NCBI GenBank assembly: GCA_017439305.1
Contig: JAFSJK010000021.1
Span: forward strand, 27,038-91,037
From: Bacteroidales bacterium
GTDB taxonomy: Bacteria > Bacteroidota > Bacteroidia > Bacteroidales > UBA932
Direction: 5' to 3'
DNA length: 64,000 bases
Positions 1 through 64,000 of this stretch are shown here, in pieces. The notes beneath the pieces are model-generated. The model was not told the origin of the DNA, searched no databases, and saw only the letters and a list, made by a program, of their open reading frames with translations. Positions within the stretch are counted from its first letter, which is position 1. Each line of letters begins with the position of its first letter. The translations under genes were made by a program, and so were the position numbers.

Positions 1-1229
1 AGGAAGAACTGCTCGAACTCCGCCCCGAAGATATTCCGGGACAGATGCAGGACCAGATTCCCGTCATACCCGGCGCAGGAAACGGCGCCGCTGTTGCCCC
101 GCTGGCGTCCAAGGATGAAGTCAAATGCAGTCACATACGGGCGCATCTCCTCCGGAAGCCGGATTTCGCCCAGATTGGACAGGGTCTGGGAGCAGTAATT
201 GTCTCCGTGATGACGGTTGATATAGTCGATGACGGGCTTTTTCACCAGCAGCGGGAGGCAGCGGACGGCAAAGTTCCGCTCCAGTTCCACGTTCGCGGCA
301 ATCTTCGGCTCCAGGTTCTCGGGGCGCAGCATCGTCCGCTTCTGCATCTTTACGAGACGTACCAGCTGGTCTAATTGGAGATAGCCGCTGCGGACATCCA
401 GTCCCAGATTGACATAGGAGGAGAAGTTCCGCACCGACCGGCTGCCGTACATCGGACGCAGGTTCACGGGGACGCTCACTTTCAGGACACTGGAAACCTT
501 TTTCCGGTCCCCGTCAGCCCGGTACAGCTTCTGGAGCGCTTCCAGCATCATCCCGGTCAGCAGGTCCGTCACCGTGCAGTCCATCCGCCTGCAAACCCCT
601 TTCAGGGCATCCAGCGGCATGACGACCCGGATGTCCCGCAGCCCGGCGGAAGGAAGCCTTTCCCCATTGATATGATACGCCGGCACATTCTTTTCCAAGG
701 AACCCTTCCTGCCTGCGAATACAGTCTTGAAGCTGTCTTCCAGCTCCCCGGTGTCGGGCGTTTCGGAGGGGTCGAGCACCTTGCCGGAATAAGAAATCTT
801 CAAGCCGTATTTCAGCCGGAGATACTCCCCCGTCAGGGTGAGCAGGAACGTTTCGGAACCCGTCCCGTCGGCCAGGACATGGAAGACATCCAGGACGATC
901 CGGTTTCCGTCGGCGCATACCTTATACAGGAACCCGCCGTTGTCGCTGAAATGGAAACGGCTGAGCGGTGTGGCCGGACCCACCTCCGGAGTCTTGTCCA
1001 TCCGGTTCAGATGCCACCAGAAAGCGCCGGAGCGGAGTTCGCACCGGAACGTAGGGATCCGTTCCGATACCGTCACGAGCGCCTGCTGCAGACAAGTCAG
1101 GTCCACGGGTTCGGAGAGCGTAACGCTCATCCTGTACAAGGAAGCGTAATGCTTGCTGAGGGAAGCCGGATAGATGTTTGCCGCATTGTCAATCCGCATC
1201 CGGGCGGGGATTCCAAGAGACTGTGCCAT
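1..1229 (-). CDS. Condensation/CAT-fold acyltransferase (alcohol acetyltransferase-like), 3' end cut by window
   Basis: Reading leftward from the ATG at 1229 gives 409 uninterrupted codons that run off the left edge, so the C-terminus is missing. About 115 residues in, HVLADG matches the HxxxDG active-site motif of the CoA-dependent acyltransferase/NRPS-condensation fold, in which the histidine is the general base. The N-terminus (RIDNAANIYPASL) and spacing look like the alcohol acetyltransferase-like family common in Bacteroidales. It has no signal peptide, so it is probably cytoplasmic. It is the last visible gene of a leftward operon starting near 4300. The acyl acceptor cannot be told. 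The family is fairly sure; a role in lipid or ester synthesis is inference. Confidence 0.72.
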   Translation of the reverse strand, partial: MAQSLGIPARMRIDNAANIYPASLSKHYASLYRMSVTLSEPVDLTCLQQALVTVSERIPTFRCELRSGAFWWHLNRMDKTPEVGPATPLSRFHFSDNGGFLYKVCADGNRIVLDVFHVLADGTGSETFLLTLTGEYLRLKYGLKISYSGKVLDPSETPDTGELEDSFKTVFAGRKGSLEKNVPAYHINGERLPSAGLRDIRVVMPLDALKGVCRRMDCTVTDLLTGMMLEALQKLYRADGDRKKVSSVLKVSVPVNLRPMYGSRSVRNFSSYVNLGLDVRSGYLQLDQLVRLVKMQKRTMLRPENLEPKIAANVELERNFAVRCLPLLVKKPVIDYINRHHGDNYCSQTLSNLGEIRLPEEMRPYVTAFDFILGRQRGNSGAVSCAGYDGNLVLHLSRNIFGAEFEQFF

Positions 1230-1346
1230 AACGTTTCGCGTTTTGTTCAAAGCGAAGGTAGGCCGCCTGCCCGGCGGGGACAAAAAAAGGTGGTCAAAAA
1301 GGGGAAAAAGTGATGAAATCGCTTCAATAGGGGCGAAATCCACCCC

Positions 1347-2576
1347 TTACCGGCCTCTCCGGAGCCTTCCGATGGCGTGTTCCAGGCTCTCGGTGGGTTC
1401 GATGATGTTGTAATCCTTCCAGAAATCAGGGTCCTGGAACTCAGCCGCCTTCTCGGAAAGGATGTCATTGGTGCGGAACATCTCGGCCCGCGGAATCTGG
1501 ACAGCCGGCTCCCGGAGGTCGGTGACAACCAGTTCGTTCACCAGCGTGTAACTGGTGGCGATCAGGCGTTTCTTCCAGTCGCAGTTGAACCGCATCGTGG
1601 AACGGAAATACTCCAGCCGGCTCTTCCCGTCCTGCAGGCGGTAAGTGACGATGGCCGACAGTTCCTTGGGAGTCAGCCGGAGAGCCAGGGGCTTCTTGAC
1701 CACCATCAGCCGGGTGGCCTTCCCCACATCGGACATGTCCAGCGTCATCTCGATCCGGGTGAAGGAGAGGAGTTCCCGGTCGATGTACATCGTTCCGTGA
1801 TACAGGGCCCAGTCCGTCTCGGCCGGATTGGACGGATGGAAATGGATGACGAACTGGAGACGGTCGCCAATATACAGCGGCATTCCCATCTCGAAGGTAT
1901 AAAGCTTCAGCTCATCCTGTTCCAGCAGGATTTCAGGGTTTTTGACGACGTCGAAGGTAATGGCCTGCGTAGGCCCTCCCTGCATCTTGACGCTCAAGGT
2001 GTCCCTTGACCGCTGGCTCAACAGCACCCGGCTCTTTTCCAGCGCTGCACGGTCCCGGTACACGGTCCCGTTGTATTCGGTCTTGTATATCCGCGAGACC
2101 GCCTCGGAAACGTACGTATACCGGTTGCGCTTCTGGAGCGTTTCCCGGTAGAAACACTCCAGAAGCTCCGGATGGTCGGGATAGTTGTCGGGAATCAGGT
2201 TGACGGCCGTCCGGACGATCTCGTACGGATCGCCCGTGATGATGGACGATTCGTCCAGGCGGATGGATTCCGGGACCAGGCGGACCGTCATCTTCTTCGT
2301 ACCGCTTTGCTGGCGCAGCGTCCGGTATCCCACATAGGAGAAGACGACCTCGATGATGGGTTGGTCGGACTTGATGGAGAATTCACCGTCGGCATTCGTG
2401 ACAGTGGCATAATGACGTTCCGGAACGGATACGTGGACCGACTCCAAAGGGCGGCCCGTCATTCCGTCCAAAACTTTTCCGGACACGATATACCCCAGCC
2501 GGACGGTATCCGTCTGGGCGAAGAGCGCAAAGGGAAGGACAAGCGCCGCAATCAGTGTCAGAAACTTCCGGAACAT
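1347..2576 (-). CDS. Exported protein with N-terminal CarboxypepD_reg-like domain
   Basis: A 409-residue protein. The chosen ATG at 2576 opens a clear signal peptide (MFRKFLTLIAALVLPFALFA); the open frame extends upstream only by running into the neighbouring dehydrogenase gene. Residues about 28-105 form a carboxypeptidase-regulatory-like beta sandwich (SGKVLDGMTGRPLESVHVSV, then GEFSIKSD), a module typical of TonB-linked outer-membrane proteins. The remaining 300 residues are beta-rich, resembling uncharacterised cell-envelope proteins (DUF5686-like in general look, but too short for that family). It lies 14 nt downstream of the dehydrogenase and is presumably co-transcribed. Function unknown; an envelope location is likely. 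Confidence 0.75.
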   Translation of the reverse strand: MFRKFLTLIAALVLPFALFAQTDTVRLGYIVSGKVLDGMTGRPLESVHVSVPERHYATVTNADGEFSIKSDQPIIEVVFSYVGYRTLRQQSGTKKMTVRLVPESIRLDESSIITGDPYEIVRTAVNLIPDNYPDHPELLECFYRETLQKRNRYTYVSEAVSRIYKTEYNGTVYRDRAALEKSRVLLSQRSRDTLSVKMQGGPTQAITFDVVKNPEILLEQDELKLYTFEMGMPLYIGDRLQFVIHFHPSNPAETDWALYHGTMYIDRELLSFTRIEMTLDMSDVGKATRLMVVKKPLALRLTPKELSAIVTYRLQDGKSRLEYFRSTMRFNCDWKKRLIATSYTLVNELVVTDLREPAVQIPRAEMFRTNDILSEKAAEFQDPDFWKDYNIIEPTESLEHAIGRLRRGR

Positions 2577-2590
2577 CCTTTCTGTCAGCG

Positions 2591-3772
2591 TTATCTGGCC
2601 ATCTTGTAAATCGCCTCCATGTCTTCCGGATACAGGACCTTGAAGCTGCCCTGGGTCGCCTCGCCGCCCCGGGAGCACTTGCGGACCATCTCCTTGATCT
2701 CCGCATCGGTAATGTCCTTGCCGATGAGTTCGTGGATATTGACCGGCATGCCGATGGCGTGGTAGAAGCGTTCCATCGCCTCGATTCCCTTGAGCGCCGT
2801 CCCCTCCGGGTCGGTGAAGTCATTCGGAACGTCCATCACGTTCACGGCGAAACGGACGAAACGGGAGACATTCTCCTTGTAGACATAACGGGCCCAGCTG
2901 GGCCAGATGGCGGCGAGGCCGGCCCCGTGGGTGGCGTCGAACATGCCGCTCAACTCGTGTTCCAGCTCGTGGGTGGCCCAGTCGCTGGAGAGGCCGCAAC
3001 CCGTCAGGTCATTGTGCGCGACACTGCCGCCCCACATGATCTGGGCGCGGGCCCGGTAGTCGCAGGGATCGGCCAGGACCTTGAACACATTCTCCTTCAT
3101 CGAGCGGAGCACCGCCTCGGCGAGGGCATCGGTCAGGTCCATGTCGTCGTCATGGGTGAAATAGCGCTCCATCGTGTGCATCATCATATCCGTAACGCCC
3201 GCCGCCGTCTGGTAAGGAGGCAGCGTAAAGGTGCGGACCGGATTCATGATGGCGAACTTGGGACGGCTCATCGCATTGGAATAGCCCAGTTTCACGTCGC
3301 CATCCTCGTTCGTGATGACGCTCGCGTCACTCATTTCGCTGCCGGCGGCAGGAATCGTGAGGACGCACGCGACGGGAAGATAGCATTCCGGATCAGCTTT
3401 CCCCAGATAGAAATCCCAGACATTCCCGCTGTAAGGGACGCCACAGGCAATCGCCTTGGCGGAGTCGATGACACTTCCTCCCCCGACGGCCAGGATGAAG
3501 TCCACCCCCTCCTTGCGGCACAGGTCGATGCCCTCCTGCACCTTGGAAAGGCGCGGATTGGGAACGACACCTCCCAGCAGGACGACGTCTACTCCGCCTT
3601 GTTTCAGCAAGTTGCACACCTTGTCCAGCAGGCCGGATTTCTTCGCGCTCTGGCCGCCAAAGTGGACCAGGACCTTATGGCCGCCGTATTTCTTCACCAG
3701 ATCGGCAACCTGTTCTTCGGACTCTTTTCCGAACACGACCTCCGTCGGGGCGTAGTAGACAAAATCTTTCAT
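2591..3772 (-). CDS. Iron-containing alcohol dehydrogenase (butanol dehydrogenase/YqhD type)
   Basis: A full-length 393-residue group III alcohol dehydrogenase, which reduces aldehydes to alcohols with NAD(P)H in the cytoplasm. The nucleotide-binding stretch GGGSVIDSAKAIA sits near residues 97-109, followed by the metal-ligand region (DMMMHTMERYFTH, and HELEHELSG with a later DATHGAG) that supplies the Asp and His ligands for iron. Start MKDFVYYAPTEVVFG is the usual family opening. It is second in the leftward operon, 15 nt after the lipoprotein gene. The likely substrate is a short-chain aldehyde from fermentation; NADPH versus NADH preference cannot be read. Confidence 0.93.
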   Translation of the reverse strand: MKDFVYYAPTEVVFGKESEEQVADLVKKYGGHKVLVHFGGQSAKKSGLLDKVCNLLKQGGVDVVLLGGVVPNPRLSKVQEGIDLCRKEGVDFILAVGGGSVIDSAKAIACGVPYSGNVWDFYLGKADPECYLPVACVLTIPAAGSEMSDASVITNEDGDVKLGYSNAMSRPKFAIMNPVRTFTLPPYQTAAGVTDMMMHTMERYFTHDDDMDLTDALAEAVLRSMKENVFKVLADPCDYRARAQIMWGGSVAHNDLTGCGLSSDWATHELEHELSGMFDATHGAGLAAIWPSWARYVYKENVSRFVRFAVNVMDVPNDFTDPEGTALKGIEAMERFYHAIGMPVNIHELIGKDITDAEIKEMVRKCSRGGEATQGSFKVLYPEDMEAIYKMAR

Positions 3773-3787
3773 TTTCAGCGTTTTAAG

Positions 3788-4264
3788 CTATTGCAGGGAA
3801 TTCATGATGCTCTTGAGGACATTCACCGTGGCGGCGACCCCTTCATTGGAAGCGGACACCTGCGTGGCCTGGCCAGCCGCGGCCGCCGCAGCCGCTGCTG
3901 TAAGGGCGGATGTGTCAATGTTGGCCAATGATTGCAGACCGGTGATGACCGAGGAGATGTTGGAACTGTTCACCAGGTTAGCGGAACCCTTGATCAGACC
4001 GGAGACGAAATCGTTCGTGAAATCGTTCGTAGCACCGGAAAGCGAGCCGGCACCGGTGAGGATCTTGCCGATGTTGATGATGTTCGTCAGGTTGGAAAGG
4101 TCGATCCCGCCCGTGGCCTTGAGGACATTGTAGATGGCAGCCAGGCCGGAACCCGTGTTGGCACCCATCGAAGTGGCATTGGAAGCAACATTCTTGAGAA
4201 TGGAGCAGGAGGAAAGGAGCATAAGGGCCGCGAGGGCCGCCGCGATGCGTTTGAACATTTTCAT
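3788..4264 (-). CDS. Small Ala/Ser/Asn-rich lipoprotein of unknown function
   Basis: 158 residues beginning with a lipoprotein signal (MKMFKRIAAALAALMLLSSC; lipidated Cys about residue 20). The mature part is rich in Ala, Ser, Asn and Thr, with short amphipathic segments (LTNIINIGKILTGAG, LINSSNISSV-like) and an eight-alanine run near residue 131. I do not recognise a named family with confidence; it resembles uncharacterised Bacteroidales lipoproteins. It is the promoter-proximal gene of the operon running left to the acyltransferase, with a TAnnTTTG box 38 nt upstream of its start. Confidence 0.72.
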   Translation of the reverse strand: MKMFKRIAAALAALMLLSSCSILKNVASNATSMGANTGSGLAAIYNVLKATGGIDLSNLTNIINIGKILTGAGSLSGATNDFTNDFVSGLIKGSANLVNSSNISSVITGLQSLANIDTSALTAAAAAAAAGQATQVSASNEGVAATVNVLKSIMNSLQ

Positions 4265-4301
4265 AATACCGTATTATTAGTTAAGCGTTTTCCTGATAAT
4301 G

Positions 4302-4309
4302 CAAAGATA
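4302..4309 (-). promoter_or_regulatory. Bacteroidota -7 box for the 4264-1 operon
   Basis: On the minus strand the sequence reads TATCTTTG, a perfect match to TAnnTTTG, placing the transcript start about 30 nt upstream of the lipoprotein ATG. Confidence 0.7.
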
Positions 4310-4401
4310 ATCAATTTCATGAAAGATGCCAGATTGTCAGTTTCTTTTTCGGTGGACCGGATTTTGATAGTTTTCCCTCCGGACAAACAGAACAAGACAA
4401 A

Positions 4402-5199
4402 ATGGGATCGGCAAAATGGATCGTAGGATTCCTCGGATGGGTCTATGGAGGACCGATCGGGGCCCTCATCGGCTACTTTCTCGGATCAGCCCTGGACCGT
4501 GGAATCGAAGCGGCCCGGCAGCTCGGGCCCGGGCCCTCGGGAACGTCTGGGACATCCGGGTCTTCCGGCAGGACTTATCAGCGCAACACGGGTGGTTACA
4601 CGACGGGCACGGAGCAGCGTAACAGCTTCTTTGTCAGCCTGCTCATCCTGTCTTCCGCCGTCATCAAGGCGGACGGGCGCACCCTCCAGCCGGAGCTGGA
4701 CTACGTAAAGAACTTCATCCGCCAGAACTTCGGCATCGATGCCGCCAACCAGGCGATGCAATTCCTCTCCCGCCTGGAATCCCAGCAAGTCAACATCTAC
4801 TCGGTGGGCACGCAGATCGCCGATAACATGAACTATTCCCAGCGGCTGCAGCTGTTCGACTACCTGGTCCGGATCGCCATCGCCGACGGCGAGTTCAGCA
4901 AGTCCGAGAAATCCGTCCTGGAATCCATCGGCAGCGCCCTCCGTCTCAACTCCTCCGACGTCGCCTCCAACATCGCGATGTTCTACAAGGAAACCAGCGA
5001 ATCGGCCTACGCCGTCCTGGAGATCTCCCCTTCCGCCACGGACGACGAAGTCCGCACCGCCTACCGCCGGATGGCCATGAAGAACCACCCCGACAAAGTT
5101 GCCACCCTGGGCCCCGAAGTCCAGAAAGCCGCCCAGGCAAAGTTCCAGAAGATCCAGGAGGCCTACGAGACGATCAAGAAGGAGAGAGGAATGAAATAA
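4402..5199 (+). CDS. TerB-DnaJ protein with glycine-zipper-like N-terminal membrane segment (DjlA-like)
   Basis: 265 residues. Residues 1-35 are a hydrophobic, Gly-rich segment (WIVGFLGWVYGGPIGALIGY) likely to insert in the membrane, followed by a Gly/Ser/Thr linker (41-72). Residues about 75-195 match a TerB/DjlA helical domain with paired acidic ADGR and ADGEFSKSEK segments. The C-terminus (202-265) is a J-domain with the HPD motif at 229-231, which stimulates the Hsp70 ATPase. This order is that of DjlA, a membrane-anchored DnaK co-chaperone. The gene stands alone and is convergent with the nuclease gene to its right. No perfect -7 box is seen upstream. Confidence 0.88.
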   Translation: MGSAKWIVGFLGWVYGGPIGALIGYFLGSALDRGIEAARQLGPGPSGTSGTSGSSGRTYQRNTGGYTTGTEQRNSFFVSLLILSSAVIKADGRTLQPELDYVKNFIRQNFGIDAANQAMQFLSRLESQQVNIYSVGTQIADNMNYSQRLQLFDYLVRIAIADGEFSKSEKSVLESIGSALRLNSSDVASNIAMFYKETSESAYAVLEISPSATDDEVRTAYRRMAMKNHPDKVATLGPEVQKAAQAKFQKIQEAYETIKKERGMK

Positions 5200-5240
5200 G
5201 GTATTCCCGATTGTCCGTCTTTAGGACCTTTCACGAAAAA

Positions 5241-5316
5241 CTGTGTAAATCACCCCTGTTTGCACAATTATCGGCCATTTCGGTCAATAATTGTGCAGAG
5301 GACCGCGATTTACACA
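5241..5316. repeat. Nested inverted repeat between convergent genes
   Basis: Outer arms 5242-5251 (TGTGTAAATC) and 5307-5316 pair perfectly, as do inner arms 5261-5271 (TGCACAATTAT) and 5287-5297, with asymmetric internal loops and a 15-nt apical loop. It sits in the 124-nt gap between two gene ends. There is no clear T-run, so it is not a standard intrinsic terminator, though it could still insulate the two transcripts. Confidence 0.6.
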
Positions 5317-5323
5317 ATTAGTA

Positions 5324-7912
5324 TTACCAAAGCTGTTTATCCGTCTGTTCTGCTTGTCCTTGGAATTCAACAGGAACATTCGCAAAGAAATCAATGCCAG
5401 TACGTCCTTCAACAGCATCGATAGTTGTCGCGAAGGAGGAATACTTCTCTCCAGTATGAGATTCATTCGTAAACAAGTAGGCGATGCCCTTGGCGTCAAT
5501 CATCTCGCCAGAAGTATTGAAGGAGCATCTCATCAGCAACTTGTACACGTGACTCGGAATCGAGACGTCCTTGTTGTCATTACTGGGCAAGGTCTGGATT
5601 TCCCCTTCGAACAAAACACCGGTCACCACATAGAGGGTATCCCGTTCGGTCGGTGCCGGAATGTCCTGCTCCAACGAATTCCATACACCACCGTTGAAAC
5701 CGTTCTGCCACTGGGGAGCCTGGTTGGTATAGTAGAAGGTTTCCCGGTTGGCGTCAACACAGGTTTGCCGATCGCTTGAAGCGCAGAAATGGCCCTTGCT
5801 GAATCCGACCGTCCCGGCATTCTTCAATCCGGACTGCTGCCATGAAGACGGAATACCCGGATCGTAATCCCAACTCTCATTTCTTCCCACCTTGTTATTC
5901 GGATAAGCCTCCGCATGCATGACCTGGGCGACCCATAACGGGCAATGACGGTTTCCGTCATAAAGGACCGTATAGTTCCGATACGTTTTCCCTTGGTACA
6001 CATAGCTGTGCGTAACAGCCCGCTGCTTGCTGTCCGTGGTGTAATAATTATACCAATATGCTGTATTGTCAGACGTATTTGTTTCCTCTCCGGATCCGCT
6101 GGCAGAAGTCGTATTCACCAAATGGATGGCCGGGACCTCATAGCAGCCCAGCCACTGAAGACCGACATTCCCGCCCGAGGAAGAGGAAAGGGTCTTGAAC
6201 GAAAGGACATCCCCCGTCAGTTCCAAATAGTTCTGTCCGTCTTCACAATACTGGATGACAGCCTGGAAGTAATAGGTCGTATTCTCCTCCAGACTGGCAA
6301 GAGTCGCATGGAATTCGCCGGAAGTTACATTGAAATCCTTGGTATACAGTGTATTCGACAGGTTATCAGCCGATGTGCCCCAAAGGAAATGCGCCTCGGT
6401 GACATTGGTCCCGAGATTGGCGAACATAGCATTCAATGTGGCGGAAGAGAGGGAGATATTGGTGGCCGGTTTCGTCACAAGCGAGGGTCCAATCGACGCA
6501 AGTTTGTATAGCTGGACAGGCTGCTGGCCGCCCGTATAGCAGGCGAAACGCGGTGAAGAATCATTCCACCGGATGGTACGTCCTGTATTATAGACACTCG
6601 TAATCGTCGCATTTCCGGAAGAATCAACGGAAAGGGTCCAATCATCCCTGCTTGCGGAATAACTGGAATTGAAAAACAGACTGTTACTTGAACCGGTAAA
6701 TCCCAGATAGGAATCTCCCAACTTGAGTGAATATCCCGCCTCAGTAGCCTCAATCACAATATCATAGGGATTGCCGGCAGCATATTCAATCGCACCGTTT
6801 GTCACGGCGACGCCAGAGGCATACACGCCATAGTTGTTGTTGGAAGCCTTCCCGGAAAGGAGATTGGCGGATGTTCCGCTCATGGTATAGGCGAGCACAT
6901 AATGGCCTTCACCCAAGTCGTCATTCGACGCAACCAGCCTGTAGGCAGGCCCCTCCGACGTTGTCTTCACCGCCCTGTCCATCTTGATCGGGAGGATATT
7001 GCGGCGATTGGCGATGAACTCGCGGGTAAAGCCGGAAATCTCGCGCGTATAGGTCGCCTTGTTCGTGGCGACCTCGACCGTGAGGGAGGTGAGGGTAACC
7101 GGGAGGATAGACATCCAGAAGGTAACGTTTCCATTCTCGATGGTCAGGTTGTCGCCCTTGATGACGATCTTGTTGGCAGCCGTATTGTCATTTGTTGCGG
7201 AATACTCGCCTGTGACAATGTTCATCTTCTGTTTACCGACAAGGTTCGCGCCCTCCTGGGCAGTGAGGGTGATCATCGAAACTTTCTCTCCGGAGACAGT
7301 CCCGGGAAGGCCCTTCAAGGTGATTTGCCCGTGGGCGACGACACGGTTCCAGACAAGCATGACCGGCGTGGTCGGGCGTGACGTAAACTCGTCGATGGAA
7401 TGGCCCAGCATCAGGTCGGCAAGGCGGTCGAAGCTGTCGGCCAGCGGGGTCTGGGTGGCGGGAAGCTCCACCTCTGCGATAGGGGCGCCGTCAGTCATGG
7501 TCGTTCCGGTGGCATCGCCGGGATAGACCGCATAAAACACATGCTCCCCTTCCGTCGTACCGGAAAAACCGGCGTTGATAGAGAACGAGGCGACCGCTCC
7601 ATCCTCCGTCAGGGTCGCCATATTGGATTTATAGAGCTTGGCATCATTGGCAGATGCATTGCCAGACGCATTCTGCCACTTGCCGGCCACGGTATACCCC
7701 ATCCGGATATTATCCGCCTGGTCCCACAGGATGGTTTCCCCGTTCCAATGGGTCCTGGTTTCATCCCCGGTCTCGGTCTGGGGGCGTTCAGAAACGAATA
7801 CGATGGTGGCTTCCTCGGTTTCCGGCTCCGGAATCACCGGGATCTCTTCCTTCACCTTCTGGCATCCCGCCAGCACGGCCAATGCGAACAAGACAGGTCG
7901 GAATGAACTCAT
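5324..7912 (-). CDS. Fimbrillin-like lipoprotein with C-terminal DNA/RNA non-specific endonuclease (NUC) domain
   Basis: 862 residues. The ATG at 7912 opens a lipoprotein signal (FALAVLAGC, Cys17). Residues about 35-315 resemble the Mfa-like/fimbrillin fold (ETRTHWNGETILWDQADNIR near the start, ISGFTREFIANRRNILPIKM at the end). Residues about 322-470 are a domain shared with the lipoprotein at 9634-12072 (RTIRWN..FACYTGGQQPVQLY). Residues 475-575 look like an Fn3 fold. The C-terminal third (about 635-862) is a ββα-metal NUC nuclease: SKGHFCASSDR at 705-715 places the catalytic histidine at 708, with TNQAPQ and Asn740/Glu748 as later NUC landmarks. The usual DRGH is SKGH here. Inferred role: cell-surface nuclease. 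The ORF is intact and coupled to the tiny gene upstream. Confidence 0.87.
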   Translation of the reverse strand: MSSFRPVLFALAVLAGCQKVKEEIPVIPEPETEEATIVFVSERPQTETGDETRTHWNGETILWDQADNIRMGYTVAGKWQNASGNASANDAKLYKSNMATLTEDGAVASFSINAGFSGTTEGEHVFYAVYPGDATGTTMTDGAPIAEVELPATQTPLADSFDRLADLMLGHSIDEFTSRPTTPVMLVWNRVVAHGQITLKGLPGTVSGEKVSMITLTAQEGANLVGKQKMNIVTGEYSATNDNTAANKIVIKGDNLTIENGNVTFWMSILPVTLTSLTVEVATNKATYTREISGFTREFIANRRNILPIKMDRAVKTTSEGPAYRLVASNDDLGEGHYVLAYTMSGTSANLLSGKASNNNYGVYASGVAVTNGAIEYAAGNPYDIVIEATEAGYSLKLGDSYLGFTGSSNSLFFNSSYSASRDDWTLSVDSSGNATITSVYNTGRTIRWNDSSPRFACYTGGQQPVQLYKLASIGPSLVTKPATNISLSSATLNAMFANLGTNVTEAHFLWGTSADNLSNTLYTKDFNVTSGEFHATLASLEENTTYYFQAVIQYCEDGQNYLELTGDVLSFKTLSSSSGGNVGLQWLGCYEVPAIHLVNTTSASGSGEETNTSDNTAYWYNYYTTDSKQRAVTHSYVYQGKTYRNYTVLYDGNRHCPLWVAQVMHAEAYPNNKVGRNESWDYDPGIPSSWQQSGLKNAGTVGFSKGHFCASSDRQTCVDANRETFYYTNQAPQWQNGFNGGVWNSLEQDIPAPTERDTLYVVTGVLFEGEIQTLPSNDNKDVSIPSHVYKLLMRCSFNTSGEMIDAKGIAYLFTNESHTGEKYSSFATTIDAVEGRTGIDFFANVPVEFQGQAEQTDKQLW

Positions 7913-7913
7913 C

Positions 7914-8045
7914 TTACAACTCCTCCATCTCGTTATCGTCATACCCATTGTCGGCCCGTCCGACATTGGAATCCTGCAGGAACGCCTTCTCCTGTCGTAC
8001 CACAATCACCTCCGCCTCCGGAGGGAAATACAGTTGTTTTTTCAT
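7914..8045 (-). CDS. 43-residue protein (YxxPEAE family) coupled to the nuclease lipoprotein
   Basis: ATG at 8045, TAA at 7916-7914, one base before the nuclease ATG, so the nuclease SD (GGAG) lies inside this gene. The peptide starts MKKQLYFPPEAEVIVVRQEK and ends in an acidic tail (GYDDNEMEEL). It has no signal peptide and no membrane segment. It aligns with the 44-residue protein at 12085-12219: M(K/R)K..Y..PEAE(V/L)(I/L)VVR.E..F, then a YDD acidic end. Homology between two otherwise separate loci in the same position makes it a real gene. I know no function. Translational coupling, a chaperone-like helper or a peptide signal are all open. Confidence 0.72.
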   Translation of the reverse strand: MKKQLYFPPEAEVIVVRQEKAFLQDSNVGRADNGYDDNEMEEL

Positions 8046-8063
8046 TACAGATGATTTATCTTA

Positions 8064-8071
8064 CAAATTTA
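8064..8071 (-). promoter_or_regulatory. -7 box for the tiny gene/nuclease operon
   Basis: Minus strand TAAATTTG, a perfect TAnnTTTG, 19 nt upstream of the ATG at 8045. Confidence 0.65.
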
Positions 8072-8170
8072 GGAAAAGTATTCGGAAAGGGCAAGATGAA
8101 ACCCAGGATATGGCTGAATCAAAAATTATCGTTATTTTCGCATAAATCATTCAGAATTACACACTTGCTT

Positions 8171-9154
8171 ATGAAAAAGAGTATCCTTGCTATCGTCATT
8201 GCATTAGTGGCAACCGTATCCTGCTCGACCGAAAAGGGTTGGGTGAAGGTCGAAGGGAACAAATTCATCGACCCGGAAGGGAACGAGCTGGTTTTCCGCG
8301 GCCTTTGCCTGGCGGATCCGGTCAAGTTGGTCCGCGAAGGGCAGTGGAACGAGCGATTGTTTGCAGAAGCCGCTGATTGGGGCGCCAACATCGTCCGTTT
8401 CGCCGTCCATCCGACCAACCTGAATTCGATGGGCTGGGACAAGACTTTCGCCGCCATGGACAAGGGCATCGAATGGGCGAAACGCCATAATCTTTACGTC
8501 ATCATGGACTGGCATTCCATCGGCAACCTCAAGGAGGAGCGATATACCTCTCCCATGTATAACACGACGCTGGAAGAGACCTTCAAGTTCTGGTGCACCG
8601 TCGCCGAGCGCTACAAGGACGAACCTGCCGTCGCCCTGTATGAACTGTTCAACGAACCCACGGTGACCGGAACCGGCGACTGCACCTGGACCGAATGGAA
8701 GGAGATCCAGGAGCTGATCATCGATGCCATCCGCGAAATCAACCCCAAGGCCGTCTGCCTGTGCGCCGGCTTCAACTGGGCCTACGACCTTACCTCTGTA
8801 GCTTCCGAGCCCATCGACCGTCCCAACATCGCCTACGTTTCCCACCCCTACCCCATGAAGCGGTCCGAACCCTGGGAAGAACAGTGGGAGAAAGATTTTG
8901 GTTATGTCGCCGACACCTACCCCGTCATCTGCACGGAAATCGGCTACTGCCTCGCCGACGAACCGGGCGCGCATATCCCGGTCATGTCGACAGACGTCTA
9001 TGGCGAGCACATCACCAAGTACTTCGAAGAAAAGGGGATCTCATTCACCGTCTGGTGCTTCGACACCGCCTGGGCCCCCATGCTCATCAGCGACTGGGAT
9101 TTCACCCCCACCACCCAAGGTCGGTTCTTCAAGGCGTATCTGCAGGGGAAATGA
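8171..9154 (+). CDS. GH5 family endoglucanase-like lipoprotein
   Basis: 327 residues. I take the ATG at 8171, which begins a lipoprotein signal peptide (MKKSILAIVIALVATVSC, Cys18); the open frame extends upstream without a signal. It is a (β/α)8 retaining glycoside hydrolase of family 5: LFNEPT places the acid/base at Glu162 and ICTEIGYC places the nucleophile at Glu256; RFAVHPTNL and MDWHS are the conserved barrel arginine and histidine positions. The length fits a single catalytic domain without a binding module. GH5 enzymes cut β-glucans, mannans or xyloglucan; the exact substrate is not deducible. Probably anchored on the cell surface or periplasmic outer-membrane face. It is transcribed alone, ending in a strong terminator. 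Confidence 0.92.
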   Translation: MKKSILAIVIALVATVSCSTEKGWVKVEGNKFIDPEGNELVFRGLCLADPVKLVREGQWNERLFAEAADWGANIVRFAVHPTNLNSMGWDKTFAAMDKGIEWAKRHNLYVIMDWHSIGNLKEERYTSPMYNTTLEETFKFWCTVAERYKDEPAVALYELFNEPTVTGTGDCTWTEWKEIQELIIDAIREINPKAVCLCAGFNWAYDLTSVASEPIDRPNIAYVSHPYPMKRSEPWEEQWEKDFGYVADTYPVICTEIGYCLADEPGAHIPVMSTDVYGEHITKYFEEKGISFTVWCFDTAWAPMLISDWDFTPTTQGRFFKAYLQGK

Positions 9155-9176
9155 TGTATTTCCGTCGATTCCCTTG

Positions 9177-9202
9177 GGGCTCCTTTGACGGAGCCCTTTT
9201 TT
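9177..9202 (+). terminator. Intrinsic terminator of the GH5 gene
   Basis: GGGCTCC (9177-9183), six-base loop, GGAGCCC (9190-9196), followed by six Ts. Confidence 0.85.
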
Positions 9203-9305
9203 CTCATAAATCCATCCCACTGTGCGCCTATGGGTGCCGATTTAGGGACGTCAGGAGCACATGAACCGCAAGCCTGTGAAAAAGTCGGCGTGACTCTCTG
9301 CTCCC

Positions 9306-9449
9306 TCCGGACGCAATTGCGGAAAAACCGGTCCACACTGCATTCTACCTGCAAACGCGTCCATAAAATCGCCCTTTTCCCCACTTTCCCCGTCCGCATT
9401 TGCATCCACACCCACTTCCAAGGCCGATTTTCCGCAATTGCGTCCGGGA
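9306..9449. repeat. Perfect 21-nt inverted repeat, arms 102 nt apart
   Basis: Left arm 9306-9326 begins TCCGGACGCAATTGCGG and the right arm 9429-9449 is its exact reverse complement. CTCCC on the outer left and GGGAG on the outer right extend the match with a small offset. Each arm contains the self-palindrome CGCAATTGCG. Confidence 0.75.
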
Positions 9450-9499
9450 TGGGGAGGCACTCTACGGTTTCACCTCGTTGCGTGTTGTACCCCCACGCC

Positions 9500-9531
9500 T
9501 CGACGACAAAAAACGCCAATATTGTTGTCGA
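9500..9531. repeat. Hairpin with TCGACGACA arms
   Basis: TCGACGACAA (9500-9509) pairs with TTGTTGTCGA (9522-9531) with one wobble. A hairpin with nearly the same arms lies at 43020-43053. Confidence 0.5.
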
Positions 9532-9575
9532 ACACTCGATAACCACATCAAGTTATTTATGCCAATACTTAGATG

Positions 9576-9603
9576 CAAAAAGGGCTCCCAGATTGGGAGC
9601 CCT
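9576..9603 (-). terminator. Intrinsic terminator of the 12219-9634 operon
   Basis: On the minus strand AGGGCTCCC, five-base loop, GGGAGCCCT, then TTTTT. Confidence 0.82.
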
Positions 9604-9633
9604 AAAGAGAAAAGTTAAGGAGAATACTTCAAA

Positions 9634-12072
9634 TTAGTCTAAGACAATCGTAACTGCAACACTGAATAGACGAACGTTATAAGACGATTCTTTCTCGTGA
9701 GCAATCCTTATGCCATAAGCCTCCTCGGCAACAGGGATACTAACCGAGAAGATGGTCCCATTCTTATCCGTCACCTCTGAAGTAACAACAGTGGCCGTTT
9801 CTTCAATAATGTTACCATCCTCATCAATCAGATAGGCCATTACATTATTGGTGAGTTCTCTGGCAGATCCACCTCCAACTTTTGCAGAAAGGGTAATAGA
9901 TGCAGGAGTAGTGGAGAAAATGGCAGATTCATCTGATTTAGTAATCGTTACTTCCAAACCTTCGGTGCTACTCTTGTCCTGGTAATATCCAGACGCAGAT
10001 TTAGCTGAAATAGCATTAAACACATAGCCGCTGGTAACCACGTCCGTGGTTTCATCCCGTTCCCAAGAGAACTGAATGGCATCTCCAGCCTCATTCACTG
10101 TAACGGTATAGGTTGCGGTTTTGGTCACATCATTTTCCGTGTAGGAGACAGTCACAGTCTTATTCTCACCGGCGGAAGCGATGACGGAATCGCCATCGGT
10201 GGTTACCTTAGAAGTAACATCTTTAGTGGACCCGTCATCATAAGAAGCGGTCACCTTTCCATCGAAAACAAAGGTGTCGCCTACCGTGAAAGTCGTCTTG
10301 GTAGGAGCTGTAGTGATGGCAATTGAAACAAGTTCCGGTTCTTCTTCATCACCGGTAACTCCATTCAGAGAGTAGAGATAAGCCTTATTACCCACGGTTT
10401 CAGGGGTATTGCCCTGATAGTTCATCAATTTACCATATACAATCACCTCATCACCAACCCTGATGTCGGTCTGGCCAGATTCAAACTTCTTATTACCAAG
10501 ATACAGAACACGGAAACAATAGAACTCATTGCTGGCCGCGCCATCGTCGGAGATATAGAAGGAAGCGTTTCCGTATGTTCCTCCTGCAGTATAGGTGCCA
10601 TTATTGGCAATACGGGAAATCTTACCTTTCACATAGACATCGTCAGTTGTTTCATAGTCGGAATTCGAGTTCCATTTCAGATCCTTAACCGCATTCGCAG
10701 CTCCTAAAGCATTATACGGATCCTCAAGGGTACCAGTACCACTAGGCTGAGCACCCGCATCTTCAACAACCCAATCGAAAGGATATAAAGTTACAGGCTT
10801 CTGAGAAGCGCTGGAATAGCAACTGAAGAGAGAACTACCGGAATTAAACTGCATGACATTCCGGTTGGTAGACTTCGAAGCCTTGATGGCAAAAGTGCCA
10901 TCCTGTTCCTTTTCCACAGACCAGTAGTAATCCACACCGCCCAGCGTCGGGTTACCTTTCAGTTGGTTGGCAGTAGCAGAAGCGGCATACAGGTAATTAC
11001 CGGAAGCATCCTGGATGGTATAAAGACCTGCATAGTCGCCTTCAGCCACCTTCTCAAAATGCATCTTGATACCCTCTACATTAGAAGAAGTAATCTCCTC
11101 GTTCTCCTCATCCAGTCCAACACTGAGGGCTCTAAGGTTACTACCTCCGCTCACGAATGCCTGGGCAGCGTAAACAGATCCATTATTCTCACCGGTAATC
11201 ACCCAGTCACCCGTAAAGTCAACATCGACAACCGGTTCACCGGCAGCGAGTTTGACACCGAACCTGGAAAACTTGCCGATACTGAAATTGACCGTTCCGA
11301 AAGACTTCGTGTAAACGAATTGGTCAGACTTGACGACGACAGTCAAGGCATTGCCTTCCTGAGGCATGGTGACGAAATAAACCGGGAACTCCCCGTTCGA
11401 ACCCACCGCGACATTGTCATAGGTAAGCGTAATGGTCTTGGAATCGCTCTGCTCACTCATCGTGCTGCCGTTGTAATAACCAATCAGGTTCTTGTCGGAG
11501 GTGATGGTAATCTCATGAACCTTCTCACCGGCGACCATGTTCTTGAGGGTCATCTTGTTGATGGCGGCAGGGCGGGAGAAGTCCAGAAGCGCATCTTCCA
11601 ATTCATCCACCGTGACATCTTCGGCTACCAGTACATCGGCGTTGGGATCGAGATTGTCGACTTTCGGGCTCTGGTTTACATTGATTTTAGGTTTGTTCTT
11701 ATTCGTCCAGGCACCGGCGACAGCCGTACGGAGCGTGGACCCTTCTTCCACGGTAGCGGTCACGGTGAGAACCTTGTTGTCTTCAGAGAGGTTGACAACC
11801 CGGTCGGCAACCTCGGTCAACGTCTCCTTTCCTTCAGCATCCTCTCCGACCACGAACACCTTCAGGTTCGCCTTGTCTTCATCGGTCCACTCGTAAGAAA
11901 CTTTGCTCTCTTCTTCAACAGCAGCAGTCCTGGTTTCGTCACCGGGCTTTTCGGCCTTGAGAGTGACGGTTACCATTTTCTTGGAGGGCTCATTGACAGC
12001 AACTTCCTTCTGGCAAGCAGAGAAAGCGAGAGCGGCAAGGGCCGCGATTCCAAAATACAATGATTTCTTCAT
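9634..12072 (-). CDS. Fimbrillin-like lipoprotein with OB-fold and Ig-like domains
   Basis: 812 residues with a lipoprotein signal (LAALAFSAC, Cys20). The N-terminal part (about 30-280) resembles the fimbrillin/Mfa-like fold, with DETRTAAVEEESKVSYEWTD near its start. Residues about 285-440 hold the domain shared with the nuclease lipoprotein at 5324-7912 (NRNVMQFNSGSSLFSCYSSA then KPVTLYPF). A region beginning GTLEDPYNALGAANAV contains an OB-fold-like segment (VYVKGKISRI, FYISDDG, VYGKLMNY) of the kind often attached to secreted Bacteroidota nucleases. It is followed by a Big_3-like Ig domain (TFTVGDTFVFDGKVTASYDD) and a final β-sandwich. No catalytic motif is visible. Likely a surface binding or adhesion protein; it is coupled to the tiny gene upstream. 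Confidence 0.82.
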   Translation of the reverse strand: MKKSLYFGIAALAALAFSACQKEVAVNEPSKKMVTVTLKAEKPGDETRTAAVEEESKVSYEWTDEDKANLKVFVVGEDAEGKETLTEVADRVVNLSEDNKVLTVTATVEEGSTLRTAVAGAWTNKNKPKINVNQSPKVDNLDPNADVLVAEDVTVDELEDALLDFSRPAAINKMTLKNMVAGEKVHEITITSDKNLIGYYNGSTMSEQSDSKTITLTYDNVAVGSNGEFPVYFVTMPQEGNALTVVVKSDQFVYTKSFGTVNFSIGKFSRFGVKLAAGEPVVDVDFTGDWVITGENNGSVYAAQAFVSGGSNLRALSVGLDEENEEITSSNVEGIKMHFEKVAEGDYAGLYTIQDASGNYLYAASATANQLKGNPTLGGVDYYWSVEKEQDGTFAIKASKSTNRNVMQFNSGSSLFSCYSSASQKPVTLYPFDWVVEDAGAQPSGTGTLEDPYNALGAANAVKDLKWNSNSDYETTDDVYVKGKISRIANNGTYTAGGTYGNASFYISDDGAASNEFYCFRVLYLGNKKFESGQTDIRVGDEVIVYGKLMNYQGNTPETVGNKAYLYSLNGVTGDEEEPELVSIAITTAPTKTTFTVGDTFVFDGKVTASYDDGSTKDVTSKVTTDGDSVIASAGENKTVTVSYTENDVTKTATYTVTVNEAGDAIQFSWERDETTDVVTSGYVFNAISAKSASGYYQDKSSTEGLEVTITKSDESAIFSTTPASITLSAKVGGGSARELTNNVMAYLIDEDGNIIEETATVVTSEVTDKNGTIFSVSIPVAEEAYGIRIAHEKESSYNVRLFSVAVTIVLD

Positions 12073-12084
12073 GATCCGATCCTC

Positions 12085-12219
12085 CTATTCAAAATCGCCC
12101 TGATCATCGTAATCGTCATCAGGAATGGTGCCCGACTCAGTGGTCGCACAGAAATTCCCCTCGAATCTTACAACGAGGAGTTCGGCCTCGGGGGCCTCGT
12201 AGATTGTTTTTTTACGCAT
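12085..12219 (-). CDS. 44-residue protein (YxxPEAE family) coupled to the OB-fold lipoprotein
   Basis: ATG at 12219, TAG at 12087-12085; the lipoprotein ATG follows 12 nt later, and its SD (GGAGG) overlaps this stop codon. It starts MRKKTIYEAPEAELLVVRFE and ends DDDYDDQGDFE. It is homologous to the 43-residue protein at 7914-8045, including the PEAE core, the VVR.E..F segment and the acidic YDD tail. No signal peptide. It has its own TAnnTTTG promoter, so it leads the operon. Function unknown. Confidence 0.75.
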   Translation of the reverse strand: MRKKTIYEAPEAELLVVRFEGNFCATTESGTIPDDDYDDQGDFE

Positions 12220-12269
12220 AGTGTTATGTTTAGTTTACTAATTATCTTGGGGCATACTCTACCAATCTG

Positions 12270-12277
12270 CAAAGGTA
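12270..12277 (-). promoter_or_regulatory. -7 box for the 12219-9634 operon
   Basis: Minus strand TACCTTTG, a perfect TAnnTTTG; leader of about 45 nt before the tiny gene. Confidence 0.72.
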
Positions 12278-12321
12278 CGGAAATCCCGTCACTTTTCCTA
12301 TGAAAAAAAACAAAACCGGGG

Positions 12322-14193
12322 CTATTCGTATCTGAAAGCCCGGTACGAATGCGGCGGGAGCGTCAGCGAGGCTTTGGAGGCGGGAGCAGTGCGACGGAAG
12401 GAGGGGAAGGCAGGTTCCTTGGTGGCATCGACCCGCTCCCCGGTTTCCAGGTCGATGAGCCCCCGCAGGGACGAAGTTCCTACCAGCTTGATTTCCACCG
12501 GATTATCGTTGAAGTTTTCCACGACGGCCGTCTTGTTGTCGTATAGGAAAAGGCCGACTTTGGCAGGGCCTTCCAGATAGAGGTCCAGGTCGCGGCTCAT
12601 CGCCTGCCGGATCCGGTTGAGGGCGCCGGCGGGATAGACATAGAGGTCGCCGAAGTCGTCGGGGATTGTGAGGACGTACAAGGTTCCTTTCGAATAGGTG
12701 GCCCGGTGCAGGACGGGCCAGCCGGAAACGCCTCCGAGCAGCGGGCGGCCGGCACTGACGACCTCCCAACTGTCATTGGTCAGATATCTCACCTGCGGGA
12801 TCAGGATGTCCCGGTCGCTCTTCCCATAATAACCGAAATCGTTTACGAGGGCCTTCCGGTCGTCACATTGCAACTCGCAGACGGGTGCGATCTTCTCCGG
12901 AACGGCTTTTAGGAGGCCTGTGGTGATGACGACGTCTCCTCCGGCCTTCAGCTGGTCCTCAATCTTCCGCGTGAGGTCAGGGTCCGTCGCAGCCTGTTCC
13001 GTCAGGAGAACGGTTTTCCGGCCTTCGGGGAACGAGGGATACATATCCATAGGCAAGCCAATCATGCCCAGATAGTTCTGCAGGAATTCCTCCCCGGGGG
13101 CATGGAACACCTTGTAGGACTGGATTCCTACGGGATTGCCCAGAAAACCGGCCAATTCATCGGCCTGCCGGAGGACGACGTCCGCAATGCGGGCCATTGT
13201 CGTGGGCGTAACAGTCTCGCGTCCTTTCTTGAAAGGCGCTGCCATCGCATCGTAGTCCCAACTGGTTTCACCGTCCTGCCAGGAGGCCCGGAAGCGCGGG
13301 TTCAGTTTCACGTCCAGCAGCTGGTTATAGGCAAAAAGCATCACGTCGCGTCCCTTCGCCAGAACAGTCAGGAACAGCTGCTCCGCATAGCGGTCCATGC
13401 TCATCGAGATGCCGCCGGAGTCCACCCATCCTCCCCCGTTGCGTCCGCCGGAGATATTCTCGAAGTAGCGCATAATGTTATAGCTCAGATAATTCTGAAG
13501 ATGCTGCGCACTCCCCGGATCCCGCGTCTCCGTTCCGGTCCATACGCCGTCGAAGATTTGCGGACCGTCCTCCAGGTTGAAGCCCAGCCCCTGGAAATGG
13601 TCGTACCAGTTGGGATATTTGATAATCACTTGCACCTTCGGATTCACGGCCTTGGCAGGACCGACGACCAGGTTCCGGCCGGCCTCGTTCATCCGTTCCA
13701 GCCGGTACTGCGTCCAGCTCCGGTCTCCTTTGGCCGCAATCTCGACATCCTTCTTGCTGCTGGTAAAGAAAAAATCATCCAGCAAGATTTCGTCAAAGTG
13801 TCGCGCCGTATGCTCAGCCACCTTCCGGACCCAGGCCCGGTCTTCCGGATCGGAATAGCTGAAGGTCTCGAAATCGTTCGGCTCGCTGATGGTATAGGTG
13901 ATTCCGCCGGCAACCTCCAGGCCCTGCTTCTCAAAGAACCGCTTCGCTTTCTCCAGCGTGGCATCATCGACCAGGAGCATGTCCCGATGGGTCTCCAGGT
14001 AGATCTTGTCCACGTCGAGCTGGCTTGAAATGGTTTTCCAGGAGGATTCCAACCATTGGGTATCCTTCATTTTCTCCACCTCATAAGCCCGGACATAGAC
14101 GGACACCACGAAGTTCTTGTGGTCCGCCCGGGCGGACAGCGGAAGGAGCACGAGGGCGAGAACCGCCACAATCAGGGAACGGATGGTTTTCAT
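12322..14193 (-). CDS. Large exported protein, putative TIM-barrel glycoside hydrolase-like of unknown family
   Basis: 623 residues from the ATG at 14193, which begins a signal peptide (MKTIRSLIVAVLALVLLPLSARA); the longer open frame adds only untypical residues. The N-terminal half looks like a (β/α)8 barrel with acidic strand ends (VDKIYLETH, DEILLDDFFF, VQVIIKYPNW, IFDGVWTGTETRD), suggesting a catalytic carboxylate pair. After residue about 370 it resembles a GATase-like fold (KTVLLTEQAATDP, GDVVITTGLL) followed by a small β-sandwich, as seen in GH42-like architectures. I cannot place it in a numbered CAZy family. It is divergent from the chitinase-phosphatase gene with 122 nt between, so joint control is possible. 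Confidence 0.65.
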   Translation of the reverse strand: MKTIRSLIVAVLALVLLPLSARADHKNFVVSVYVRAYEVEKMKDTQWLESSWKTISSQLDVDKIYLETHRDMLLVDDATLEKAKRFFEKQGLEVAGGITYTISEPNDFETFSYSDPEDRAWVRKVAEHTARHFDEILLDDFFFTSSKKDVEIAAKGDRSWTQYRLERMNEAGRNLVVGPAKAVNPKVQVIIKYPNWYDHFQGLGFNLEDGPQIFDGVWTGTETRDPGSAQHLQNYLSYNIMRYFENISGGRNGGGWVDSGGISMSMDRYAEQLFLTVLAKGRDVMLFAYNQLLDVKLNPRFRASWQDGETSWDYDAMAAPFKKGRETVTPTTMARIADVVLRQADELAGFLGNPVGIQSYKVFHAPGEEFLQNYLGMIGLPMDMYPSFPEGRKTVLLTEQAATDPDLTRKIEDQLKAGGDVVITTGLLKAVPEKIAPVCELQCDDRKALVNDFGYYGKSDRDILIPQVRYLTNDSWEVVSAGRPLLGGVSGWPVLHRATYSKGTLYVLTIPDDFGDLYVYPAGALNRIRQAMSRDLDLYLEGPAKVGLFLYDNKTAVVENFNDNPVEIKLVGTSSLRGLIDLETGERVDATKEPAFPSFRRTAPASKASLTLPPHSYRAFRYE

Positions 14194-14282
14194 ACGCAGT
14201 GGCATTAGTGACAACAATCCGCAATTTACGGAAAATTTAATCCAAATTGCGCACAAGGGGCGGATTATCAGACGTTTTATCC

Positions 14283-14290
14283 TACATTTG
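14283..14290 (+). promoter_or_regulatory. -7 box for the GH18-phosphatase gene
   Basis: TACATTTG, a perfect TAnnTTTG, 26 nt upstream of the ATG at 14316. Confidence 0.68.
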
Positions 14291-14315
14291 TCCAAGAGCC
14301 GCAAATAACACCGTT

Positions 14316-16478
14316 ATGAAAAGACTTCTGACCTTCTTCTTCGTCTGCCTTCCGCTACTGCTTTCGTGTGACAAGCCGGCGGAGAAATTCGTCATCGAGC
14401 CGCCCGTGAAGCCCAGCGGGCAGCAGGGACAGACGGACACGGACAATCCGGCCGGGAAGGATCCCGATACGCCTGCAACACCCATAACCCCCACGGCTCC
14501 GCCTTCGGAAACCGTCATCGTGGGCTACGCCGTTTACTGGGAATCCACAATGCCCGACCCCTCACTGCTTACGCATATCAATTACGCGTTCGCCCATATC
14601 AAAAACGATTTCGAAACCCTGGACATCAAGAAGGAAAGCCGTCTGTCGCAGATTGCAGCGCTGAAAAAACAGAAACCTTCCCTGAAAGTACTCCTTTCCG
14701 TCGGCGGCTGGGAAGCCGGCAATTTCAGCGAGATGGCAGCCAGCGAAACCCACCGGAAGAACTTCTGCAAGAACTGTTTGGCCGCAGTGAACAGGTTCGG
14801 GCTGGACGGAATCGACATCGACTGGGAATATCCGACAAGCAGTGCAGCCGGAATCTCTTCCTCCCCGGAAGACACCAAGAACTTCACGCTCCTGATGCGG
14901 GACCTGCGGGAGACGCTCGGGAAAGACAGGCTCCTGACGATGGCATCGGCCTCCAACGCCAAGTACGTGGACTTCAAGGAAGCCGTCCCCTATATGGATT
15001 TCGTCAATGTGATGACCTACGACATGGGCCATCCGCCCAAGCACAACAGTGCCTTGTACCGCAGTTCCAGGGCCTCGGAAAGCTGTGACGAGTCGGTCGC
15101 CGCCCACCATGCCGCCGGCGTCCCTTACGAGAAGATCGTCCTCGGCATCCCCTTCTACGGCCACGGAGACGGAAAGGCGTTCGACGATTATGTTGATTAC
15201 AAGGACATTGCCATCGACGGAAGTAAGTACAAGGTCATGTGGGACAATACCGCGATGGTTCCCTATGTCGTGAATTCCACCGGGGACATGGTCCTCAACT
15301 TCGACAACGACCGGTCCGTCGGGCTCAAGGCCGAATATGTCGTCCAGAAGAACCTCGCCGGGGCGATGTACTGGAACATCGAGGCCGATGACGCCTCCTT
15401 CACCCTGGGCCACGCCGTCGCCTCCCGCCTGCTGCCGGGCTACGTTCCTCCGGCTTCCCCGGAAGACCCGGACGCCATCCTTGTTACGAATCCTTATGTC
15501 CAGAAGTTCCTGGAGGAAGTGACCTATACGGATACCGACTACAAGACCACCCGAATCCTCGATTACCCCGGCGGTGGTCCCGGCGAAGCAGATATCCCTC
15601 CTACCCATACGATTACGTGGACGCCCAGTTCCTCGGCTGAAACCCTGAAGGTCTGGGAAAGCGACTGGAGCCGGGAGTACAGCCTGCCGGCCGGCACCGC
15701 CAGCCAGGACCTTACCAACCTGGTTCCGGGGCGTGAGTATCACTACAGCGTTACTTCCGGCGGAAAGGTCATTGCCAATGGGTCCTTCAAGACGCGGGGT
15801 CTGCTGCACCAGGTATACTTCGAGCCCAACGTACGCAACGCCCGCGACCTGGGAGGATGGAAGGGACTGAACGGGAAGACGGTGGCCTTCCACAAGATCT
15901 ACCGAGGCGGCCGACTCGACGGAAAGTACATGAATGACAAGGGAAAACAGGAAATGCGCGCCGAAGGAATCAAGGCCGAGCTGGACCTCCGCGAAGCGGA
16001 AGACGTTCCCTCCAAGTCCCCGCTGGGCAGCGACATCACCTTCTATGCGCCCGGTTTTGACAGCGGATACAACCACATGGTCCGGGACAACCAGCCCAAG
16101 GTGAAGGCCACCTTCGAATATGTGGTCAACTGCGTTCGGGAAGGGAAACCCCTGTATTTCCATTGCGCCGCCGGCCGCGACCGGACGGGTACCCTGGCCG
16201 TCCTGATCCTGGGCACGCTGGGCGTGAGCGAGAGCGACATGGCCAAGGACTACGAGCTCACCTACTTCTCCCCTGCCGACTGGGGAATGTCCAAGGATGA
16301 CGACGGAAACCCTGTTTACAAGCACACGCGAAACAACTACAGCTATCCGTCCATCCGCAAGACCATCTTCAACGAGACCGACAGCGGAACCTATCAGGAG
16401 CGTATCGTGAAGTACCTGCTCAAGATCGGCGTCGCGCAGAAGGACATCGACGACTTGCGGGCCCTGATGCTGGAATAA
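14316..16478 (+). CDS. Lipoprotein fusing GH18 chitinase-like, Fn3-like and tyrosine phosphatase domains
   Basis: 720 residues; ATG at 14316 begins a lipoprotein signal (FFFVCLPLLLSC, Cys18), then a Pro/Thr/Asp-rich linker to about 65. Residues about 67-375 are GH18: LLSVGGW at 126-132 and DGIDIDWE at 164-171 (catalytic Glu171), with MTYDMG and MYWNIEADD as later conserved strands. Residues about 425-495 form an Fn3-like module (HTITWTPSSS to SFKTRG). Residues about 500-720 are a Y_phosphatase3-type phosphatase: NARDLGGW at 508-515, YRGGRL, and the P-loop HCAAGRDRTG at 616-625 with nucleophile Cys617. The reading frame is unbroken, so this is a natural fusion. Secreted phosphatases with an Fn3-like lead are known in Bacteroidota; their joining to a chitinase is unusual. 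Substrates are unknown. Confidence 0.9.
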   Translation: MKRLLTFFFVCLPLLLSCDKPAEKFVIEPPVKPSGQQGQTDTDNPAGKDPDTPATPITPTAPPSETVIVGYAVYWESTMPDPSLLTHINYAFAHIKNDFETLDIKKESRLSQIAALKKQKPSLKVLLSVGGWEAGNFSEMAASETHRKNFCKNCLAAVNRFGLDGIDIDWEYPTSSAAGISSSPEDTKNFTLLMRDLRETLGKDRLLTMASASNAKYVDFKEAVPYMDFVNVMTYDMGHPPKHNSALYRSSRASESCDESVAAHHAAGVPYEKIVLGIPFYGHGDGKAFDDYVDYKDIAIDGSKYKVMWDNTAMVPYVVNSTGDMVLNFDNDRSVGLKAEYVVQKNLAGAMYWNIEADDASFTLGHAVASRLLPGYVPPASPEDPDAILVTNPYVQKFLEEVTYTDTDYKTTRILDYPGGGPGEADIPPTHTITWTPSSSAETLKVWESDWSREYSLPAGTASQDLTNLVPGREYHYSVTSGGKVIANGSFKTRGLLHQVYFEPNVRNARDLGGWKGLNGKTVAFHKIYRGGRLDGKYMNDKGKQEMRAEGIKAELDLREAEDVPSKSPLGSDITFYAPGFDSGYNHMVRDNQPKVKATFEYVVNCVREGKPLYFHCAAGRDRTGTLAVLILGTLGVSESDMAKDYELTYFSPADWGMSKDDDGNPVYKHTRNNYSYPSIRKTIFNETDSGTYQERIVKYLLKIGVAQKDIDDLRALMLE

Positions 16479-16493
16479 TCAAGATAAATGGTT

Positions 16494-16501
16494 ATCTTTG
16501 C
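16494..16501 (+). promoter_or_regulatory. -7 box of aspA
   Basis: TATCTTTG, a perfect TAnnTTTG, 24 nt upstream of the aspA ATG. Confidence 0.7.
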
Positions 16502-16524
16502 GCAACCATTGATAACACTTATCT

Positions 16525-17937
16525 ATGTCTGCTACCAAATTCCGGGTCGAAAGCGACCTCCTGGGGGAACTCAAGGTTCCCGCCGACGCCTATTATGGCG
16601 TACAGACCCAACGGGCCCTCAATAATTACAAGATTTCCACCACGCGGATGTCTCACTACCCCGAGTACATCATCGCGATTGCTTATGTGAAGATGGCCGC
16701 TGCGGAGGCCAACGCCGAACTGGGCGTGCTGGACCGCACCATCGCGGACGCCATCGTCAAAGCCTGCCAGGAAATCGTCGACGGCAAGTTCCACGACCAG
16801 TTCCCCGTGGACATGATGCAGGGCGGCGCAGGCACCTCCGTGAACATGAACGCCAACGAGGTAATCGCGAACCGCGCCCTCGAGATCATGGGCCATAACA
16901 AGGGCGAGTATCAGTACTGCTCCCCGAACGACCACGTGAACTGCGCCCAGTCAACGAACGATGCTTTCCCGAGCGCCTTCCGCTACACCTTCGTCCGGAT
17001 GAACCGGCACGTCGAGAAGGCCCTCACCGACCTGATCGCCTCCTTCCGCGCCAAGGGCCAGGAATTCAAGGACATCATCAAGATGGGCCGCACGCAGCTG
17101 CAGGATGCCGTCCCGATGACTTCCGGCCAGGAATTCAACGCATTTGCGAACAACCTGGAAGAGGAAATCGCGAACCTCGAACGCAATGCCGTTCTCCTCA
17201 AGGAGGTCAACATGGGCGGAACCGCCATCGGCACCGGCCTTAATGCCGTCCCGGGTTTCGCGGAGCTGTGCACCATCCGTCTCTCCGAGTTCACCGGTGA
17301 CAAGTTCGAGAAAGCGCCGGACCTTGTGGAAGCAACCCCGGATACCGGTGCCTACGTAAGCTATTCCGCCGCGCTCAAACGCCTCGCCATCAAGCTCTCC
17401 AAGATCTGCAACGACCTGCGCCTGATGGCCTCCGGCCCGCGCTGCGGCCTGCATGAGATCAACCTGCCGCCCATGGCGCCGGGCTCCTCCATCATGCCGG
17501 GCAAGGTGAATCCCGTCATCCCCGAAGTCACGAACCAGGTGTGCTTCAAGGTCATCGGCAATGACACCGCCGTCGCCTTCGCCGCCGAGGCCGGCCAGCT
17601 GCAGCTGAACGTGATGGAGCCTGTCATCGTCCAGTGCATCCTCGAAAGCCAGACCTGGCTGGTCAACGTCATGAACACCCTCCGCACCAAGTGCATCGAC
17701 GGCATCACCGTCAATGCGGACCACTGCTACGAGATGGTGAAGAACTCCATCGGTATCGTCACGGCCCTGAACCCGTACATCGGGTACAAGGCCTCCACCA
17801 AGGTTGCCAAGGAAGCCCTTGAGACCGGCCGCAGTGTGTACGACCTCGTGCTTGAGCACGGCCTGATGACGCAGGAAAAACTGGACGAGGCCCTGGACCC
17901 GAAAGCCATGACCTCCGCACACGCTTTCATCAAGTAG
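16525..17937 (+). CDS. aspA: Aspartate ammonia-lyase
   Basis: 470 residues, the usual length. It converts L-aspartate to fumarate and ammonia in the cytoplasm and feeds the fumarate/succinate branch used by anaerobic Bacteroidota. The superfamily signature GSSIMPGKVNP (about residues 322-332) carries the catalytic serine loop; FPVDMMQGGAGTS and QSTNDAFPS are the other conserved substrate-binding blocks. The N-terminus (FRVESDLLGELKVPADAYYG) and TPDTGAYVSYSAALKR favour aspartase over class II fumarase, and a class I fumarase is encoded separately at 21462. It is monocistronic with its own promoter. Confidence 0.93.
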   Translation: MSATKFRVESDLLGELKVPADAYYGVQTQRALNNYKISTTRMSHYPEYIIAIAYVKMAAAEANAELGVLDRTIADAIVKACQEIVDGKFHDQFPVDMMQGGAGTSVNMNANEVIANRALEIMGHNKGEYQYCSPNDHVNCAQSTNDAFPSAFRYTFVRMNRHVEKALTDLIASFRAKGQEFKDIIKMGRTQLQDAVPMTSGQEFNAFANNLEEEIANLERNAVLLKEVNMGGTAIGTGLNAVPGFAELCTIRLSEFTGDKFEKAPDLVEATPDTGAYVSYSAALKRLAIKLSKICNDLRLMASGPRCGLHEINLPPMAPGSSIMPGKVNPVIPEVTNQVCFKVIGNDTAVAFAAEAGQLQLNVMEPVIVQCILESQTWLVNVMNTLRTKCIDGITVNADHCYEMVKNSIGIVTALNPYIGYKASTKVAKEALETGRSVYDLVLEHGLMTQEKLDEALDPKAMTSAHAFIK

Positions 17938-17958
17938 ATTCAGCACATAAATAGGAAA

Positions 17959-17984
17959 AAGGGCGGTCCTGCAGGGCCGCCCTT
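17959..17984. terminator. Bidirectional terminator between aspA and the sialidase gene
   Basis: AAGGGCGG pairs with CCGCCCTT across a short loop. The T-run is strong on the minus strand (TTTTTCC) for the sialidase operon and weaker on the plus strand for aspA. Confidence 0.78.
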
Positions 17985-17990
17985 CATGTT

Positions 17991-19364
17991 TTACCGGATA
18001 TCTTTCAGTGGAATCGCCTGAAAGGTAAGATGCGCCTGGGAACTCTCGTAGAGGATGCCGACAGTGTCTTTGTCAACCATCGTCAGGCAGGAATAGCCCC
18101 AGCCGTCTCCCTCGTCCAGAAGGCATTTCCGTGTCCAGGTCTTTCCGCCGTCCAGGCTCATCCGGATGGTGATGTTCCTCCTTTCCTCCGGATCGGAAGG
18201 ATTGGAAAACAGGAGGATATCCCGGTGCAAGGCATTCTCGGAAGCCCGGACTTTCAGGAGGCTGGCCATGCAGACGGGCTCGACGAGCTGACCGTCTGAC
18301 ACATGCGGGGTCCAGGTCCTGCCCATGTCTTTCGTGACGTACACGGCGCGGCCGGTGCCGCGGTTGTCCCGCATGTTCAGCATCAGTTCGCCCGGGGCGA
18401 TTTCGGCCACCTGGGATTCCGTAGTGTTGATTTTGGCATATTCATGGACCTGCCAGGTAAGGCCGCGGTCCGTAGAGTACATGATGCCGGCAGCCGGCGT
18501 GCGGTCCGGTTCCTGGTGCTGGAACGGGACGACCAGGGTGCCGTCATCCATCGTGATGCCTCTGCCCGAGCCCTGGAACGTAAAGTTCCATGCTTCCTGC
18601 TTAACTTGCCGCGTCAGGTTCATCGGAGCGGACCAGGTCACGCCGTCATCGGTAGAGCGGGCCATCATGAGCTGCGGGGTCGTGGCGGGTTCAAAGCCGC
18701 TGCCGGCGGTCCACCAGGCCGCCTTGCCGGCTTGGCCACCATGCGTCCAGGCCGCAAATACAAGCAAGTCCCCCGTCACTTCGTCCACCAGGATGCAGGG
18801 ATCACCGACACCGTTCAAGTTCTGCGGCAGACCACCCCATTCGCCCATATCCATGGCGACAATCATCGGCCCCCACGTGCGACCGCCGTCCGTAGAGCGG
18901 CTTACACCCACGTCGATGTGCCCCTGCAGGTCACGGGCGTTCTCATGCCGGATGTCGTACACGCCCACAAGCGTGCCCTTCCTCGTCGTTACCAGACCAG
19001 GGATACGGTAGGCGGCCACCCCGTTGTCACCGGCGGTGCGTACCTTGCGGGCGAGCCGGTGCTCCCGGGCGCCATCCTCTTTGATGGCGAAGCCTTTCGC
19101 CCTGATTTTCAAGGCGAAAGGCTTACGGATATCCTTGACATAGGCGGCATCCAGATTGACATACAGGACGCCATCCCGGACCTCCCAGGAGCGGAGGGCC
19201 TTTCGAGGCAATCCCCGGAGAGAAACGCTGAACACAGGCTCTTCCCCTTTCGGAACCTCCACGGTCGCCACCGGGACGTCCTTGTCCTGAATGACAGGGA
19301 CCTGGCAGTGATGGATCTGGATGGTGGCCGCGGCGACCAGCGCGGCGAAACACATCGACAGCAT
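17991..19364 (-). CDS. Exo-alpha-sialidase (GH33)
   Basis: 457 residues with an N-terminal hydrophobic signal segment (MCFAALVAAATI). Residues 20-105 form the β-rich N-terminal domain seen in Bacteroidota sialidases. The six-bladed propeller follows: the YRIPGL motif carries the first substrate arginine (Arg120), and five Asp boxes are readable (STDGGRTW, STDDGVTW, STDRGLTW, TKDMGRTW, SLDGGKTW). It releases terminal sialic acid from host or dietary glycoproteins in the periplasm or outside. The start is one base after the stop of the upstream PspC gene, so it belongs to the PspC-PadR operon, an odd setting since no nan catabolic genes are next to it. Confidence 0.92.
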   Translation of the reverse strand: MLSMCFAALVAAATIQIHHCQVPVIQDKDVPVATVEVPKGEEPVFSVSLRGLPRKALRSWEVRDGVLYVNLDAAYVKDIRKPFALKIRAKGFAIKEDGAREHRLARKVRTAGDNGVAAYRIPGLVTTRKGTLVGVYDIRHENARDLQGHIDVGVSRSTDGGRTWGPMIVAMDMGEWGGLPQNLNGVGDPCILVDEVTGDLLVFAAWTHGGQAGKAAWWTAGSGFEPATTPQLMMARSTDDGVTWSAPMNLTRQVKQEAWNFTFQGSGRGITMDDGTLVVPFQHQEPDRTPAAGIMYSTDRGLTWQVHEYAKINTTESQVAEIAPGELMLNMRDNRGTGRAVYVTKDMGRTWTPHVSDGQLVEPVCMASLLKVRASENALHRDILLFSNPSDPEERRNITIRMSLDGGKTWTRKCLLDEGDGWGYSCLTMVDKDTVGILYESSQAHLTFQAIPLKDIR

Positions 19365-19365
19365 A

Positions 19366-20406
19366 CTAGATTTTCAGATATTCCGTTGAGACGACACCCA
19401 TGGCGAACAGGACTGCCAGCACCACCAGGACGACGAGCCAGACCACGAAGATCACCAGGCCGGGGCGCCATTTGGGCGGCTTGAAGCCGAAGATCATCTG
19501 GACGCCGCCGTAGATCAGGCCGATCAGGGGCAGGACGATGGCCAGAACCAGCAGGACCATGATCCACGGCGTGGACACCAGGTCATAAAAGATGGGGACA
19601 TGCGTGGAAAGGTCATCCAGAAAACGGTCAAGCGGCGCGCTGAACAGGGTCGTTCCCTTGAGGCCGAGTACGGAGACCGAGGCCAGGCCGGACACGCCGG
19701 AAAGGAGGAGGATGATGCCGATGACGATCAGGATGATCCGTCCCAGTTCGCTTCCATTCCGGGACTGGAGTTCATCCCGGACCCTGTTCATGCCTTTCCG
19801 GGCGGTATCGCCCATCTCCTGGATTCCGTTGCGGACGTTCCGCTGGATATCGTCCAGCGTTCCGCTGTCGCCTTTCATGGCCCAGCGCTCCTGTGCCGTG
19901 CGAGCCGGCGGCATCGCCAGCCACAGGACGGCATAGGCGATAAAACCGAGCAGCGACCAGGTGCCGTCGATACCCCCGCCAAAGAAGAGTGCCAAAGCAA
20001 TGACTGTGAAAATGATCCGCATCGCGACAGCATCGAAGTTGAAATAGTTCGCAAGACCGGCGCAGACTCCGCCGATGCGCTTGTTCTCCAGATCGCGGTA
20101 CAATCTCTTGCGAGGGGCCTCCTGCGCCCGCTCCGGCTCAGGATCGTCGGCTTCGATCCGCTCGGGACGTCCAAGGATGTCGATGATTCCGCGGATGTCC
20201 TGCATCGTTGCAACGCCATGCTGGCCGCACCGTTCGAGCAGGAGTTCGGCCATCCTTTCCTCGATGCCTTCCATGATCTCCTTGCCGCCCGGCTGGCCCA
20301 GATAATGGGCTTCCAGCCCTTTCAGATACTGTTCCACCTCTTTCGAGGCGTCCTTTTCCAGCGTGAAGGCATAGCCCCCAATGCTGACTTTCTCTACTTC
20401 AGTCAT
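19366..20406 (-). CDS. PspC-domain membrane protein (long form)
   Basis: 346 residues. An N-terminal helical region (about 1-85) resembles the short domain before PspC in Bacteroidota, with EEVEQYLKGLEAHY-type helices. Residues about 97-165 are the PspC domain (KRLYRDLENKRIGGVCAGLA then two membrane-embedded helices and AYAVLWLAMP). A charged linker is followed by three further membrane segments (around 225-250, 280-305, 318-340). PspC proteins are linked to envelope stress. It overlaps the PadR gene by four bases (ATGA), showing translational coupling, and precedes the sialidase by one base. Confidence 0.87.
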   Translation of the reverse strand: MTEVEKVSIGGYAFTLEKDASKEVEQYLKGLEAHYLGQPGGKEIMEGIEERMAELLLERCGQHGVATMQDIRGIIDILGRPERIEADDPEPERAQEAPRKRLYRDLENKRIGGVCAGLANYFNFDAVAMRIIFTVIALALFFGGGIDGTWSLLGFIAYAVLWLAMPPARTAQERWAMKGDSGTLDDIQRNVRNGIQEMGDTARKGMNRVRDELQSRNGSELGRIILIVIGIILLLSGVSGLASVSVLGLKGTTLFSAPLDRFLDDLSTHVPIFYDLVSTPWIMVLLVLAIVLPLIGLIYGGVQMIFGFKPPKWRPGLVIFVVWLVVLVVLAVLFAMGVVSTEYLKI

Positions 20407-20732
20407 CGTTTCAACGTATCAATGCTTTCCACCATTTCCTGCCAGGCCGCATCCATTTCGGCAAGCTGGGCCCGGCCCTTTTCTGTAATTCCATAGTATT
20501 TCCGGGGCGGGCCCTGCGTGGACTCCTCCCACCGGTAAGTAAGCAGCCCCTGGTTCTTCTGACGGATGAGCAAGGGGTACAGGGTTCCCTCGACCACGAT
20601 CATGTTCGCGGCCTTGAGGGCATCGATGATGCTGGAGGCATAGGCCTCCCGCTTGCTGAGAATACACAGGATGCAGTATTCCAGCACGCCCTTCCGCATC
20701 TGGGAACGGACATTGTCGGTCGTACTCTCCAT
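20403..20732 (-). CDS. PadR-family transcriptional regulator
   Basis: 109 residues, the size of a short (subfamily 2-like) PadR repressor: a winged helix over residues 10-90 (GVLEYCILCILSKREAYAS, then GTLYPLLIRQKNQGLL and GPPRKYYGITEKGR, the typical wing) and a C-terminal dimerisation helix. PadR proteins repress their own operon and release DNA on binding a ligand. Its place between two PspC genes, 4 nt from one and overlapping the other, suggests it controls this envelope operon, including the sialidase. The ligand is unknown. Confidence 0.9.
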   Translation of the reverse strand: MESTTDNVRSQMRKGVLEYCILCILSKREAYASSIIDALKAANMIVVEGTLYPLLIRQKNQGLLTYRWEESTQGPPRKYYGITEKGRAQLAEMDAAWQEMVESIDTLKR

Positions 20733-20736
20733 AAGG

Positions 20737-21318
20737 CTATCGGTTATAAGTGTCCTGCGCGTGATTCGTGAACCGGGACATGTTCTCCGCCGTGGCGGGG
20801 ATGCCCCGCATTTCGCACTTCTGGGCCGGGGTCAGCGCCTTAGGAACGGCGATCCACAGCACCAGATAGATCCAGAATCCGGATGTTCCGGCCAGCAGGG
20901 CCACCAGCATGATGATCCGGATAATGGTCACGTCGATGTTGAAGTACCATCCCAGTCCGGCACACACACCGGCCACGCCCTTGTTGTCCACATCGCGGTA
21001 AAGCTTCTTGGGAGCCCTGTCCTCCGGGAAAGCGCTGGAATAGGTGTAACCGGTTTCGGCCGATCCGTCCGGCATACCGAGGGTCGACACCACCTTCTCC
21101 ACCATCTCCAGGGTCACGACCCGGGAACTCTCCCCTACTTCCTGGAAGAACAGTTCGGAAATCCGGCTCTCGATGTCGTCCATCACTTCCCCTTTCTGGT
21201 TTTCCGGAACGTTCAGCTTGGCCTTGAAGTTGCGCAGATAGGCGTCAAGGCGGTTGTAGGCATCATCGTTGAGGGTGAAATTGCGCCCTCCGATACAAGC
21301 ATTGGTCACGCGTTTCAT
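20737..21318 (-). CDS. PspC-domain membrane protein (short form)
   Basis: 193 residues from the ATG at 21318 (MKRVTNACIGGRNFTLN). Residues 1-85 match the N-terminal helical part of the paralogue at 19366; residues about 108-165 are PspC (KKLYRDVDNKGVAGVCAGLG, IIRIIMLVALLAG, YLVLWIAVPKA). It leads the operon pspC-padR-pspC-sialidase and has a perfect TAnnTTTG with a -33 TTG upstream. The similar N-termini of the two PspC proteins suggest duplication. Confidence 0.87.
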   Translation of the reverse strand: MKRVTNACIGGRNFTLNDDAYNRLDAYLRNFKAKLNVPENQKGEVMDDIESRISELFFQEVGESSRVVTLEMVEKVVSTLGMPDGSAETGYTYSSAFPEDRAPKKLYRDVDNKGVAGVCAGLGWYFNIDVTIIRIIMLVALLAGTSGFWIYLVLWIAVPKALTPAQKCEMRGIPATAENMSRFTNHAQDTYNR

Positions 21319-21341
21319 ATCGTACAAAATATTTGTTGGTG

Positions 21342-21349
21342 CAAAGATA
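21342..21349 (-). promoter_or_regulatory. -7 box of the pspC-padR-pspC-sialidase operon
   Basis: Minus strand TATCTTTG with a TTG about 21 nt upstream, matching the Bacteroidota -33/-7 layout. Confidence 0.75.
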
Positions 21350-21422
21350 TAAACTTTTTTTGATACTTTGCAATACAAGGTACTAAAATTTTCGAGAAAT
21401 TTACAAATCGGATGAAAATCGT

Positions 21423-21430
21423 TATATTTG
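21423..21430 (+). promoter_or_regulatory. -7 box of the fumarase gene
   Basis: TATATTTG, perfect TAnnTTTG. It lies at the first possible ATG (21432), which therefore cannot be the start; the ATG at 21462 is used instead. Confidence 0.72.
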
Positions 21431-21461
21431 TATGATAAAAGAAACCAATTCCACTTCCTTT

Positions 21462-23090
21462 ATGGCCGAATTCAAATACGCACCCATGTTCCAGTTGGGT
21501 CCCGACACAACCGAGTATTACAAGATCCCCGGTTCCGAAAAACTCGTAAAAACCTGCACCTGCGGCGACAAAAACATCCTGGAAGTCTCTCCGGAAGCGC
21601 TCACGCTGGTCGTCCAGCAGTCCTTCCATGACTGTCAGTTCATGCTCCGCCGCGCGCACAACGAGCAGGTGGCGGCCATTCTGAAAGACCCGGAGGCCTC
21701 CGACAACGACAAATATGTGGCCCTCCAGTTCCTGCGCAACGCGGAAACGTCCGTTAAAGGGGTTCTTCCCTTCTGTCAGGACACTGGCACCGCCATCATC
21801 CACGGCGAGAAAGGCCAGCATGTCTGGACGGATTTCGAGGACGAAGAAGCCCTTAGTCTCGGCGTTTTCAACACCTACACCCGGGAGAACCTCCGCTACA
21901 GCCAGAATGCGCCCCTCGACATGTACAACGAGGTCAATACCAAGTGCAACCTGCCCGCGCAGATTGACATCGAGGCTACGCAGGGGAATGAATACCGTTT
22001 CGTGATGGTTGCCAAGGGCGGCGGCAGCGCCAACAAGACCTATTTCTACCCGATGACGAAGGCGACCATCCAGAATGAAGGCACCCTGATCCCCTTCCTG
22101 GTGGAAAAAATGAAATCCCTGGGGACGGCGGCGTGCCCTCCCTATCACATCGCCTTTGTGATCGGCGGTACCAGCGCCGAAAAGAACCTGCTCACGGTCA
22201 AGCTTGCAAGCATCAAGTTCTACGACGCCCTGCCCACCACCGGTGATGAGACCGGACGGGCTTTCCGTGACATCGACCTGGAGGAGAAACTCCTGAAGGA
22301 GGCCCAGAAAATCGGCCTTGGAGCCCAGTTCGGCGGCAAGTACCTCGCCCACGACATCCGCGTGGTCCGTCTGCCCCGCCATGGGGCGAGCTGCCCGATC
22401 GGCATGGGTGTCAGTTGCAGCGCCGACCGGAACATCAAGTCCAAGATCAACGCGGATGGAGTCTGGATTGAGAAAATGGACGCCAACCCCTCGGAACTCA
22501 TCCCGGAAGAATTCCGTCGTCCCGGTGAGGGTCCCAAGGGCATCGAGATAGACCTTGACAAGGGTATCGACGCCGTGCGCGCCGAACTCACCAAGTACAC
22601 GGTGGGCACCCGTGTCAACCTCAAGGGGACCATCATCGTAGCCCGTGATATCGCCCACGCCAAACTCAAAGCCCGCCTTGATGCCGGCGAGGGAATGCCG
22701 GCATACTTCAAGGACCATCCCATCCTGTATGCCGGTCCCGCCAAGACGCCGGAAGGCTACCCTTGTGGCTCCATGGGCCCCACCACGGCCAACCGGATGG
22801 ACCCATACGTGGATGAATTCCAGGACCATGGCGCATCCCTGGTGATGATTGCCAAAGGCAATCGTTCCAAGGTGGTCACAGATGCCTGCGAGAAACACGG
22901 CGGCTTCTACCTTGGCACAATCGGCGGCGTAGCTGCTGTTCTCTCCCAGAGCAGTATCCGCAGCATCGAGTGCGTGGAATACCCCGAACTCGGGATGGAA
23001 GCCATCTGGAAGATCCGCGTCGAGGACTTCCCCGCCTTCATCCTTGTGGATGACAAGGGGAACGACTTCTTCAAGACGATCGGGCTGTAA
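21462..23090 (+). CDS. Fumarate hydratase, class I (iron-sulfur)
   Basis: 542 residues, the usual length of the single-chain class I enzyme. It interconverts fumarate and malate with a [4Fe-4S] cluster; FCQDTGTA carries one cluster cysteine (Cys105), and later Cys residues lie in the [10 protein letters not shown] region and the C-terminal half, where [10 protein letters not shown] and KGNRSK are family blocks. The start is placed at 21462 because the promoter box ends at 21430. With aspartase (16525) it completes an aspartate-fumarate-malate set. Oxygen-labile class I fumarase suits an anaerobe. Confidence 0.92.
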
Positions 23091-23111
23091 AAGCGACGAT
23101 CCCTCACTTCA

Positions 23112-23138
23112 GGCGCCATCTTTCCCGATGGCGCCTTT
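23112..23138 (+). terminator. Terminator of the fumarase gene
   Basis: GGCGCCATC (23112-23120), six-base loop, GATGGCGCC (23127-23135), then TTT. Confidence 0.82.
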
Positions 23139-23156
23139 CTATTTGGTAATCAATAC

Positions 23157-23206
23157 GTTGAATGGGTATGCCCTGTGATTTCAGTCGCAGGGCATACCCA
23201 TTCAAC
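23157..23206. repeat. REP-like palindrome 1 (upstream of the RAYT gene)
   Basis: A perfect 19-bp stem, GTTGAATGGGTATGCCCTG (23157-23175) against 23188-23206, with a 12-nt loop. Its core, ATGCCCTGTG, recurs in the palindromes at 24305 and 26374. Confidence 0.8.
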
Positions 23207-23344
23207 ATTCTGCAAATCAACATATTATGCGCCAGCTTCAAAAATCATAAGAATCGTAAAAATCAATAAAAAACATATAAAAATGCACGGGGCTCTTGAC
23301 AGAATCACCCAAAAAGGATAGCTTCGAAAAAAGTGCGAGAGAGT

Positions 23345-24259
23345 ATGCGTGTCAGGAAAAGAAGAATCATCGAGAATGCATTTCAACATCTTTATCAGAA
23401 CACCTGTCGGGGTGTGCTTTTGTTTTACAATGACATGGACCGTCTGGTTTATTACACCGCATTTGCAGCGATGGCGCGAAAGTATCATGCCCAGGTTCTA
23501 GCCATTTCATTGATGTATGATCATACCCATTCATCCGTCCGACTTCAAGAGCCGTCACGAATGGGAGATTTTGTAAGGGACTACACGTCGGTTTATGCGA
23601 TGGAATTCAATAGGGATATCGGTCGACATGGTCCTTTATTCCGATGCGCCTATGGAAATGCGCCCAAGATCGGGGCGAAGAAGATCCGGACAAACGTTTC
23701 TTATATAGACAACAACGCTGTCGAGAAAATGTTGTTTGAGAAAGCCGAGCAGGACCGTTGGAATGCCATCGCTTTTCTGGATAGTTCCCATCCTTTTTCC
23801 GAAAAGATTGTCAGAAGCCATGCCTCCAGAAAACTTCTGCGTTCCATTAAAAGGGTGGAAGCTTTCTTCAAAGCCAATGCATATCTATCTTATCGGATCC
23901 TTCGTGACTTATTTGACGGATTGAAAAAGAATGAGGCAGAACAACTCATCGACTTTATCATATACACATACCTTCCCATCGACAAAGAGGAACGATCCCT
24001 TCTGTATGGAAATTACCAGACCATGTTGACAGCCATCAACTCAAATACAGGCAGCGAGTATGATATTAAAGAAGACTTCGACAACGAGCCTCATACCATT
24101 TACAGGGAAATACTGAAAGTCTGTCAGCATTCTTCCTTTGCCGATAATCCCAAAGCGATGCTTGTTCTTCCCAAAGCAGAAAAGATAAGGATAGCGAATA
24201 TCCTTCAACAACGTACCGGTGCCACTTACTACCAGTTGAAGAAGTTTTTGGATTTATAA
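23345..24259 (+). CDS. REP-associated tyrosine transposase-like protein (Y1/HUH, RAYT)
   Basis: 304 residues from the ATG at 23345 (MRVRKRRI, the typical family start). The Y1_Tnp fold spans about residues 10-130: the metal-binding HUH-type motif is HTH at 60-62, and DYTSVYAMEFNRDIGRHGPL (79-98) corresponds to the tyrosine helix and Gly-containing turn of RAYT proteins, with Tyr80 or Tyr84 as candidate nucleophile. The C-terminal half (about 150-304) is helical, with a final segment (QQRTGATYYQLKKFL) like the DnaA-type helix-turn-helix found at the end of many of these proteins. It is bracketed by REP-like palindromes. RAYTs nick single-stranded REP DNA and are usually domesticated. The flanking copies strongly support this reading. 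Confidence 0.8.
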   Translation: MRVRKRRIIENAFQHLYQNTCRGVLLFYNDMDRLVYYTAFAAMARKYHAQVLAISLMYDHTHSSVRLQEPSRMGDFVRDYTSVYAMEFNRDIGRHGPLFRCAYGNAPKIGAKKIRTNVSYIDNNAVEKMLFEKAEQDRWNAIAFLDSSHPFSEKIVRSHASRKLLRSIKRVEAFFKANAYLSYRILRDLFDGLKKNEAEQLIDFIIYTYLPIDKEERSLLYGNYQTMLTAINSNTGSEYDIKEDFDNEPHTIYREILKVCQHSSFADNPKAMLVLPKAEKIRIANILQQRTGATYYQLKKFLDL

Positions 24260-24304
24260 CTGCAGTGTCATCTAAATATTTGATTATAAGACTCCAACAT
24301 AGGG

Positions 24305-24332
24305 ATGCCCTGTGAACGGAATCACAGGGCAT
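24305..24332. repeat. REP-like palindrome 2 (downstream of the RAYT gene)
   Basis: ATGCCCTGTGA (24305-24315) pairs with TCACAGGGCAT (24322-24332); loop ACGGAA. The outer flanks pair with a bulge. Same core as palindromes 1 and 3. Confidence 0.78.
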
Positions 24333-24380
24333 CTCCCCATAAAAAGCTACTCATCAAGCAATTAACTGACACAGAAGGAA

Positions 24381-25526
24381 CTACTCCAGGTCTTCGTCCA
24401 CATCCGTAACGGCCGCGCCGTTGCCCATCAGGAAGGATTTCATGAACTCGTTGAGGTCACCGTCCAGGACGCCCTGGGTGTCGGCGGTGCTGTAACCGGT
24501 ACGGAGGTCTTTCACAAGTTTGTAGGGATGGAGGACGTAGTTGCGTATCTGGGAGCCCCATTCGATGCGCTTCTTCTGGCCTTCCAGTTCGGCCTGTTTC
24601 TCCTGGCGCTTCTTGAGCTCGATGTCGTACAAGCGCGATTTGAGGATAAGGAGAGCGCGCTGGCGGTTGTCCTGCTGGGAGCGGGTTTCGGTGTTCTCCA
24701 CCATGATGCCCGAGGGAATGTGCCGCACGCGGACGCCGGTTTCCACCTTGTTCACGTTCTGGCCGCCGTGGCCGCCGGAGCGGAAGGTATCCCATTCCAG
24801 GTCTCCGGGATTGATTTCGATGTGGATGGAATCGTCGACCAGCGGATAGACGAAGACCGACGAGAAGGTGGTCTGGCGCTTTCCCTGCGCATTGAACGGG
24901 GAGATGCGGACCAGGCGGTGTACGCCGTTCTCCGCCTTGAGATAACCATAGGCATAGTCCCCTTCGACTTCGATGGTGGCGGACTTGATGCCGGCCTCTT
25001 CGCCTTCCAGCAGGGAGGTGACGGTCATCTTGTAGCCGTTCCGTTCGCCCCAGCGGAGGTACATGCGCATGAGCATCGACGACCAGTCGTTCGCCTCCGT
25101 GCCGCCAGCCCCGGAGTTGATGGTGAGGACGGCGCCCAGGTTGTCGCCTTCATTTCCCAGCATGTTCTTGAGCTCCAGGGCTTCAACAGCCTCGACGGCC
25201 TTCGCGTAAGTAGCGTCCAGTTCGCGGGTTTCGTCGGTCTCGACAGCTTCGTCCTCCGTGCCGCTGACGCTGTCCTTCGCGAAATCGTACAGCACGTCCA
25301 GGTCGTCCACGAAACCGGCCGCCTTCTGGAAATCCGCCACCCAGGCTTTCACGCCGGCGAGTTTCTTGAGAAACAGCTCGGCGGCCTTGGGGTCGTTCCA
25401 GAAATCGGGCGAGAGGCTCTCCTTCGTCTTCTGCTCCACTTCTTTCCGCTTTCCTGCGATGTCCAGGCATTTTTCCAGGGTATCCAGTCGCTCGCGCAGG
25501 TCCTTGATTTGTTCGAGGGTCGTCAT
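24381..25526 (-). CDS. prfB: Peptide chain release factor 2
   Basis: 381 residues. It recognises UGA and UAA in the ribosomal A site and triggers peptide release. The SPF recognition tripeptide is at 209-211 and the catalytic GGQ at 254-256, followed by NVNKVETGVRV. The start at 25526 (MTTLEQIK) fits a promoter box 22 nt upstream. The gene is one continuous frame: the region after residue 20 (EKCLDIAGKR), where many prfB genes carry an in-frame UGA and +1 frameshift, is uninterrupted, so the autoregulatory frameshift is absent. It is divergent from murI. Confidence 0.95.
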   Translation of the reverse strand: MTTLEQIKDLRERLDTLEKCLDIAGKRKEVEQKTKESLSPDFWNDPKAAELFLKKLAGVKAWVADFQKAAGFVDDLDVLYDFAKDSVSGTEDEAVETDETRELDATYAKAVEAVEALELKNMLGNEGDNLGAVLTINSGAGGTEANDWSSMLMRMYLRWGERNGYKMTVTSLLEGEEAGIKSATIEVEGDYAYGYLKAENGVHRLVRISPFNAQGKRQTTFSSVFVYPLVDDSIHIEINPGDLEWDTFRSGGHGGQNVNKVETGVRVRHIPSGIMVENTETRSQQDNRQRALLILKSRLYDIELKKRQEKQAELEGQKKRIEWGSQIRNYVLHPYKLVKDLRTGYSTADTQGVLDGDLNEFMKSFLMGNGAAVTDVDEDLE

Positions 25527-25547
25527 GGGTCTTTCCGTATAAACGTA

Positions 25548-25555
25548 CAAAAATA
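25548..25555 (-). promoter_or_regulatory. -7 box of prfB
   Basis: Minus strand TATTTTTG, a perfect TAnnTTTG, 21 nt before the ATG. Confidence 0.7.
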
Positions 25556-25569
25556 CGAATAATTTCCCT

Positions 25570-25577
25570 TATATTTG
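25570..25577 (+). promoter_or_regulatory. -7 box of murI, leaving almost no leader
   Basis: TATATTTG ends six bases before the ATG at 25584, so the transcript should begin at or within a few bases of the start codon. Confidence 0.7.
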
Positions 25578-25583
25578 CATGGC

Positions 25584-26333
25584 ATGGCAACCATCGGCAT
25601 ATTCGATTCGGGCTCGGGCGGTCTTTCCGTCTACCGGGAGATCGTGAAACTTCTCCCTTATGAGCGGTATGTCTATTTCGCGGACAACGCCCATTGTCCC
25701 TATGGGGAAAAGTCGGTGGAATACATCCAGGACCGTGCCCGTGCCATCACCGACATTCTGCTGGGGATGGGGGCCGACATCATCGTCGTCGCCTGCAACA
25801 CGGCCACGGCGGCGGCCATTGCCATGCTTCGGGAAGAGTATCCGGACATGACCTTCGTCGGGATGGAACCCGCCGTGAAACCGGCCGCCCTCGGTACGAA
25901 GACCGGTGTCATCGGTGTCCTGGCTACGGCTGGGACGCTGAAGGGATCGAAATACCTCAAGACAAAAGGCCGTTTCGAAGACGATGTCCGCATCGTGGAA
26001 CACGTGGGTGAAGGATTCGTGGAACTGGTGGAAAACGGCATTCTGGATGGTCCGGTGGCCTATGAAACCGTCCGGGCATCCATACAGCCTTTGTTGGATG
26101 CCGGGGCGGACCGTATCGTCCTCGGCTGTACGCACTATCCTTTTCTCCGTACCATCATCGAGGCCATCGCCGGTCCCTCTGTCCAAGTCATCGACCCGGC
26201 CCCCGCCGTCGCCCGCCAGACGGTCCGCATGCTCGACAAACGCGGTATCCCTATCGGCGAGGGTCCCTTCAGCGTGGATCTGTATTTCTCGGGAGAGCCG
26301 GCATCTTTGCAAAGAATCTTCGCGCTGTTATAG
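25584..26333 (+). CDS. murI: Glutamate racemase
   Basis: 249 residues. It makes D-glutamate for peptidoglycan in the cytoplasm. The two catalytic cysteines lie in VACNTAT (Cys71) and LGCTHYPF (Cys182), and GIFDSGSGGLSV opens the chain. The ATG at 25584 is preferred over the in-frame one at 25575 because the promoter box overlaps the latter. It ends before REP-like palindrome 3 and a bidirectional terminator. Confidence 0.95.
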   Translation: MATIGIFDSGSGGLSVYREIVKLLPYERYVYFADNAHCPYGEKSVEYIQDRARAITDILLGMGADIIVVACNTATAAAIAMLREEYPDMTFVGMEPAVKPAALGTKTGVIGVLATAGTLKGSKYLKTKGRFEDDVRIVEHVGEGFVELVENGILDGPVAYETVRASIQPLLDAGADRIVLGCTHYPFLRTIIEAIAGPSVQVIDPAPAVARQTVRMLDKRGIPIGEGPFSVDLYFSGEPASLQRIFALL

Positions 26334-26373
26334 CTTGGCACATATTCACCTGATTATAAACGCATTAAATAGA

Positions 26374-26403
26374 TATGCCCTGTGATTCCAAACACAGGGC
26401 ATA
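26374..26403. repeat. REP-like palindrome 3 (downstream of murI)
   Basis: TATGCCCTGTG (26374-26384) pairs with CACAGGGCATA (26393-26403), with looser pairing outside (TTAAAT against GGTTAA-like flanks). Same core as the two copies flanking the transposase-like gene 2 kb away. Confidence 0.78.
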
Positions 26404-26431
26404 CCCCATTAACACATTGATTATCAAAAAC

Positions 26432-26464
26432 AATGGCGCCACCCAAAAAGTGACGCCATTTTTC
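26432..26464. terminator. Bidirectional terminator between murI and the DUF6515 gene
   Basis: AATGGCGCCAC (26432-26442) pairs with GTGACGCCATT (26450-26460) with one mismatch. T-runs are present on both strands. Confidence 0.72.
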
Positions 26465-26478
26465 AATTGGACCGTAAT

Positions 26479-28062
26479 CTACCGGTAGATGCTGTACTGG
26501 TTGTACATCGAACCGTACATCTGGCCCAGGACTTCGAGATAAGGCTGTCCGTCAAAGAGGATGGTGCGGTAAACCGTGTTATCGACCATGTAATACTCGA
26601 TGCCGTTCAGCACGATGGTCTCGTAGTCATCCGGGAGGGAGGTCACGAGGGCTCCGGCCGGCGGGACGATGGTCGTGTAAGTGCCGGAGGCATTCACACT
26701 GTAGAAGACACCGTCCTGGTAGAAGTACTCGGAGTTGGCGTAAGCGTAGCTCTGCACGAGGCCGAGCTTGTTGGCCAGCTCGTAGGCGGAGAGGGCGCGG
26801 CCGTTGTTGAGCGCGTAAGTGGCGTTCTGGGCGGCGATGCGGGCGTTGTTCTGAGCGATGATCAGGTTCTGCTGGGCAATCACGTTGTAATTGTCGAAGA
26901 CCGTGTTATAGGTCCGATACGTGTTGCAGTAGTAGGAGAACTTGACCAGATTGAACAGGGCCCTGTCAATCGCTCTCTCAAGCGGAGTGAAGTAAGGCGG
27001 ACGGCAGACGACGTACACACCTCCGAACGGACGGTAGTAAATACCCTCATAGAAGTAGTAGTCGATGCCCCAGTGGGTGATCCGGCGGTAGTGCGGAGGC
27101 AGTACCTGGATCCGGTAGCCGAAGTAGTGAGGACGGTTGTCCCAGAAGTGGCCAGGACGGTCCCACGGCATGAAGTCACGCTCGCGCGGAGGTACCCGGT
27201 AGAGGTTGTGGCCTTCGTCCATCCGGAAGTCGTCGTTGTAGCGGTAGTTGCCGCCACGGTCACGGACAGGCTCGGTATTCTTCACGGAAGCGGCGGACTT
27301 GTCGTTTCCGGCGTTGTAGCCGAGACCATTGCGGGTGACGTTGCTGGAAGAACGGACGGCGCTGGAACCCCGGTCGGTGGTGGCGGAAGAACTGCGGCTG
27401 GTCGTCGCGGAGCTGCGGGCATTGCTGCCGGTGCTGCGGCTGGTCGTCGCGGTGCTGCTGCCGGTGGAGCGGCTGGTCCGGGTGTTCTGGTCCACGGTGC
27501 CCGCGGAACGGGTGGTGGAACCGGTGGAACTGCCCGTGGTAGCGGAGCTGCGGGAAGTCGTGCTTCCGGTGCTGCGCTGGGTGGTGGTACCGCTGCCGGT
27601 GGAACGGGTGGTCCGGGTGTTCTGGTCCACGGTACCCGCGGAGCGGGTGGTGGAGGAACCGGTGGAACGGCTCGTCGTAGCGGAGGAAGAACCGCGGGAA
27701 GTGGAGCTGGAGCCCGTGCTTCTGGTGGCGCTTCCGGTGCTGCCGGTGCCGCGCTGGGTGGAAGAACCCGTGGAACGCGTGGTCGTGCCCGTGGAGCGGG
27801 TGCGGTCATTCTGCACTACGGCAGAACGGCTGGGTGCAGCGCTGGCCGAACGGGTATAGGAAGTTCCGGAGGATCCGCGGCCGGTGGCGACGGAGCCGGT
27901 GGAACGGCTGGAAGAAGATCCACGAGTCGTAGTCTGTGAAGAGGACGACCGGGAGGTGGTGGAGGATCCGCCGGAACGACGGGCCTGGGCGAGGGCCTCA
28001 GGAGCCGCAATCATCGTCATCGCGATGAAGAGGGCGGCTAGATTGTTGATCATCCTTCTCAT
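26479..28062 (-). CDS. Exported DUF6515 protein with long Ser/Thr/Arg-rich repeat region
   Basis: 527 residues: signal peptide (to about residue 26, APEALAQA), then about 215 residues of low-complexity Ser/Thr/Arg/Gly with recurring TRSTGS and two near-identical RSAGTVDQNTRT units. This leads to a structured C-terminal half with Tyr-rich blocks (WGIDYYFYEGIYYRPFGGVY, FYQDGVFYSVN, VVLNGIEYYMVDNTVYR). The latter, with VPPAGALVTSLPDDYE, is the DUF6515 pattern. Probably an envelope or surface protein with a basic, flexible stalk. The DNA repeats are coding, not CRISPR. It is the last gene of the leftward array; no -7 box is seen in the 19-nt gap before it. Confidence 0.8.
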   Translation of the reverse strand: MRRMINNLAALFIAMTMIAAPEALAQARRSGGSSTTSRSSSSQTTTRGSSSSRSTGSVATGRGSSGTSYTRSASAAPSRSAVVQNDRTRSTGTTTRSTGSSTQRGTGSTGSATRSTGSSSTSRGSSSATTSRSTGSSTTRSAGTVDQNTRTTRSTGSGTTTQRSTGSTTSRSSATTGSSTGSTTRSAGTVDQNTRTSRSTGSSTATTSRSTGSNARSSATTSRSSSATTDRGSSAVRSSSNVTRNGLGYNAGNDKSAASVKNTEPVRDRGGNYRYNDDFRMDEGHNLYRVPPRERDFMPWDRPGHFWDNRPHYFGYRIQVLPPHYRRITHWGIDYYFYEGIYYRPFGGVYVVCRPPYFTPLERAIDRALFNLVKFSYYCNTYRTYNTVFDNYNVIAQQNLIIAQNNARIAAQNATYALNNGRALSAYELANKLGLVQSYAYANSEYFYQDGVFYSVNASGTYTTIVPPAGALVTSLPDDYETIVLNGIEYYMVDNTVYRTILFDGQPYLEVLGQMYGSMYNQYSIYR

Positions 28063-28081
28063 GGCTTTTTCGTTTTAAAAG

Positions 28082-29383
28082 TTAGCGATATAAGTAATAA
28101 TTCCTGGAAAGGTCCTTGAAAGCTTCGGCATCTTTCATCCAGTAGGATTGGATATCCTGGACTTTCAATTGCTTCCCGAACTCCCTTCTCACATAATCCG
28201 TGCCACAAACGATATCCATCATCCGCGTTTTCTTGAAAGTCTTGTACGGATTGTGGTCCGGATACAGTTCCTGGATGGCCTGGATCACATAAAACTGCGT
28301 CAGCGTAAGGGTCGCGGAGGCATAGTCGGTATAGAAAAACTGGACGCCGTGCTGCATCTGGGGAGCCGTTCCAGCCATCGGTTTGAAATGGATGGTGCGG
28401 AACGCCGTACCCGGAATCCGGTAACTGTCAAGCTTTTGCTTGAGCTTGTCCGCATCGATCCAGGGAGCAGCGAAGACCTGGAAAGGAATCGTGTAGCCGA
28501 CGCCGATGCTCAGATAGCCGAATTCGCCGGCGATGCCCGCGGAAGGATATCCGATGGCCGACACGTCCGAAGGGATGTTCGGCGAGGGAAGGATCCAGGG
28601 AAGACCGGTATCCTTGTACAGCATCCAGCGCTCCCATCCGCTCATCGGGATGACCGTCAGCCGGCACTTGAGCGGCTTCTCATCCCCGCTCTGTCCGCAG
28701 TTCAACCCTTCTTCATTGAGGAGGCCGGCCAGTTCACCTACGGTAAGCCCATAGATATAGGGGATGCGGAACATGCTGACGAAAGAATGGAAACCGGGCT
28801 CCACCAGGCAACCTTCGACCTTCTCGCCACCAAGGGGATTGGGCCGGTCCAGGACCATCACTTCGATATTCTGCTCGGCGCAGGCCCGCATGACGAGGCC
28901 CAGGGTGGAAATAAATGTGTATGAGCGTGTTCCTACATCCTGAATATCATAGACCATGACATCGACCCCCTTCAGCATCTCCGGCGTGGGCTTCCGGGTG
29001 GAGCCATAGAGGGAATAGACAGGGAGGCCGGTTTTGGGATCCTTTCCGTTGGAGACATGGTCACCGGCATAGGCGTCTCCGCGCACCCCATGCTCCGGTC
29101 CGTAGAGGGCGACGAGATTCACCTCGGGAGCGTCAAAAAGGACGTCGATGGTGGAACGGAGATTCCGGTCCACCCCGGAGGGATTCGTCACCAGACCCAC
29201 ACGCTTGCCCTTGAGATCTTCGAAGTTGTAGCGTTCCAGCATGTCGATGCCGGTATATACGACCGGCTGATAAGGAGACTCAGCCGGAGATGGAGACTGG
29301 GTTTGGGGCTGGGACTGGCTGGAAGCCGAGTGCGAACAGCCCAAGCAGGCAAGAAAGGAAAAAAGGAAAAGGACTTTATTCAT
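28082..29383 (-). CDS. namZ: Exo-beta-N-acetylmuramidase NamZ (DUF1343, GH171), lipoprotein
   Basis: 433 residues. The ATG at 29383 begins a lipoprotein signal (LFSFLACLGC) followed by a Ser/Gln/Pro linker. The catalytic part starts near residue 42 (GIDMLERYNFEDLKGKRVGL) and shows the DUF1343 blocks GPEHGVRG, YDIQDVGTRSYT, LDRPNPLGG, and LPSPNIPS with the family spacing. NamZ enzymes remove non-reducing terminal MurNAc from peptidoglycan fragments. The start overlaps the permease stop by eight bases, tying it to the upstream SpoIID and AmpG-like genes. Location: lipid-anchored, periplasm or surface. Confidence 0.9.
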   Translation of the reverse strand: MNKVLFLFSFLACLGCSHSASSQSQPQTQSPSPAESPYQPVVYTGIDMLERYNFEDLKGKRVGLVTNPSGVDRNLRSTIDVLFDAPEVNLVALYGPEHGVRGDAYAGDHVSNGKDPKTGLPVYSLYGSTRKPTPEMLKGVDVMVYDIQDVGTRSYTFISTLGLVMRACAEQNIEVMVLDRPNPLGGEKVEGCLVEPGFHSFVSMFRIPYIYGLTVGELAGLLNEEGLNCGQSGDEKPLKCRLTVIPMSGWERWMLYKDTGLPWILPSPNIPSDVSAIGYPSAGIAGEFGYLSIGVGYTIPFQVFAAPWIDADKLKQKLDSYRIPGTAFRTIHFKPMAGTAPQMQHGVQFFYTDYASATLTLTQFYVIQAIQELYPDHNPYKTFKKTRMMDIVCGTDYVRREFGKQLKVQDIQSYWMKDAEAFKDLSRNYYLYR

Positions 29384-30662
29384 GACTGTTTGTTTTAGTG
29401 CGTCCATAATCAGCCGGTATACGGCGGCGGGCATACAGGGTGACAGCCACCGTGGCCAGGCAGCAAGCCATCACCAAGGCATAGAAACCCACATACCCCA
29501 ATCCGCTCTGCAGATAGCCTGCCACGGCTCCCGGGAGCAGCATGGACAGGGCCATGAAGCCGGTGCAGATGGCATAGTGCGAGGTCTTGAGCGGACCGTC
29601 GGCAAAGAACATCATATAGACCGTGTAGGCGGTGAAACCGTAGCCATAGCCGAACTGGTCGAATACCACGCAGGCGCCGACCGTCCATACGGAAGATGGC
29701 TGGACGATGGCCAGGAACAGATAGACGGCGCAAGGCAGGGCCAGGCTGAGGGCCATCGGGAAAAGACAGCTGCGGAGGCCCCGGCGGGAAATGTGCCATC
29801 CGCCCAGGATCCCGCCCACGAGCAGCGCAATCACTCCGGCGGTACCGTACACCATCCCGTAGGCAGCCTTATCCAAACCCAGGCCCCCTTCCGCGATGCC
29901 ATCGCTGAAGAAGGGATATAAGAGCTTGACGGAAAGCGCCTCAGGAAGGCGGTATAGAAGGAGGAAAGCGATGAGAAGGCCGATACCGGGCTTCGTAAAG
30001 AAACTCCGGAACGCCTCGCCGAACTCCGAGAAGATTTCGCCGGCGGTTTTCCGCCCGGCCGTCCGGTCCTCCGTGGGACGCGGCAGGACGAAGGCGTGAT
30101 AGGCCGTTACGACAGCCAGGATGGCAGCTGTGGCCAGAAGCGTCCAGGACCAGGCCTTGGACACGTCCCCGGTCTGCTTTTCCAGTGCGCCGGCCAACAC
30201 GATGAGCACCCCTTGTCCGAACACCATCGCAATCCGGTAGAAAGTGTTCCGGATGCCCACGAAAGCCGATTGCCGTCCCTCGTCGAGCGCCAGCATATAA
30301 TAGCCGTCCGCCGCGATGTCATGGGAGGCGGATGCAAATCCCGTGATGACAAACAGGATGAGCATCCACGTGAAGGTGGAAGAGGCAGGAAGGGTCGATG
30401 CCAGGATGCCGACGGAAACCGCCATCAGCAGCTGCATCGTCACGATCCACCAGCGCTTGCTCTTGAAGATGTCCACGAAGGGACTCCAAAGCGGCTTGAC
30501 AAGCCAGGGAAGGCCGATAAGGCTGGTGAGCAGGGCCAACCGGGCATTATCCATGCCGAGGTCCTTGAGGATCACGACGGAGATCGTGTTCACGATAAAA
30601 TACGGAAGGCCTTCCGCGAAATACAGGGTGGGAACCCAGAGCCAGGGATTTCTTGCTTTCAT
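29376..30662 (-). CDS. AmpG-like MFS permease
   Basis: 428 residues with about twelve membrane segments, beginning MKARNPWLWVPTLYFAEGLPYF, which is the AmpG-family opening. AmpG imports anhydromuropeptides; FVITGFASASHDIAADGYY and the paired LPRPTEDR central loop fit the family. The start overlaps the DUF4922-SpoIID stop by four bases and the stop overlaps namZ, so the three genes are translationally coupled. Inferred cargo: GlcNAc-MurNAc or MurNAc fragments produced at the cell wall. Confidence 0.85.
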   Translation of the reverse strand: MKARNPWLWVPTLYFAEGLPYFIVNTISVVILKDLGMDNARLALLTSLIGLPWLVKPLWSPFVDIFKSKRWWIVTMQLLMAVSVGILASTLPASSTFTWMLILFVITGFASASHDIAADGYYMLALDEGRQSAFVGIRNTFYRIAMVFGQGVLIVLAGALEKQTGDVSKAWSWTLLATAAILAVVTAYHAFVLPRPTEDRTAGRKTAGEIFSEFGEAFRSFFTKPGIGLLIAFLLLYRLPEALSVKLLYPFFSDGIAEGGLGLDKAAYGMVYGTAGVIALLVGGILGGWHISRRGLRSCLFPMALSLALPCAVYLFLAIVQPSSVWTVGACVVFDQFGYGYGFTAYTVYMMFFADGPLKTSHYAICTGFMALSMLLPGAVAGYLQSGLGYVGFYALVMACCLATVAVTLYARRRIPADYGRTKTNSHE

Positions 30663-32869
30663 CGTTCGAGGGTAGTGCCGGGATAGTAAAAGGACAGGAT
30701 TTCTTCGAAGGTCTTTCCGTGGGCGGCCATCACGGCGGCACCGATCTGGCACAGACCCACGCCATGGCCCCAGCCGTGGCCGCGGAGGATGACCTCATCG
30801 ACCGTCATTTCCACATCGAACCAGGAACTGTACAAATGGCTTTCGGAGAGGAACCGCCTGATCAGCAGTTCTTTGCCGACAGTCAACGTCGCTTTGGTGC
30901 CGACGATCCGAAGGAGTTTGATCCGGCCTGAGCCACCCCTTTCCAAGGGTTCCAGCGCCGTCAGTTCACCGATGTCCACACCGGATTTCCGGCTGATCAG
31001 CGCTGACAATTCGGCCCGGCCGTAACGGACCGTCCAGTCGTGGAAATCCTCCGTCTCGAGGTCATAATCATTGAGGACCTGGCCGAGGATGTCCTTGTCG
31101 TGGGTATCGCACCAGGGATCGTCATGGACCGTCAGATAGGGATAATCCTGGTCGGCCCAGGCCGTGGAAAAGCGCTCGGTCCGGCCGCCGCAGCACTTGT
31201 AGAAGCGGGCGTCCACCAGCTCGCCACCGCTTTTGAGCACCAGGCCCCAGGTTGCGTCAATGGCTTCCCGGACCTTGGCACCTACCGCCAGGGTAAGGCC
31301 CTGGTAGCGTTGGCAGTGGTCGTCGGCACAGACATCGAACCGGCGGTGGTCGTCGTGGTCGAACCAGCGGATGATTTCACCGGAAGGATGGTCCGGGGAG
31401 GAAGAATGGTTCGTATCCAGCCAGGTCACCAGTGCGGGGACATTGTCGAACCGGAACGGAACTTCCACTTCCTGGTGCACCTGCCGGTGGGCGATCTGCG
31501 CCATCACCCAGGAGCGGGAGATGATCGCATGGGCCTTGAGAAACTCCGGAGATGCGGTCGCCTTCATTTCGGAAGAGATCACGCTGAGGAGATAGTCCTC
31601 CACGCCGATAGAATTGACTGCCACCACTTTACCTTCATCCACAATGAACTTGAGCGCGCCGGCGAACCGCTGGTCCTGCTGCCGCTGCCAATGGAAATCA
31701 ACCCCGATGGTCACCCCGTACAGGATGAACGAGGGCTCGGCAAAAAGAGTGGAAACCGTGGGGGCCTCGAAGACCAGTTCATCGTAGAGGGTGCCGTTGT
31801 AATCGATTTTCCCTTCACGATAGGAGACCTTCTGGGGACCGGCACCATCGGAAATGATTTCGAAAGCGATTTCCGGGCCGGACATGATGCCCACCTCGAT
31901 CCTGGGCTGCGTGCGGACCAGGCGCCAGAGCAGTTGTGCCTCCTGCTTTTCGGAAAGGGAGATCTCCTGGAGGATTTCCGTCAGTTTCTCCCGGGTAAGC
32001 CGGTCATAATCGGCCACTTCCGGAATCACGAAGAAGCCGGCCATGTCGGCGGCGCCGGGACTCAGGGCGAAATGGTCCTCCCCTTCCGCATAGAAATGAT
32101 GCGGACGATGGAGGGCCCTGCACATTACGACGGCCCGATACTCCCCTTCACTGCGGAAAGTCAGGGCGTTGAACCGCGGTTCGGTCTCCCCTTCCGCGAG
32201 GTCGCAGCAGTCCAGCAGCCGGTAGAACATCTTCGCCATCGACTTGGCGGTCTCCGCCCGCAGGAAGAAGACGCCACGTGTAAAGTGCTTGTAATGGAAC
32301 AGTTGGGCATCCCGAGCGGACGCCACGAAGGATATGTCCGCGGACAAGTTCCCAGGGACCTGGCCCTTATTCACGGCGATGGCGTGAAGAATGCGTTCCG
32401 CAGTCCGCTCGAGCGGCATATAGCCCTTGGGGCAAGCCTGGAAATGGGCATGTCCGGGAACTGTGGTCCCGCTGTAGGGGCTGTTATAGAAGACGACATA
32501 GTCCGGGAACTGGTCCGCCAGGTCCAGCATGTCCGGATAACGGTGCCAGATGGTCTGGGGCACGTGGACGTCCCGGGTGATGACCAGGTGGTTCGGGAAG
32601 ATGGGTGCCCGGTTCACCAGGACGCGGTACTTCCGCCCCTTCCTGCCTTCAAAGGAAAGGAAGTGCTGATGGGGCAGGTAGTTTTCCTCGCAGAGCGGGC
32701 AGCCGTGGTCGAAGATGGGCATCCGCCCGGGATTGGACTGGAGGGTGGCGAGGAGGCCGCCGACAGGCAGCTGGCGGGTCTGGGCGCTTTTGAGCGCCCG
32801 GTATTTCGCCGCTACGGCCGGCCATACCGACAGCTGGTCGTGGACGAATTTGTCGATGTCGATTGCCAT
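30659..32869 (-). CDS. DUF4922 (GalT/Ap4A-phosphorylase-like) fused to SpoIID/LytB domain
   Basis: 736 residues from the ATG at 32869 (MAIDIDKFVHDQ). Residues about 1-325 are DUF4922, a HIT/GalT-like fold: CPLC at 57-60 looks like a metal site, and the active-site loop FYNSPYSGTTVPGHAHFQA ends in HxHxQ (His140, His142, Gln144), which in relatives carries the nucleotidyl-transfer histidine. Residues about 325-736 are SpoIID/LytB: ISSEMKATASPEFLKAHAII holds the likely catalytic Glu434, then CGGRTE and HGWGHGVGLCQIGA. SpoIID relatives are lytic transglycosylases acting on peptidoglycan outside the cell, yet no signal peptide is visible. The fusion joins a cytosolic-type and an exported-type domain. 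It is co-transcribed with the AmpG-like and namZ genes. Confidence 0.85.
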   Translation of the reverse strand: MAIDIDKFVHDQLSVWPAVAAKYRALKSAQTRQLPVGGLLATLQSNPGRMPIFDHGCPLCEENYLPHQHFLSFEGRKGRKYRVLVNRAPIFPNHLVITRDVHVPQTIWHRYPDMLDLADQFPDYVVFYNSPYSGTTVPGHAHFQACPKGYMPLERTAERILHAIAVNKGQVPGNLSADISFVASARDAQLFHYKHFTRGVFFLRAETAKSMAKMFYRLLDCCDLAEGETEPRFNALTFRSEGEYRAVVMCRALHRPHHFYAEGEDHFALSPGAADMAGFFVIPEVADYDRLTREKLTEILQEISLSEKQEAQLLWRLVRTQPRIEVGIMSGPEIAFEIISDGAGPQKVSYREGKIDYNGTLYDELVFEAPTVSTLFAEPSFILYGVTIGVDFHWQRQQDQRFAGALKFIVDEGKVVAVNSIGVEDYLLSVISSEMKATASPEFLKAHAIISRSWVMAQIAHRQVHQEVEVPFRFDNVPALVTWLDTNHSSSPDHPSGEIIRWFDHDDHRRFDVCADDHCQRYQGLTLAVGAKVREAIDATWGLVLKSGGELVDARFYKCCGGRTERFSTAWADQDYPYLTVHDDPWCDTHDKDILGQVLNDYDLETEDFHDWTVRYGRAELSALISRKSGVDIGELTALEPLERGGSGRIKLLRIVGTKATLTVGKELLIRRFLSESHLYSSWFDVEMTVDEVILRGHGWGHGVGLCQIGAAVMAAHGKTFEEILSFYYPGTTLER

Positions 32870-32904
32870 AACCTTGTAAAGGTAGGCATTTTTCGGGGTA
32901 ATTC

Positions 32905-33495
32905 CTACAGGAGCGCGAGAAGCTGGCCCTGGATCCGGGCATATTCCGCCTCGAAATTGGGGGTCAGGAGGTTTTTGCCGATGGCGGCCGTCAGTTCTTC
33001 CTGGGTCCACCAGCGCCCCTCTGAAACCTCCTCGTTATCCGGGTTCAGGTCGGGATGGCCCACCGACGCAAAGATGAACACGAACTCCCGGTCCCTTTCC
33101 GTCTCCCATTCCGAAGTCCCGAGAAAAACCGGGTTGAAGGTCGTAAGTCCCAATTCCTCAGCCGCTTCACGATACAGGGATTCCTCCGCCAGTTCGCCAT
33201 AGGTGACGTGTCCGCCCACGGCCGTATCCCAATAGCCGGGCAGGAGGTCCTTGGCCATGGAGCGCTTTTGGAGGAAGACCCTCCCCAGACGGTCGACGAG
33301 ATGCAGATGGACCACGGGATGCAGGGGCTTGGCTCCGCTGTGGCACCAGGCCCGGGAGGCCTGACCATATACCAGTCCGCTGGGCTCGATGAGCGGGAGC
33401 ATTTCGCCGGAGGCAACGGCCGATGTGCCGGGATGCTCCGCCGTCGGACGGGGATAGACCGGTGCCGGTTCCAGAGGATAGACCAGTTCGAACAT
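32905..33495 (-). CDS. NUDIX hydrolase (IPP isomerase-like subgroup)
   Basis: 196 residues. The Nudix box is perfect, GHVTYGELAEESLYREAAEE from residue 95 followed by LGL, giving the Mg-binding REAAEE core. An N-terminal extension (1-45) precedes RAWCHSGAKPLHPVVHLHL, which matches the Idi/YfcD-like NUDIX subgroup. Likely hydrolyses a nucleoside- or other diphosphate; substrate unknown. Its ATG overlaps the stop of the upstream transporter gene by one base (TGATG). Confidence 0.9.
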   Translation of the reverse strand: MFELVYPLEPAPVYPRPTAEHPGTSAVASGEMLPLIEPSGLVYGQASRAWCHSGAKPLHPVVHLHLVDRLGRVFLQKRSMAKDLLPGYWDTAVGGHVTYGELAEESLYREAAEELGLTTFNPVFLGTSEWETERDREFVFIFASVGHPDLNPDNEEVSEGRWWTQEELTAAIGKNLLTPNFEAEYARIQGQLLALL

Positions 33496-35180
33496 CAGGC
33501 GAAGGAGATGAGGATAAGCAGCTGGGCGACCAGCACGCGGAGGAACATGGACAACGGATAGACCGTTGCGTAATTTACTGAAGTATAATCACTTCCGTAC
33601 ATTCCCTGCGCAAAGGCCAGGGCCGGTGGATTACAACAGGAACCGGAGATGAGACCGCACACCTGATAGAAGTTCAGATGGGCGAAGACCCGGGCGATGA
33701 TGAATGTAAGGCTGACGGGAATCAGGGTGATGAGCGCACCGTACAGGATCCACCAATAGCCGCCGTTCACGATGGAACTGACGAAGTTCTCGCCCGCTCC
33801 GAGACCTACGGCCGCCAGGAACAGGGAGATGCCGATTTCGCGGATCATCAGGTTGGCGCTCATCGTCGTATAGGTCGTGATCTTGTAGCGGGGGCCGAAA
33901 TGGCCGATCAGAATGGCGATGATGAGCGGTCCGCCGGCCAGACCCAGCTTGATGGCCTGGGGAATGCCCGGAAAACGGATGGGCAGGGAACCGAAGATGA
34001 TACCGACCACGATGCCCAGGAAGATGGGAACGAGGTTGGGCTTGTCCAGGGCACCGCTGGAGTTGCCCACGGTCTGGGCCACGCGATTGATATTCTCCTC
34101 GGCACCGACGCAGATCAGGGCGTCACCCATCTGGAGATAGAGGTCCGGGCGGGCGACAAGTTCGACGCCGGAGCGGATGACGCGGGTCACGCTCACCTCA
34201 TAAGCGCCACGGAAATGCAGGTCCTTGAGTTTCTTACCGGTCAGGGAGGACTTGGTGACAGTCACACGGCGGGTCACGAGATGGTGGTCCTTCTGGACCC
34301 AATCCTCCACATGCATCGGCACTTCCTGGCCGAACAGGATGCGGATCTTGTCCACCTCATCCTGCGAGGTGACGACCAGGACCTTGTCCCCTTCTTCCAG
34401 GACCGTATCACCGGTAGGGAAAATGACTTCGTCCCCCTTCATGATCCGGGAGATGACGAAATCGCCTCCGAATTCATGCAGCACGTCATAGAGCTTCTTC
34501 CCGAAGATGGCCGGGTTCTCCACGGCCACATGCATCCGGCGGGCCTGTCCTGAATTGTCCTCCAGGGATTCCAGTTCCGCCAGCTCCTTGGAAGCGTCGA
34601 TCTTGAAAAGGCTCTTGCCCAGGATCAGGACGGCGATGACACCGATGACACCGATGGGATAGGCCACGGCATAGCCGGATGCCAAACCCGAAGCGATCCG
34701 GGAGGCCTCGACGGGATCCATCCCGCCAGAGGAGGCCACATCGACAAATGTCTGCTGGGCGGCACCGAGGCCCGGGGTGTTGGTCACCGCACCGGACATC
34801 ACGCCCACCATCGTCTTGAGGTCCTCACCCGTCGTAGCGGAAATGATCCACGTAACGGCAACGGCAAGCAGGACGTTCAGCGCCGCGAGGAGATTCATCT
34901 TCACGCCCCCCGACTTGAAGGAATGGAAAAAGCCGGGGCCGACCTGGAGGCCGATGGAAAAGACGAACAGGATCAGGCCGAACTCCTTGACGAAGTGAAG
35001 GACTTCCGGATCGGCCCGGAAACCGAAATGGCTGACGAGGATGCCCACGAACAGGATCCAGGTGGATCCCAGGGAAACTCCTTTGATCTTGAAACGTCCG
35101 ATATAGATTCCCACGCCGATTACGAAGGCCAGCAGGAGAATGGTGTGGGCAACACCGAGCCCGAAAAACAAATCTTTCAT
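33495..35180 (-). CDS. AspT/YidE-type transporter with two RCK-C domains
   Basis: 561 residues. Two membrane blocks (about 1-180 and 375-560) surround two TrkA-C/RCK-C modules (about 195-360), e.g. KKLYDVLHEFGGDFVISRI and SLTGKKLKDLHFRGAYEVSV. This is the YidE/YbjL duplication architecture of the aspartate:alanine exchanger family. GAVTNTPGLGAAQQ and GSCCNPPALAFA are the matching half-repeat motifs. Substrate unknown; a small dicarboxylate or amino acid is likely. Four bases (TAGG region) separate it from the thioesterase stop, so it is in the same operon. Confidence 0.88.
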   Translation of the reverse strand: MKDLFFGLGVAHTILLLAFVIGVGIYIGRFKIKGVSLGSTWILFVGILVSHFGFRADPEVLHFVKEFGLILFVFSIGLQVGPGFFHSFKSGGVKMNLLAALNVLLAVAVTWIISATTGEDLKTMVGVMSGAVTNTPGLGAAQQTFVDVASSGGMDPVEASRIASGLASGYAVAYPIGVIGVIAVLILGKSLFKIDASKELAELESLEDNSGQARRMHVAVENPAIFGKKLYDVLHEFGGDFVISRIMKGDEVIFPTGDTVLEEGDKVLVVTSQDEVDKIRILFGQEVPMHVEDWVQKDHHLVTRRVTVTKSSLTGKKLKDLHFRGAYEVSVTRVIRSGVELVARPDLYLQMGDALICVGAEENINRVAQTVGNSSGALDKPNLVPIFLGIVVGIIFGSLPIRFPGIPQAIKLGLAGGPLIIAILIGHFGPRYKITTYTTMSANLMIREIGISLFLAAVGLGAGENFVSSIVNGGYWWILYGALITLIPVSLTFIIARVFAHLNFYQVCGLISGSCCNPPALAFAQGMYGSDYTSVNYATVYPLSMFLRVLVAQLLILISFA

Positions 35181-35183
35181 AGC

Positions 35184-35945
35184 CTAAAATACCATCTTGA
35201 CGCAGAAGACAGCCTTGCCGTCCACGCGTCCTTCTACATAATGAACCGGGTTCCCGTCCTCCTCCGCTTGCAGGCGGAACAGCTGAACGACGGTGCCGGG
35301 AGTGGTTTCCTTGTTGAAATTGATATAGACGTCCTTAACACGGCGGGTCGAGACAACCCCGTAGTCCAGGGCATCCATGGCCCAGACCATATAGCGGGCG
35401 TTATTGGAATGGCCCAGGATATCCACGTCGGAATAGGTGACGACGTGTTCCCCGGCCAGTTCGGGTTCGGCCCCCCGCGGCATCGCGACCTTCGGGGCCG
35501 GTTCCCCGATGGCGTCGTCCACTTCCTCTTCCAAAGAAAGCAAGTGGGCCATTTCCTCGGGACGGACCAGGCGGCGGGTCTGTTCGTCGATCACGACCCA
35601 GGAACTGGTACAGGTCACGAGGCGGTTGCCACCGGCATCCTGCAGGTAGAAATCACGGAGATAGAACAGACCGGAAGGGCCCTTGTGCCAGGTATATAGG
35701 GTGACATTGTCCCGCCACTGAGGCGGATCCGCAAAATGGAAATGCATCCGGGACAGGACCCAGGCCGTATGGTGGACATGCAGGTCGTCATAGCCGAAGC
35801 CAAGCATCTGGGCGGCCCAATAGGCGATTTCCTGCGCCATATCCATGAAGGCGGCCGGTTTCAGGTAAAAAGAAGCGTCCGTATCGTAGCAGGGAACGCA
35901 GATATCCTGGCAAAACTTGTAACCTTCTCTTCTGACTTCACTCAT
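35184..35945 (-). CDS. Acyl-ACP thioesterase (FatA/FatB-like)
   Basis: 253 residues with two tandem hot-dog folds. It cleaves fatty acyl-ACP to free fatty acid. The first half opens YKFCQDICVPCYDTDAS and includes WVLSRMHFHF and SSWVVIDEQTRRLVRP. The second has VTYSDVDILGHSNNARYMVW, where the Asp, His and Asn match the hot-dog catalytic positions. Family length is typical. It has its own -7 box just upstream. Confidence 0.92.
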   Translation of the reverse strand: MSEVRREGYKFCQDICVPCYDTDASFYLKPAAFMDMAQEIAYWAAQMLGFGYDDLHVHHTAWVLSRMHFHFADPPQWRDNVTLYTWHKGPSGLFYLRDFYLQDAGGNRLVTCTSSWVVIDEQTRRLVRPEEMAHLLSLEEEVDDAIGEPAPKVAMPRGAEPELAGEHVVTYSDVDILGHSNNARYMVWAMDALDYGVVSTRRVKDVYINFNKETTPGTVVQLFRLQAEEDGNPVHYVEGRVDGKAVFCVKMVF

Positions 35946-35967
35946 ACTAACCTCGCTTTTGCGGCTG

Positions 35968-35975
35968 CAAAAATA
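35968..35975 (-). promoter_or_regulatory. -7 box of the thioesterase operon
   Basis: Minus strand TATTTTTG, perfect TAnnTTTG, 22 nt before the ATG at 35945, in the short gap after the HU-domain gene. Confidence 0.68.
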
Positions 35976-35978
35976 GCA

Positions 35979-36893
35979 CTAATAACGGAGAATTTCAAGT
36001 TCCTCCCTGGAATACAGGAGCGGATCCAGCCAGTTCGGAGCGACACGGGAAATCAGGATGAACAGGAGCAAAAGGACCAGCAGACCGGCCAGGACCCACA
36101 GGAAAACCTTCAACGCCTTGAACCAATTCTCCCTCCGGCGGCGGATCCGATACTCTTCGCGCTGGGTTTCCTTGAATTCCTCTGAAACAGGAATGGCATA
36201 TTCCGGTTCTGCATCCCTGACTTGTTCGGGAATCTCTTCGACAGGAGGTTCCTCGATAACAGGCGGCTCCTCGACGACAGGGGGTTCTTCTTTAGCCACC
36301 GGAGGTTCTTCAGCAGCGGACGGTTCTTCGGCCACCGGAGGTTCCTCAGTCATCGGAGGTTCTTCAACAACCGGGGAAACTTCGGTCTCCGGGGCTTCTT
36401 CGGCCACCGGGGCCTCCATCAGATCGGCCAGGCCGGCGACGGCGGAGGCGACTTCCTCCGGGGTTTCGACATGCGTTTTCAGGGAGACGGGAGCGAGACC
36501 GAGGCCCTCGGGATAGATGTCCAGGTCCTCATCGGCCACAAAGAAGAAATGGTTCTCCCGCGTGGCGCGGAGGCGGCCCAAACCGGGGAAAACGACCGTT
36601 TTGCGGACCTTGAGGACCTCTTTCATTTCGGCCAGGAACTCGGTCAGGATCCGGGTGGCCGTCCCCAGGTCAACACCTTCGTTATCACGGGCATAAAGTG
36701 CCGCGAGATGGTTATCGCTCCCCTGCCGGGGCGAGAAATAAAGCCGACGGTACGGCGGGTGGATCGTGTATCCCTTGTCGGAGAAGGTGGAGGGCATCAG
36801 TTCGGCCACGAAGCATCCGACCCCTGGGAGGGTCACGGCATCGTTGTCAAGGATCGCCTCCTTGACCATCTTTGCAAGCAGATCGATATCCAT
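35979..36893 (-). CDS. HU/IHF-like (CCDC81-like) protein with acidic Pro-Glu repeats and C-terminal membrane anchor
   Basis: 304 residues from the ATG at 36893 (MDIDLLAKMVKEAIL); a longer open frame reaches into the tRNA promoter region. Residues 1-60 and 60-135 resemble the tandem HU-like fold of the Bacteroidota CCDC81-like family (VTLPGVGCFVAEL, TVVFPGLGRLRAT). A tract of about 65 residues is built of EEPPVAEEPP-type repeats, then a basic stretch (EYRIRRRRENW) and one membrane helix (VFLWVLAGLLVLLLLFILI). So the DNA-binding-like part is cytoplasmic and tethered. A link between DNA or cell wall and membrane is inference. Its promoter box is at 36920-36927. Confidence 0.85.
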   Translation of the reverse strand: MDIDLLAKMVKEAILDNDAVTLPGVGCFVAELMPSTFSDKGYTIHPPYRRLYFSPRQGSDNHLAALYARDNEGVDLGTATRILTEFLAEMKEVLKVRKTVVFPGLGRLRATRENHFFFVADEDLDIYPEGLGLAPVSLKTHVETPEEVASAVAGLADLMEAPVAEEAPETEVSPVVEEPPMTEEPPVAEEPSAAEEPPVAKEEPPVVEEPPVIEEPPVEEIPEQVRDAEPEYAIPVSEEFKETQREEYRIRRRRENWFKALKVFLWVLAGLLVLLLLFILISRVAPNWLDPLLYSREELEILRY

Positions 36894-36919
36894 CGCCGGT
36901 TCGGTTTTAGATTGCTCCG

Positions 36920-36927
36920 CAAAGATA
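36920..36927 (-). promoter_or_regulatory. -7 box of the HU-domain gene
   Basis: Minus strand TATCTTTG, perfect TAnnTTTG, 26 nt before the ATG. It rules out the upstream in-frame start. Confidence 0.7.
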
Positions 36928-36971
36928 GCGAAAAAACTGCACAATTTATTTGGAGATTCGAAAAAAGGTTG

Positions 36972-36979
36972 TACCTTTG
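36972..36979 (+). promoter_or_regulatory. -7 box of tRNA-Asn
   Basis: TACCTTTG, perfect TAnnTTTG, 43 nt upstream of the mature tRNA. Confidence 0.68.
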
Positions 36980-37022
36980 CAATCCCGAAATGATACAAGG
37001 GCACCGCGCAGCGGTGAAATAT

Positions 37023-37096
37023 TCCTCCTTAGCTCAGTTGGTTAGAGCATCTGACTGTTAATCAGAGGGTCGTTGGTTCAAGTCCAACAGGGGGAG
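37023..37096 (+). tRNA. tRNA-Asn (anticodon GTT)
   Basis: Cloverleaf readable by eye: acceptor TCCTCCT pairs with AGGGGGA (37089-37095), D-arm AGCTCAGTTGGTTAGAGC, anticodon arm CTGACTGTTAATCAG with GTT, T-arm GTTGGTTCAAGTCCAAC, discriminator G. CCA is not fully encoded. It ends against the mobile island. Confidence 0.95.
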
Positions 37097-37099
37097 CAC
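37090..37099 (+). other. Candidate attachment core (left), tRNA-Asn 3' end
   Basis: GGGGGAGCAC at the tRNA 3' end is repeated exactly at 42957-42966, bracketing the AT-richer island. Ten bases is short, so this is tentative. Confidence 0.4.
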
Positions 37100-37102
37100 A
37101 AG

Positions 37103-37144
37103 CGGACAAATTGCAATTTTCGGCAGTTTGTCCGTTTTCTTTTT
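37103..37144 (+). terminator. Terminator of tRNA-Asn
   Basis: CGGACAAA (37103-37110) pairs with TTTGTCCG (37127-37134), followed by TTTTCTTTTT. Confidence 0.78.
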
Positions 37145-37152
37145 CTCCGTAA

Positions 37153-38685
37153 CTATCTGATTTCAAGCCCCAGGAACTCGTTCTTGGAGAGAGGTTCAAT
37201 ATCGTCGTTTTCCTTGTCCCAGACCATACCGTCCGGAAAAACCAGATTTTGGAGGTGGCGCTTATGACCGAGACCTGACAATCTCCATATTTTCAAGAGA
37301 TTATCTTTTAGTCCAAGCCCGAATGTGACATATTGGTCCAGGTTCAATATTTCTTTCTCCCTTGTCTGGATCTCTGCCAAAATATCTCCTCTTTCGGCCT
37401 CCATTTTTTCCAGCTGTTTGACACAGATTTCCTGCATTTTCGCATTGGCTGCCGTAGCCAGATTGTACTCTACTTTCTCGATTTCTGAGTTTTTGTGCGC
37501 GAGATTGGTTTTGAGTTCCGCCATAACCTCCCGGCCATTCACGTTGAGTATCGGGAACGCCCGCAGTAACTGGATCCTCAACGCCTCTGTGAATTCATCC
37601 GACATGGAGACGCTATCCATCCACTCCTCAAAAGCAGCATTTGCATGCTTCGTGGGGACGTTGCACCAGCAGCCCTTGTGGCTGCATACGTAGTAGCCAA
37701 CCTCACGGCCGTACAACTTTCGCATCTTCGTGCTGAGGGAAGCCGTCAGGTTATGCCCACAAACAGGGCACCGGAGCGAGCCGAGGAGCGGAGCATACTC
37801 TTTGTCCATTTTCGTCTCATAACCCCGCGTATGGGCTTTTATGACGATATTATTCACCTTCAAGAAGGTATCAAGAGAAACCAGCGGCTCGTGCGGCCCT
37901 TTGATTACTTCCCCTTCCAGGAATGGATGCGAGAAGTAGCCGGCATAAAAGATATTCCGGAAGATTGCCGACCATCGCTGCTTCCTGAGGTCCAGCCCCA
38001 ATGCCTTCATACTCACCCTGATCTCCTCGTTGGTCAGGTTCTCGTTCGCCTTCATCAAAAATGCCTTCCGGATCAACTTCCCTTCCTTGTTAATGGTGAT
38101 GGTCTGGTGGGTACGTGTAGTTTTCATGTCATATCCTGTTGGTGGGGCTTGTATCCACCGGCCATTTCTCAATGCACGGGCGCCATTGTCCTTGACTGCC
38201 TGAGATTTGATGGAATTGTCGTGTTCAGCCATCAGTAGTTCCATGCGCTGCATCATATTGCCGTCGGCAGTCCGTGCGTCATAGGAAGAGGTCGCCGAAA
38301 AAACGGCGACCCCTCTATCCTTCAACTCATCGACGATTGAGAAAGATTTTGATCCGGTCCGGGAAAAGCGGCTAGTGCTATACACAATGACTGCGTCTAT
38401 CCGGTTCTTTTTGTCCTTGACGAACTTCAACATCGTATTGAAACGCTTTCTGTTCGCATCGGTCTTGGCACTCTCGTGCTCTCCTTCAAAACACTTTACC
38501 ACCTCATAGCCGTTCCTGTCAGCCCACTCGTAACAACGTTCCAACTGAGTTTCCGGACTAAATCCGTCTTCCTGTTCCTTGGAACTCACTCGCTGGTAGA
38601 TGACGGCCCGGCCACCTTTCTTGATTGTCTTCTTTTTGCCCTTGGTGAATGGTTTCAGGGCAAAGGCCATTTCTTCTTGGTTCAT
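37153..38685 (-). CDS. Large serine recombinase (island integrase)
   Basis: 510 residues from the ATG at 38685. The resolvase domain starts at about 25 with VIYQRVSSKEQ (nucleophile Ser34), and YSTSRFSRTGS carries the active-site arginines. The recombinase domain runs through GARALRNGRWIQAPPTGYDM to FRNIFYAGYF. A zinc ribbon follows (CPVCGHN and CSHKGCWC), then a coiled coil (about 395-450). This is the layout of integrases of ICEs and phages. It points toward the adjacent tRNA-Asn, as integrases often do. Codon use is more AT-rich than in the flanking genes. It is coupled to the 55-codon gene upstream. Confidence 0.93.
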   Translation of the reverse strand: MNQEEMAFALKPFTKGKKKTIKKGGRAVIYQRVSSKEQEDGFSPETQLERCYEWADRNGYEVVKCFEGEHESAKTDANRKRFNTMLKFVKDKKNRIDAVIVYSTSRFSRTGSKSFSIVDELKDRGVAVFSATSSYDARTADGNMMQRMELLMAEHDNSIKSQAVKDNGARALRNGRWIQAPPTGYDMKTTRTHQTITINKEGKLIRKAFLMKANENLTNEEIRVSMKALGLDLRKQRWSAIFRNIFYAGYFSHPFLEGEVIKGPHEPLVSLDTFLKVNNIVIKAHTRGYETKMDKEYAPLLGSLRCPVCGHNLTASLSTKMRKLYGREVGYYVCSHKGCWCNVPTKHANAAFEEWMDSVSMSDEFTEALRIQLLRAFPILNVNGREVMAELKTNLAHKNSEIEKVEYNLATAANAKMQEICVKQLEKMEAERGDILAEIQTREKEILNLDQYVTFGLGLKDNLLKIWRLSGLGHKRHLQNLVFPDGMVWDKENDDIEPLSKNEFLGLEIR

Positions 38686-38686
38686 T

Positions 38687-38854
38687 TTATATCTGTATCG
38701 CTTCAAATACTGCTACTGAATAGAACGCGAGGAAGTCGGCCAACTGGTCGGCCTCCTCGTCGGTAAGATGTTCGCAACCTTTGATCTTTTTAATCTCATT
38801 GATTGACAGTTTTAAGTTTTCCAAAAAATGCGTGTCATTTTGGCTCTTCGCCAC
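38687..38854 (-). CDS. 55-residue protein coupled to the serine recombinase
   Basis: GTG start at 38854 and TAA at 38689-38687, one base before the recombinase ATG. Sequence blocks: MAKSQNDTHFLENLKLSIN, then EIKKIKGCEHLTDEEADQLA, then a hydrophobic end (FLAFYSVAVFEAIQI). It looks helical and acidic/amphipathic. Tight coupling and sensible composition suggest a real gene. A recombination partner or accessory factor is only a guess. Confidence 0.55.
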   Translation of the reverse strand: MAKSQNDTHFLENLKLSINEIKKIKGCEHLTDEEADQLADFLAFYSVAVFEAIQI

Positions 38855-38955
38855 ATTATACGCTTTCGTGCCCCTGGACCGCAGATCCGGTGCCAGAGAT
38901 ATAGCACGGGTAGCTTACACCCTGCTCTTGCGGGCTTTTAGTCCATCTAGCGGCC

Positions 38956-39288
38956 TTATTCTTCTTCCATAAGTGGTATCTGATCGTGAGTTAGGACAAT
39001 GCCTCCTGAAAGAGTTATATTCCCACGAAAATCCAAATAGCGGTTCCCGTAAGATATATTGAAGAATAAATCCCGGAAATTGACCAAGATGGATATAACT
39101 TCGTTGAGGAAGATGCTGCGCCGGGTACTATACAATATCGTACAGGTATTCCGGTCTTTTCTATCAACCTCAAAACAATCCAAGTCGCACACGCTGTTCA
39201 GTTTCTCAGCCGTAAATGTTTCAATGAAACGTTGGATGTCCTTCATGCTGCCCTCGGCAGTAAGGACGTTGTTTATAATAAATGACAT
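38956..39288 (-). CDS. Island protein of unknown function, about 110 residues
   Basis: From the ATG at 39288 (MSFIINNVLTAEGSMKDIQR). Seen: a predicted α/β fold with a GSMKDIQRFIETF opening that recalls the ferredoxin-like domain of YubB/DUF1281 plasmid proteins (N..T..G....I..F), followed by LDFRGNITLSGG. The resemblance is weak. No signal peptide or membrane helix. It sits between the recombinase unit and a bidirectional terminator and has AT-rich codon use. Confidence 0.55.
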   Translation of the reverse strand: MSFIINNVLTAEGSMKDIQRFIETFTAEKLNSVCDLDCFEVDRKDRNTCTILYSTRRSIFLNEVISILVNFRDLFFNISYGNRYLDFRGNITLSGGIVLTHDQIPLMEEE

Positions 39289-39360
39289 TTCAATTATGAT
39301 TATTTGTCTCAAATATTCTTTTCTGGTTTTAAACTGTTGGTTTTTTGCCTTTCATACATA

Positions 39361-39396
39361 AAAATGGGCCCTCATAACGCCGAGAGCCCATTTTTT
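39361..39396. terminator. Bidirectional hairpin terminator in the island
   Basis: AAATGGGC (39362-39369) pairs with GCCCATTT (39386-39393), with inner CTC/GAG pairing and T-runs on both strands. Confidence 0.7.
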
Positions 39397-39613
39397 GGAT
39401 CAAAAGGTGCGATCTTCACAAGATCAACAAACAAATGATAGATTTTATTATCAATGATTTACAGAAAAAAAAATATTATTATCAATCATAAGTAATGATA
39501 TCGAATCCTCGTATTTCATTTCATTCCATTCCACTCTCTCGGTCACCTGGTGTAACCTTAGCCTCCAGCGGAAGGAGTTGGGGGAGGTGTAAGAGTCGTT
39601 GGCGTTTTAAACA
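39397..39613. other. AT-rich gap without a gene
   Basis: Between the hairpin and the next stop codon. It has runs of A and repeated TTATCAAT-type words (39450-39490), with no readable frame, promoter or RNA gene. Confidence 0.5.
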
Positions 39614-40474
39614 CTATAATTGATCTAGTGCACCATTACCGAATGCTCCCTTAAAAGAGGCAACATCTATGTCTGTTCGTAAAGCGTAAATGGATTGGTG
39701 AAGCAAATCCCCAGAAAAAGAATAATCCCTCTCATCAACAGTAAAACACTGCTCTCGACTCAAATCCGACTTGGTATCCCATGTATAACGACTCGAGTTG
39801 TAAACCGCTCCTTCATACAAACACAGCCTACCATTATGGTACCTATATTTGTACCGCTGATAGTATCTTACACTTTTTTTCTCTCTATTATAATACTTAT
39901 ACAGTCCAACTACTCCTTCCGTTTTATCTGCGGAAAAAGAGTAGGGCCGGAAAACCAATATTAAGGTTGATTGAGATCCAAGTCGATCAGTATGCACGAG
40001 TCCTGTATCATAAACAGCTAGACCGTTTTCATTAAAGACATCCGCCCATACACGTGCCTTTTTTGCATCAATGCTATCGAAGGAGGTGTTGTCTGATAAT
40101 AGTTTCGCCCTCTTTTTCAGTTCAAATGCATCACTGTTGCCAAACACATTGTTGAGGATCAGGGTTTTTCCCTGTATCTTGATAACGCGCCCATAAAACT
40201 CTGCCTCGATGCCGGTTGCATAGAGCCCATCCTCTTTTATAACACAGTTACAACCAAAACTATCTGTAACCTCATTCATCCATTTCGTCAGTGTTTCACT
40301 ATCCGTAGCTGAAGGAGTGAACCAAGAACCAAAAACGCTATCAGGTGTTATCTGAACCCACCAGTCCTCGTATTCGCCAGTTCCTTGCCAATAGCCATAA
40401 ATCCAATCACTTTGGGGATTACCACAAGAAACCAGTATGAATACCAGACTTAAAATGATAAATCTCTTTTCCAT
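39614..40474 (-). CDS. Lipoprotein of unknown function in the island
   Basis: 286 residues with a lipoprotein signal (IILSLVFILVSC, Cys17). The mature protein begins GYWQGTGEYEDWWVQI, like a lipocalin-type or Lipocalin_4-like β-strand opening, then a β-rich body and a Tyr/Arg-rich stretch (RYYQRYKYRYHNGR). I do not recognise a named family. It lies 14 nt downstream of the WG-repeat gene and is probably co-transcribed. Codon use is AT-rich. Confidence 0.7.
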   Translation of the reverse strand: MEKRFIILSLVFILVSCGNPQSDWIYGYWQGTGEYEDWWVQITPDSVFGSWFTPSATDSETLTKWMNEVTDSFGCNCVIKEDGLYATGIEAEFYGRVIKIQGKTLILNNVFGNSDAFELKKRAKLLSDNTSFDSIDAKKARVWADVFNENGLAVYDTGLVHTDRLGSQSTLILVFRPYSFSADKTEGVVGLYKYYNREKKSVRYYQRYKYRYHNGRLCLYEGAVYNSSRYTWDTKSDLSREQCFTVDERDYSFSGDLLHQSIYALRTDIDVASFKGAFGNGALDQL

Positions 40475-40488
40475 AGTATTATTCTATT

Positions 40489-41991
40489 CTACTGGTAACA
40501 ACAAAATGAACCTGCCTCCTCGTATATACTAGGAATTACAATCTCTCCTGATTTATTGATGTAACCATATTTACCTTTCTTCTCAATTATTGCAAGTCCA
40601 TTGAAAAAACCATTTGCACATTTGTCCCCATTATTCCGAACTGAAAGGGGGATTGTATCGTCTTCCGCGGTAAAAATAGTTTTTCCAGTCATATCAATTA
40701 CCTGTACCTTATCTATTTCAATCTCAAATCCCTCAAATGTTTCTGTATCTTTCACTCCTGCTTGCACGATTGCGAGGCCATCATTGAAGGGACAAACATC
40801 ATAATAATTCCCTTTTATTACAGACTTGCCTTCTAAATCCACATAACTCCATAAAAGCCCCCGTTCATTCTTGTTCTTTTCGTCAAGAACAGCGGCCAGG
40901 CCCTCTGAGAATGCCTGAGCATCAAGATATTTAGGAGAAATAATCTCTTTCCCATTTTTATCTACATAACCGTATTTCTCATTTACAACAACTCTAATAG
41001 CGTCATCCTTAAATAAAGCAACATTACTAAAACATCTATGAGCGTCCTCTGGTGCAGGAATATCGTCATATTTACAAGGTATTACTGTATCACCTGTTTC
41101 ATTCAGGACACCATACTTATTTCCTTTCTTGACAATCACGAACCCATCTTGAAAACAGTAATAATCATCATACTCGAAAGGGACAATGACTGTTCCGAGA
41201 GAATCAATACAACCATATTTAACATCTTTACCGCCGCTCACCATAAGCCACATGGGACCGGGACCACGATCAAACAAACCAGAAACAGAAGCAGGCATGC
41301 CTATAGGGTCTTGATAGAGGCCCATTGGAATGATTTCATTGCCTTCGGTATCAATCAATGCATATGAATACTCGGTTTGTTTCCATCCATCGTAATCTAT
41401 CGTTCGAGTTAAAACACTCTTGAACGCCAATCCGTTGCAATAGTCACTGACATCATAGCCATTACAGATAAAATGTACGTCCCCACTTTTGTCAGTAACC
41501 ACATTCCTTCCCTTGTATTTTACACGTGCACGAGAACAATGAAAACTTGAGGCCGCATCTAGGACAAAAGGAATAACAACTTCTCCATTCGTATTGATAT
41601 AACCATATTTTCCATTTTTGGACACGATAGCCAGGCCTTCAGAAAAGCCTGCGTTGTTTTCTTCTGAATTCCACCAATCACGTGCCACCCCCGTTAAATT
41701 TTCTGGAGGCATCGTCACATCATATTCACACGGGATTACCAATTCGCCAGAAGAATTGACGAAACCATATTTCCTGTCCTTTCTCACTTTTGCAAAGCCC
41801 TCTGAGAATTCATCGATTTCATCATAGATGCAGGGTGTCACCTGCTCTCCTTTTGTGTTGATGAAGCCATATTTACCATTCAGTTTTACTTTTGCAATAG
41901 CATTTGGCCTAGGTTGAGAATAGGCGAAAGTGGTACCCCCAAAAAAAGCCAATGCTAAAGTTCCGGCCAATAATAGAGTCTTAGTGTTCAT
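40489..41991 (-). CDS. Exported WG-repeat protein
   Basis: 500 residues: signal peptide (ALAFFGGTTFAYS, about 1-25) then at least seven WG (KWG-type) repeats, visible as KYGFIN, KYGFVN, KYGYIN, KYGCID, KYGVLN, KYGYVD and KYGYIN, each followed by G..VIP..YD and F..G.A.V. These β-hairpin repeats form extended surface or periplasmic scaffolds of unknown ligand. Its place in an AT-rich island suggests it came with the element. It heads a two-gene unit with the lipoprotein. Confidence 0.85.
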   Translation of the reverse strand: MNTKTLLLAGTLALAFFGGTTFAYSQPRPNAIAKVKLNGKYGFINTKGEQVTPCIYDEIDEFSEGFAKVRKDRKYGFVNSSGELVIPCEYDVTMPPENLTGVARDWWNSEENNAGFSEGLAIVSKNGKYGYINTNGEVVIPFVLDAASSFHCSRARVKYKGRNVVTDKSGDVHFICNGYDVSDYCNGLAFKSVLTRTIDYDGWKQTEYSYALIDTEGNEIIPMGLYQDPIGMPASVSGLFDRGPGPMWLMVSGGKDVKYGCIDSLGTVIVPFEYDDYYCFQDGFVIVKKGNKYGVLNETGDTVIPCKYDDIPAPEDAHRCFSNVALFKDDAIRVVVNEKYGYVDKNGKEIISPKYLDAQAFSEGLAAVLDEKNKNERGLLWSYVDLEGKSVIKGNYYDVCPFNDGLAIVQAGVKDTETFEGFEIEIDKVQVIDMTGKTIFTAEDDTIPLSVRNNGDKCANGFFNGLAIIEKKGKYGYINKSGEIVIPSIYEEAGSFCCYQ

Positions 41992-42072
41992 ATGTACTTG
42001 TTTAAATAGCTAACTATCAATAAGGTTGTCCATAGGATTTTGGATATCCTTTAGGGCTCCATTCCTAAGCAC

Positions 42073-42375
42073 TTAAAAAGATATCCACTTGCGGTTTTCT
42101 GCATCTTTGAGAAATTGGGTTATTATTTGCAGGTGGGTGTAATACCTTTGAGTCAAACCACGATTATGAAGTTTTGATGTAGGTATCTTCTTTTTTGCAT
42201 ACTTTACGAATTGTTCTTTATCGACTTTTTCTTTTTGAAGATAATACGTTAGCGCGAACTTATAGAATATCTCATTGTCAAGTGGATGTGATTCCTGAGG
42301 ATTCCCGCACCAAAGGTTCGCCCAATTCAGAAACGCTTTTTCAGTTTCATCTGATTCAAAAATAGTCTTCATCAT
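42073..42375 (-). CDS. Small unknown protein, about 100 residues, in the island
   Basis: From the ATG at 42375 (MMKTIFESDETEKAFLNWAN). No signal peptide. Predicted mostly helical with a basic middle (QFVKYAKKKIPTSKLHNRGL) and a C-terminal helix (YTHLQIITQFLKDAENRK). No family recognised. AT-rich like its neighbours. Confidence 0.5.
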   Translation of the reverse strand: MMKTIFESDETEKAFLNWANLWCGNPQESHPLDNEIFYKFALTYYLQKEKVDKEQFVKYAKKKIPTSKLHNRGLTQRYYTHLQIITQFLKDAENRKWISF

Positions 42376-42429
42376 AAACTCAGTGTTCTTGGGGGGCCGG
42401 CTCCGGTGCCGAGCCACTTTCATTTATCC

Positions 42430-42747
42430 TTACAGAGGTTGTGGAAGACCTTGACAGAGACAAACTACTGATAATACTCCACACTCGGCTTGATATGGAG
42501 TACGGCCCCAAGAACCGGAGCCAACAACATAACCAATGCACGAGCGGCAAGTATATCCGTAATCCTTCTGTCTTTGAAACTTCCACATTTCTGTAAATGG
42601 ACCTACGAAAACACTTTCGCTAATATGTACGCCACCTTTCGATGGCAATGGCAAATATACAGATTTTTTACTATAGGGATTGTCGTTTAATGTTTTCAAC
42701 TTGAGTCGAGCGGAAGCCATCCCTTGTTGCTGACGCATCAAACCCAT
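42430..42747 (-). CDS. Doubtful ORF, possible decayed gene
   Basis: A 105-codon frame. Its first 60 residues look protein-like (LKTLNDNPYSKKSVYLPLPS, then HISESVFVGPFTEMWKF), but the rest is Cys/Ser/Gly-rich and a second minus frame overlaps it. It may be the start of a frameshifted gene near the island's right edge. Confidence 0.25.
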   Translation of the reverse strand: MGLMRQQQGMASARLKLKTLNDNPYSKKSVYLPLPSKGGVHISESVFVGPFTEMWKFQRQKDYGYTCRSCIGYVVGSGSWGRTPYQAECGVLSVVCLCQGLPQPL

Positions 42748-42956
42748 CGTTTTATACTGTTTTTACGCTGAGTCCGGGCTTCATCGCCCGGATTTCGCAT
42801 TGTTTTTCCACTTTCATCCCGGAGTCCTCGGGCGAGAACTCCGTTTTGGAACCGTTCGTGAGGCTCAACTATGCGGCTTCAGCCGACTGTCGCTCCATCA
42901 ACCTTTCCGCCAGCAGCACCGCATTCGCAGTGTGTAAGTTCAAGATTTCGACTGTC

Positions 42957-42966
42957 GGGGGAGCAC
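42957..42966 (+). other. Candidate attachment core (right)
   Basis: Exact copy of GGGGGAGCAC from the tRNA-Asn 3' end. A GTTCAAG, also part of the tRNA T-loop, lies 19 nt upstream instead of 14. GC-rich codon use resumes to the right. Confidence 0.4.
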
Positions 42967-42971
42967 CTAAG

Positions 42972-43010
42972 AATCAAGCACTTGCAGGAATGCAGGTGCT
43001 TGATTCCTTT
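42972..43010 (+). terminator. Terminator-like hairpin
   Basis: AATCAAGCAC and GTGCTTGATT, plus partial inner TGCA pairing, then CCTTTTAT on the plus strand. No plus-strand gene is recognised upstream. Confidence 0.45.
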
Positions 43011-43019
43011 TATAGGGTA

Positions 43020-43053
43020 TTCGACGACGTAAATGACCTTTATTGTCGTCGAA
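43020..43053. repeat. Hairpin with TCGACGAC arms, similar to 9500-9531
   Basis: TTCGACGAC (43020-43028) pairs with GTCGTCGAA (43045-43053). Arms nearly match the hairpin in the other gene-free interval. Confidence 0.5.
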
Positions 43054-43189
43054 ACGGGCAAAACAGCAAGTTCAACGACAAATATGGCCGTTTTTGACTT
43101 CGAGACGGTGCAACAGGACCAATAATTGTGGAAAAAGGCCGTTCATGCACAATGCTGAACCTTTTCCGCCAATAACCGATCCCGGCCGA

Positions 43190-43909
43190 TCACAGGTCGT
43201 CGATGGGATTCCTTCCGGAAGAGGTAGTCACGGTCATCGACGGAAGGCTCGAGTAGGTCAGGATCACGTGCCAGGTGGAGCGGTCTTTCACGTCGGCATC
43301 CAGGGAAATGGTTCCGTTAGGCAGGTTGTAGACGGCGAGATTGCTGGTAGCGGGATTGGCATTCGGCTCCATGCCGTATTTCCGCGTCAGATCCGCCTGG
43401 AGGTTGTCGTAGGCCTTTTCCAGGGCGTCCCAGTCCGAGATGACCGGAAAGTCCACGCGGACTTCCTGGACCGGATTGCTGCCGACAGGTGTCACCTTGC
43501 ATCCGCTGTATCCCGCAAAATCACCGACATAAGTGCCATTCCCTGTGTTCCGGAATCCGGCCTTGACCAGTTCGGCCCCGAAGGCCGACAAGGTACCGGT
43601 GATAGGAATGCCCTTGAAAGTCAGCGGGGTAGAAGCCGACGGCGTGGGGGAAGGAGTCGTCGGGGTTGTCATCTGTCCCCCGTTCGCTCCGCCCCGCAGT
43701 TCCCTTTCCAGATCCTCGATGTCGATATCATCGACGGCTCCCCCACCGGAATCCTGTCCTTTCGGACTGAACCAACCTCCTGATTCATTGGAACTCTCAG
43801 TTCCCATCCCACCAGGAAGGGGAATGATGCTCCCCATGCTGCGGGTACAAAGCCTCACGACCAGGAGAATGACGACCAGGGCCAGGGCATACTTGATGAT
43901 TTTTTTCAT
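43190..43909 (-). CDS. Membrane-anchored protein with a common unnamed Bacteroidales domain
   Basis: 239 residues: an N-terminal membrane helix (IIKYALALVVILLVVRLC), a Gly/Ser/Thr/Pro-rich linker (about 30-92), then a compact domain from LTFKGIPITGTLSAFGAELV to the C-terminus (DFAGYSGCKV, VRVDFPVISDWDALEKAYDN, LTRKYG). That F.GIPI.G....F...L pattern with a later LT.KYG recurs, from memory, in uncharacterised exported Bacteroidales proteins. Function unknown. It has its own -7 box and is divergent from the RsiV-like lipoprotein gene. Confidence 0.75.
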   Translation of the reverse strand: MKKIIKYALALVVILLVVRLCTRSMGSIIPLPGGMGTESSNESGGWFSPKGQDSGGGAVDDIDIEDLERELRGGANGGQMTTPTTPSPTPSASTPLTFKGIPITGTLSAFGAELVKAGFRNTGNGTYVGDFAGYSGCKVTPVGSNPVQEVRVDFPVISDWDALEKAYDNLQADLTRKYGMEPNANPATSNLAVYNLPNGTISLDADVKDRSTWHVILTYSSLPSMTVTTSSGRNPIDDL

Positions 43910-43939
43910 AGCGGACGGATTATCAATTTAGTATTTTTA

Positions 43940-43947
43940 CAAATGTA
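43940..43947 (-). promoter_or_regulatory. -7 box of the 43190 gene
   Basis: Minus strand TACATTTG, perfect TAnnTTTG, about 30 nt before the ATG. Confidence 0.68.
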
Positions 43948-43970
43948 AATAAAATAATGGAATTATTTTG

Positions 43971-43978
43971 TAATTTTG
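43971..43978 (+). promoter_or_regulatory. -7 box of the DUF3298 lipoprotein gene
   Basis: TAATTTTG, perfect TAnnTTTG, 30 nt before the ATG at 44009. It excludes the earlier TTG start at 43976. Confidence 0.68.
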
Positions 43979-44008
43979 AATTTTGAAAAAACACCTAACC
44001 TGACCATA

Positions 44009-44881
44009 ATGAGAATTGACCGACTATTCTTCACGACGCTAACCCTTCTGATCCTTGCGGCGTGCAACAATGCTCCCTCTACGGGGGATCTGACGACCGA
44101 GACATTCAATTTCTCCGATTCCACTTCTTATGCACATCTCACCACGGCGGTCGAACTGCCCGCTGCCGGACAGGGAAAGGCGGCGGACAGGATCCAGGCG
44201 AGACTCCTCCATGCGCTGGACGAACAGCTCAGTCATATCGTCCTGTACGAACGGCGGAGTTTTCCCCCCTTCAACGGGGACACCAAGGATGCAGGCGAAA
44301 TAGTCGCGTACTGCCACGGAAAGGCTTTTGAAGCATTTGCCAAAGATGCCGAGGAAGCTCATGAAGACTATGGAGAGATACCGGGATACGAATACGATTA
44401 TTCCATCCAAAAAACCCGGGAGACAGATGAGTACGTGATTTTCAACGCCAGTGGTTACGCCTATCTGGGCGGCGCCCACGGTGGAGTATTCGGCGAGGGT
44501 CCGATGACTTTCAACAAATCCGACGGAAGCCTGGTCGATCATTTTCTGGTCCCGACCTGCCTGACGGACATCCAGCCCTTGATCCGGAACGGACTCCGGG
44601 GGTATTTTTCCGAGGATGGCAAGAAGATCAGCAACCGCGAACTGAATGAATGGCTGATGCTGGAAAGCGACATCATCCCCTTCCCGGCCATGTCGCTGGA
44701 GCCCTCCGACGAAGGGCTTGTGTTCACCTACGGGCAATATGAAATCGCCCCGTACGTCGCCGGAATGCCGAACTTCACCATCCCGTATGCCGACATCGAG
44801 CAATTCCTGACCCCGGAGGCGAAAGCGATTCTGGGAGGAGTGCTGCCCGGACAAGCTCCGGAGCAGGACAAAGGCGAATAA
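44009..44881 (+). CDS. DUF3298 (RsiV-like) lipoprotein
   Basis: 290 residues with a lipoprotein signal (LFFTTLTLLILAAC, Cys18). Residues about 50-150 resemble the DUF4163 half; YAYLGGAHGG marks the start of DUF3298, which runs to the end (FTYGQYEIAPYVAGMPNFTI, FLTPEAKAIL). This is the fold of the RsiV anti-sigma factor's extracellular part, which binds lysozyme in Bacillus; in Bacteroidota its ligand is unknown. It is followed after 30 nt by the LOG-family gene. Confidence 0.85.
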   Translation: MRIDRLFFTTLTLLILAACNNAPSTGDLTTETFNFSDSTSYAHLTTAVELPAAGQGKAADRIQARLLHALDEQLSHIVLYERRSFPPFNGDTKDAGEIVAYCHGKAFEAFAKDAEEAHEDYGEIPGYEYDYSIQKTRETDEYVIFNASGYAYLGGAHGGVFGEGPMTFNKSDGSLVDHFLVPTCLTDIQPLIRNGLRGYFSEDGKKISNRELNEWLMLESDIIPFPAMSLEPSDEGLVFTYGQYEIAPYVAGMPNFTIPYADIEQFLTPEAKAILGGVLPGQAPEQDKGE

Positions 44882-44911
44882 TCCTTACCGACTCTCTTTA
44901 CAAACGAAACG

Positions 44912-46051
44912 ATGGCCGACAGACCCTACCAGGAAATATCCGACCTTTCCCAGCTTCCCGCTCCGGATGAGTCGGGAATCGTATCCCATTATGTTTTCCA
45001 GTATCTCGACTTCTTCAAGGTGCCGCAGTACCTGGCGGCGGGACACCGCTACTCGGACTGCTGCTTCCTGGGATGTGAAATTCCCTCGGAGATGGAAGGG
45101 AACATCGGACGGACCTGCCTGATCTTTCCCCGGATGGGGCGCTCGTACAACGTGTTCCGCAGCCGGTTGTATTCGGGAGAAGACCTGTATGAAGGGTACG
45201 ATCCGGACAACGAGGACACGTTCGAGACCTGTTTCGACTCCCGCGTCTATGCGGACTACAAGGAGAAGGGACAGCAGTGCGGCGATGTCCGGGAAACGCT
45301 GGGCCGCACGCTGCACGACCGCGCCATGGGCGATGCGATGCGGGAATTCCTGCGGAAATTTGACGAACAGCAAGTGGTCGCCATCATGGGGGGCCATGCC
45401 CTGAACCGTTCGGACACCGGATACCGGAACGTCGCTTATATCAGCAAGAAACTGACTGAGAAAGGCAAACTGATGGCTTCGGGCGGTGGACCGGGTGCCA
45501 TGGAAGCGACGCATTTGGGCGCATGGATGGCCGGAAGGACGGAGGAGGAGTTCGAGGACGCCCTCGCTATCCTCTCCGTCGCACAAACCTTCCGGGACGA
45601 AGGCTGGCTGCGATCGGCTTTCGAAGTACGGCGGAAGTATCCGCAGTCCAAGTACCACAGCCTGGGCATACCGACCTGGTTCTATGGCCATGAACCGGCC
45701 TCGCCGTTCGCAACGGAAATCGCCAAGTACTTCTATAACAGCGTCCGGGAGGACACCCTCCTCTCGATTGCCAAGGGTGGCATCATCTACTCCCCCGGCT
45801 CGGCCGGCACCATCCAGGAAATCTTCCAGGATGCCGCGCAGAACCACTACCAGACCTTCGGTGCCCCCAGTCCGATGGTTTTCCTGGGGAAGGACTTCTT
45901 CACCCGCGAAATCCCCATCTATCCGCTGCTGGAGGACCTTCTGGCGCGGGACAAATACAAGAATCTCATCATTTCCGTGACCGACGACCCCGAAGAGGCC
46001 ATCGAAACGGTGCTGTCGTACACGAGGGCACAGCCTAAAGAAGAATATTGA
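44912..46051 (+). CDS. LOG-family Rossmann protein (nucleotide 5'-monophosphate nucleosidase-like)
   Basis: 379 residues, longer than the 190-residue LOG proteins. The core spans about 150-330: VVAIMGGHAL, MASGGGPGAMEATHLGAWM (the GGGPG.ME nucleotide motif), and GGIIYSPGSAGTIQEIFQDA, equivalent to PGGxGTxxE with one Gly replaced by Ser. Such proteins cleave the N-glycosidic bond of nucleoside monophosphates in the cytoplasm. The 140-residue N-terminal part is unfamiliar. The 3' end overlaps the convergent mntP gene by 17 bases. Confidence 0.8.
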   Translation: MADRPYQEISDLSQLPAPDESGIVSHYVFQYLDFFKVPQYLAAGHRYSDCCFLGCEIPSEMEGNIGRTCLIFPRMGRSYNVFRSRLYSGEDLYEGYDPDNEDTFETCFDSRVYADYKEKGQQCGDVRETLGRTLHDRAMGDAMREFLRKFDEQQVVAIMGGHALNRSDTGYRNVAYISKKLTEKGKLMASGGGPGAMEATHLGAWMAGRTEEEFEDALAILSVAQTFRDEGWLRSAFEVRRKYPQSKYHSLGIPTWFYGHEPASPFATEIAKYFYNSVREDTLLSIAKGGIIYSPGSAGTIQEIFQDAAQNHYQTFGAPSPMVFLGKDFFTREIPIYPLLEDLLARDKYKNLIISVTDDPEEAIETVLSYTRAQPKEEY

Positions 46052-46610
46052 TTCCCAAGCCGATCAGGACGAGCCCGCCGATGATGCGGGCGGAATAGCC
46101 GAGTTTCCGGCCGACAAAACTGCCCGAGCACATACCGGCCACGACCGACAAGGCCGTGAAGACAAAGACGGACACCGAAATCGGGGCGATGGACGCCCAG
46201 GGAGCGGTATCCATGGCCATGGACAGGCCCACGGCCGCCGCATCGATGGACGTTGCCACGCCGCCGAGCAGGATACCCTTGAAACCGTCCAGGTTCAAGT
46301 GCTCCGACTTGCCGCGCACTCCTTCCAGGAACATCGCCCCGCCGACATACAGGAGAAGGAGGAAACCGATGATATGGGCGGCGGTTTCGAAATGGGCGAC
46401 ATGGGCGGAAATAAGGTCCGTCGCAAACGTGCCGAGCAGCCATCCGGCCAGCAGGAGCCCGGTCTGGACGACCGCAAAGATGAAGGCGACGACCGTTACC
46501 TTTCTCCGCAGTTCCTCTTTCGGCACCAGGAAGGAGGAGCACAGGGAAACCGCGAAACAGTCGGCGCAGAGGGAAAGGCCGATCAGGATGGCATCCAGCA
46601 GTCCGGTCAT
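46035..46610 (-). CDS. mntP: Manganese efflux pump
   Basis: 191 residues, six membrane helices in two repeats, each with the conserved acidic motif (LCADCFAVSLCSS near residue 14 and VATSIDAAAVGLSM near residue 118), as in MntP, which exports excess Mn(II). Its start overlaps the recR stop by four bases. No yybP-ykoY-type riboswitch is visible, fitting its internal place in the pnuC operon. Confidence 0.92.
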   Translation of the reverse strand: MTGLLDAILIGLSLCADCFAVSLCSSFLVPKEELRRKVTVVAFIFAVVQTGLLLAGWLLGTFATDLISAHVAHFETAAHIIGFLLLLYVGGAMFLEGVRGKSEHLNLDGFKGILLGGVATSIDAAAVGLSMAMDTAPWASIAPISVSVFVFTALSVVAGMCSGSFVGRKLGYSARIIGGLVLIGLGINILL

Positions 46611-47233
46611 GGCTTGAATTCCTGACGGTTGACGATGGAACGGCCGAGGGTCAGCTCGTCGGCATACTCCAGGTCGTCCCCGAAACCGAGCCCACGGGCC
46701 AGGGAGGAGACCCGGACCCCGGTATGGGCGATTTTCCGATAGATATAGAAGGCGGTGGACTCCCCTTCCACGTCGCCGCTGAGGGCGAAGATGACCTCGG
46801 CATTCTCCGGCTGCTCCAAGGCCTCCACGCGACGGACGAGTTCGCTGATACTCAGGTCGGAAGGGCCGATACCGGCAATCGGGGAGATGATGCCGCCCAA
46901 CACGTGGTATACCCCGTGGTACTGCCCCGTGTTCTCGATGCTCATCACATCCCGGACGCTCTCCACCACACAGATGGCGCTATGGTCACGGGAATGGTCG
47001 GCACAGAGGGAACAGATGTCCCCGTCAGCGATCATCCGGCATTCCCGGCAATAGCGGACCTCATCCCGGAGGCGGTTGATGGCCTCCGTGAAATGGTGGA
47101 CGTTCTCCTGCGGTTGACGGAGCAGGTGCAAGGCCAGACGGAGCGCGCTGCGGCGGCCTACGCCGGGCAGGGTGCCGATGGCATCGACCGCCTCGGACAG
47201 GAGTTCGGACGGGTATTTCTCTTTATACGCCAT
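46607..47233 (-). CDS. recR: Recombination mediator RecR
   Basis: 208 residues. Helix-hairpin-helix near the N-terminus (IGTLPGVGRRSALRLALHLL), a four-cysteine zinc finger (CRECRMIADGDICSLC) and a Toprim domain (AICVVESVRDVMSIE). RecR works with RecFO to load RecA at gaps. The ATG overlaps the nagK-like gene's stop by 11 bases. The length is close to the bacterial norm. Confidence 0.96.
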   Translation of the reverse strand: MAYKEKYPSELLSEAVDAIGTLPGVGRRSALRLALHLLRQPQENVHHFTEAINRLRDEVRYCRECRMIADGDICSLCADHSRDHSAICVVESVRDVMSIENTGQYHGVYHVLGGIISPIAGIGPSDLSISELVRRVEALEQPENAEVIFALSGDVEGESTAFYIYRKIAHTGVRVSSLARGLGFGDDLEYADELTLGRSIVNRQEFKP

Positions 47234-48038
47234 GATACTCGATTAGTCCCTCCATCGGAGAAGGGATGAAACGGGAGAAAGCCAGGCCATACTCGGCACC
47301 GAGGCGCTCCAGTTCGGCGCGGCAGGCACAGCCGAAACCGCCGACGACGCCCACGGGGAGCCGGTCATAGCGCGTCAGGGCGCGCTCGAACAGGTCGCGG
47401 AAATTCCTCTCCACCAGTGCGTCCACATAGGCTTCCCCCTGGTGCTCCAGGATGAAGGGAGCAAGGCTCCCGAGGTAGCGGGAAGGCGCAGGACTCCTAT
47501 AGACGTTCCGGACGACAGAAGCGTAGTCCGCCTCGTGGAAAGCCGAGAAAGCTTCCACCAGCTCCTCCGGGACAAGATCCTTCACGAGATCCGTCAGAAA
47601 CAGCCGTCCGAGAGCCGCTGCGCTTCCTTCGTCACCGATGATGAAGCCGCCGCCGTGGATATTCCGGACAATCCTTTCTCCATCATAATGACATGTATTA
47701 GAGCCAGTTCCAAGGATGGCAGCTATCCCCTCGGAATGGCCGCACGCGGCACGGGCCGCAGCCAGCAAATCCGAAGCGTACTCGGTATCCGCCTTCGGGA
47801 ACCGCTCCCGGAAGACCTTGTCCAGTTGCGCGGGAAACTCCAGCAGGCCGGCGGCGTAGAAATGCACCTCATCCACGTCGGAGAAATGCGTCAATGCTTC
47901 CGCGAAGACGGCGGCATTGGCCTCTTCCGCAATCGTGGACAGGTTCATGCCCGGCGTCTGCAGACGCACCACGGTACCGTCCGGGGCGAGAGCGCACCAG
48001 TCGGTCTTGGTGGCACCGCTTTCGACAATCAGGATCAT
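47223..48038 (-). CDS. BadF/BadG-family N-acetylglucosamine kinase-like
   Basis: 271 residues from the ATG at 48038; the open frame extends a further 219 codons upstream only as a shadow of pnuC. ASKHA kinase: the phosphate-1 loop is VESGATKTDW (about 4-13), GIAAILGTGSNTC is phosphate-2, and GGGFIIGDEGSAAALG and VGVVGGFGC complete the adenosine site. It probably phosphorylates GlcNAc or a related amino sugar in the cytoplasm, e.g. from peptidoglycan turnover. It overlaps pnuC by four bases. Confidence 0.88.
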   Translation of the reverse strand: MILIVESGATKTDWCALAPDGTVVRLQTPGMNLSTIAEEANAAVFAEALTHFSDVDEVHFYAAGLLEFPAQLDKVFRERFPKADTEYASDLLAAARAACGHSEGIAAILGTGSNTCHYDGERIVRNIHGGGFIIGDEGSAAALGRLFLTDLVKDLVPEELVEAFSAFHEADYASVVRNVYRSPAPSRYLGSLAPFILEHQGEAYVDALVERNFRDLFERALTRYDRLPVGVVGGFGCACRAELERLGAEYGLAFSRFIPSPMEGLIEYHGV

Positions 48039-48607
48039 ACTTCCACTCCTTTCTTTTTCCAATGGTAATAGCCGTACACGGCCGAAGCGATATAGGCGAG
48101 ATACAGGAACGCCATCCAATACTGGCCGTTTACGACGCACAGCAGGGTCGTGAGAGCGTTGGCCACCACCCACAGCATCCACTGCTGGATGTACGAGCGG
48201 GTGAGCCACCAGGTGGCGATGACGCTGAGCACGGTCGCGGGAGCGTCCAATTCGGACACCCCGTCCCCCAGGGCGCGGAACACCCAGATGAGGATAAGGG
48301 AACCCAGGACAAAGCCTGCGGCGCTCCAGAGGGCCGTTTTCTTCGGAAGGGGCCGCAGATGGATGGCACCCTCCTCCACTTTCGCTCCATCCTTTCGCCA
48401 TTGGATGAGCCCGATGACGGACATCACGACGTAATAGACATTCAACCCGGTCATTCCCCAGCTCCGCTGTACCGCAAAACTGCAGGCGCAGGCAACGCCG
48501 GTCAGGATGCCCACCACCCACATCGCGTTCTTCTGGAGGATTTCCAGGACGACGTAGGCGACTCCCGTCACAAAGGCGAAGATTTCGATGGCTTGAAGGA
48601 TGTCCAT
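48035..48607 (-). CDS. pnuC: Nicotinamide riboside transporter PnuC
   Basis: 190 residues, about seven membrane helices. The C-terminal QQWMLWVVANALTT matches the PnuC WxxxN substrate motif, and WGMTGLNVYYVVMSVIGLIQW the conserved middle. It lets nicotinamide riboside into the cell for NAD synthesis. Start is set at 48607 (MDILQ), because the perfect -7 box (48614-48621) overlaps the ATG at 48616; the mRNA is then essentially leaderless. It leads the pnuC-kinase-recR-mntP operon. Confidence 0.92.
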   Translation of the reverse strand: MDILQAIEIFAFVTGVAYVVLEILQKNAMWVVGILTGVACACSFAVQRSWGMTGLNVYYVVMSVIGLIQWRKDGAKVEEGAIHLRPLPKKTALWSAAGFVLGSLILIWVFRALGDGVSELDAPATVLSVIATWWLTRSYIQQWMLWVVANALTTLLCVVNGQYWMAFLYLAYIASAVYGYYHWKKKGVEV

Positions 48608-48613
48608 AACATA

Positions 48614-48621
48614 CAAAGATA
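48614..48621 (-). promoter_or_regulatory. -7 box of the pnuC operon (leaderless)
   Basis: Minus strand TATCTTTG, ending six bases before the ATG at 48607. Confidence 0.72.
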
Positions 48622-48644
48622 ATCAAAAAAACGGGAAAAAATCC

Positions 48645-48652
48645 GTACCTTT
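48645..48652 (+). promoter_or_regulatory. -7 box of the FKBP gene
   Basis: TACCTTTG, perfect TAnnTTTG, 22 nt upstream of the ATG at 48674. The pnuC and FKBP promoters are back to back. Confidence 0.7.
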
Positions 48653-48673
48653 GCATACAATCATTACGACACA

Positions 48674-49279
48674 ATGGACAAGAAAAGTTATGCATTCGGT
48701 ATGAGCCTCGCCGGCAACCTGCTCCAGTCGGGCGTGCACGGGCTCAACTTCGACGACTTCGTAGCCGGTCTGAAGGCTATGCTGCAGGGTGACAAACTCG
48801 CCATCTCGATGGAAGAGGCGGGCGAAGCGCTCGAACAGTTCTACAAGGAAATGGAGGAGGAAGCCTCCGAGCGGGCCGCCGTCGCCGGCGCCGCCGCGAA
48901 GGAAGAGGGCGAAAAGTTCCTCGCTGCCGCCGCCCGCGATCCCGAGGTCCGCGCCACCGGCAGCGGCCTGATGTACAAGGTCCTGAAGGAAGGAACCGGC
49001 AAGAAGCCTACCGCTACCAGTCAGGTGAAGTGCCACTACGAGGGCACCTTCCCGAACGGACAGATCTTCGACAGTTCCTACAAGCGGGGCGAACCGGCCG
49101 TCTTCGGGCTGAACCAGGTCATCAAGGGCTGGACCGAAGGCCTCCAGCTGATGGCCGAGGGTGCCAAGTACGAGCTCTATCTGCCGTATAACCTGGCTTA
49201 TGGCGAACACGGGGCCGGCAACGCCATTCCCCCGTACAGCGCCCTGAAGTTCGTTGTCGAACTCATTGAGGTCCTGTAG
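48674..49279 (+). CDS. FKBP-type peptidyl-prolyl isomerase, no signal peptide
   Basis: 201 residues. Residues 1-95 are the FKBP_N dimerisation helices (SYAFGMSLAGNLLQSG, then an Ala/Glu-rich helix). Residues about 115-201 are FKBP_C (VKCHYEGTFPNGQIFDSSYK, VIKGWTEGLQLMAEGAKYEL, PPYSALKFVVELIEVL), with the aromatic pocket residues present. It speeds proline isomerisation in folding. Unlike many Bacteroidota paralogues it has no signal peptide, so it is cytoplasmic. The TonB receptor frame begins inside its last 26 bases. Confidence 0.93.
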   Translation: MDKKSYAFGMSLAGNLLQSGVHGLNFDDFVAGLKAMLQGDKLAISMEEAGEALEQFYKEMEEEASERAAVAGAAAKEEGEKFLAAAARDPEVRATGSGLMYKVLKEGTGKKPTATSQVKCHYEGTFPNGQIFDSSYKRGEPAVFGLNQVIKGWTEGLQLMAEGAKYELYLPYNLAYGEHGAGNAIPPYSALKFVVELIEVL

Positions 49280-51176
49280 TTTCATACTGATACTCCTTGC
49301 ATCCGCTTCCCAGGCATTGGCCCAGGAGGCGGATTCCCTTCGTGCCGCCCGGGTGACGGCAAGCCTCCAGGTCGCTCCCCCGTCGGCGGCCATCGCCGGG
49401 CCGCGGCTCCGGCAGGCTGCGAACCTGCCCGACGCCATCCGCGGATTCAGCGGACTGCAACTCAGGGATTACGGTGGCGCCGGCGGACTCAAGACCATCA
49501 ATGTCCGGAGCCTGGGCAGTGCCCATACGGCCATCTTCCTGGACGGCATTCCCATCGATAATGCGCAGAATGCGCAGGTGGACCTGGGACGCATCCCCAC
49601 GGATGGGCTGGAAAAAGTGGAACTGTTTCAGGGACAACGTTCCCAACTGTTGCAGACCGCCCGGGAGTATGGCAGTGCCAGCGCTTTGCACCTCACAAGT
49701 GCCCAGCCCGCACCGGAAGGAAGGAATGGTTTCAAGGTACGGCTGCGGGGAGGTTCCTTCGGAACCGTTTCCCCCGCTGCCGCCTGGGAATCCCGCTGGT
49801 CGCCAGTCCTGTCCTCCCGGGTCCAGGCGGGCTTCACCCATGCCCACGGACGTTATCCTTTCCATGTCAAGGACTTCCGGAATACGCCGGAAGGCTATAA
49901 GGGCTACGATACCGTGATGGTGCGGCAGAACTGCGACCTCATGGAGTTCCGCACGGACGCCCATCTTTTCTACACCCCCGAAGGCGGCCGCTACGACGCC
50001 CGGGTATCCTGGTACGATGCGTCCCGGGGCATCCCCGGCCCCGTTTACAAGCAGGCGGACCGATATCCCCTGTCTGATGACCGGCAGGTCGACCGGAACC
50101 TGTCCGTGCAGGCCGGTGGCGAACAGGAGTTGACCTCCGGCCTGTCCTTGCTCGTTCGGGCCAAATATGCCCGGGACGTGCTGCAATACCTGGATGTCTC
50201 GGAAATCGACCCAGCCGTATCTGCGCAATGGAACTATTTGCAGCAGAGCGGTTTCGCTTCGGTTGCCCTGGGATGGAAGGCCTCGGAACGATGGCATTTC
50301 AGCGGCGCCGTCGACGGGCAGTACGAGGCGCTGCAGTCCCGGGTCTCCGCCCGGAGGAAGACGCTCTTCACTGCCGTGTCGGCCAGCTTCCTGGACGGTC
50401 CCTGGCGCGCCTCCGCTGCCGCCCAGTACCAGTATTCGTCCGGGGCCGGAACCTACCGGTTCCTCTCCCCTTCCTTCATCCTGACCTGGACACCGGACCG
50501 ATCCTGGGAATTTGGCGGCCTCCTCAAGCGGTCTTGCCGCCTCCCCACTTTCAACGACCTGTATTACAGCCAGATAACTGTCCGGAAACTGGAGCCGGAA
50601 GAGGTTTACCAGAGCGCGGCGCACTGGTCCTGGAACCGCCGCTATGAGCACTGGCACTTCCAGGCACGGGAAGAACTCTATTTCAACTACGTGCGGAACA
50701 AGCTCATCGCCGTCCCCAACGGCAGCCTTTTCCGCTGGTCCATGTACAACCTGGGCGGCGTCCGCATCTTCGGAGATGATTGGGACCTCACGGCCTCCTG
50801 GCATTCCGGCCCCACCACCCTCGGCGCAACAGCCCGATACACCTATCAATGGGCCCACGACACCGGCACCGGCGGCCAGATCCCGTATATTCCCCTGCAC
50901 AGCGCCAACTTCCGCATCTTCTGGAATCAGGGCGGCTGGCGTGTCGACCTGCAGGGCTTTCTGACCGGAGAGCGCTTTACGTCCTCCACGAACCGGGACG
51001 ACTTCCGGATCGCCCCCTGGACCACCTGGGACGCCTCCCTGACCTATGCCTTCCCCGGCACCGGCCTCACCCTCCGGGTCCAGTTGAACAACCTTCTGAA
51101 CGCCAACTACGAGATCATCCGGCAGTATCCCATGCCGGGGTTCAATGCGTTCTGCACCCTTGATTATCTCTTCTGA
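49254..51176 (+). CDS. TonB-dependent receptor, BtuB-like
   Basis: 640 residues, the size of small BtuB-type receptors. No ATG exists in frame at the front; a TTG at 49254 inside the FKBP gene gives a good signal peptide (SCSFILILLASASQALAQ). The plug domain follows (ANLPDAIRGFSGLQLRDYGG, TINVRSLGSAHTAIFLDGIP), then a 22-strand-type barrel ending in aromatic DYLF. A TonB box is hard to see (ADSLRAARVTAS). It is followed by a YncE-like lipoprotein, as in BtuB-BtuG cobamide uptake loci. Cobamide as substrate is inferred from this pairing; no cobalamin riboswitch is visible upstream. Confidence 0.82.
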   Translation: MSNSLRSCSFILILLASASQALAQEADSLRAARVTASLQVAPPSAAIAGPRLRQAANLPDAIRGFSGLQLRDYGGAGGLKTINVRSLGSAHTAIFLDGIPIDNAQNAQVDLGRIPTDGLEKVELFQGQRSQLLQTAREYGSASALHLTSAQPAPEGRNGFKVRLRGGSFGTVSPAAAWESRWSPVLSSRVQAGFTHAHGRYPFHVKDFRNTPEGYKGYDTVMVRQNCDLMEFRTDAHLFYTPEGGRYDARVSWYDASRGIPGPVYKQADRYPLSDDRQVDRNLSVQAGGEQELTSGLSLLVRAKYARDVLQYLDVSEIDPAVSAQWNYLQQSGFASVALGWKASERWHFSGAVDGQYEALQSRVSARRKTLFTAVSASFLDGPWRASAAAQYQYSSGAGTYRFLSPSFILTWTPDRSWEFGGLLKRSCRLPTFNDLYYSQITVRKLEPEEVYQSAAHWSWNRRYEHWHFQAREELYFNYVRNKLIAVPNGSLFRWSMYNLGGVRIFGDDWDLTASWHSGPTTLGATARYTYQWAHDTGTGGQIPYIPLHSANFRIFWNQGGWRVDLQGFLTGERFTSSTNRDDFRIAPWTTWDASLTYAFPGTGLTLRVQLNNLLNANYEIIRQYPMPGFNAFCTLDYLF

Positions 51177-51182
51177 AAAGCG

Positions 51183-51190
51183 TATCTTTG
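51183..51190 (+). promoter_or_regulatory. -7 box of the BtuG-like gene
   Basis: TATCTTTG, perfect TAnnTTTG, 22 nt before the ATG; too little leader for a riboswitch. Confidence 0.66.
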
Positions 51191-51212
51191 CGCATTCCAA
51201 GTTCTTTAACAG

Positions 51213-52364
51213 ATGAAAAAGATTTCACTGCTGGTTTTCAGCGCGGTGCTGGTCGCGATAGCCTCCTGCACCAAGGAAAACGCCTCCGAAGTCACATTCG
51301 CGGGTATCGAAGTCGAAGTAGGTGAACAAAATGGCAGCTTCTCCAAGCTGTACATCCTCAACGAGGGTACCTTCCCGGACGAATCGACCCTCGACCTGCT
51401 GGACTTCAAGAACAAGAAATACTGCACCGACATCTTTGCACAGGCCAATCCCGAGGTCGCGCAAGGCATCGGCAACACGGGCAACGACATGGCCGTCGTG
51501 AACGGCAAGTTATGGGTGCTCCTGAACGCATCCAACCAGGTCGCCGTCCTGCATCTTCCGGATGCCAAGCTGGAGCGCGTCCTGGATGTGGAAAGCCCCC
51601 GGTACATTGCCGCAGAAGGGAAGTACGCCTATATAACTTCCTATGCCGGAGCGGTTTACGGATCCGAAGAGATGGTAGCCGGAAAGGTATATCGCATCGA
51701 CACGGGGAACTACGAAACCCAGACCGTCGAAGTGGGCTACCAGCCGGAAGGCCTGGCCGTCCTCGGAAATAAACTGTATGTCGCCAACAGCGGCGGCTAC
51801 AACTGGATGCACGACAACCGTATCTCGGTCATCGACCTGGCCTCCTTCAAACTGGACAAGCAGGTCCGGACCCCGGTGACGAACCTGTTCCAGATGGTCG
51901 TTGCCCAGGACAAGGTGTGGTTCTCCTCCTATGGCGAATCCACCTGGAGCCAGGACGCCGAAGGCAATTGGATCCAGTCCGTTTCGGCTCCCCAGACGCT
52001 TGTATCGATGACTCCGGATGGGAAGTTCACCGAGTGGGACGGGGTTCACGCCAACCGCATTTCGCTCTGCGGCAACACCCTGGTCGCCTTCGGCAACGAT
52101 GCCGAGATGGAAGGCGGCTTCGACAACTGCCTCTATCTGGTCAACACGACCGGGACAACCTTCCAGAAAGTGCACTTCGCCGATACCGACCTCAAAATTG
52201 TCGGCAACCCGTACGCCGTTCTGATGAACGGTTCCAACAACGACATCTATATCGCTGACGCCAGCTTCACCGGCGGCAGCAAACTGCACTGCTTCGACAG
52301 TGCCCTGAAGCATAAATGGACGGTGGAGACAGGGGTCGGAACCGGCCACCTGCTGCTGCAGTAA
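51213..52364 (+). CDS. YncE-like beta-propeller lipoprotein (BtuG-like)
   Basis: 383 residues with a lipoprotein signal (LLVFSAVLVAIASC, Cys19). A seven-bladed YncE/DUF5074-type propeller follows: FSKLYILNEGTFPDESTLDL opens blade one, and blades recur with patterns like GNKLYVANSGG, ISVIDLASFKL and NDIYIADASF. BtuG in Bacteroides is a surface-exposed cobamide-binding lipoprotein next to BtuB, and gene order here matches. It abuts the convergent CYTH gene with no space between stops. Confidence 0.8.
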   Translation: MKKISLLVFSAVLVAIASCTKENASEVTFAGIEVEVGEQNGSFSKLYILNEGTFPDESTLDLLDFKNKKYCTDIFAQANPEVAQGIGNTGNDMAVVNGKLWVLLNASNQVAVLHLPDAKLERVLDVESPRYIAAEGKYAYITSYAGAVYGSEEMVAGKVYRIDTGNYETQTVEVGYQPEGLAVLGNKLYVANSGGYNWMHDNRISVIDLASFKLDKQVRTPVTNLFQMVVAQDKVWFSSYGESTWSQDAEGNWIQSVSAPQTLVSMTPDGKFTEWDGVHANRISLCGNTLVAFGNDAEMEGGFDNCLYLVNTTGTTFQKVHFADTDLKIVGNPYAVLMNGSNNDIYIADASFTGGSKLHCFDSALKHKWTVETGVGTGHLLLQ

Positions 52365-52832
52365 CTACCAGGTTTTAAACGGATTACGGGCGAGATACGA
52401 GTTATAGTACCGTTTGTCGCCCGTGACTTCCTGCCCCAGCCAGGACGGTTTTTCGAAAGCCTCGTCTTCGCTTCCGAGTTCAATCTCCGCCATCACGAGG
52501 CCCTCGTTCTCTCCGTGGAATTCATCCACCTCGAAGGAACGGTTCCCCGCCGGAATGATCCAGCGGGTCTTGTCCACGCACCCGGGTTTGCAAAGCTGGA
52601 ACAGATCCTCCGCCTCCTGCAGGGAGAGTTCCTTCTCCCACTCCGGACGGCTTCCCAGGCCGATAAATGGCCCCTTGACGGTCAAGATTCCCCGTCCGTC
52701 GCGGATGCGCACCCGCACGCTCCGCCCGCTGTCATGGGCGATATAACCCTGGCGGATGCGGTGGGACTCCACCGCCTGCCCCTTGTAACAGTCGTCCTTC
52801 ACCAGGAACTTCCGTTCAATCTCTATCTGCAT
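52365..52832 (-). CDS. CYTH-domain triphosphatase-like protein
   Basis: 155 residues covering one CYTH tunnel fold. MQIEIERKFLV gives the ExExK metal/triphosphate motif, SVRVRIRDGRGILTVKGP the Arg/Lys strand pair, and FEVDEFHGENEGLVMAEIEL the acidic strands. Short bacterial CYTH proteins are tripolyphosphatases or adenylate cyclase-like. It starts one base after the nadD stop and shares that operon; its own stop directly touches the BtuG-like stop. Confidence 0.9.
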   Translation of the reverse strand: MQIEIERKFLVKDDCYKGQAVESHRIRQGYIAHDSGRSVRVRIRDGRGILTVKGPFIGLGSRPEWEKELSLQEAEDLFQLCKPGCVDKTRWIIPAGNRSFEVDEFHGENEGLVMAEIELGSEDEAFEKPSWLGQEVTGDKRYYNSYLARNPFKTW

Positions 52833-52833
52833 A

Positions 52834-53391
52834 TCACATCAACCAAGGGGACATGTCCCGCCCGGCGGCGAGACCGTCACGGATTTCCGTAGAGGAGATA
52901 TCGATCCGGGGCGCCTTCAGCAATTCTATCCTGTAATCCGGGCACTCCCGCATCAGGCGCGCCTTCAAATGACCTCGATGATATCCCTTCCTCGGGAATA
53001 CCACGACGCCATATTCGCGCAGGATACGCCCATAGTCACGCCAACGTGGAAAACTCTCCAGATTGTCGGCACCGATGACGAGCCTGAACTCGTTCTCCGG
53101 TTCGCGCACCCGCAGCGCATCCAACGTACGGATCGTATAATGAGGAGGTTCCATCCCGAGTTCGATGTCATCGACCCATACCCGGATCTCCGGATGCCGT
53201 TTCACCGCGGCCACTGCCGCCTCGTACCGTTCCCGTCCGCTCAGCGCGTTGGCGGCGTCCTTGAACGGACTCTGCGGCGACACGATGAGGTACACCCAAT
53301 CAAACGCCGCATCGTGCGTCAGATACTCCATGATGGCCTGATGGCCGATATGTAACGGGTTGAACGACCCGGAATAGACGGCGATTCTCAC
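52834..53391 (-). CDS. nadD: Nicotinate-nucleotide adenylyltransferase
   Basis: 185 residues. It adenylylates nicotinate mononucleotide in NAD synthesis. The nucleotidyltransferase motif SGSFNPLHIGHQAIMEYL (HxGH at 17-20) is at the start and ISSTEIRDGLAAGRD, the second ATP motif, near the end. It overlaps gmk by four bases, a common Bacteroidota arrangement. Confidence 0.94.
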   Translation of the reverse strand: MRIAVYSGSFNPLHIGHQAIMEYLTHDAAFDWVYLIVSPQSPFKDAANALSGRERYEAAVAAVKRHPEIRVWVDDIELGMEPPHYTIRTLDALRVREPENEFRLVIGADNLESFPRWRDYGRILREYGVVVFPRKGYHRGHLKARLMRECPDYRIELLKAPRIDISSTEIRDGLAAGRDMSPWLM

Positions 53392-53951
53392 TCGGCCAAA
53401 AATGAATCGACCATGGCTTCGGCCTCGGCGAAGGCGGTGGCGAGGTCGTCGTTGATGAGGACCTTGTCGAACTGCGGGGCATAGGTCATTTCTTCGGCGG
53501 CCTTGGCGACGCGCTTTTCGATGTCTTCGGCGGAATCCGTTCCGCGCTTGACCAGACGTTCGCGCAGGACCTCAACGGAAGGGGCCTGGATGAAAACGGA
53601 GAGCGCCTGGTCGCCGAAGTACTTCTTCAGGTTCACGCCGCCCTTGACGTCCACGTCGAAGATGATGACGTGTCCGCGGGACCAGATACGGTTCACCTCC
53701 GCCTTGAGGGTGCCGTAGAATCGGTCGGGATACACTTCCTCGAACTCCACGAACTTGTCGTCCCGGACCAGGAGGCGGAAGATGTCAGCGGAGTAGAAGA
53801 AATACTCCACGCCGTCCTTCTCTTCGCCGCGCGGCAGTCGGGAAGTCGCCGAGACGGAGAACTCGACCTCCGGATGGAGACCCAGGATATGGTTCACGAT
53901 GGTGCTCTTGCCCGAACCGGACGGGGCGGAGAAAATCAAAACTTTGTTCAT
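53388..53951 (-). CDS. gmk: Guanylate kinase
   Basis: 187 residues from the ATG at 53951 (MNKVLIFSAPSGSGKST). The P-loop SGSGKST, the GMP-binding SATSRLPRGEEKDGVEY and the YPDRFYGT block are all present. Converts GMP to GDP. The promoter box at 53979-53986 leaves a 28-nt leader and excludes the ATG at 53981. Confidence 0.96.
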   Translation of the reverse strand: MNKVLIFSAPSGSGKSTIVNHILGLHPEVEFSVSATSRLPRGEEKDGVEYFFYSADIFRLLVRDDKFVEFEEVYPDRFYGTLKAEVNRIWSRGHVIIFDVDVKGGVNLKKYFGDQALSVFIQAPSVEVLRERLVKRGTDSAEDIEKRVAKAAEEMTYAPQFDKVLINDDLATAFAEAEAMVDSFLAE

Positions 53952-53978
53952 CTTCCTGTCATTGGGTTTGGTATCATA

Positions 53979-53986
53979 CAAAAATA
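53979..53986 (-). promoter_or_regulatory. -7 box of the gmk-nadD-CYTH operon
   Basis: Minus strand TATTTTTG, perfect TAnnTTTG. Confidence 0.7.
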
Positions 53987-54043
53987 ATCATTTTTAGGGA
54001 TATCAATGGCGGAAGAGTCCTTTTTATTTATTTTAAAAATAGT

Positions 54044-54051
54044 TAAATTTG
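54044..54051 (+). promoter_or_regulatory. -7 box of the aldolase gene
   Basis: TAAATTTG, perfect TAnnTTTG, about 41 nt before the ATG. Confidence 0.7.
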
Positions 54052-54092
54052 CGGATGCATACAGAAGCGTAATCTGTTAACATCGTTATACT

Positions 54093-55094
54093 ATGGTATC
54101 TTACAAAGAATTGGGTCTTGTGAACACCCGCGAAATGTTCGCCAAGGCTGTTGATGGCGGTTACGCCATCCCCGCTTTCAATTTCAACAACATGGAGCAG
54201 CTCCAGGCCATCATCCAGGCCGCTGCCGAGACCAAGTCCCCGGTCATCCTCCAGGTCTCCAAGGGCGCACGCAACTATGCCAACGCCACCCTTCTCCGCT
54301 ACATGGCCGAGGGTGCCGTCGCCTATGCGAAGGAACTCGGTTGGGAGCATCCCCAGATCTGCCTCCACCTGGACCACGGCGACAGCTTCGAAACCTGCAA
54401 GAGCTGCGTTGACACGGGCTTCTCTTCCGTGATGATCGACGCCTCCTCCCTCCCGTACGAGGAGAACATCGCCCTTACCAAGAAAGTGGTTGAATACGCC
54501 CACCAGTTCGACGTGACCGTCGAGGCCGAACTCGGCGTTCTCGCCGGTGTCGAGGATGAGGTTTCCGCCGCGGAATCCCATTATACCAAGCCGGAAGAGG
54601 TCATCGACTTCGCTACCCGCACCGGCTGCGACTCCCTTGCCATCTCCATCGGCACCTCCCACGGCGCCTACAAGTTCACCCCGGAGCAGTGCACCCGCGA
54701 CCCGAAGACCGGCCGTCTGATTCCCCCGCCGCTCGCCTTCGACGTCCTGCACGAGATTGAAAAGAAGCTCCCTGGCTTCCCGATCGTCCTCCACGGCTCC
54801 TCCTCCGTTCCGCAGGAGTATGTCGACATGTGCAACAAGTACGGCGGCAATCTCCCGAATGCCGTAGGTATTCCCGAGGAGCAGCTCCGCGAGGCCTCCA
54901 AGAGCGCTGTCTGCAAGATCAACATCGACTCCGACAGCCGTCTGGCGATGACCGGTGCCATCCGCAAGTACATGGCTGAGAACCCGAGCCACTTCGACCC
55001 GCGCCAGTATCTCAAGCCCGCCCGCGAGGAAATGAAGAAGATGTACATCCACAAGATCGTCAACGTCCTCGGTTCCGACGGAAAGGCGGAGTAA
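54093..55094 (+). CDS. Fructose-bisphosphate aldolase, class II
   Basis: 333 residues. Zn-dependent cleavage of fructose-1,6-bisphosphate in glycolysis. CLHLDHGDSFETCKSCVDTG holds the catalytic Asp and first Zn histidines, VEAELGVLAGVEDE the Glu site, ISIGTSHGAYKF and VLHGSSSVPQE the later His and phosphate sites, and KINIDSDSR the product site. Codon use is strongly biased to C-ending codons, as in highly expressed genes here. It ends in a clear terminator. Confidence 0.96.
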   Translation: MVSYKELGLVNTREMFAKAVDGGYAIPAFNFNNMEQLQAIIQAAAETKSPVILQVSKGARNYANATLLRYMAEGAVAYAKELGWEHPQICLHLDHGDSFETCKSCVDTGFSSVMIDASSLPYEENIALTKKVVEYAHQFDVTVEAELGVLAGVEDEVSAAESHYTKPEEVIDFATRTGCDSLAISIGTSHGAYKFTPEQCTRDPKTGRLIPPPLAFDVLHEIEKKLPGFPIVLHGSSSVPQEYVDMCNKYGGNLPNAVGIPEEQLREASKSAVCKINIDSDSRLAMTGAIRKYMAENPSHFDPRQYLKPAREEMKKMYIHKIVNVLGSDGKAE

Positions 55095-55113
55095 TTCCCT
55101 GTCACATACTATG

Positions 55114-55148
55114 AAAAACGGCTTCTGCTCCTGCAGGGGCCGTTTTTT
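55114..55148 (+). terminator. Terminator of the aldolase gene
   Basis: AAAAACGGC (55114-55122) pairs with GCCGTTTTT (55139-55147), with extra inner CTGC/GCAG pairing. Confidence 0.82.
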
Positions 55149-55181
55149 GTCAGAGGGGTTGACTTTTCCTCTCCGTTTGGC

Positions 55182-55189
55182 TATCTTTG
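55182..55189 (+). promoter_or_regulatory. -33/-7 promoter of the tricorn gene
   Basis: TATCTTTG with TTG at 55159-55161, 20 nt upstream: a textbook Bacteroidota promoter, 20 nt before the ATG at 55210. Confidence 0.8.
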
Positions 55190-55209
55190 TACAAAGCACA
55201 AGACTGATT

Positions 55210-58200
55210 ATGAAACGATTGATTGCGACTTTCGCGCTGCTGGCCGCTGCGGCCGGCATGACGGCGCGGGCCGACGAAGCGCGCCTGCTGCGCTTCCCGG
55301 CTACGAATTCCTCCGAAGTGGCGTTCTCCTATGCCGGCGACCTGTGGACCGTCCCCATCCAGGGCGGCGAAGCCCGGCGGCTCACTTCCCACATCGGTTA
55401 CGAAATGTTCGCCCGCTATTCCCCCGACGGGAAAAACATCGCTTTTACGGGCGAGTATGACGGAAACCGCGAAGTGTACCTGATTCCGGCGAAGGGCGGC
55501 GAACCCGTACGGCTCACCTATACCGCCACCAACGGACGCGACGACCTGGGAGACCGGATGGGCCCGAACAACATCGTGATGGCCTGGTCCCCGGACGGGA
55601 AGCAGATTGTCTATCGCAACCGGATCGGCGACGGTTTCCCCGGCAAGCTCTGGACCATCGCGCCGGAAGGCGGGATGCCCGTGCAGGTTCCCCTTCCGGA
55701 AGGAGGTTTCTGCTCATATTCCCCTGACGGGCAAAGACTTGCATACAACCGCGTGATGCGTGAATTCCGTACCTGGAAGTATTATCGCGGCGGCATGGCG
55801 GATGATGTGTGGGTGTATGACCCGAAGGCCGGAAAAGTGGAGAATATCACAAACAACGACGCCCAGGACATCTTCCCGATGTGGATCGGCGACGAGATTT
55901 TCTTCGCCTCCGACCGGGACATGGTCATGAACCTCTTCGTCTACAATACGAAGACCCGGACGACGGAGAAGGTGACGGACTTCAAGGAATTCGATGTCAA
56001 GTTCCCGTCCACCGATGGCAGGACCATCGTCTTCGAGAACGGCGGATGGCTGTACAAACTGGATCCCAAGACCCGGAAGGCCACCCGGATTCCCGTCACG
56101 CTGGCCTCCGACGACATCTATGGCCGCACCGAGCGGAAATCCGTCGCCGACAAGCGGACGGGCATGAGCCTGTCCCCGGACGGTGCCCGCATGGTCGTGA
56201 CCGCACGCGGCGAAGTATTCGACGTACCTGTGGAGCAGGGTGTTACCCGCAACATCAGCCGCACGCCCGGTTCCAACGACCGGAGTGCCGACTGGAGTCC
56301 GGACGGCAAGTGGATCGCCTGGATCGGCGATGCCACCGGCGAGACGGAAATCTATCTGTATGATGCCGTCAAGGGCGGTGAACCGGTACAGGTCACGAAG
56401 GATACAGACACCTATATCCGCTCCATCCAGTGGAGTCCGGACAGCAAGCACATCCTGTACGGCGACCGCAAGAACCGCCTTGTTGAGGTCGATCCTTTCG
56501 CGAAGACCCGCCGCACGTTGATGGAGAACCCCGAGGCTGAATTCCGGATGGTGGAATACTCTCCGGACAGCAAGTGGCTGGCTTATACCCGCCCGGCGAA
56601 GAACGAGATGAACATCGTCTACCTGTACAACATCGCGGAAGGAAAGGAATACCCGGTGACCGACCGCTGGTACAACAGCGGCAGCCCGGCCTTCAGCACC
56701 GATGGCAAGTACCTGATCTTCACCTCCGACCGCGACATGAACCCGCAGTACAGCCAGATTGAATGGAATTATGCCTTCGGTAACATGTCCGGTGTATACG
56801 TCGCCATGCTGTCCAAAGATACGCCCTCCCCGCTGATTGCGAAGGATGCCGAAGTGAAGGTAGAGACCACTCCCGCGAAAGCGGAAGCGGCTCCTGCCAA
56901 ACCGGAAACGAAGATCGAACCGGAAGGAATCGGCGACCGGATCATCAAGCTGCCCGTCAGCGGACGCGGTTTCTATAGTGACGGTTCCAAGCTATGGTAC
57001 AGCGGCATGCGCGGCACGCGCGTATTTGACTTCGCTACCGGGAAGGATGAAGACTGCACCGACGCCCGGATGATGGCCCGCAATGGGGACAAGAAAGCCC
57101 TGTTCGTGCGGGGACGCGACCTCTTCGTAGCCGCTCCCGGCCCGAAGGTTTCCCTCCAGGACAAAGTGTCGATGGACGGCCTTGTCGCGACGGTCGACTA
57201 CAGCCAGGAATGGCCGCAGCTCTACGACGAGGTATGGCGCGCCTTCCGCGACGGATACTATCTGGAGAACATGCATGGACGCGACTGGAAGGCCGTCAAG
57301 GCCAAATATGAAGTCCTGGTGCCCTATGCCAAGACCCGTCTGGATGTGAACTACATCATCGGCGAGATGATTTCCGAGGTGGCGAGCGGCCACGCCTACG
57401 TCACCGCTCCCGCCGACTATCCCAAGCCGGAACGGATTCCGATGGGACTCCTGGGGGCCGAACTGTCCAAGGTGAAGGACGGCTTCCGCATCGACCGCAT
57501 CCTCCAGGGCGCGACCTATCGGCCCGAACTGCGCTCCCCGCTCCAGGAGCCCGGTCTCGGCGTGAAGGAAGGCGACGTGATTACGGCCATCGACGGTGTG
57601 CCGCTCAAGGACGTGGACAACATCTACAAGCTGCTCGTGGGCAAGGCCGACGTCCTCACAGAACTTTCCATTGGCGGCAAGAAAGTGATTGTCAAGCCCA
57701 TCGCCGACGAATATCCGCTCTATCACTTCGAGTGGATCCAGAAGTGCATCCGCACCGTAGAGGAAAAATCCGGTGGAAAGGTGGGATACATCTACATCCC
57801 GGACATGGGACCGGAAGGCCTGTCCGAGTGGGCGCGGTACTACTATCCGCAGCTGGACAAGGAAGCCCTCATCATCGACGACCGTGAGAATGGCGGCGGC
57901 AACATCTCCCCGATGATCATCGAACGCCTCCAGCGCGAGGTGTACCGGATGACAATGCGCCGCGGTTCCACCCTGACCGGTACCGTTCCGGAAGGCACAC
58001 ACACCGGCCCTAAGGTGTTGCTGATCAACAAGTATTCTGCGTCCGACGGCGACCTGTTCCCGTGGAGCTTCAAGGCCAACAACCTGGGCACCGTCATCGG
58101 CACGCGCACCTGGGGCGGCATCGTGGGCATCAGCGGCTCCCTGCCGTACATGGACGGAACCGATGTCCGCGTCCCGTTCTTCACGAACTATGACGCGAAG

Positions 58201-58404
58201 ACCGGCGAATGGATCGTGGAGAACCACGGCGTGGATCCGGACATCCTCCTGGACAACGATCCCATCCGCGAACAGGCCGGTGAGGACCAGCAGCTCCTCA
58301 AGGCCATCGAGGTGGCCCTCGAGCAAATCAAGGACCGCAAGCCGCTTCCGGGCATCCCGGCCCCGAGAACCTTCAAGGACCTCGGACTTCCCGAGATGGA
58401 GTAA
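55210..58404 (+). CDS. Exported tricorn-type protease (S41 family)
   Basis: 1064 residues from the ATG at 55210, which opens a signal peptide (MKRLIATFALLAAAAGMTARA). Two TolB/WD40-like propellers (about 25-560) carry many YSPDGK, WSPDGK and YSPDSK blades. A Glu/Lys/Ala linker (about 565-585) is followed by a β-domain, a PDZ (about 755-830, GVKEGDVITAIDGVPLKDVD) and an S41 protease domain. NKYSASDGDLFPWSFK carries the catalytic Ser, and ENGGGNISPMIIERL the oxyanion region. Tricorn homologues trim peptides; this one works in the periplasm. The promoter, downstream terminator and frame show a single-gene unit. Confidence 0.93.
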   Translation: MKRLIATFALLAAAAGMTARADEARLLRFPATNSSEVAFSYAGDLWTVPIQGGEARRLTSHIGYEMFARYSPDGKNIAFTGEYDGNREVYLIPAKGGEPVRLTYTATNGRDDLGDRMGPNNIVMAWSPDGKQIVYRNRIGDGFPGKLWTIAPEGGMPVQVPLPEGGFCSYSPDGQRLAYNRVMREFRTWKYYRGGMADDVWVYDPKAGKVENITNNDAQDIFPMWIGDEIFFASDRDMVMNLFVYNTKTRTTEKVTDFKEFDVKFPSTDGRTIVFENGGWLYKLDPKTRKATRIPVTLASDDIYGRTERKSVADKRTGMSLSPDGARMVVTARGEVFDVPVEQGVTRNISRTPGSNDRSADWSPDGKWIAWIGDATGETEIYLYDAVKGGEPVQVTKDTDTYIRSIQWSPDSKHILYGDRKNRLVEVDPFAKTRRTLMENPEAEFRMVEYSPDSKWLAYTRPAKNEMNIVYLYNIAEGKEYPVTDRWYNSGSPAFSTDGKYLIFTSDRDMNPQYSQIEWNYAFGNMSGVYVAMLSKDTPSPLIAKDAEVKVETTPAKAEAAPAKPETKIEPEGIGDRIIKLPVSGRGFYSDGSKLWYSGMRGTRVFDFATGKDEDCTDARMMARNGDKKALFVRGRDLFVAAPGPKVSLQDKVSMDGLVATVDYSQEWPQLYDEVWRAFRDGYYLENMHGRDWKAVKAKYEVLVPYAKTRLDVNYIIGEMISEVASGHAYVTAPADYPKPERIPMGLLGAELSKVKDGFRIDRILQGATYRPELRSPLQEPGLGVKEGDVITAIDGVPLKDVDNIYKLLVGKADVLTELSIGGKKVIVKPIADEYPLYHFEWIQKCIRTVEEKSGGKVGYIYIPDMGPEGLSEWARYYYPQLDKEALIIDDRENGGGNISPMIIERLQREVYRMTMRRGSTLTGTVPEGTHTGPKVLLINKYSASDGDLFPWSFKANNLGTVIGTRTWGGIVGISGSLPYMDGTDVRVPFFTNYDAKTGEWIVENHGVDPDILLDNDPIREQAGEDQQLLKAIEVALEQIKDRKPLPGIPAPRTFKDLGLPEME

Positions 58405-58410
58405 GACGAA

Positions 58411-58440
58411 AAACGGCGCCGTTGAAGGCGCCGTTTTTTA
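58411..58440. terminator. Bidirectional terminator between the tricorn gene and copA
   Basis: AAACGGCGCC (58411-58420) pairs with GGCGCCGTTT (58427-58436), loop GTTGAA, followed by Ts on both strands. It overlaps the copA stop. Confidence 0.85.
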
Positions 58441-60621
58441 TTTCCTGAGTCGCAGGGAGTTTGAGACCACGCAGACGCTGGAGAGGGCCATGCAGGCAGC
58501 GGCGATCATGGGATTGAGAAGGAAGCCGGTGAAAGGATAGAGGATACCGGCGGCGATCGGGACGGCGAGCAGGTTGTAGATGAAGGCCCAGAAAAGGTTC
58601 TCGCGGATGACCGACACGGTACGTCTGGAGAGCCGGATTAGGTCGCTGAGCTTCGAAAGGTCGGAGGAGACGATGGTTACCTGGGCGGTGTCGATGGCGA
58701 TGTCGCTTCCCTGCCCCATGGCGATGCCCAGGTCCGCCTGCGCAAGGGCGGCGCTGTCATTGATGCCGTCGCCCACCATCGCGACCCGCTTGCCGGCCTC
58801 CTGCAGCGCCTTGACATAAGCCGCTTTGTCCTGCGGGAGGACATGGGCTTTGACGTTGCTGATTCCCGTGGATTCGGCGATATGCCGGGCGGCCACTTCG
58901 TTGTCACCTGTAAGCATATGGATTTCAATGCCTTGTGCCTGAAGGGCCTTGACCGCCTTAATGGACGTTTCCTTCAATTCGTCGGCCAGGGCGAGAACGG
59001 CATACACCTTTACCCTGTCGAAAAGAAGGGTGACGGTATACCCCGCGTCCATCCAGGGGCCGATGCTGTCGGCGACCATCGGACTGGTCGATTCAGGGAC
59101 GCTGCCCAGAACTTCGCGGAGCAGTTCCAGGTTTCCCACGTAGAAGCGGGTTCCCTTGACCGTACCGATGATTCCCTTGCCCAGCACGGCCTCGAATTCC
59201 GACACGGGAAGGTCTTCACACCCCCGCAACGATTCGCACACGGCGAGGGCCAGTGGATGGTCCGAACGATGTTCCAGCGAGTACAGGACGTCGCGGAGAT
59301 TCAGTTCCGCAGGGTCGTCCTCGGTCGTGATGGCGGGGTCCCAGACCGACTCCACGACGGAAGGCTTTCCTTCCGTGAGGGTTCCGGTCTTGTCCATCAC
59401 CATCGCCGTGACTTTCCGGGCGACCTGCAGGCTCTCGGCGTCCTTGATCAGGATGCCCTTGGAAGCGCCGTTGCCGATGCCGGCGATGATGGCCGTAGGG
59501 GTTGCCAGCCCCAGGGAGCACGGGCAGGCGATCACCAGCACCGTCACCATTGCCAGCAGACCCAGGGTGACTTCCCCGGAGAGGAGCCAGATGAGAAGCG
59601 TCAGGACGGAAATGCCGATGATGACCGGGACGAAGACGGCCGCAATGCGGTCCACCGTCTTCTGGATGGGCGCCTTGGACCCCTGGGCATCCCGGACCAT
59701 CCGGATGATGCCGGACAGGAGCGTATCGCCGCCAACCTTTTCCACCCGGACACTCAATGCCCCGTTCTGGTTGATGGTGCCGGCATAGACCCGGGCGCCT
59801 GCCTGCTTAAGGGCGGGCACCGGTTCGCCGGTCAGGGAACTCTCATCGACATAGGAGGTGCCGTCGGTCACAGTCCCATCCACGGCAAAACGCTCACCCG
59901 GCTTGACCAGGACCGTTTCTCCGGGACGGGCAACCGTTCCTTTTTCCTGCAGGCCCATCAGTTTGCGGATGGCGGCGGTGGTGCTGTGCTTCGCCCGCTC
60001 TTCCAGCAGACGGCCAATCAGGATGAAGGCGACAATCATCGTCGCCGATTCGAAATACAGATGGGCCTCCAGTCCCTGCGAGGTCCACACCTGCGGGAAC
60101 AGAAGGTTGAAAACGCTGAAAAGATAGGAGATGGACACCGACAGGGCAACCAGGGTATCCATGTTGGCCGAACCGTGGCGCAGGGCGCTGAAACCGGCCT
60201 TGAAGAACCGTCTGCCGCACCAGAACACCACCGGCGTAGCCAGGCCCCAAAGGACGAAACCCTTGCCGGGGAAATCCTTGAAACCCATACTGAGCAGCAT
60301 CACAAGCGCTGCCAGGATACACGCGAGAAGCGTATCCTTCTTCAGGGCATTGAAAGCATCCTGCCGGGCTATCTCGGCTTCCGAGTCAGCCTCGTCGTCA
60401 TCCCCGTCCACAAGCAGGTCATACCCCGCATCCCGGACGGCCTTCTGCAGGTCGCCGGGGGTCGTCAGTTCCGGGTCGTAGTCTACCTGGGCGGAATTCG
60501 AGGCCAAAGAAACGTTCACGCCGCTCACGCCCTTGCAGGCTTTGAGCGTATTCTCCACACGCGCCACGCAGGCTGCGCATCCCATTCCCTGTACCGGGAA
60601 ATTCCTTCTCTTCGTACTCAT
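58438..60621 (-). CDS. copA: Copper-translocating P1B-type ATPase
   Basis: 727 residues. One N-terminal HMA domain with GMGCAAC (Cys15, Cys18), eight membrane helices, the CPC metal site in [12 protein letters not shown] (Ser where most have Ala), phosphorylation motif [10 protein letters not shown], the SDHPLA histidine-proline motif of the nucleotide domain, and [14 protein letters not shown] and MxxSS in the last helices ([23 protein letters not shown]) point to Cu(I). It exports copper across the inner membrane. Its start overlaps the trpS stop by four bases. Confidence 0.93.
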
Positions 60622-61733
60622 AGTTTGTACTTTGCAGCCTGTTCGGCGATGAGGGCGGCATCATCGAAGTAGTTGATCTTCATCGCATCCTTCATCTCGT
60701 GAAGGGTCTGGGCAGCCACTTCACAGGCGGCCTCGGAACCCTTGCGGAGGATGTCATAGACACCGGCGATATCCTGCTCATAGGCATGGCGACGGGCACG
60801 GATGGGCTCCAGCCGGTCGTGCAGGACCTGGATCAGGAACTTCTTGCACTTCATGTCGCCCAGGCCACCACGGCGGTAGTGGTCCTTGAGTTCCTCTAGA
60901 TTCTGGTATTCCGGCCAGAAATTGGCGAAATCGCCGTCCTCACAGAAGGCGTCCAGATAGGTAAATACGGTATTCCCTTCGATCTTTCCGGGATCCTCCA
61001 CGCGGAGATGGCCCGGATCGGTGAACATGCCCTTGACCTTTTTTTCCATTTCCTTCGGGTCCTCGGACAGGTAGATGCAGTTGCCGAGGGACTTGCTCAT
61101 CTTCGCCTTGCCGTCGGTACCGGGAAGGCGCCGGCAGGCCATGTTGGAGGGAAGGAGGATTTCCGGTTCCACCAGCACGTCGCACTTGTAAATGCTGTTG
61201 AAACTGCGGACGATCTCGCGGCACTGTTCAATCATCGGCTCCTGGTCCTCGCCCACCGGCACGGTCGTAGCCTTGCAGAAGCAGATATCGGCCGCCTGGG
61301 AAATGGGATAGGTGAAGAACCCCACGGGAAGACCGCGCTGGTTGTCGTCCTGGGTTTCCCCGTTATGGAAGCCACGGAGCGCCATCTCCGTCTTCACGGT
61401 CGGATTGCGCTGGAGGCGCTGGACCGTGACGAGGTTGGAGAAGAACTGCGTCATCTCGTGCAACTGGGGGACCTGGCTCTGGATGAAGAGCGTCACTTTT
61501 TCCGGATCCAGTCCGCAGGAGAGGTAGTCGAGGGCCACCTCGATGATGTTCTGGCGGACTTTCTCCGGATTGTCGGCATTGTCAGTCAGGGCCTGGACAT
61601 CGGCGATGAACACGAACATCCTGTCATAGTTTCCCTCGTTCTGGAGGAGGACACGGTTACGGAGGGAGCCCACGTAATGGCCTAAGTGAAGTTTTCCGGT
61701 GGGTCTGTCACCGGTCAAGATAATTCTGCCCAT
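60618..61733 (-). CDS. trpS: Tryptophan-tRNA ligase
   Basis: 371 residues from the ATG at 61733 ([20 protein letters not shown]). Class I synthetase: HxGH-type HLGH at 16-19 and KMSKS in [13 protein letters not shown]. It charges tRNA-Trp with tryptophan. The length fits the larger bacterial TrpS group with an insertion ([17 protein letters not shown]). It follows the coiled-coil gene by 10 nt and is coupled to copA, which looks like mere co-transcription. Confidence 0.95.
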
Positions 61734-61743
61734 AATGTCCGTC

Positions 61744-62433
61744 TTACTCTGTCCGCTGTGTCTTTTCCACGGCTTCGCCGGTCTCGGCTGCTTTCTGTTC
61801 AGCCGCCTCGACCGCCTCGCGGGCAGTTTCAAGTTCACCCTGCACCTGCTCGGCATTCTTCAGCTCCTTCTGGGAGGCCTTGACGTCCTTCCGGGCATCA
61901 CGGACACCCTGACGGGCGGAACGCTCGGCCTTCTTGCTCTCGCGGATGTCCTTCTTGCTGGAAGAGATGGCCTTCTTGGCCTCCTTCAGGCGGGAATTCT
62001 CGTCCTTAAGGGTACGCTTGATTTCTTTGAGTTCACGGGTCAACGCTTTGATCTCGTCCTCGTCCATCTTGAGACGGGCCTTGTCGGTCGCATCCAGACG
62101 GCCGTCCAGCTTGAGGGATTTCTTCTCCAGCTTAAGTGCGTCCTTCTTGATCTTGAGGGCGGCCTCACGGGCCTTGATATCATCCTTCAAAGCCTGGATA
62201 CGCTTCTTGGCCTGGTCCGCGAAAGCCTTATTGGAATCGATGTCACGCTGGGCCGCATTGATGGTACGGCGGCTCTCAGCCTGCTGCTGACGATGGATGC
62301 GTTCAGCATCATCCAGCGCATCCTGCTTCTGCTGGACCTGCTGCTCAGCCTGTTCGACGACGGTATTCTGCGCAAACGCAGAGAGGGAGGCGCCCAGGAG
62401 GGCCGCCATTCCGATGGCAATGATCTTCTTCAT
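61744..62433 (-). CDS. Exported alpha-helical coiled-coil protein
   Basis: 229 residues from the ATG at 62433: signal peptide ([21 protein letters not shown]), then almost unbroken Lys/Glu/Ala/Arg helix with heptad-like spacing ([37 protein letters not shown]). No catalytic residues. It recalls periplasmic coiled-coil proteins of unknown function. The lysine-rich middle would bind acidic polymers, but that is guesswork. It leads the trpS-copA operon with its own promoter. Confidence 0.8.
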
Positions 62434-62456
62434 AACCAATTCAATTTCTGTTTCTG

Positions 62457-62464
62457 CAAAATTA
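62457..62464 (-). promoter_or_regulatory. -7 box of the coiled-coil/trpS/copA operon
   Basis: Minus strand TAATTTTG, perfect TAnnTTTG, 23 nt before the ATG. Confidence 0.7.
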
Positions 62465-62490
62465 CACAATATTTCCGGTCCGCGCAAGAC

Positions 62491-62519
62491 GGAAAACGGC
62501 ACCCGGAGCCGGGTGCCGT
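62491..62519 (-). terminator. Terminator of dnaK
   Basis: Minus strand ACGGCACCCGG pairs with CCGGGTGCCGT around a very short loop, then TTTTCC. Confidence 0.82.
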
Positions 62520-62529
62520 CCATTCCGAT

Positions 62530-64000
62530 TTACTGCTCATCCGGGCCCTGGTCACCGCCAGGATTCCCGCCGCCGGGCTGTCCGCCGAAGGGTCCCTGGG
62601 GACCACCGCCGAACGGACCTTGAGGACCGCCCTGAGGGCCTCCCTGCTGGGCGCCGGCACCAGCCTGGTACATCTTCTCGAAGGCCTTGTTCAGCGCGTC
62701 GGAGTAGCGCTCGATATCGGCCATGTTCTGGCTCTTGACGGCCTCCTTGAGGAGGTTGCAGTTGCTCTCGACCTCGCCCTTGATGTCAGCGGGGATCTTG
62801 TCGCCGTTCTCCTTCAGGAACTTCTCGGCCTGGAAGGTAAGGGCGTCGGCGTTGTTGATCTTGTCCACGCGCTCCTTCTCGGCCTTGTCGGCCGCCTCGT
62901 TGGCCTTCGCCTCGTCCCGCATCCGCTGGATTTCGGAATCGGACAGGCCGGAAGAGGCCTCGATCCGGATGTGCTGTTCCTTGCCGGTCGCCTTGTCCGT
63001 CGCGGAGACGTTCAGGATACCGTTGGCGTCGATGTCGAAGGTAACCTCGATCTGCGGGATGCCACGCGGGGCCGGAGCGATGCCGTCCAGGTGGAACACG
63101 CCGATCTGCTTGTTGTCCTTGGCCATCGGACGCTCGCCCTGGAGGACGCGGATTTCCACGGAAGGCTGGTTGTCGGCCGCGGTGGAGAACACCTGGGACT
63201 TCTTGGCCGGGATGGTGGTGTTCGCGTCGATGAGCTTGGTCATCACGCCACCGAGGGTCTCGATACCCAGGGAAAGCGGAGTGACATCCAGCAGAAGGAC
63301 GTCCTTCACGTCGCCGGCGAGGACACCGCCCTGGATGGAGGCGCCGATCGCGACGACCTCGTCCGGGTTCACGCTCTTGTTGGGCTCCTTGCCGAAGAAG
63401 TTCTTCACGAGCTCCTGGACATAAGGGATACGGGTGGAACCGCCCACGAGAAGGACTTCGTCAATGTCGGACGGATTGAGGTGCGCGTCGGAAAGAGCCT
63501 GACGGCACGGGGCGATGGAGCGCTGGAACAGGGTGTCGGAGAGCTGCTCGAACTTCGCCCGGGTAAGGGTCTTCACCAAGTGCTTGGGGATACCGTCCAC
63601 CGGCATGATGTACGGGAGGTTGATCTCCGTGGAAGTCTGGCTGGAGAGTTCGATCTTCGCCTTCTCCGCCGCTTCCTTCAGACGCTGGAGGGCCATCGGA
63701 TCCTTCTTCAGGTCCACGCCGCCGTTCTCGGAGGCGAACTCCTGGGCCAGCCAGTCAATGATGACCTGGTCGAAGTCGTCACCGCCGAGGTGGGTGTCAC
63801 CATTGGTGGAGAGCACCTCGAAAACGCCGTCGCCGAGCTGGAGGATGGAGATATCGAAGGTACCGCCGCCGAGGTCATAGACCGCGACTTTCATGTCCTT
63901 GTCCTTCTTGTCCAGACCGTAGGCCAGGGCGGCCGCGGTCGGCTCGTTGATGATACGCTTCACGTCCAGGCCAGCGATGCGGCCGGCCTCCTTGGTGGCC
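62530..64000 (-). CDS. dnaK: Chaperone DnaK, N-terminus cut by window
   Basis: About 489 C-terminal residues; the 5' end lies beyond the right edge. Visible: [20 protein letters not shown], the [12 protein letters not shown] phosphate-2 loop, [16 protein letters not shown], the interdomain linker [18 protein letters not shown], and the substrate-binding β-domain and lid. It folds client proteins with DnaJ and GrpE; the TerB-DnaJ protein at 4402 is a possible partner. The tail is Gly/Pro/Gln-rich ([14 protein letters not shown] and on to GGDQGPDEQ) and lacks the acidic EEV-type end usual for DnaK. Confidence 0.96.

Follow-up and report, generated by a model that had tools for sequence, protein, structure and literature searches.

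The two tiny genes of the window, as the whole 64,000-nucleotide stretch analysed here is called, belong to a large and so far overlooked family of predicted bacterial precursor peptides, which enzymes encoded elsewhere in the genome would probably recognise, cleave, modify and export. The encoded proteins are very probably precursor peptides, comprising a leader and a core, of a RiPP pathway like that of linear polyphosphorylated peptides (LPPs), with the enzymes acting in trans. The two modules in the window are best read as satellite precursor–lipoprotein units of such an LPP-like system acting in trans.

Predicted precursor genes and lipoprotein genes in the window

Tiny gene 1 (7914..8045, minus strand) encodes a predicted RiPP precursor of 43 aa and tiny gene 2 (12085..12219, minus strand) one of 44 aa; both ORFs exist as described in the initial annotation and match the family profile with E-values of 1.8e-14 and 5.7e-17, respectively. 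The homology proposed for them is borne out by BLASTP (13 of 28 positions identical, E 2e-7). Read from the sequence, protein 1 has a leader with Y6-F-P-P9, E19 and F22, then D25-S26 and an acidic tail. Protein 2 has a leader with Y7-E-A-P10, E20, F23 and C24, and also an acidic tail; it carries T26-T27 where most family members have Ser. The promoters assigned to the two genes are present as well: the Bacteroidetes-type -7 motif (TAnnTTTG) TAAATTTG (8064..8071, minus strand) begins 26 nt upstream of the start codon of tiny gene 1, and the TAnnTTTG motif TACCTTTG (12270..12277, minus strand) begins 58 nt upstream of that of tiny gene 2.

Each tiny gene ends 1–12 nt before a lipoprotein gene, as had been noted, the gaps being 1 nt for lipoprotein 1 (ATG at 7912) and 12 nt for lipoprotein 2 (ATG at 12072); the sequence supports a putative operon of two genes in which the tiny gene comes first and the lipoprotein gene second. 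Lipoprotein 1 (5324..7912, minus strand, 862 aa) consists of a lipobox, a fimbrillin-like N-domain and a C-terminal Endonuclease_NS domain (PF01223, Pfam E 1.8e-38). Lipoprotein 2 (9634..12072, minus strand, 812 aa) has a lipobox and a fimbrillin-like N-domain, followed by weak OB-fold and Ig-like matches. The N-domain profile, of which both proteins are members, matches them with E-values of 5.3e-76 and 1.5e-64, respectively. BLASTP shows the two to be related along some 460 aa (E 3e-14), and their C-terminal parts differ. The initial annotation was right about the relationship and the nuclease, while its OB-fold/Ig assignment for lipoprotein 2 is represented by sub-cut-off Pfam matches only (OB-fold 8e-4, Rib 0.013). 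Among 19 own-genome partners examined, one (L209) passes the cut-off of PF13149 (Mfa_like_1), with 30.2 against 27 bits; a PDB search with the lipoprotein N-domain gave no match.

Size, motif and pairing of the family

The repeated module of a tiny cytosolic protein and a surface lipoprotein, first seen as two copies, is far more widespread. A profile built from 10 members has 19 matches in the genome of origin (E 5.8e-22 to 0.006), all 19 being short ORFs that immediately precede a lipoprotein gene. With a second profile the count rises to 20 tiny genes, and all 20 lie upstream of a lipoprotein gene with gaps of 1–28 nt. The family is spread across Bacteroidales and also occurs in one other Bacteroidia family. 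The profile search and dN/dS check suggested earlier were run, and the outcome was clearly neither a lack of homologues nor broken frames. The dN/dS ratio, pooled over 24 pairs, is 0.24, a value biased downwards because the pairs were picked at >=55% protein identity; codon positions 1, 2 and 3 account for 256, 215 and 490 changes.

The family core is Y-x-x-P, usually with E at +13 and S at +19/+20, followed by a variable acidic tail. In a set of 151 non-redundant sequences the spacing Y0-P3-E13-S19/20 is fixed and the tails vary; when the sequences are aligned on Y, P occupies +3 in a fraction of 0.99. Only the Y and P of this motif are nearly fixed, so the PEAE core put forward as a signature does not hold. 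RiPP recognition elements (RREs) of the lasso type, and those of LPPs, bind a Y-x-x-P motif. Profiles were used for the searches because the looser pattern Y..PE.E occurs at 28 places in the genome of origin, against 15 for the reversed pattern. The family falls outside common resources: 42 tiny proteins searched against Pfam and NCBIfam gave one stray weak match in each, a plasmid collection searched with one tiny protein gave none, and searches of one library of open-licence papers (no preprints) turned up the LPP paper and others on RiPPs or RREs but no description of the family, although PMC7470986 (RRE-Finder) and PMC7533575 (rumen lasso peptides) may touch on it.

A lipoprotein gene starts −30 to +130 nt downstream of 118 of 166 distinct tiny genes, compared with 69 of 1086 control genes (counted in fetched loci, with too little sequence for one of the 166; controls from loci L266–L363). 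The gaps are mostly 10–30 nt, and TAnnTTTG stands before the tiny gene in 44 of 163 cases (9.9 expected) and within it in 2 of 115 (3.5 expected). Short gaps and a promoter placed ahead of the tiny gene would also suit a leader ORF, the translation of which merely couples or tunes that of the lipoprotein while the peptide itself is inactive. This explanation is very improbable, given that the Y-x-x-P amino acids are kept across orders under purifying selection, and that some tiny genes lie behind other genes or head cassettes that lack a lipoprotein (L284, L286, L352).

The distance between tiny-protein tails tracks that between lipoprotein N-domains. For the whole tiny protein, the correlation with N-domain distance is r 0.13 (p 0.08) without two close paralogs, and only the tail stays significant.

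Enzyme cassettes

On another contig of the genome of origin, a stand-alone RRE (E 3.7e-14), an NTP_transf_5 protein (PF14907, E 3.8e-36), an MsbA-like ABC exporter (ABC_membrane, E 3e-39) and an S26-like peptidase are encoded together. PqqD/RRE proteins are found in 18 of 20 tiny-positive but 7 of 20 tiny-negative genomes (Fisher p 8e-4). In 17 of the 18 RRE-bearing tiny-positive genomes, two or more of the genes for S26-like peptidase, HprK-like kinase, NTP_transf_5 and ABC exporter stand beside the RRE; among the seven RRE-bearing tiny-negative ones, the cassette is intact in one and decayed in one.

Certain genomes of Bacteroides, Phocaeicola and Dysgonomonas have the tiny gene itself at the head of such an enzyme operon. 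The fullest order, tiny–lipoprotein–RRE–NTP_transf_5–ABC exporter–HprK-like kinase–S26-like peptidase, occurs in five of the 12 loci read gene by gene (L309, L337, L346, L353, L360). In Dysgonomonas sp. 511 the order is tiny–HprK–S26-like peptidase–RRE–NTP–ABC, and in three loci, those named above, the enzyme cassette follows the tiny gene without a lipoprotein. A tiny gene lies within 5.5 kb of the RRE in 13 of 44 RRE-bearing named loci, and a capsule-type Wzc/Wzz gene is nearby in nine of 78 loci of at least 12 kb, the genome of origin included. Such arrangements bear on the idea that each tiny protein is a cytosolic chaperone or export adaptor of its lipoprotein, free of RiPP chemistry. Constant pairing and the tail–N-domain relationship would fit such a role; it is nevertheless very unlikely, since tiny genes co-occur with the cassette across genomes and are joined directly to RRE/peptidase/exporter cassettes, some with no intervening lipoprotein. 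Of the three roles first suggested for the tiny proteins, a peptide product is favoured, because the tiny proteins have a YxxP leader and their genomes contain RRE/peptidase/kinase/exporter cassettes, which in other genomes share an operon with the tiny gene; an export helper and translation control are left without direct support.

Among distinct RREs, the positions that hold YxxP in LppB, the RRE of LPPs, are kept as Asn in 69 of 70 and Asp in 67 of 70, and the own-genome RRE has both. In the PDB the RRE profile matches a single entry, the lasso RRE 6jx3, and NCBIfam lasso_PqqD_Strm is matched below its cut-off (E 1.7e-5). These matches and the YxxP leader would be expected if the tiny proteins were lasso peptide precursors. 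That is exceedingly improbable, as neither a macrolactam synthetase-like nor a B2-like gene was noticed in the gene tables and an S26-like peptidase takes the place of the protease. Ser, His and Asp are invariant in all 15 aligned S26-like peptidases.

Several observations are counted against the LPP-like reading. No HprK-like gene was found in the neighbourhood of the own-genome cassette. Tiny protein 2 has Thr, which was not phosphorylated in LPPs according to PMC13381572, and the LPP cleavage motif FET (before xxS) is absent from the alignment of 151 sequences. S26-like proteins match NCBIfam signal peptidase I below the cut-offs (E 1.8e-8 and 1.7e-6); the HprK-like kinase, present in many cassettes, matches TIGR04352 weakly (E 3e-4 to 6e-4, below the NCBIfam cut-off) and gave no match in a PDB search. 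Two of the 20 tiny-positive genomes, G285 and G845 (89% and 78% complete), show no RRE, and in G812 the RRE examined stands alone. In the flanking sequence examined, 36 of 80 HprK/S26-like peptidase loci are without an RRE and 60 of 80 without a tiny gene. Gene order in family f104 is also counted here: there, the majority of tiny genes follow the gene of a large protein instead of preceding that of a lipoprotein. The ends of these partners ('..GR..GLYIVNGKKV') resemble Por tails; the T9SS C-terminal tail TIGR04183 has no match at E 1e-3 in five of the proteins.

Proposed maturation and comparison with known systems

In the proposed LPP-like pathway, the YxxP leader would be bound by the RRE and removed by the S26-like peptidase, by analogy with LPPs after about Y+14, or alternatively after A/C-x-S at Y+17 to +19, following the signal-peptidase rule. 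The HprK-like kinase, where present, may phosphorylate Ser near Y+19/+20, and the ABC exporter would move the acidic core out. With less certainty, the core might then work with the surface lipoprotein of the same mRNA. A stricter one-to-one system is possible, if somewhat doubtful: one RRE cassette would mature about 20 precursors in trans, each exported and possibly phosphorylated core being the private ligand or structural partner (e.g. a complementing strand or capsule tether) of its same-mRNA fimbrillin-like lipoprotein, the C-terminal payload of which (nuclease, LRR adhesin, pectate lyase) is freely swapped. RiPP chemistry would in that case serve surface-protein display, not a diffusible natural product.

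A survey of RiPPs in 1,136 Bacteroidales strains lays stress on rSAM/YcaO clusters and GG leaders, and HprK, fimbrillin and nucleotidyltransferase go unmentioned in its main text (PMC10352776). Precursors of the present family would escape such mining because they are 40–70 aa long, absent from Pfam/NCBIfam and mostly away from the enzymes. Since the family is large and each precursor is made with its own lipoprotein, some gut bacteria may make an overlooked set of modified peptides. If the LPP-like reading is true, small proteins beside surface proteins gain a testable function, LPP-like chemistry reaches beyond Bacillota and LPPs would have a concrete candidate partner protein for testing.

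Fimbrillin-like (Mfa_like_1, PF13149) lipoproteins share the lipobox and a related N-domain with the partners described here. Unlike those fimbrillins, the partners have a precursor gene upstream, and behind their N-domain they carry a nuclease, BspA-type LRR, pectate lyase, Omp28 or Ig-like payload. Lasso peptides (B1 RRE) have the YxxP leader and a related RRE in common with the family, but here no cyclase or B2 was noticed in the gene tables and an S26-like peptidase is encoded instead.

The LPPs (LppA/B/K/S/D/N), reported in 2026, are restricted to Bacillota according to their authors; the precursor motif is YxxPxVLxHQxIxFETxxS, and LppB residues N33 and D70 hold YxxP (PMC13381572). The fullest operon described here carries the LPP enzyme set, and the family spacing is close to the LPP precursor motif. 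Both systems have a short precursor with a conserved N-terminal YxxP leader and a variable C-terminus, a stand-alone RRE in which Asn and Asp are shared, an archaeal-type signal-peptidase-like leader peptidase of S26 type with Ser-His-Asp, an NTP transferase, an MsbA-like exporter and, near some loci, capsule-type Wzc/Wzz; for the LPP kinase, many of the present cassettes have a candidate HprK-like counterpart. Unlike the LPPs, the present system belongs to Bacteroidia, lacks the FET motif and has some cassettes without HprK; it also comprises about 20 precursors per genome, most of them away from the enzymes and each paired with a lipoprotein.

Tiny gene–lipoprotein modules and their relatives in the genome

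The window contains two tiny homologous genes on the minus strand, at 7914–8045 and 12085–12219; their 43- and 44-aa products, predicted RiPP precursors with a YxxP leader and a variable acidic tail, match one another with an E-value of 2e-7. The coupling to lipoprotein genes proposed in the initial annotation is borne out: the first tiny ORF ends 1 nt ahead of gene 5324–7912 and the second 12 nt ahead of gene 9634–12072, both on the minus strand. As had also been claimed, the lipoproteins are related with differing C-termini: the first ~460 residues, a fimbrillin-like N-domain, are common to both (E 3e-14) and the rest (the payload) is unlike. The TAnnTTTG promoter motif is likewise present, beginning 26 nt (tiny gene 1) and 58 nt (tiny gene 2) ahead of the start codons. 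A GH5 cellulase-like gene (8171–9151, plus strand; E 1.3e-37; lipobox recognised by eye) and tiny gene 1 are oriented divergently, about 125 nt apart. The single ORF at 14316–16475 (plus strand) displays an odd pairing, a glycosyl hydrolase 18 domain (E 2.2e-69) fused with tyrosine phosphatase PF13350 (E 2.3e-30).

A profile of ten tiny proteins, gathered by pattern and BLAST, has 19 matches in the window's own genome; the 19-member profile has 20, with E-values up to 4e-8, a further match (E 0.69) being set aside. All 20 genes are short ORFs immediately 5′ of a lipoprotein gene, with gaps of 1–28 nt in the 19 cases measured by script and 19 nt, determined by hand, in the twentieth. The downstream proteins comprise 448–1668 aa (19 measured by script, one cut off by the locus end). 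Their payloads vary: among 19 partners scanned, Endonuclease_NS occurs in two and BspA-type LRR_5 in six, others carry pectate lyase, Omp28, Big_2 or Big_3, or DUF4859, and several carry none. The N-domain profile has 33 matches in this genome (E up to 1e-3); the best 21 include all 20 tiny-linked lipoproteins, a ranking due partly to construction, 19 of them being rows of the profile. No recognisable tiny gene was found at the other 10 of the 30 N-domain loci fetched, one of which (L378) was unreadable to the script. At locus L387, a 68-aa ORF without YxxP occupies the tiny-gene position, about 18 nt ahead of the lipoprotein gene, and is perhaps another, or a degenerate, precursor.

Distribution and precursor signature

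Within the genus, 50 of 61 genomes match the tiny-gene profile (E up to 0.001). Matches were found in 25/393 genomes of the order (E up to 0.01) and 6/394 of the phylum, own genome included; both counts understate the spread, since the profiles were built mainly on the window's genus. Two genomes of another family in the same class possess six and eight copies, 13 of these 14 preceding a lipoprotein-like gene. Across the loci fetched up to that stage, and according to a crude detector, a lipoprotein gene lies at −30 to +130 nt from 118/166 distinct tiny genes, versus 69/1086 control genes (Fisher p 2e-76, on 165). The remaining tiny genes comprise 12 located behind large proteins that share a C-terminal end, 35 unclassed and one without room. 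The promoter motif occurs within 120 nt upstream of 44/163 tiny genes (9.9 expected) and inside the last 120 nt of 2/115 (3.5 expected).

Alignment of 151 non-redundant tiny proteins on Tyr yields a signature of K at −3 (0.62), P at +3 (0.99), E at +6 (0.54) and +13 (0.74), V/I/L at +7, +8 and +10, I/F/L at +16, A/C/L at +17 and Ser at +19 (0.66) or +20 (0.37). Ser is found at +18 to +21 in 159/164 proteins; the five exceptions include the window's tiny protein 2, which has Thr where Ser is usual. Median tail length is about 20 residues and median net charge −4; W occurs among the final 12 residues in 104/164.

Tiny proteins of family f104 (loci L187–L193, L203 and L224–L252) have tails such as RSxLWGDDE or RxxDWxDFE. 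Here the tiny genes are mostly located directly behind genes for large proteins sharing a C-terminal end (−4 to 49 nt behind, at 18/25 readable loci); TIGR04183 was unmatched in five such proteins (E 1e-3). At L204 (435–1760, plus strand), a tiny-like sequence is fused in frame to a BspA-type LRR protein, making up the C-terminal end of its 441 aa. This arrangement and the fusion do not fit the reading as precursor and lipoprotein.

Putative modification cassettes

Lasso-peptide RREs recognise the motif Y-x-x-P (PMC12710340); the RRE family PqqD was therefore sought in tiny-positive and tiny-negative genomes, and is present in 18/20 and 7/20, respectively, the tiny-negative set being unmatched by phylogeny and possibly containing diverged, undetected tiny genes. 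RRE neighbourhoods were examined, for some genomes not around every RRE. In 17 of the 18 RRE-bearing tiny-positive genomes, an RRE has two or more of the following as neighbours: S26-like peptidase, HprK-like kinase, NTP_transf_5 and ABC exporter. The examined RRE of G812 is solitary. Of the seven RRE-bearing tiny-negative genomes, G023 carries an intact set, G019 only weak matches, and G014, G017, G018 and G022 no such set beside the examined RRE. G297, from the window's family, has a decayed cassette (L398), with a stop in the RRE frame and NTP_transf_5 in two pieces.

The own-genome cassette (contig C19, L270) encodes on one strand an S26-like peptidase, RRE, NTP_transf_5 (E 3.8e-36) and an MsbA-like ABC transporter; no HprK-like gene was found in this neighbourhood. 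A Wzc/Wzz-like gene (PF02706, E 1.7e-8) lies 2.4 kb beyond. An HprK alignment against named genomes gave at least 80 loci. The 80 listed contain S26-like peptidase in 80, RRE in 44, NTP_transf_5 in 18 and, in the flank covered, a tiny gene in 20; among these matches, 36 have no RRE match, and a tiny gene is within 5.5 kb of the cassette in 13 of the 44 RRE-bearing loci. Among L288–L341, loci mostly titled Alistipes combine an HprK-like with an S26-like gene in the absence of a recognised RRE; an ABC transporter is often present too.

Twelve loci were read gene by gene. Five have the order tiny gene–lipoprotein–RRE–NTP_transf_5–ABC–HprK–S26-like peptidase: L309, L337 (uncultured Bacteroides), L346 (Phocaeicola sartorii, several frames split), L353 (Bacteroides sp. 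519) and L360. In L287, L310 (B. oleiciplenus, two pairs) and L316 the tiny–lipoprotein pair adjoins cassette genes in a different order; at L284 (Dysgonomonas sp. 511), L286 and L352 no lipoprotein separates the tiny gene from the cassette, and for the cassette of L357 (Candidatus Cryptobacteroides merdigallinarum) the sequence in view contains no tiny gene. Since tiny gene and lipoprotein occur inside cassette operons, the lipoprotein can itself belong to the cluster, to which the window's pairs appear to be satellites.

Peptide–lipoprotein pairing and comparison with LPPs

In the own genome, tail distance tracks that of the N-domain: r is 0.73 (p 0.0002), or 0.30 (p 0.0009) once two close paralogs are left out. 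It also tracks payload distance (r 0.60). With these paralogs removed, the leader shows no correlation with the N-domain (r −0.05, p 0.69), and the whole tiny protein falls to r 0.13 (p 0.08). Across 106 pairs from all loci, r is 0.41 (p 0.0005) for tail versus N-domain given leader and 0.15 (p 0.0005) for leader given tail. The tail correlation fits contact between core and lipoprotein, some of it coming from common descent of the pair; a private partnership of each peptide with its own lipoprotein is a tentative reading, rather less likely than not.

The enzyme set is that of linear polyphosphorylated peptides (LPPs), as described in PMC13381572, whose authors restrict LPPs to Bacillota. There, precursors carry YxxPxVLxHQxIxFETxxS, the leader is held by RRE residues N33 and D70 and cut by LppS, and Ser3 of the core is phosphorylated by LppK. 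In the window's organism phosphorylation is at most a possible step, since tiny protein 2 has Thr for Ser and no kinase was found beside the own-genome cassette; both points fit the LPP-like reading poorly. The equivalent positions in the RREs studied here are N in 69/70 and D in 67/70. Compared with the PDB at E 0.01, the RRE profile matches a single entry, 6jx3, a lasso RRE. Ser, His and Asp are kept in 15/15 S26-like peptidases. Measured from Tyr, E and Ser of the tiny proteins are displaced by one residue relative to LPP precursors; the beta-bulge that has been reported in the LPP leader could explain part of this offset. The FET motif of LPP precursors is absent from the tiny proteins, and the system is therefore classed as LPP-like, not as LPP proper. 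The tiny proteins are very probably LPP-like precursors; their sequences, the gene order, the cassettes and the RRE residues are observed directly, and the binding, cleavage, modification, export and function of the peptides are inferred.
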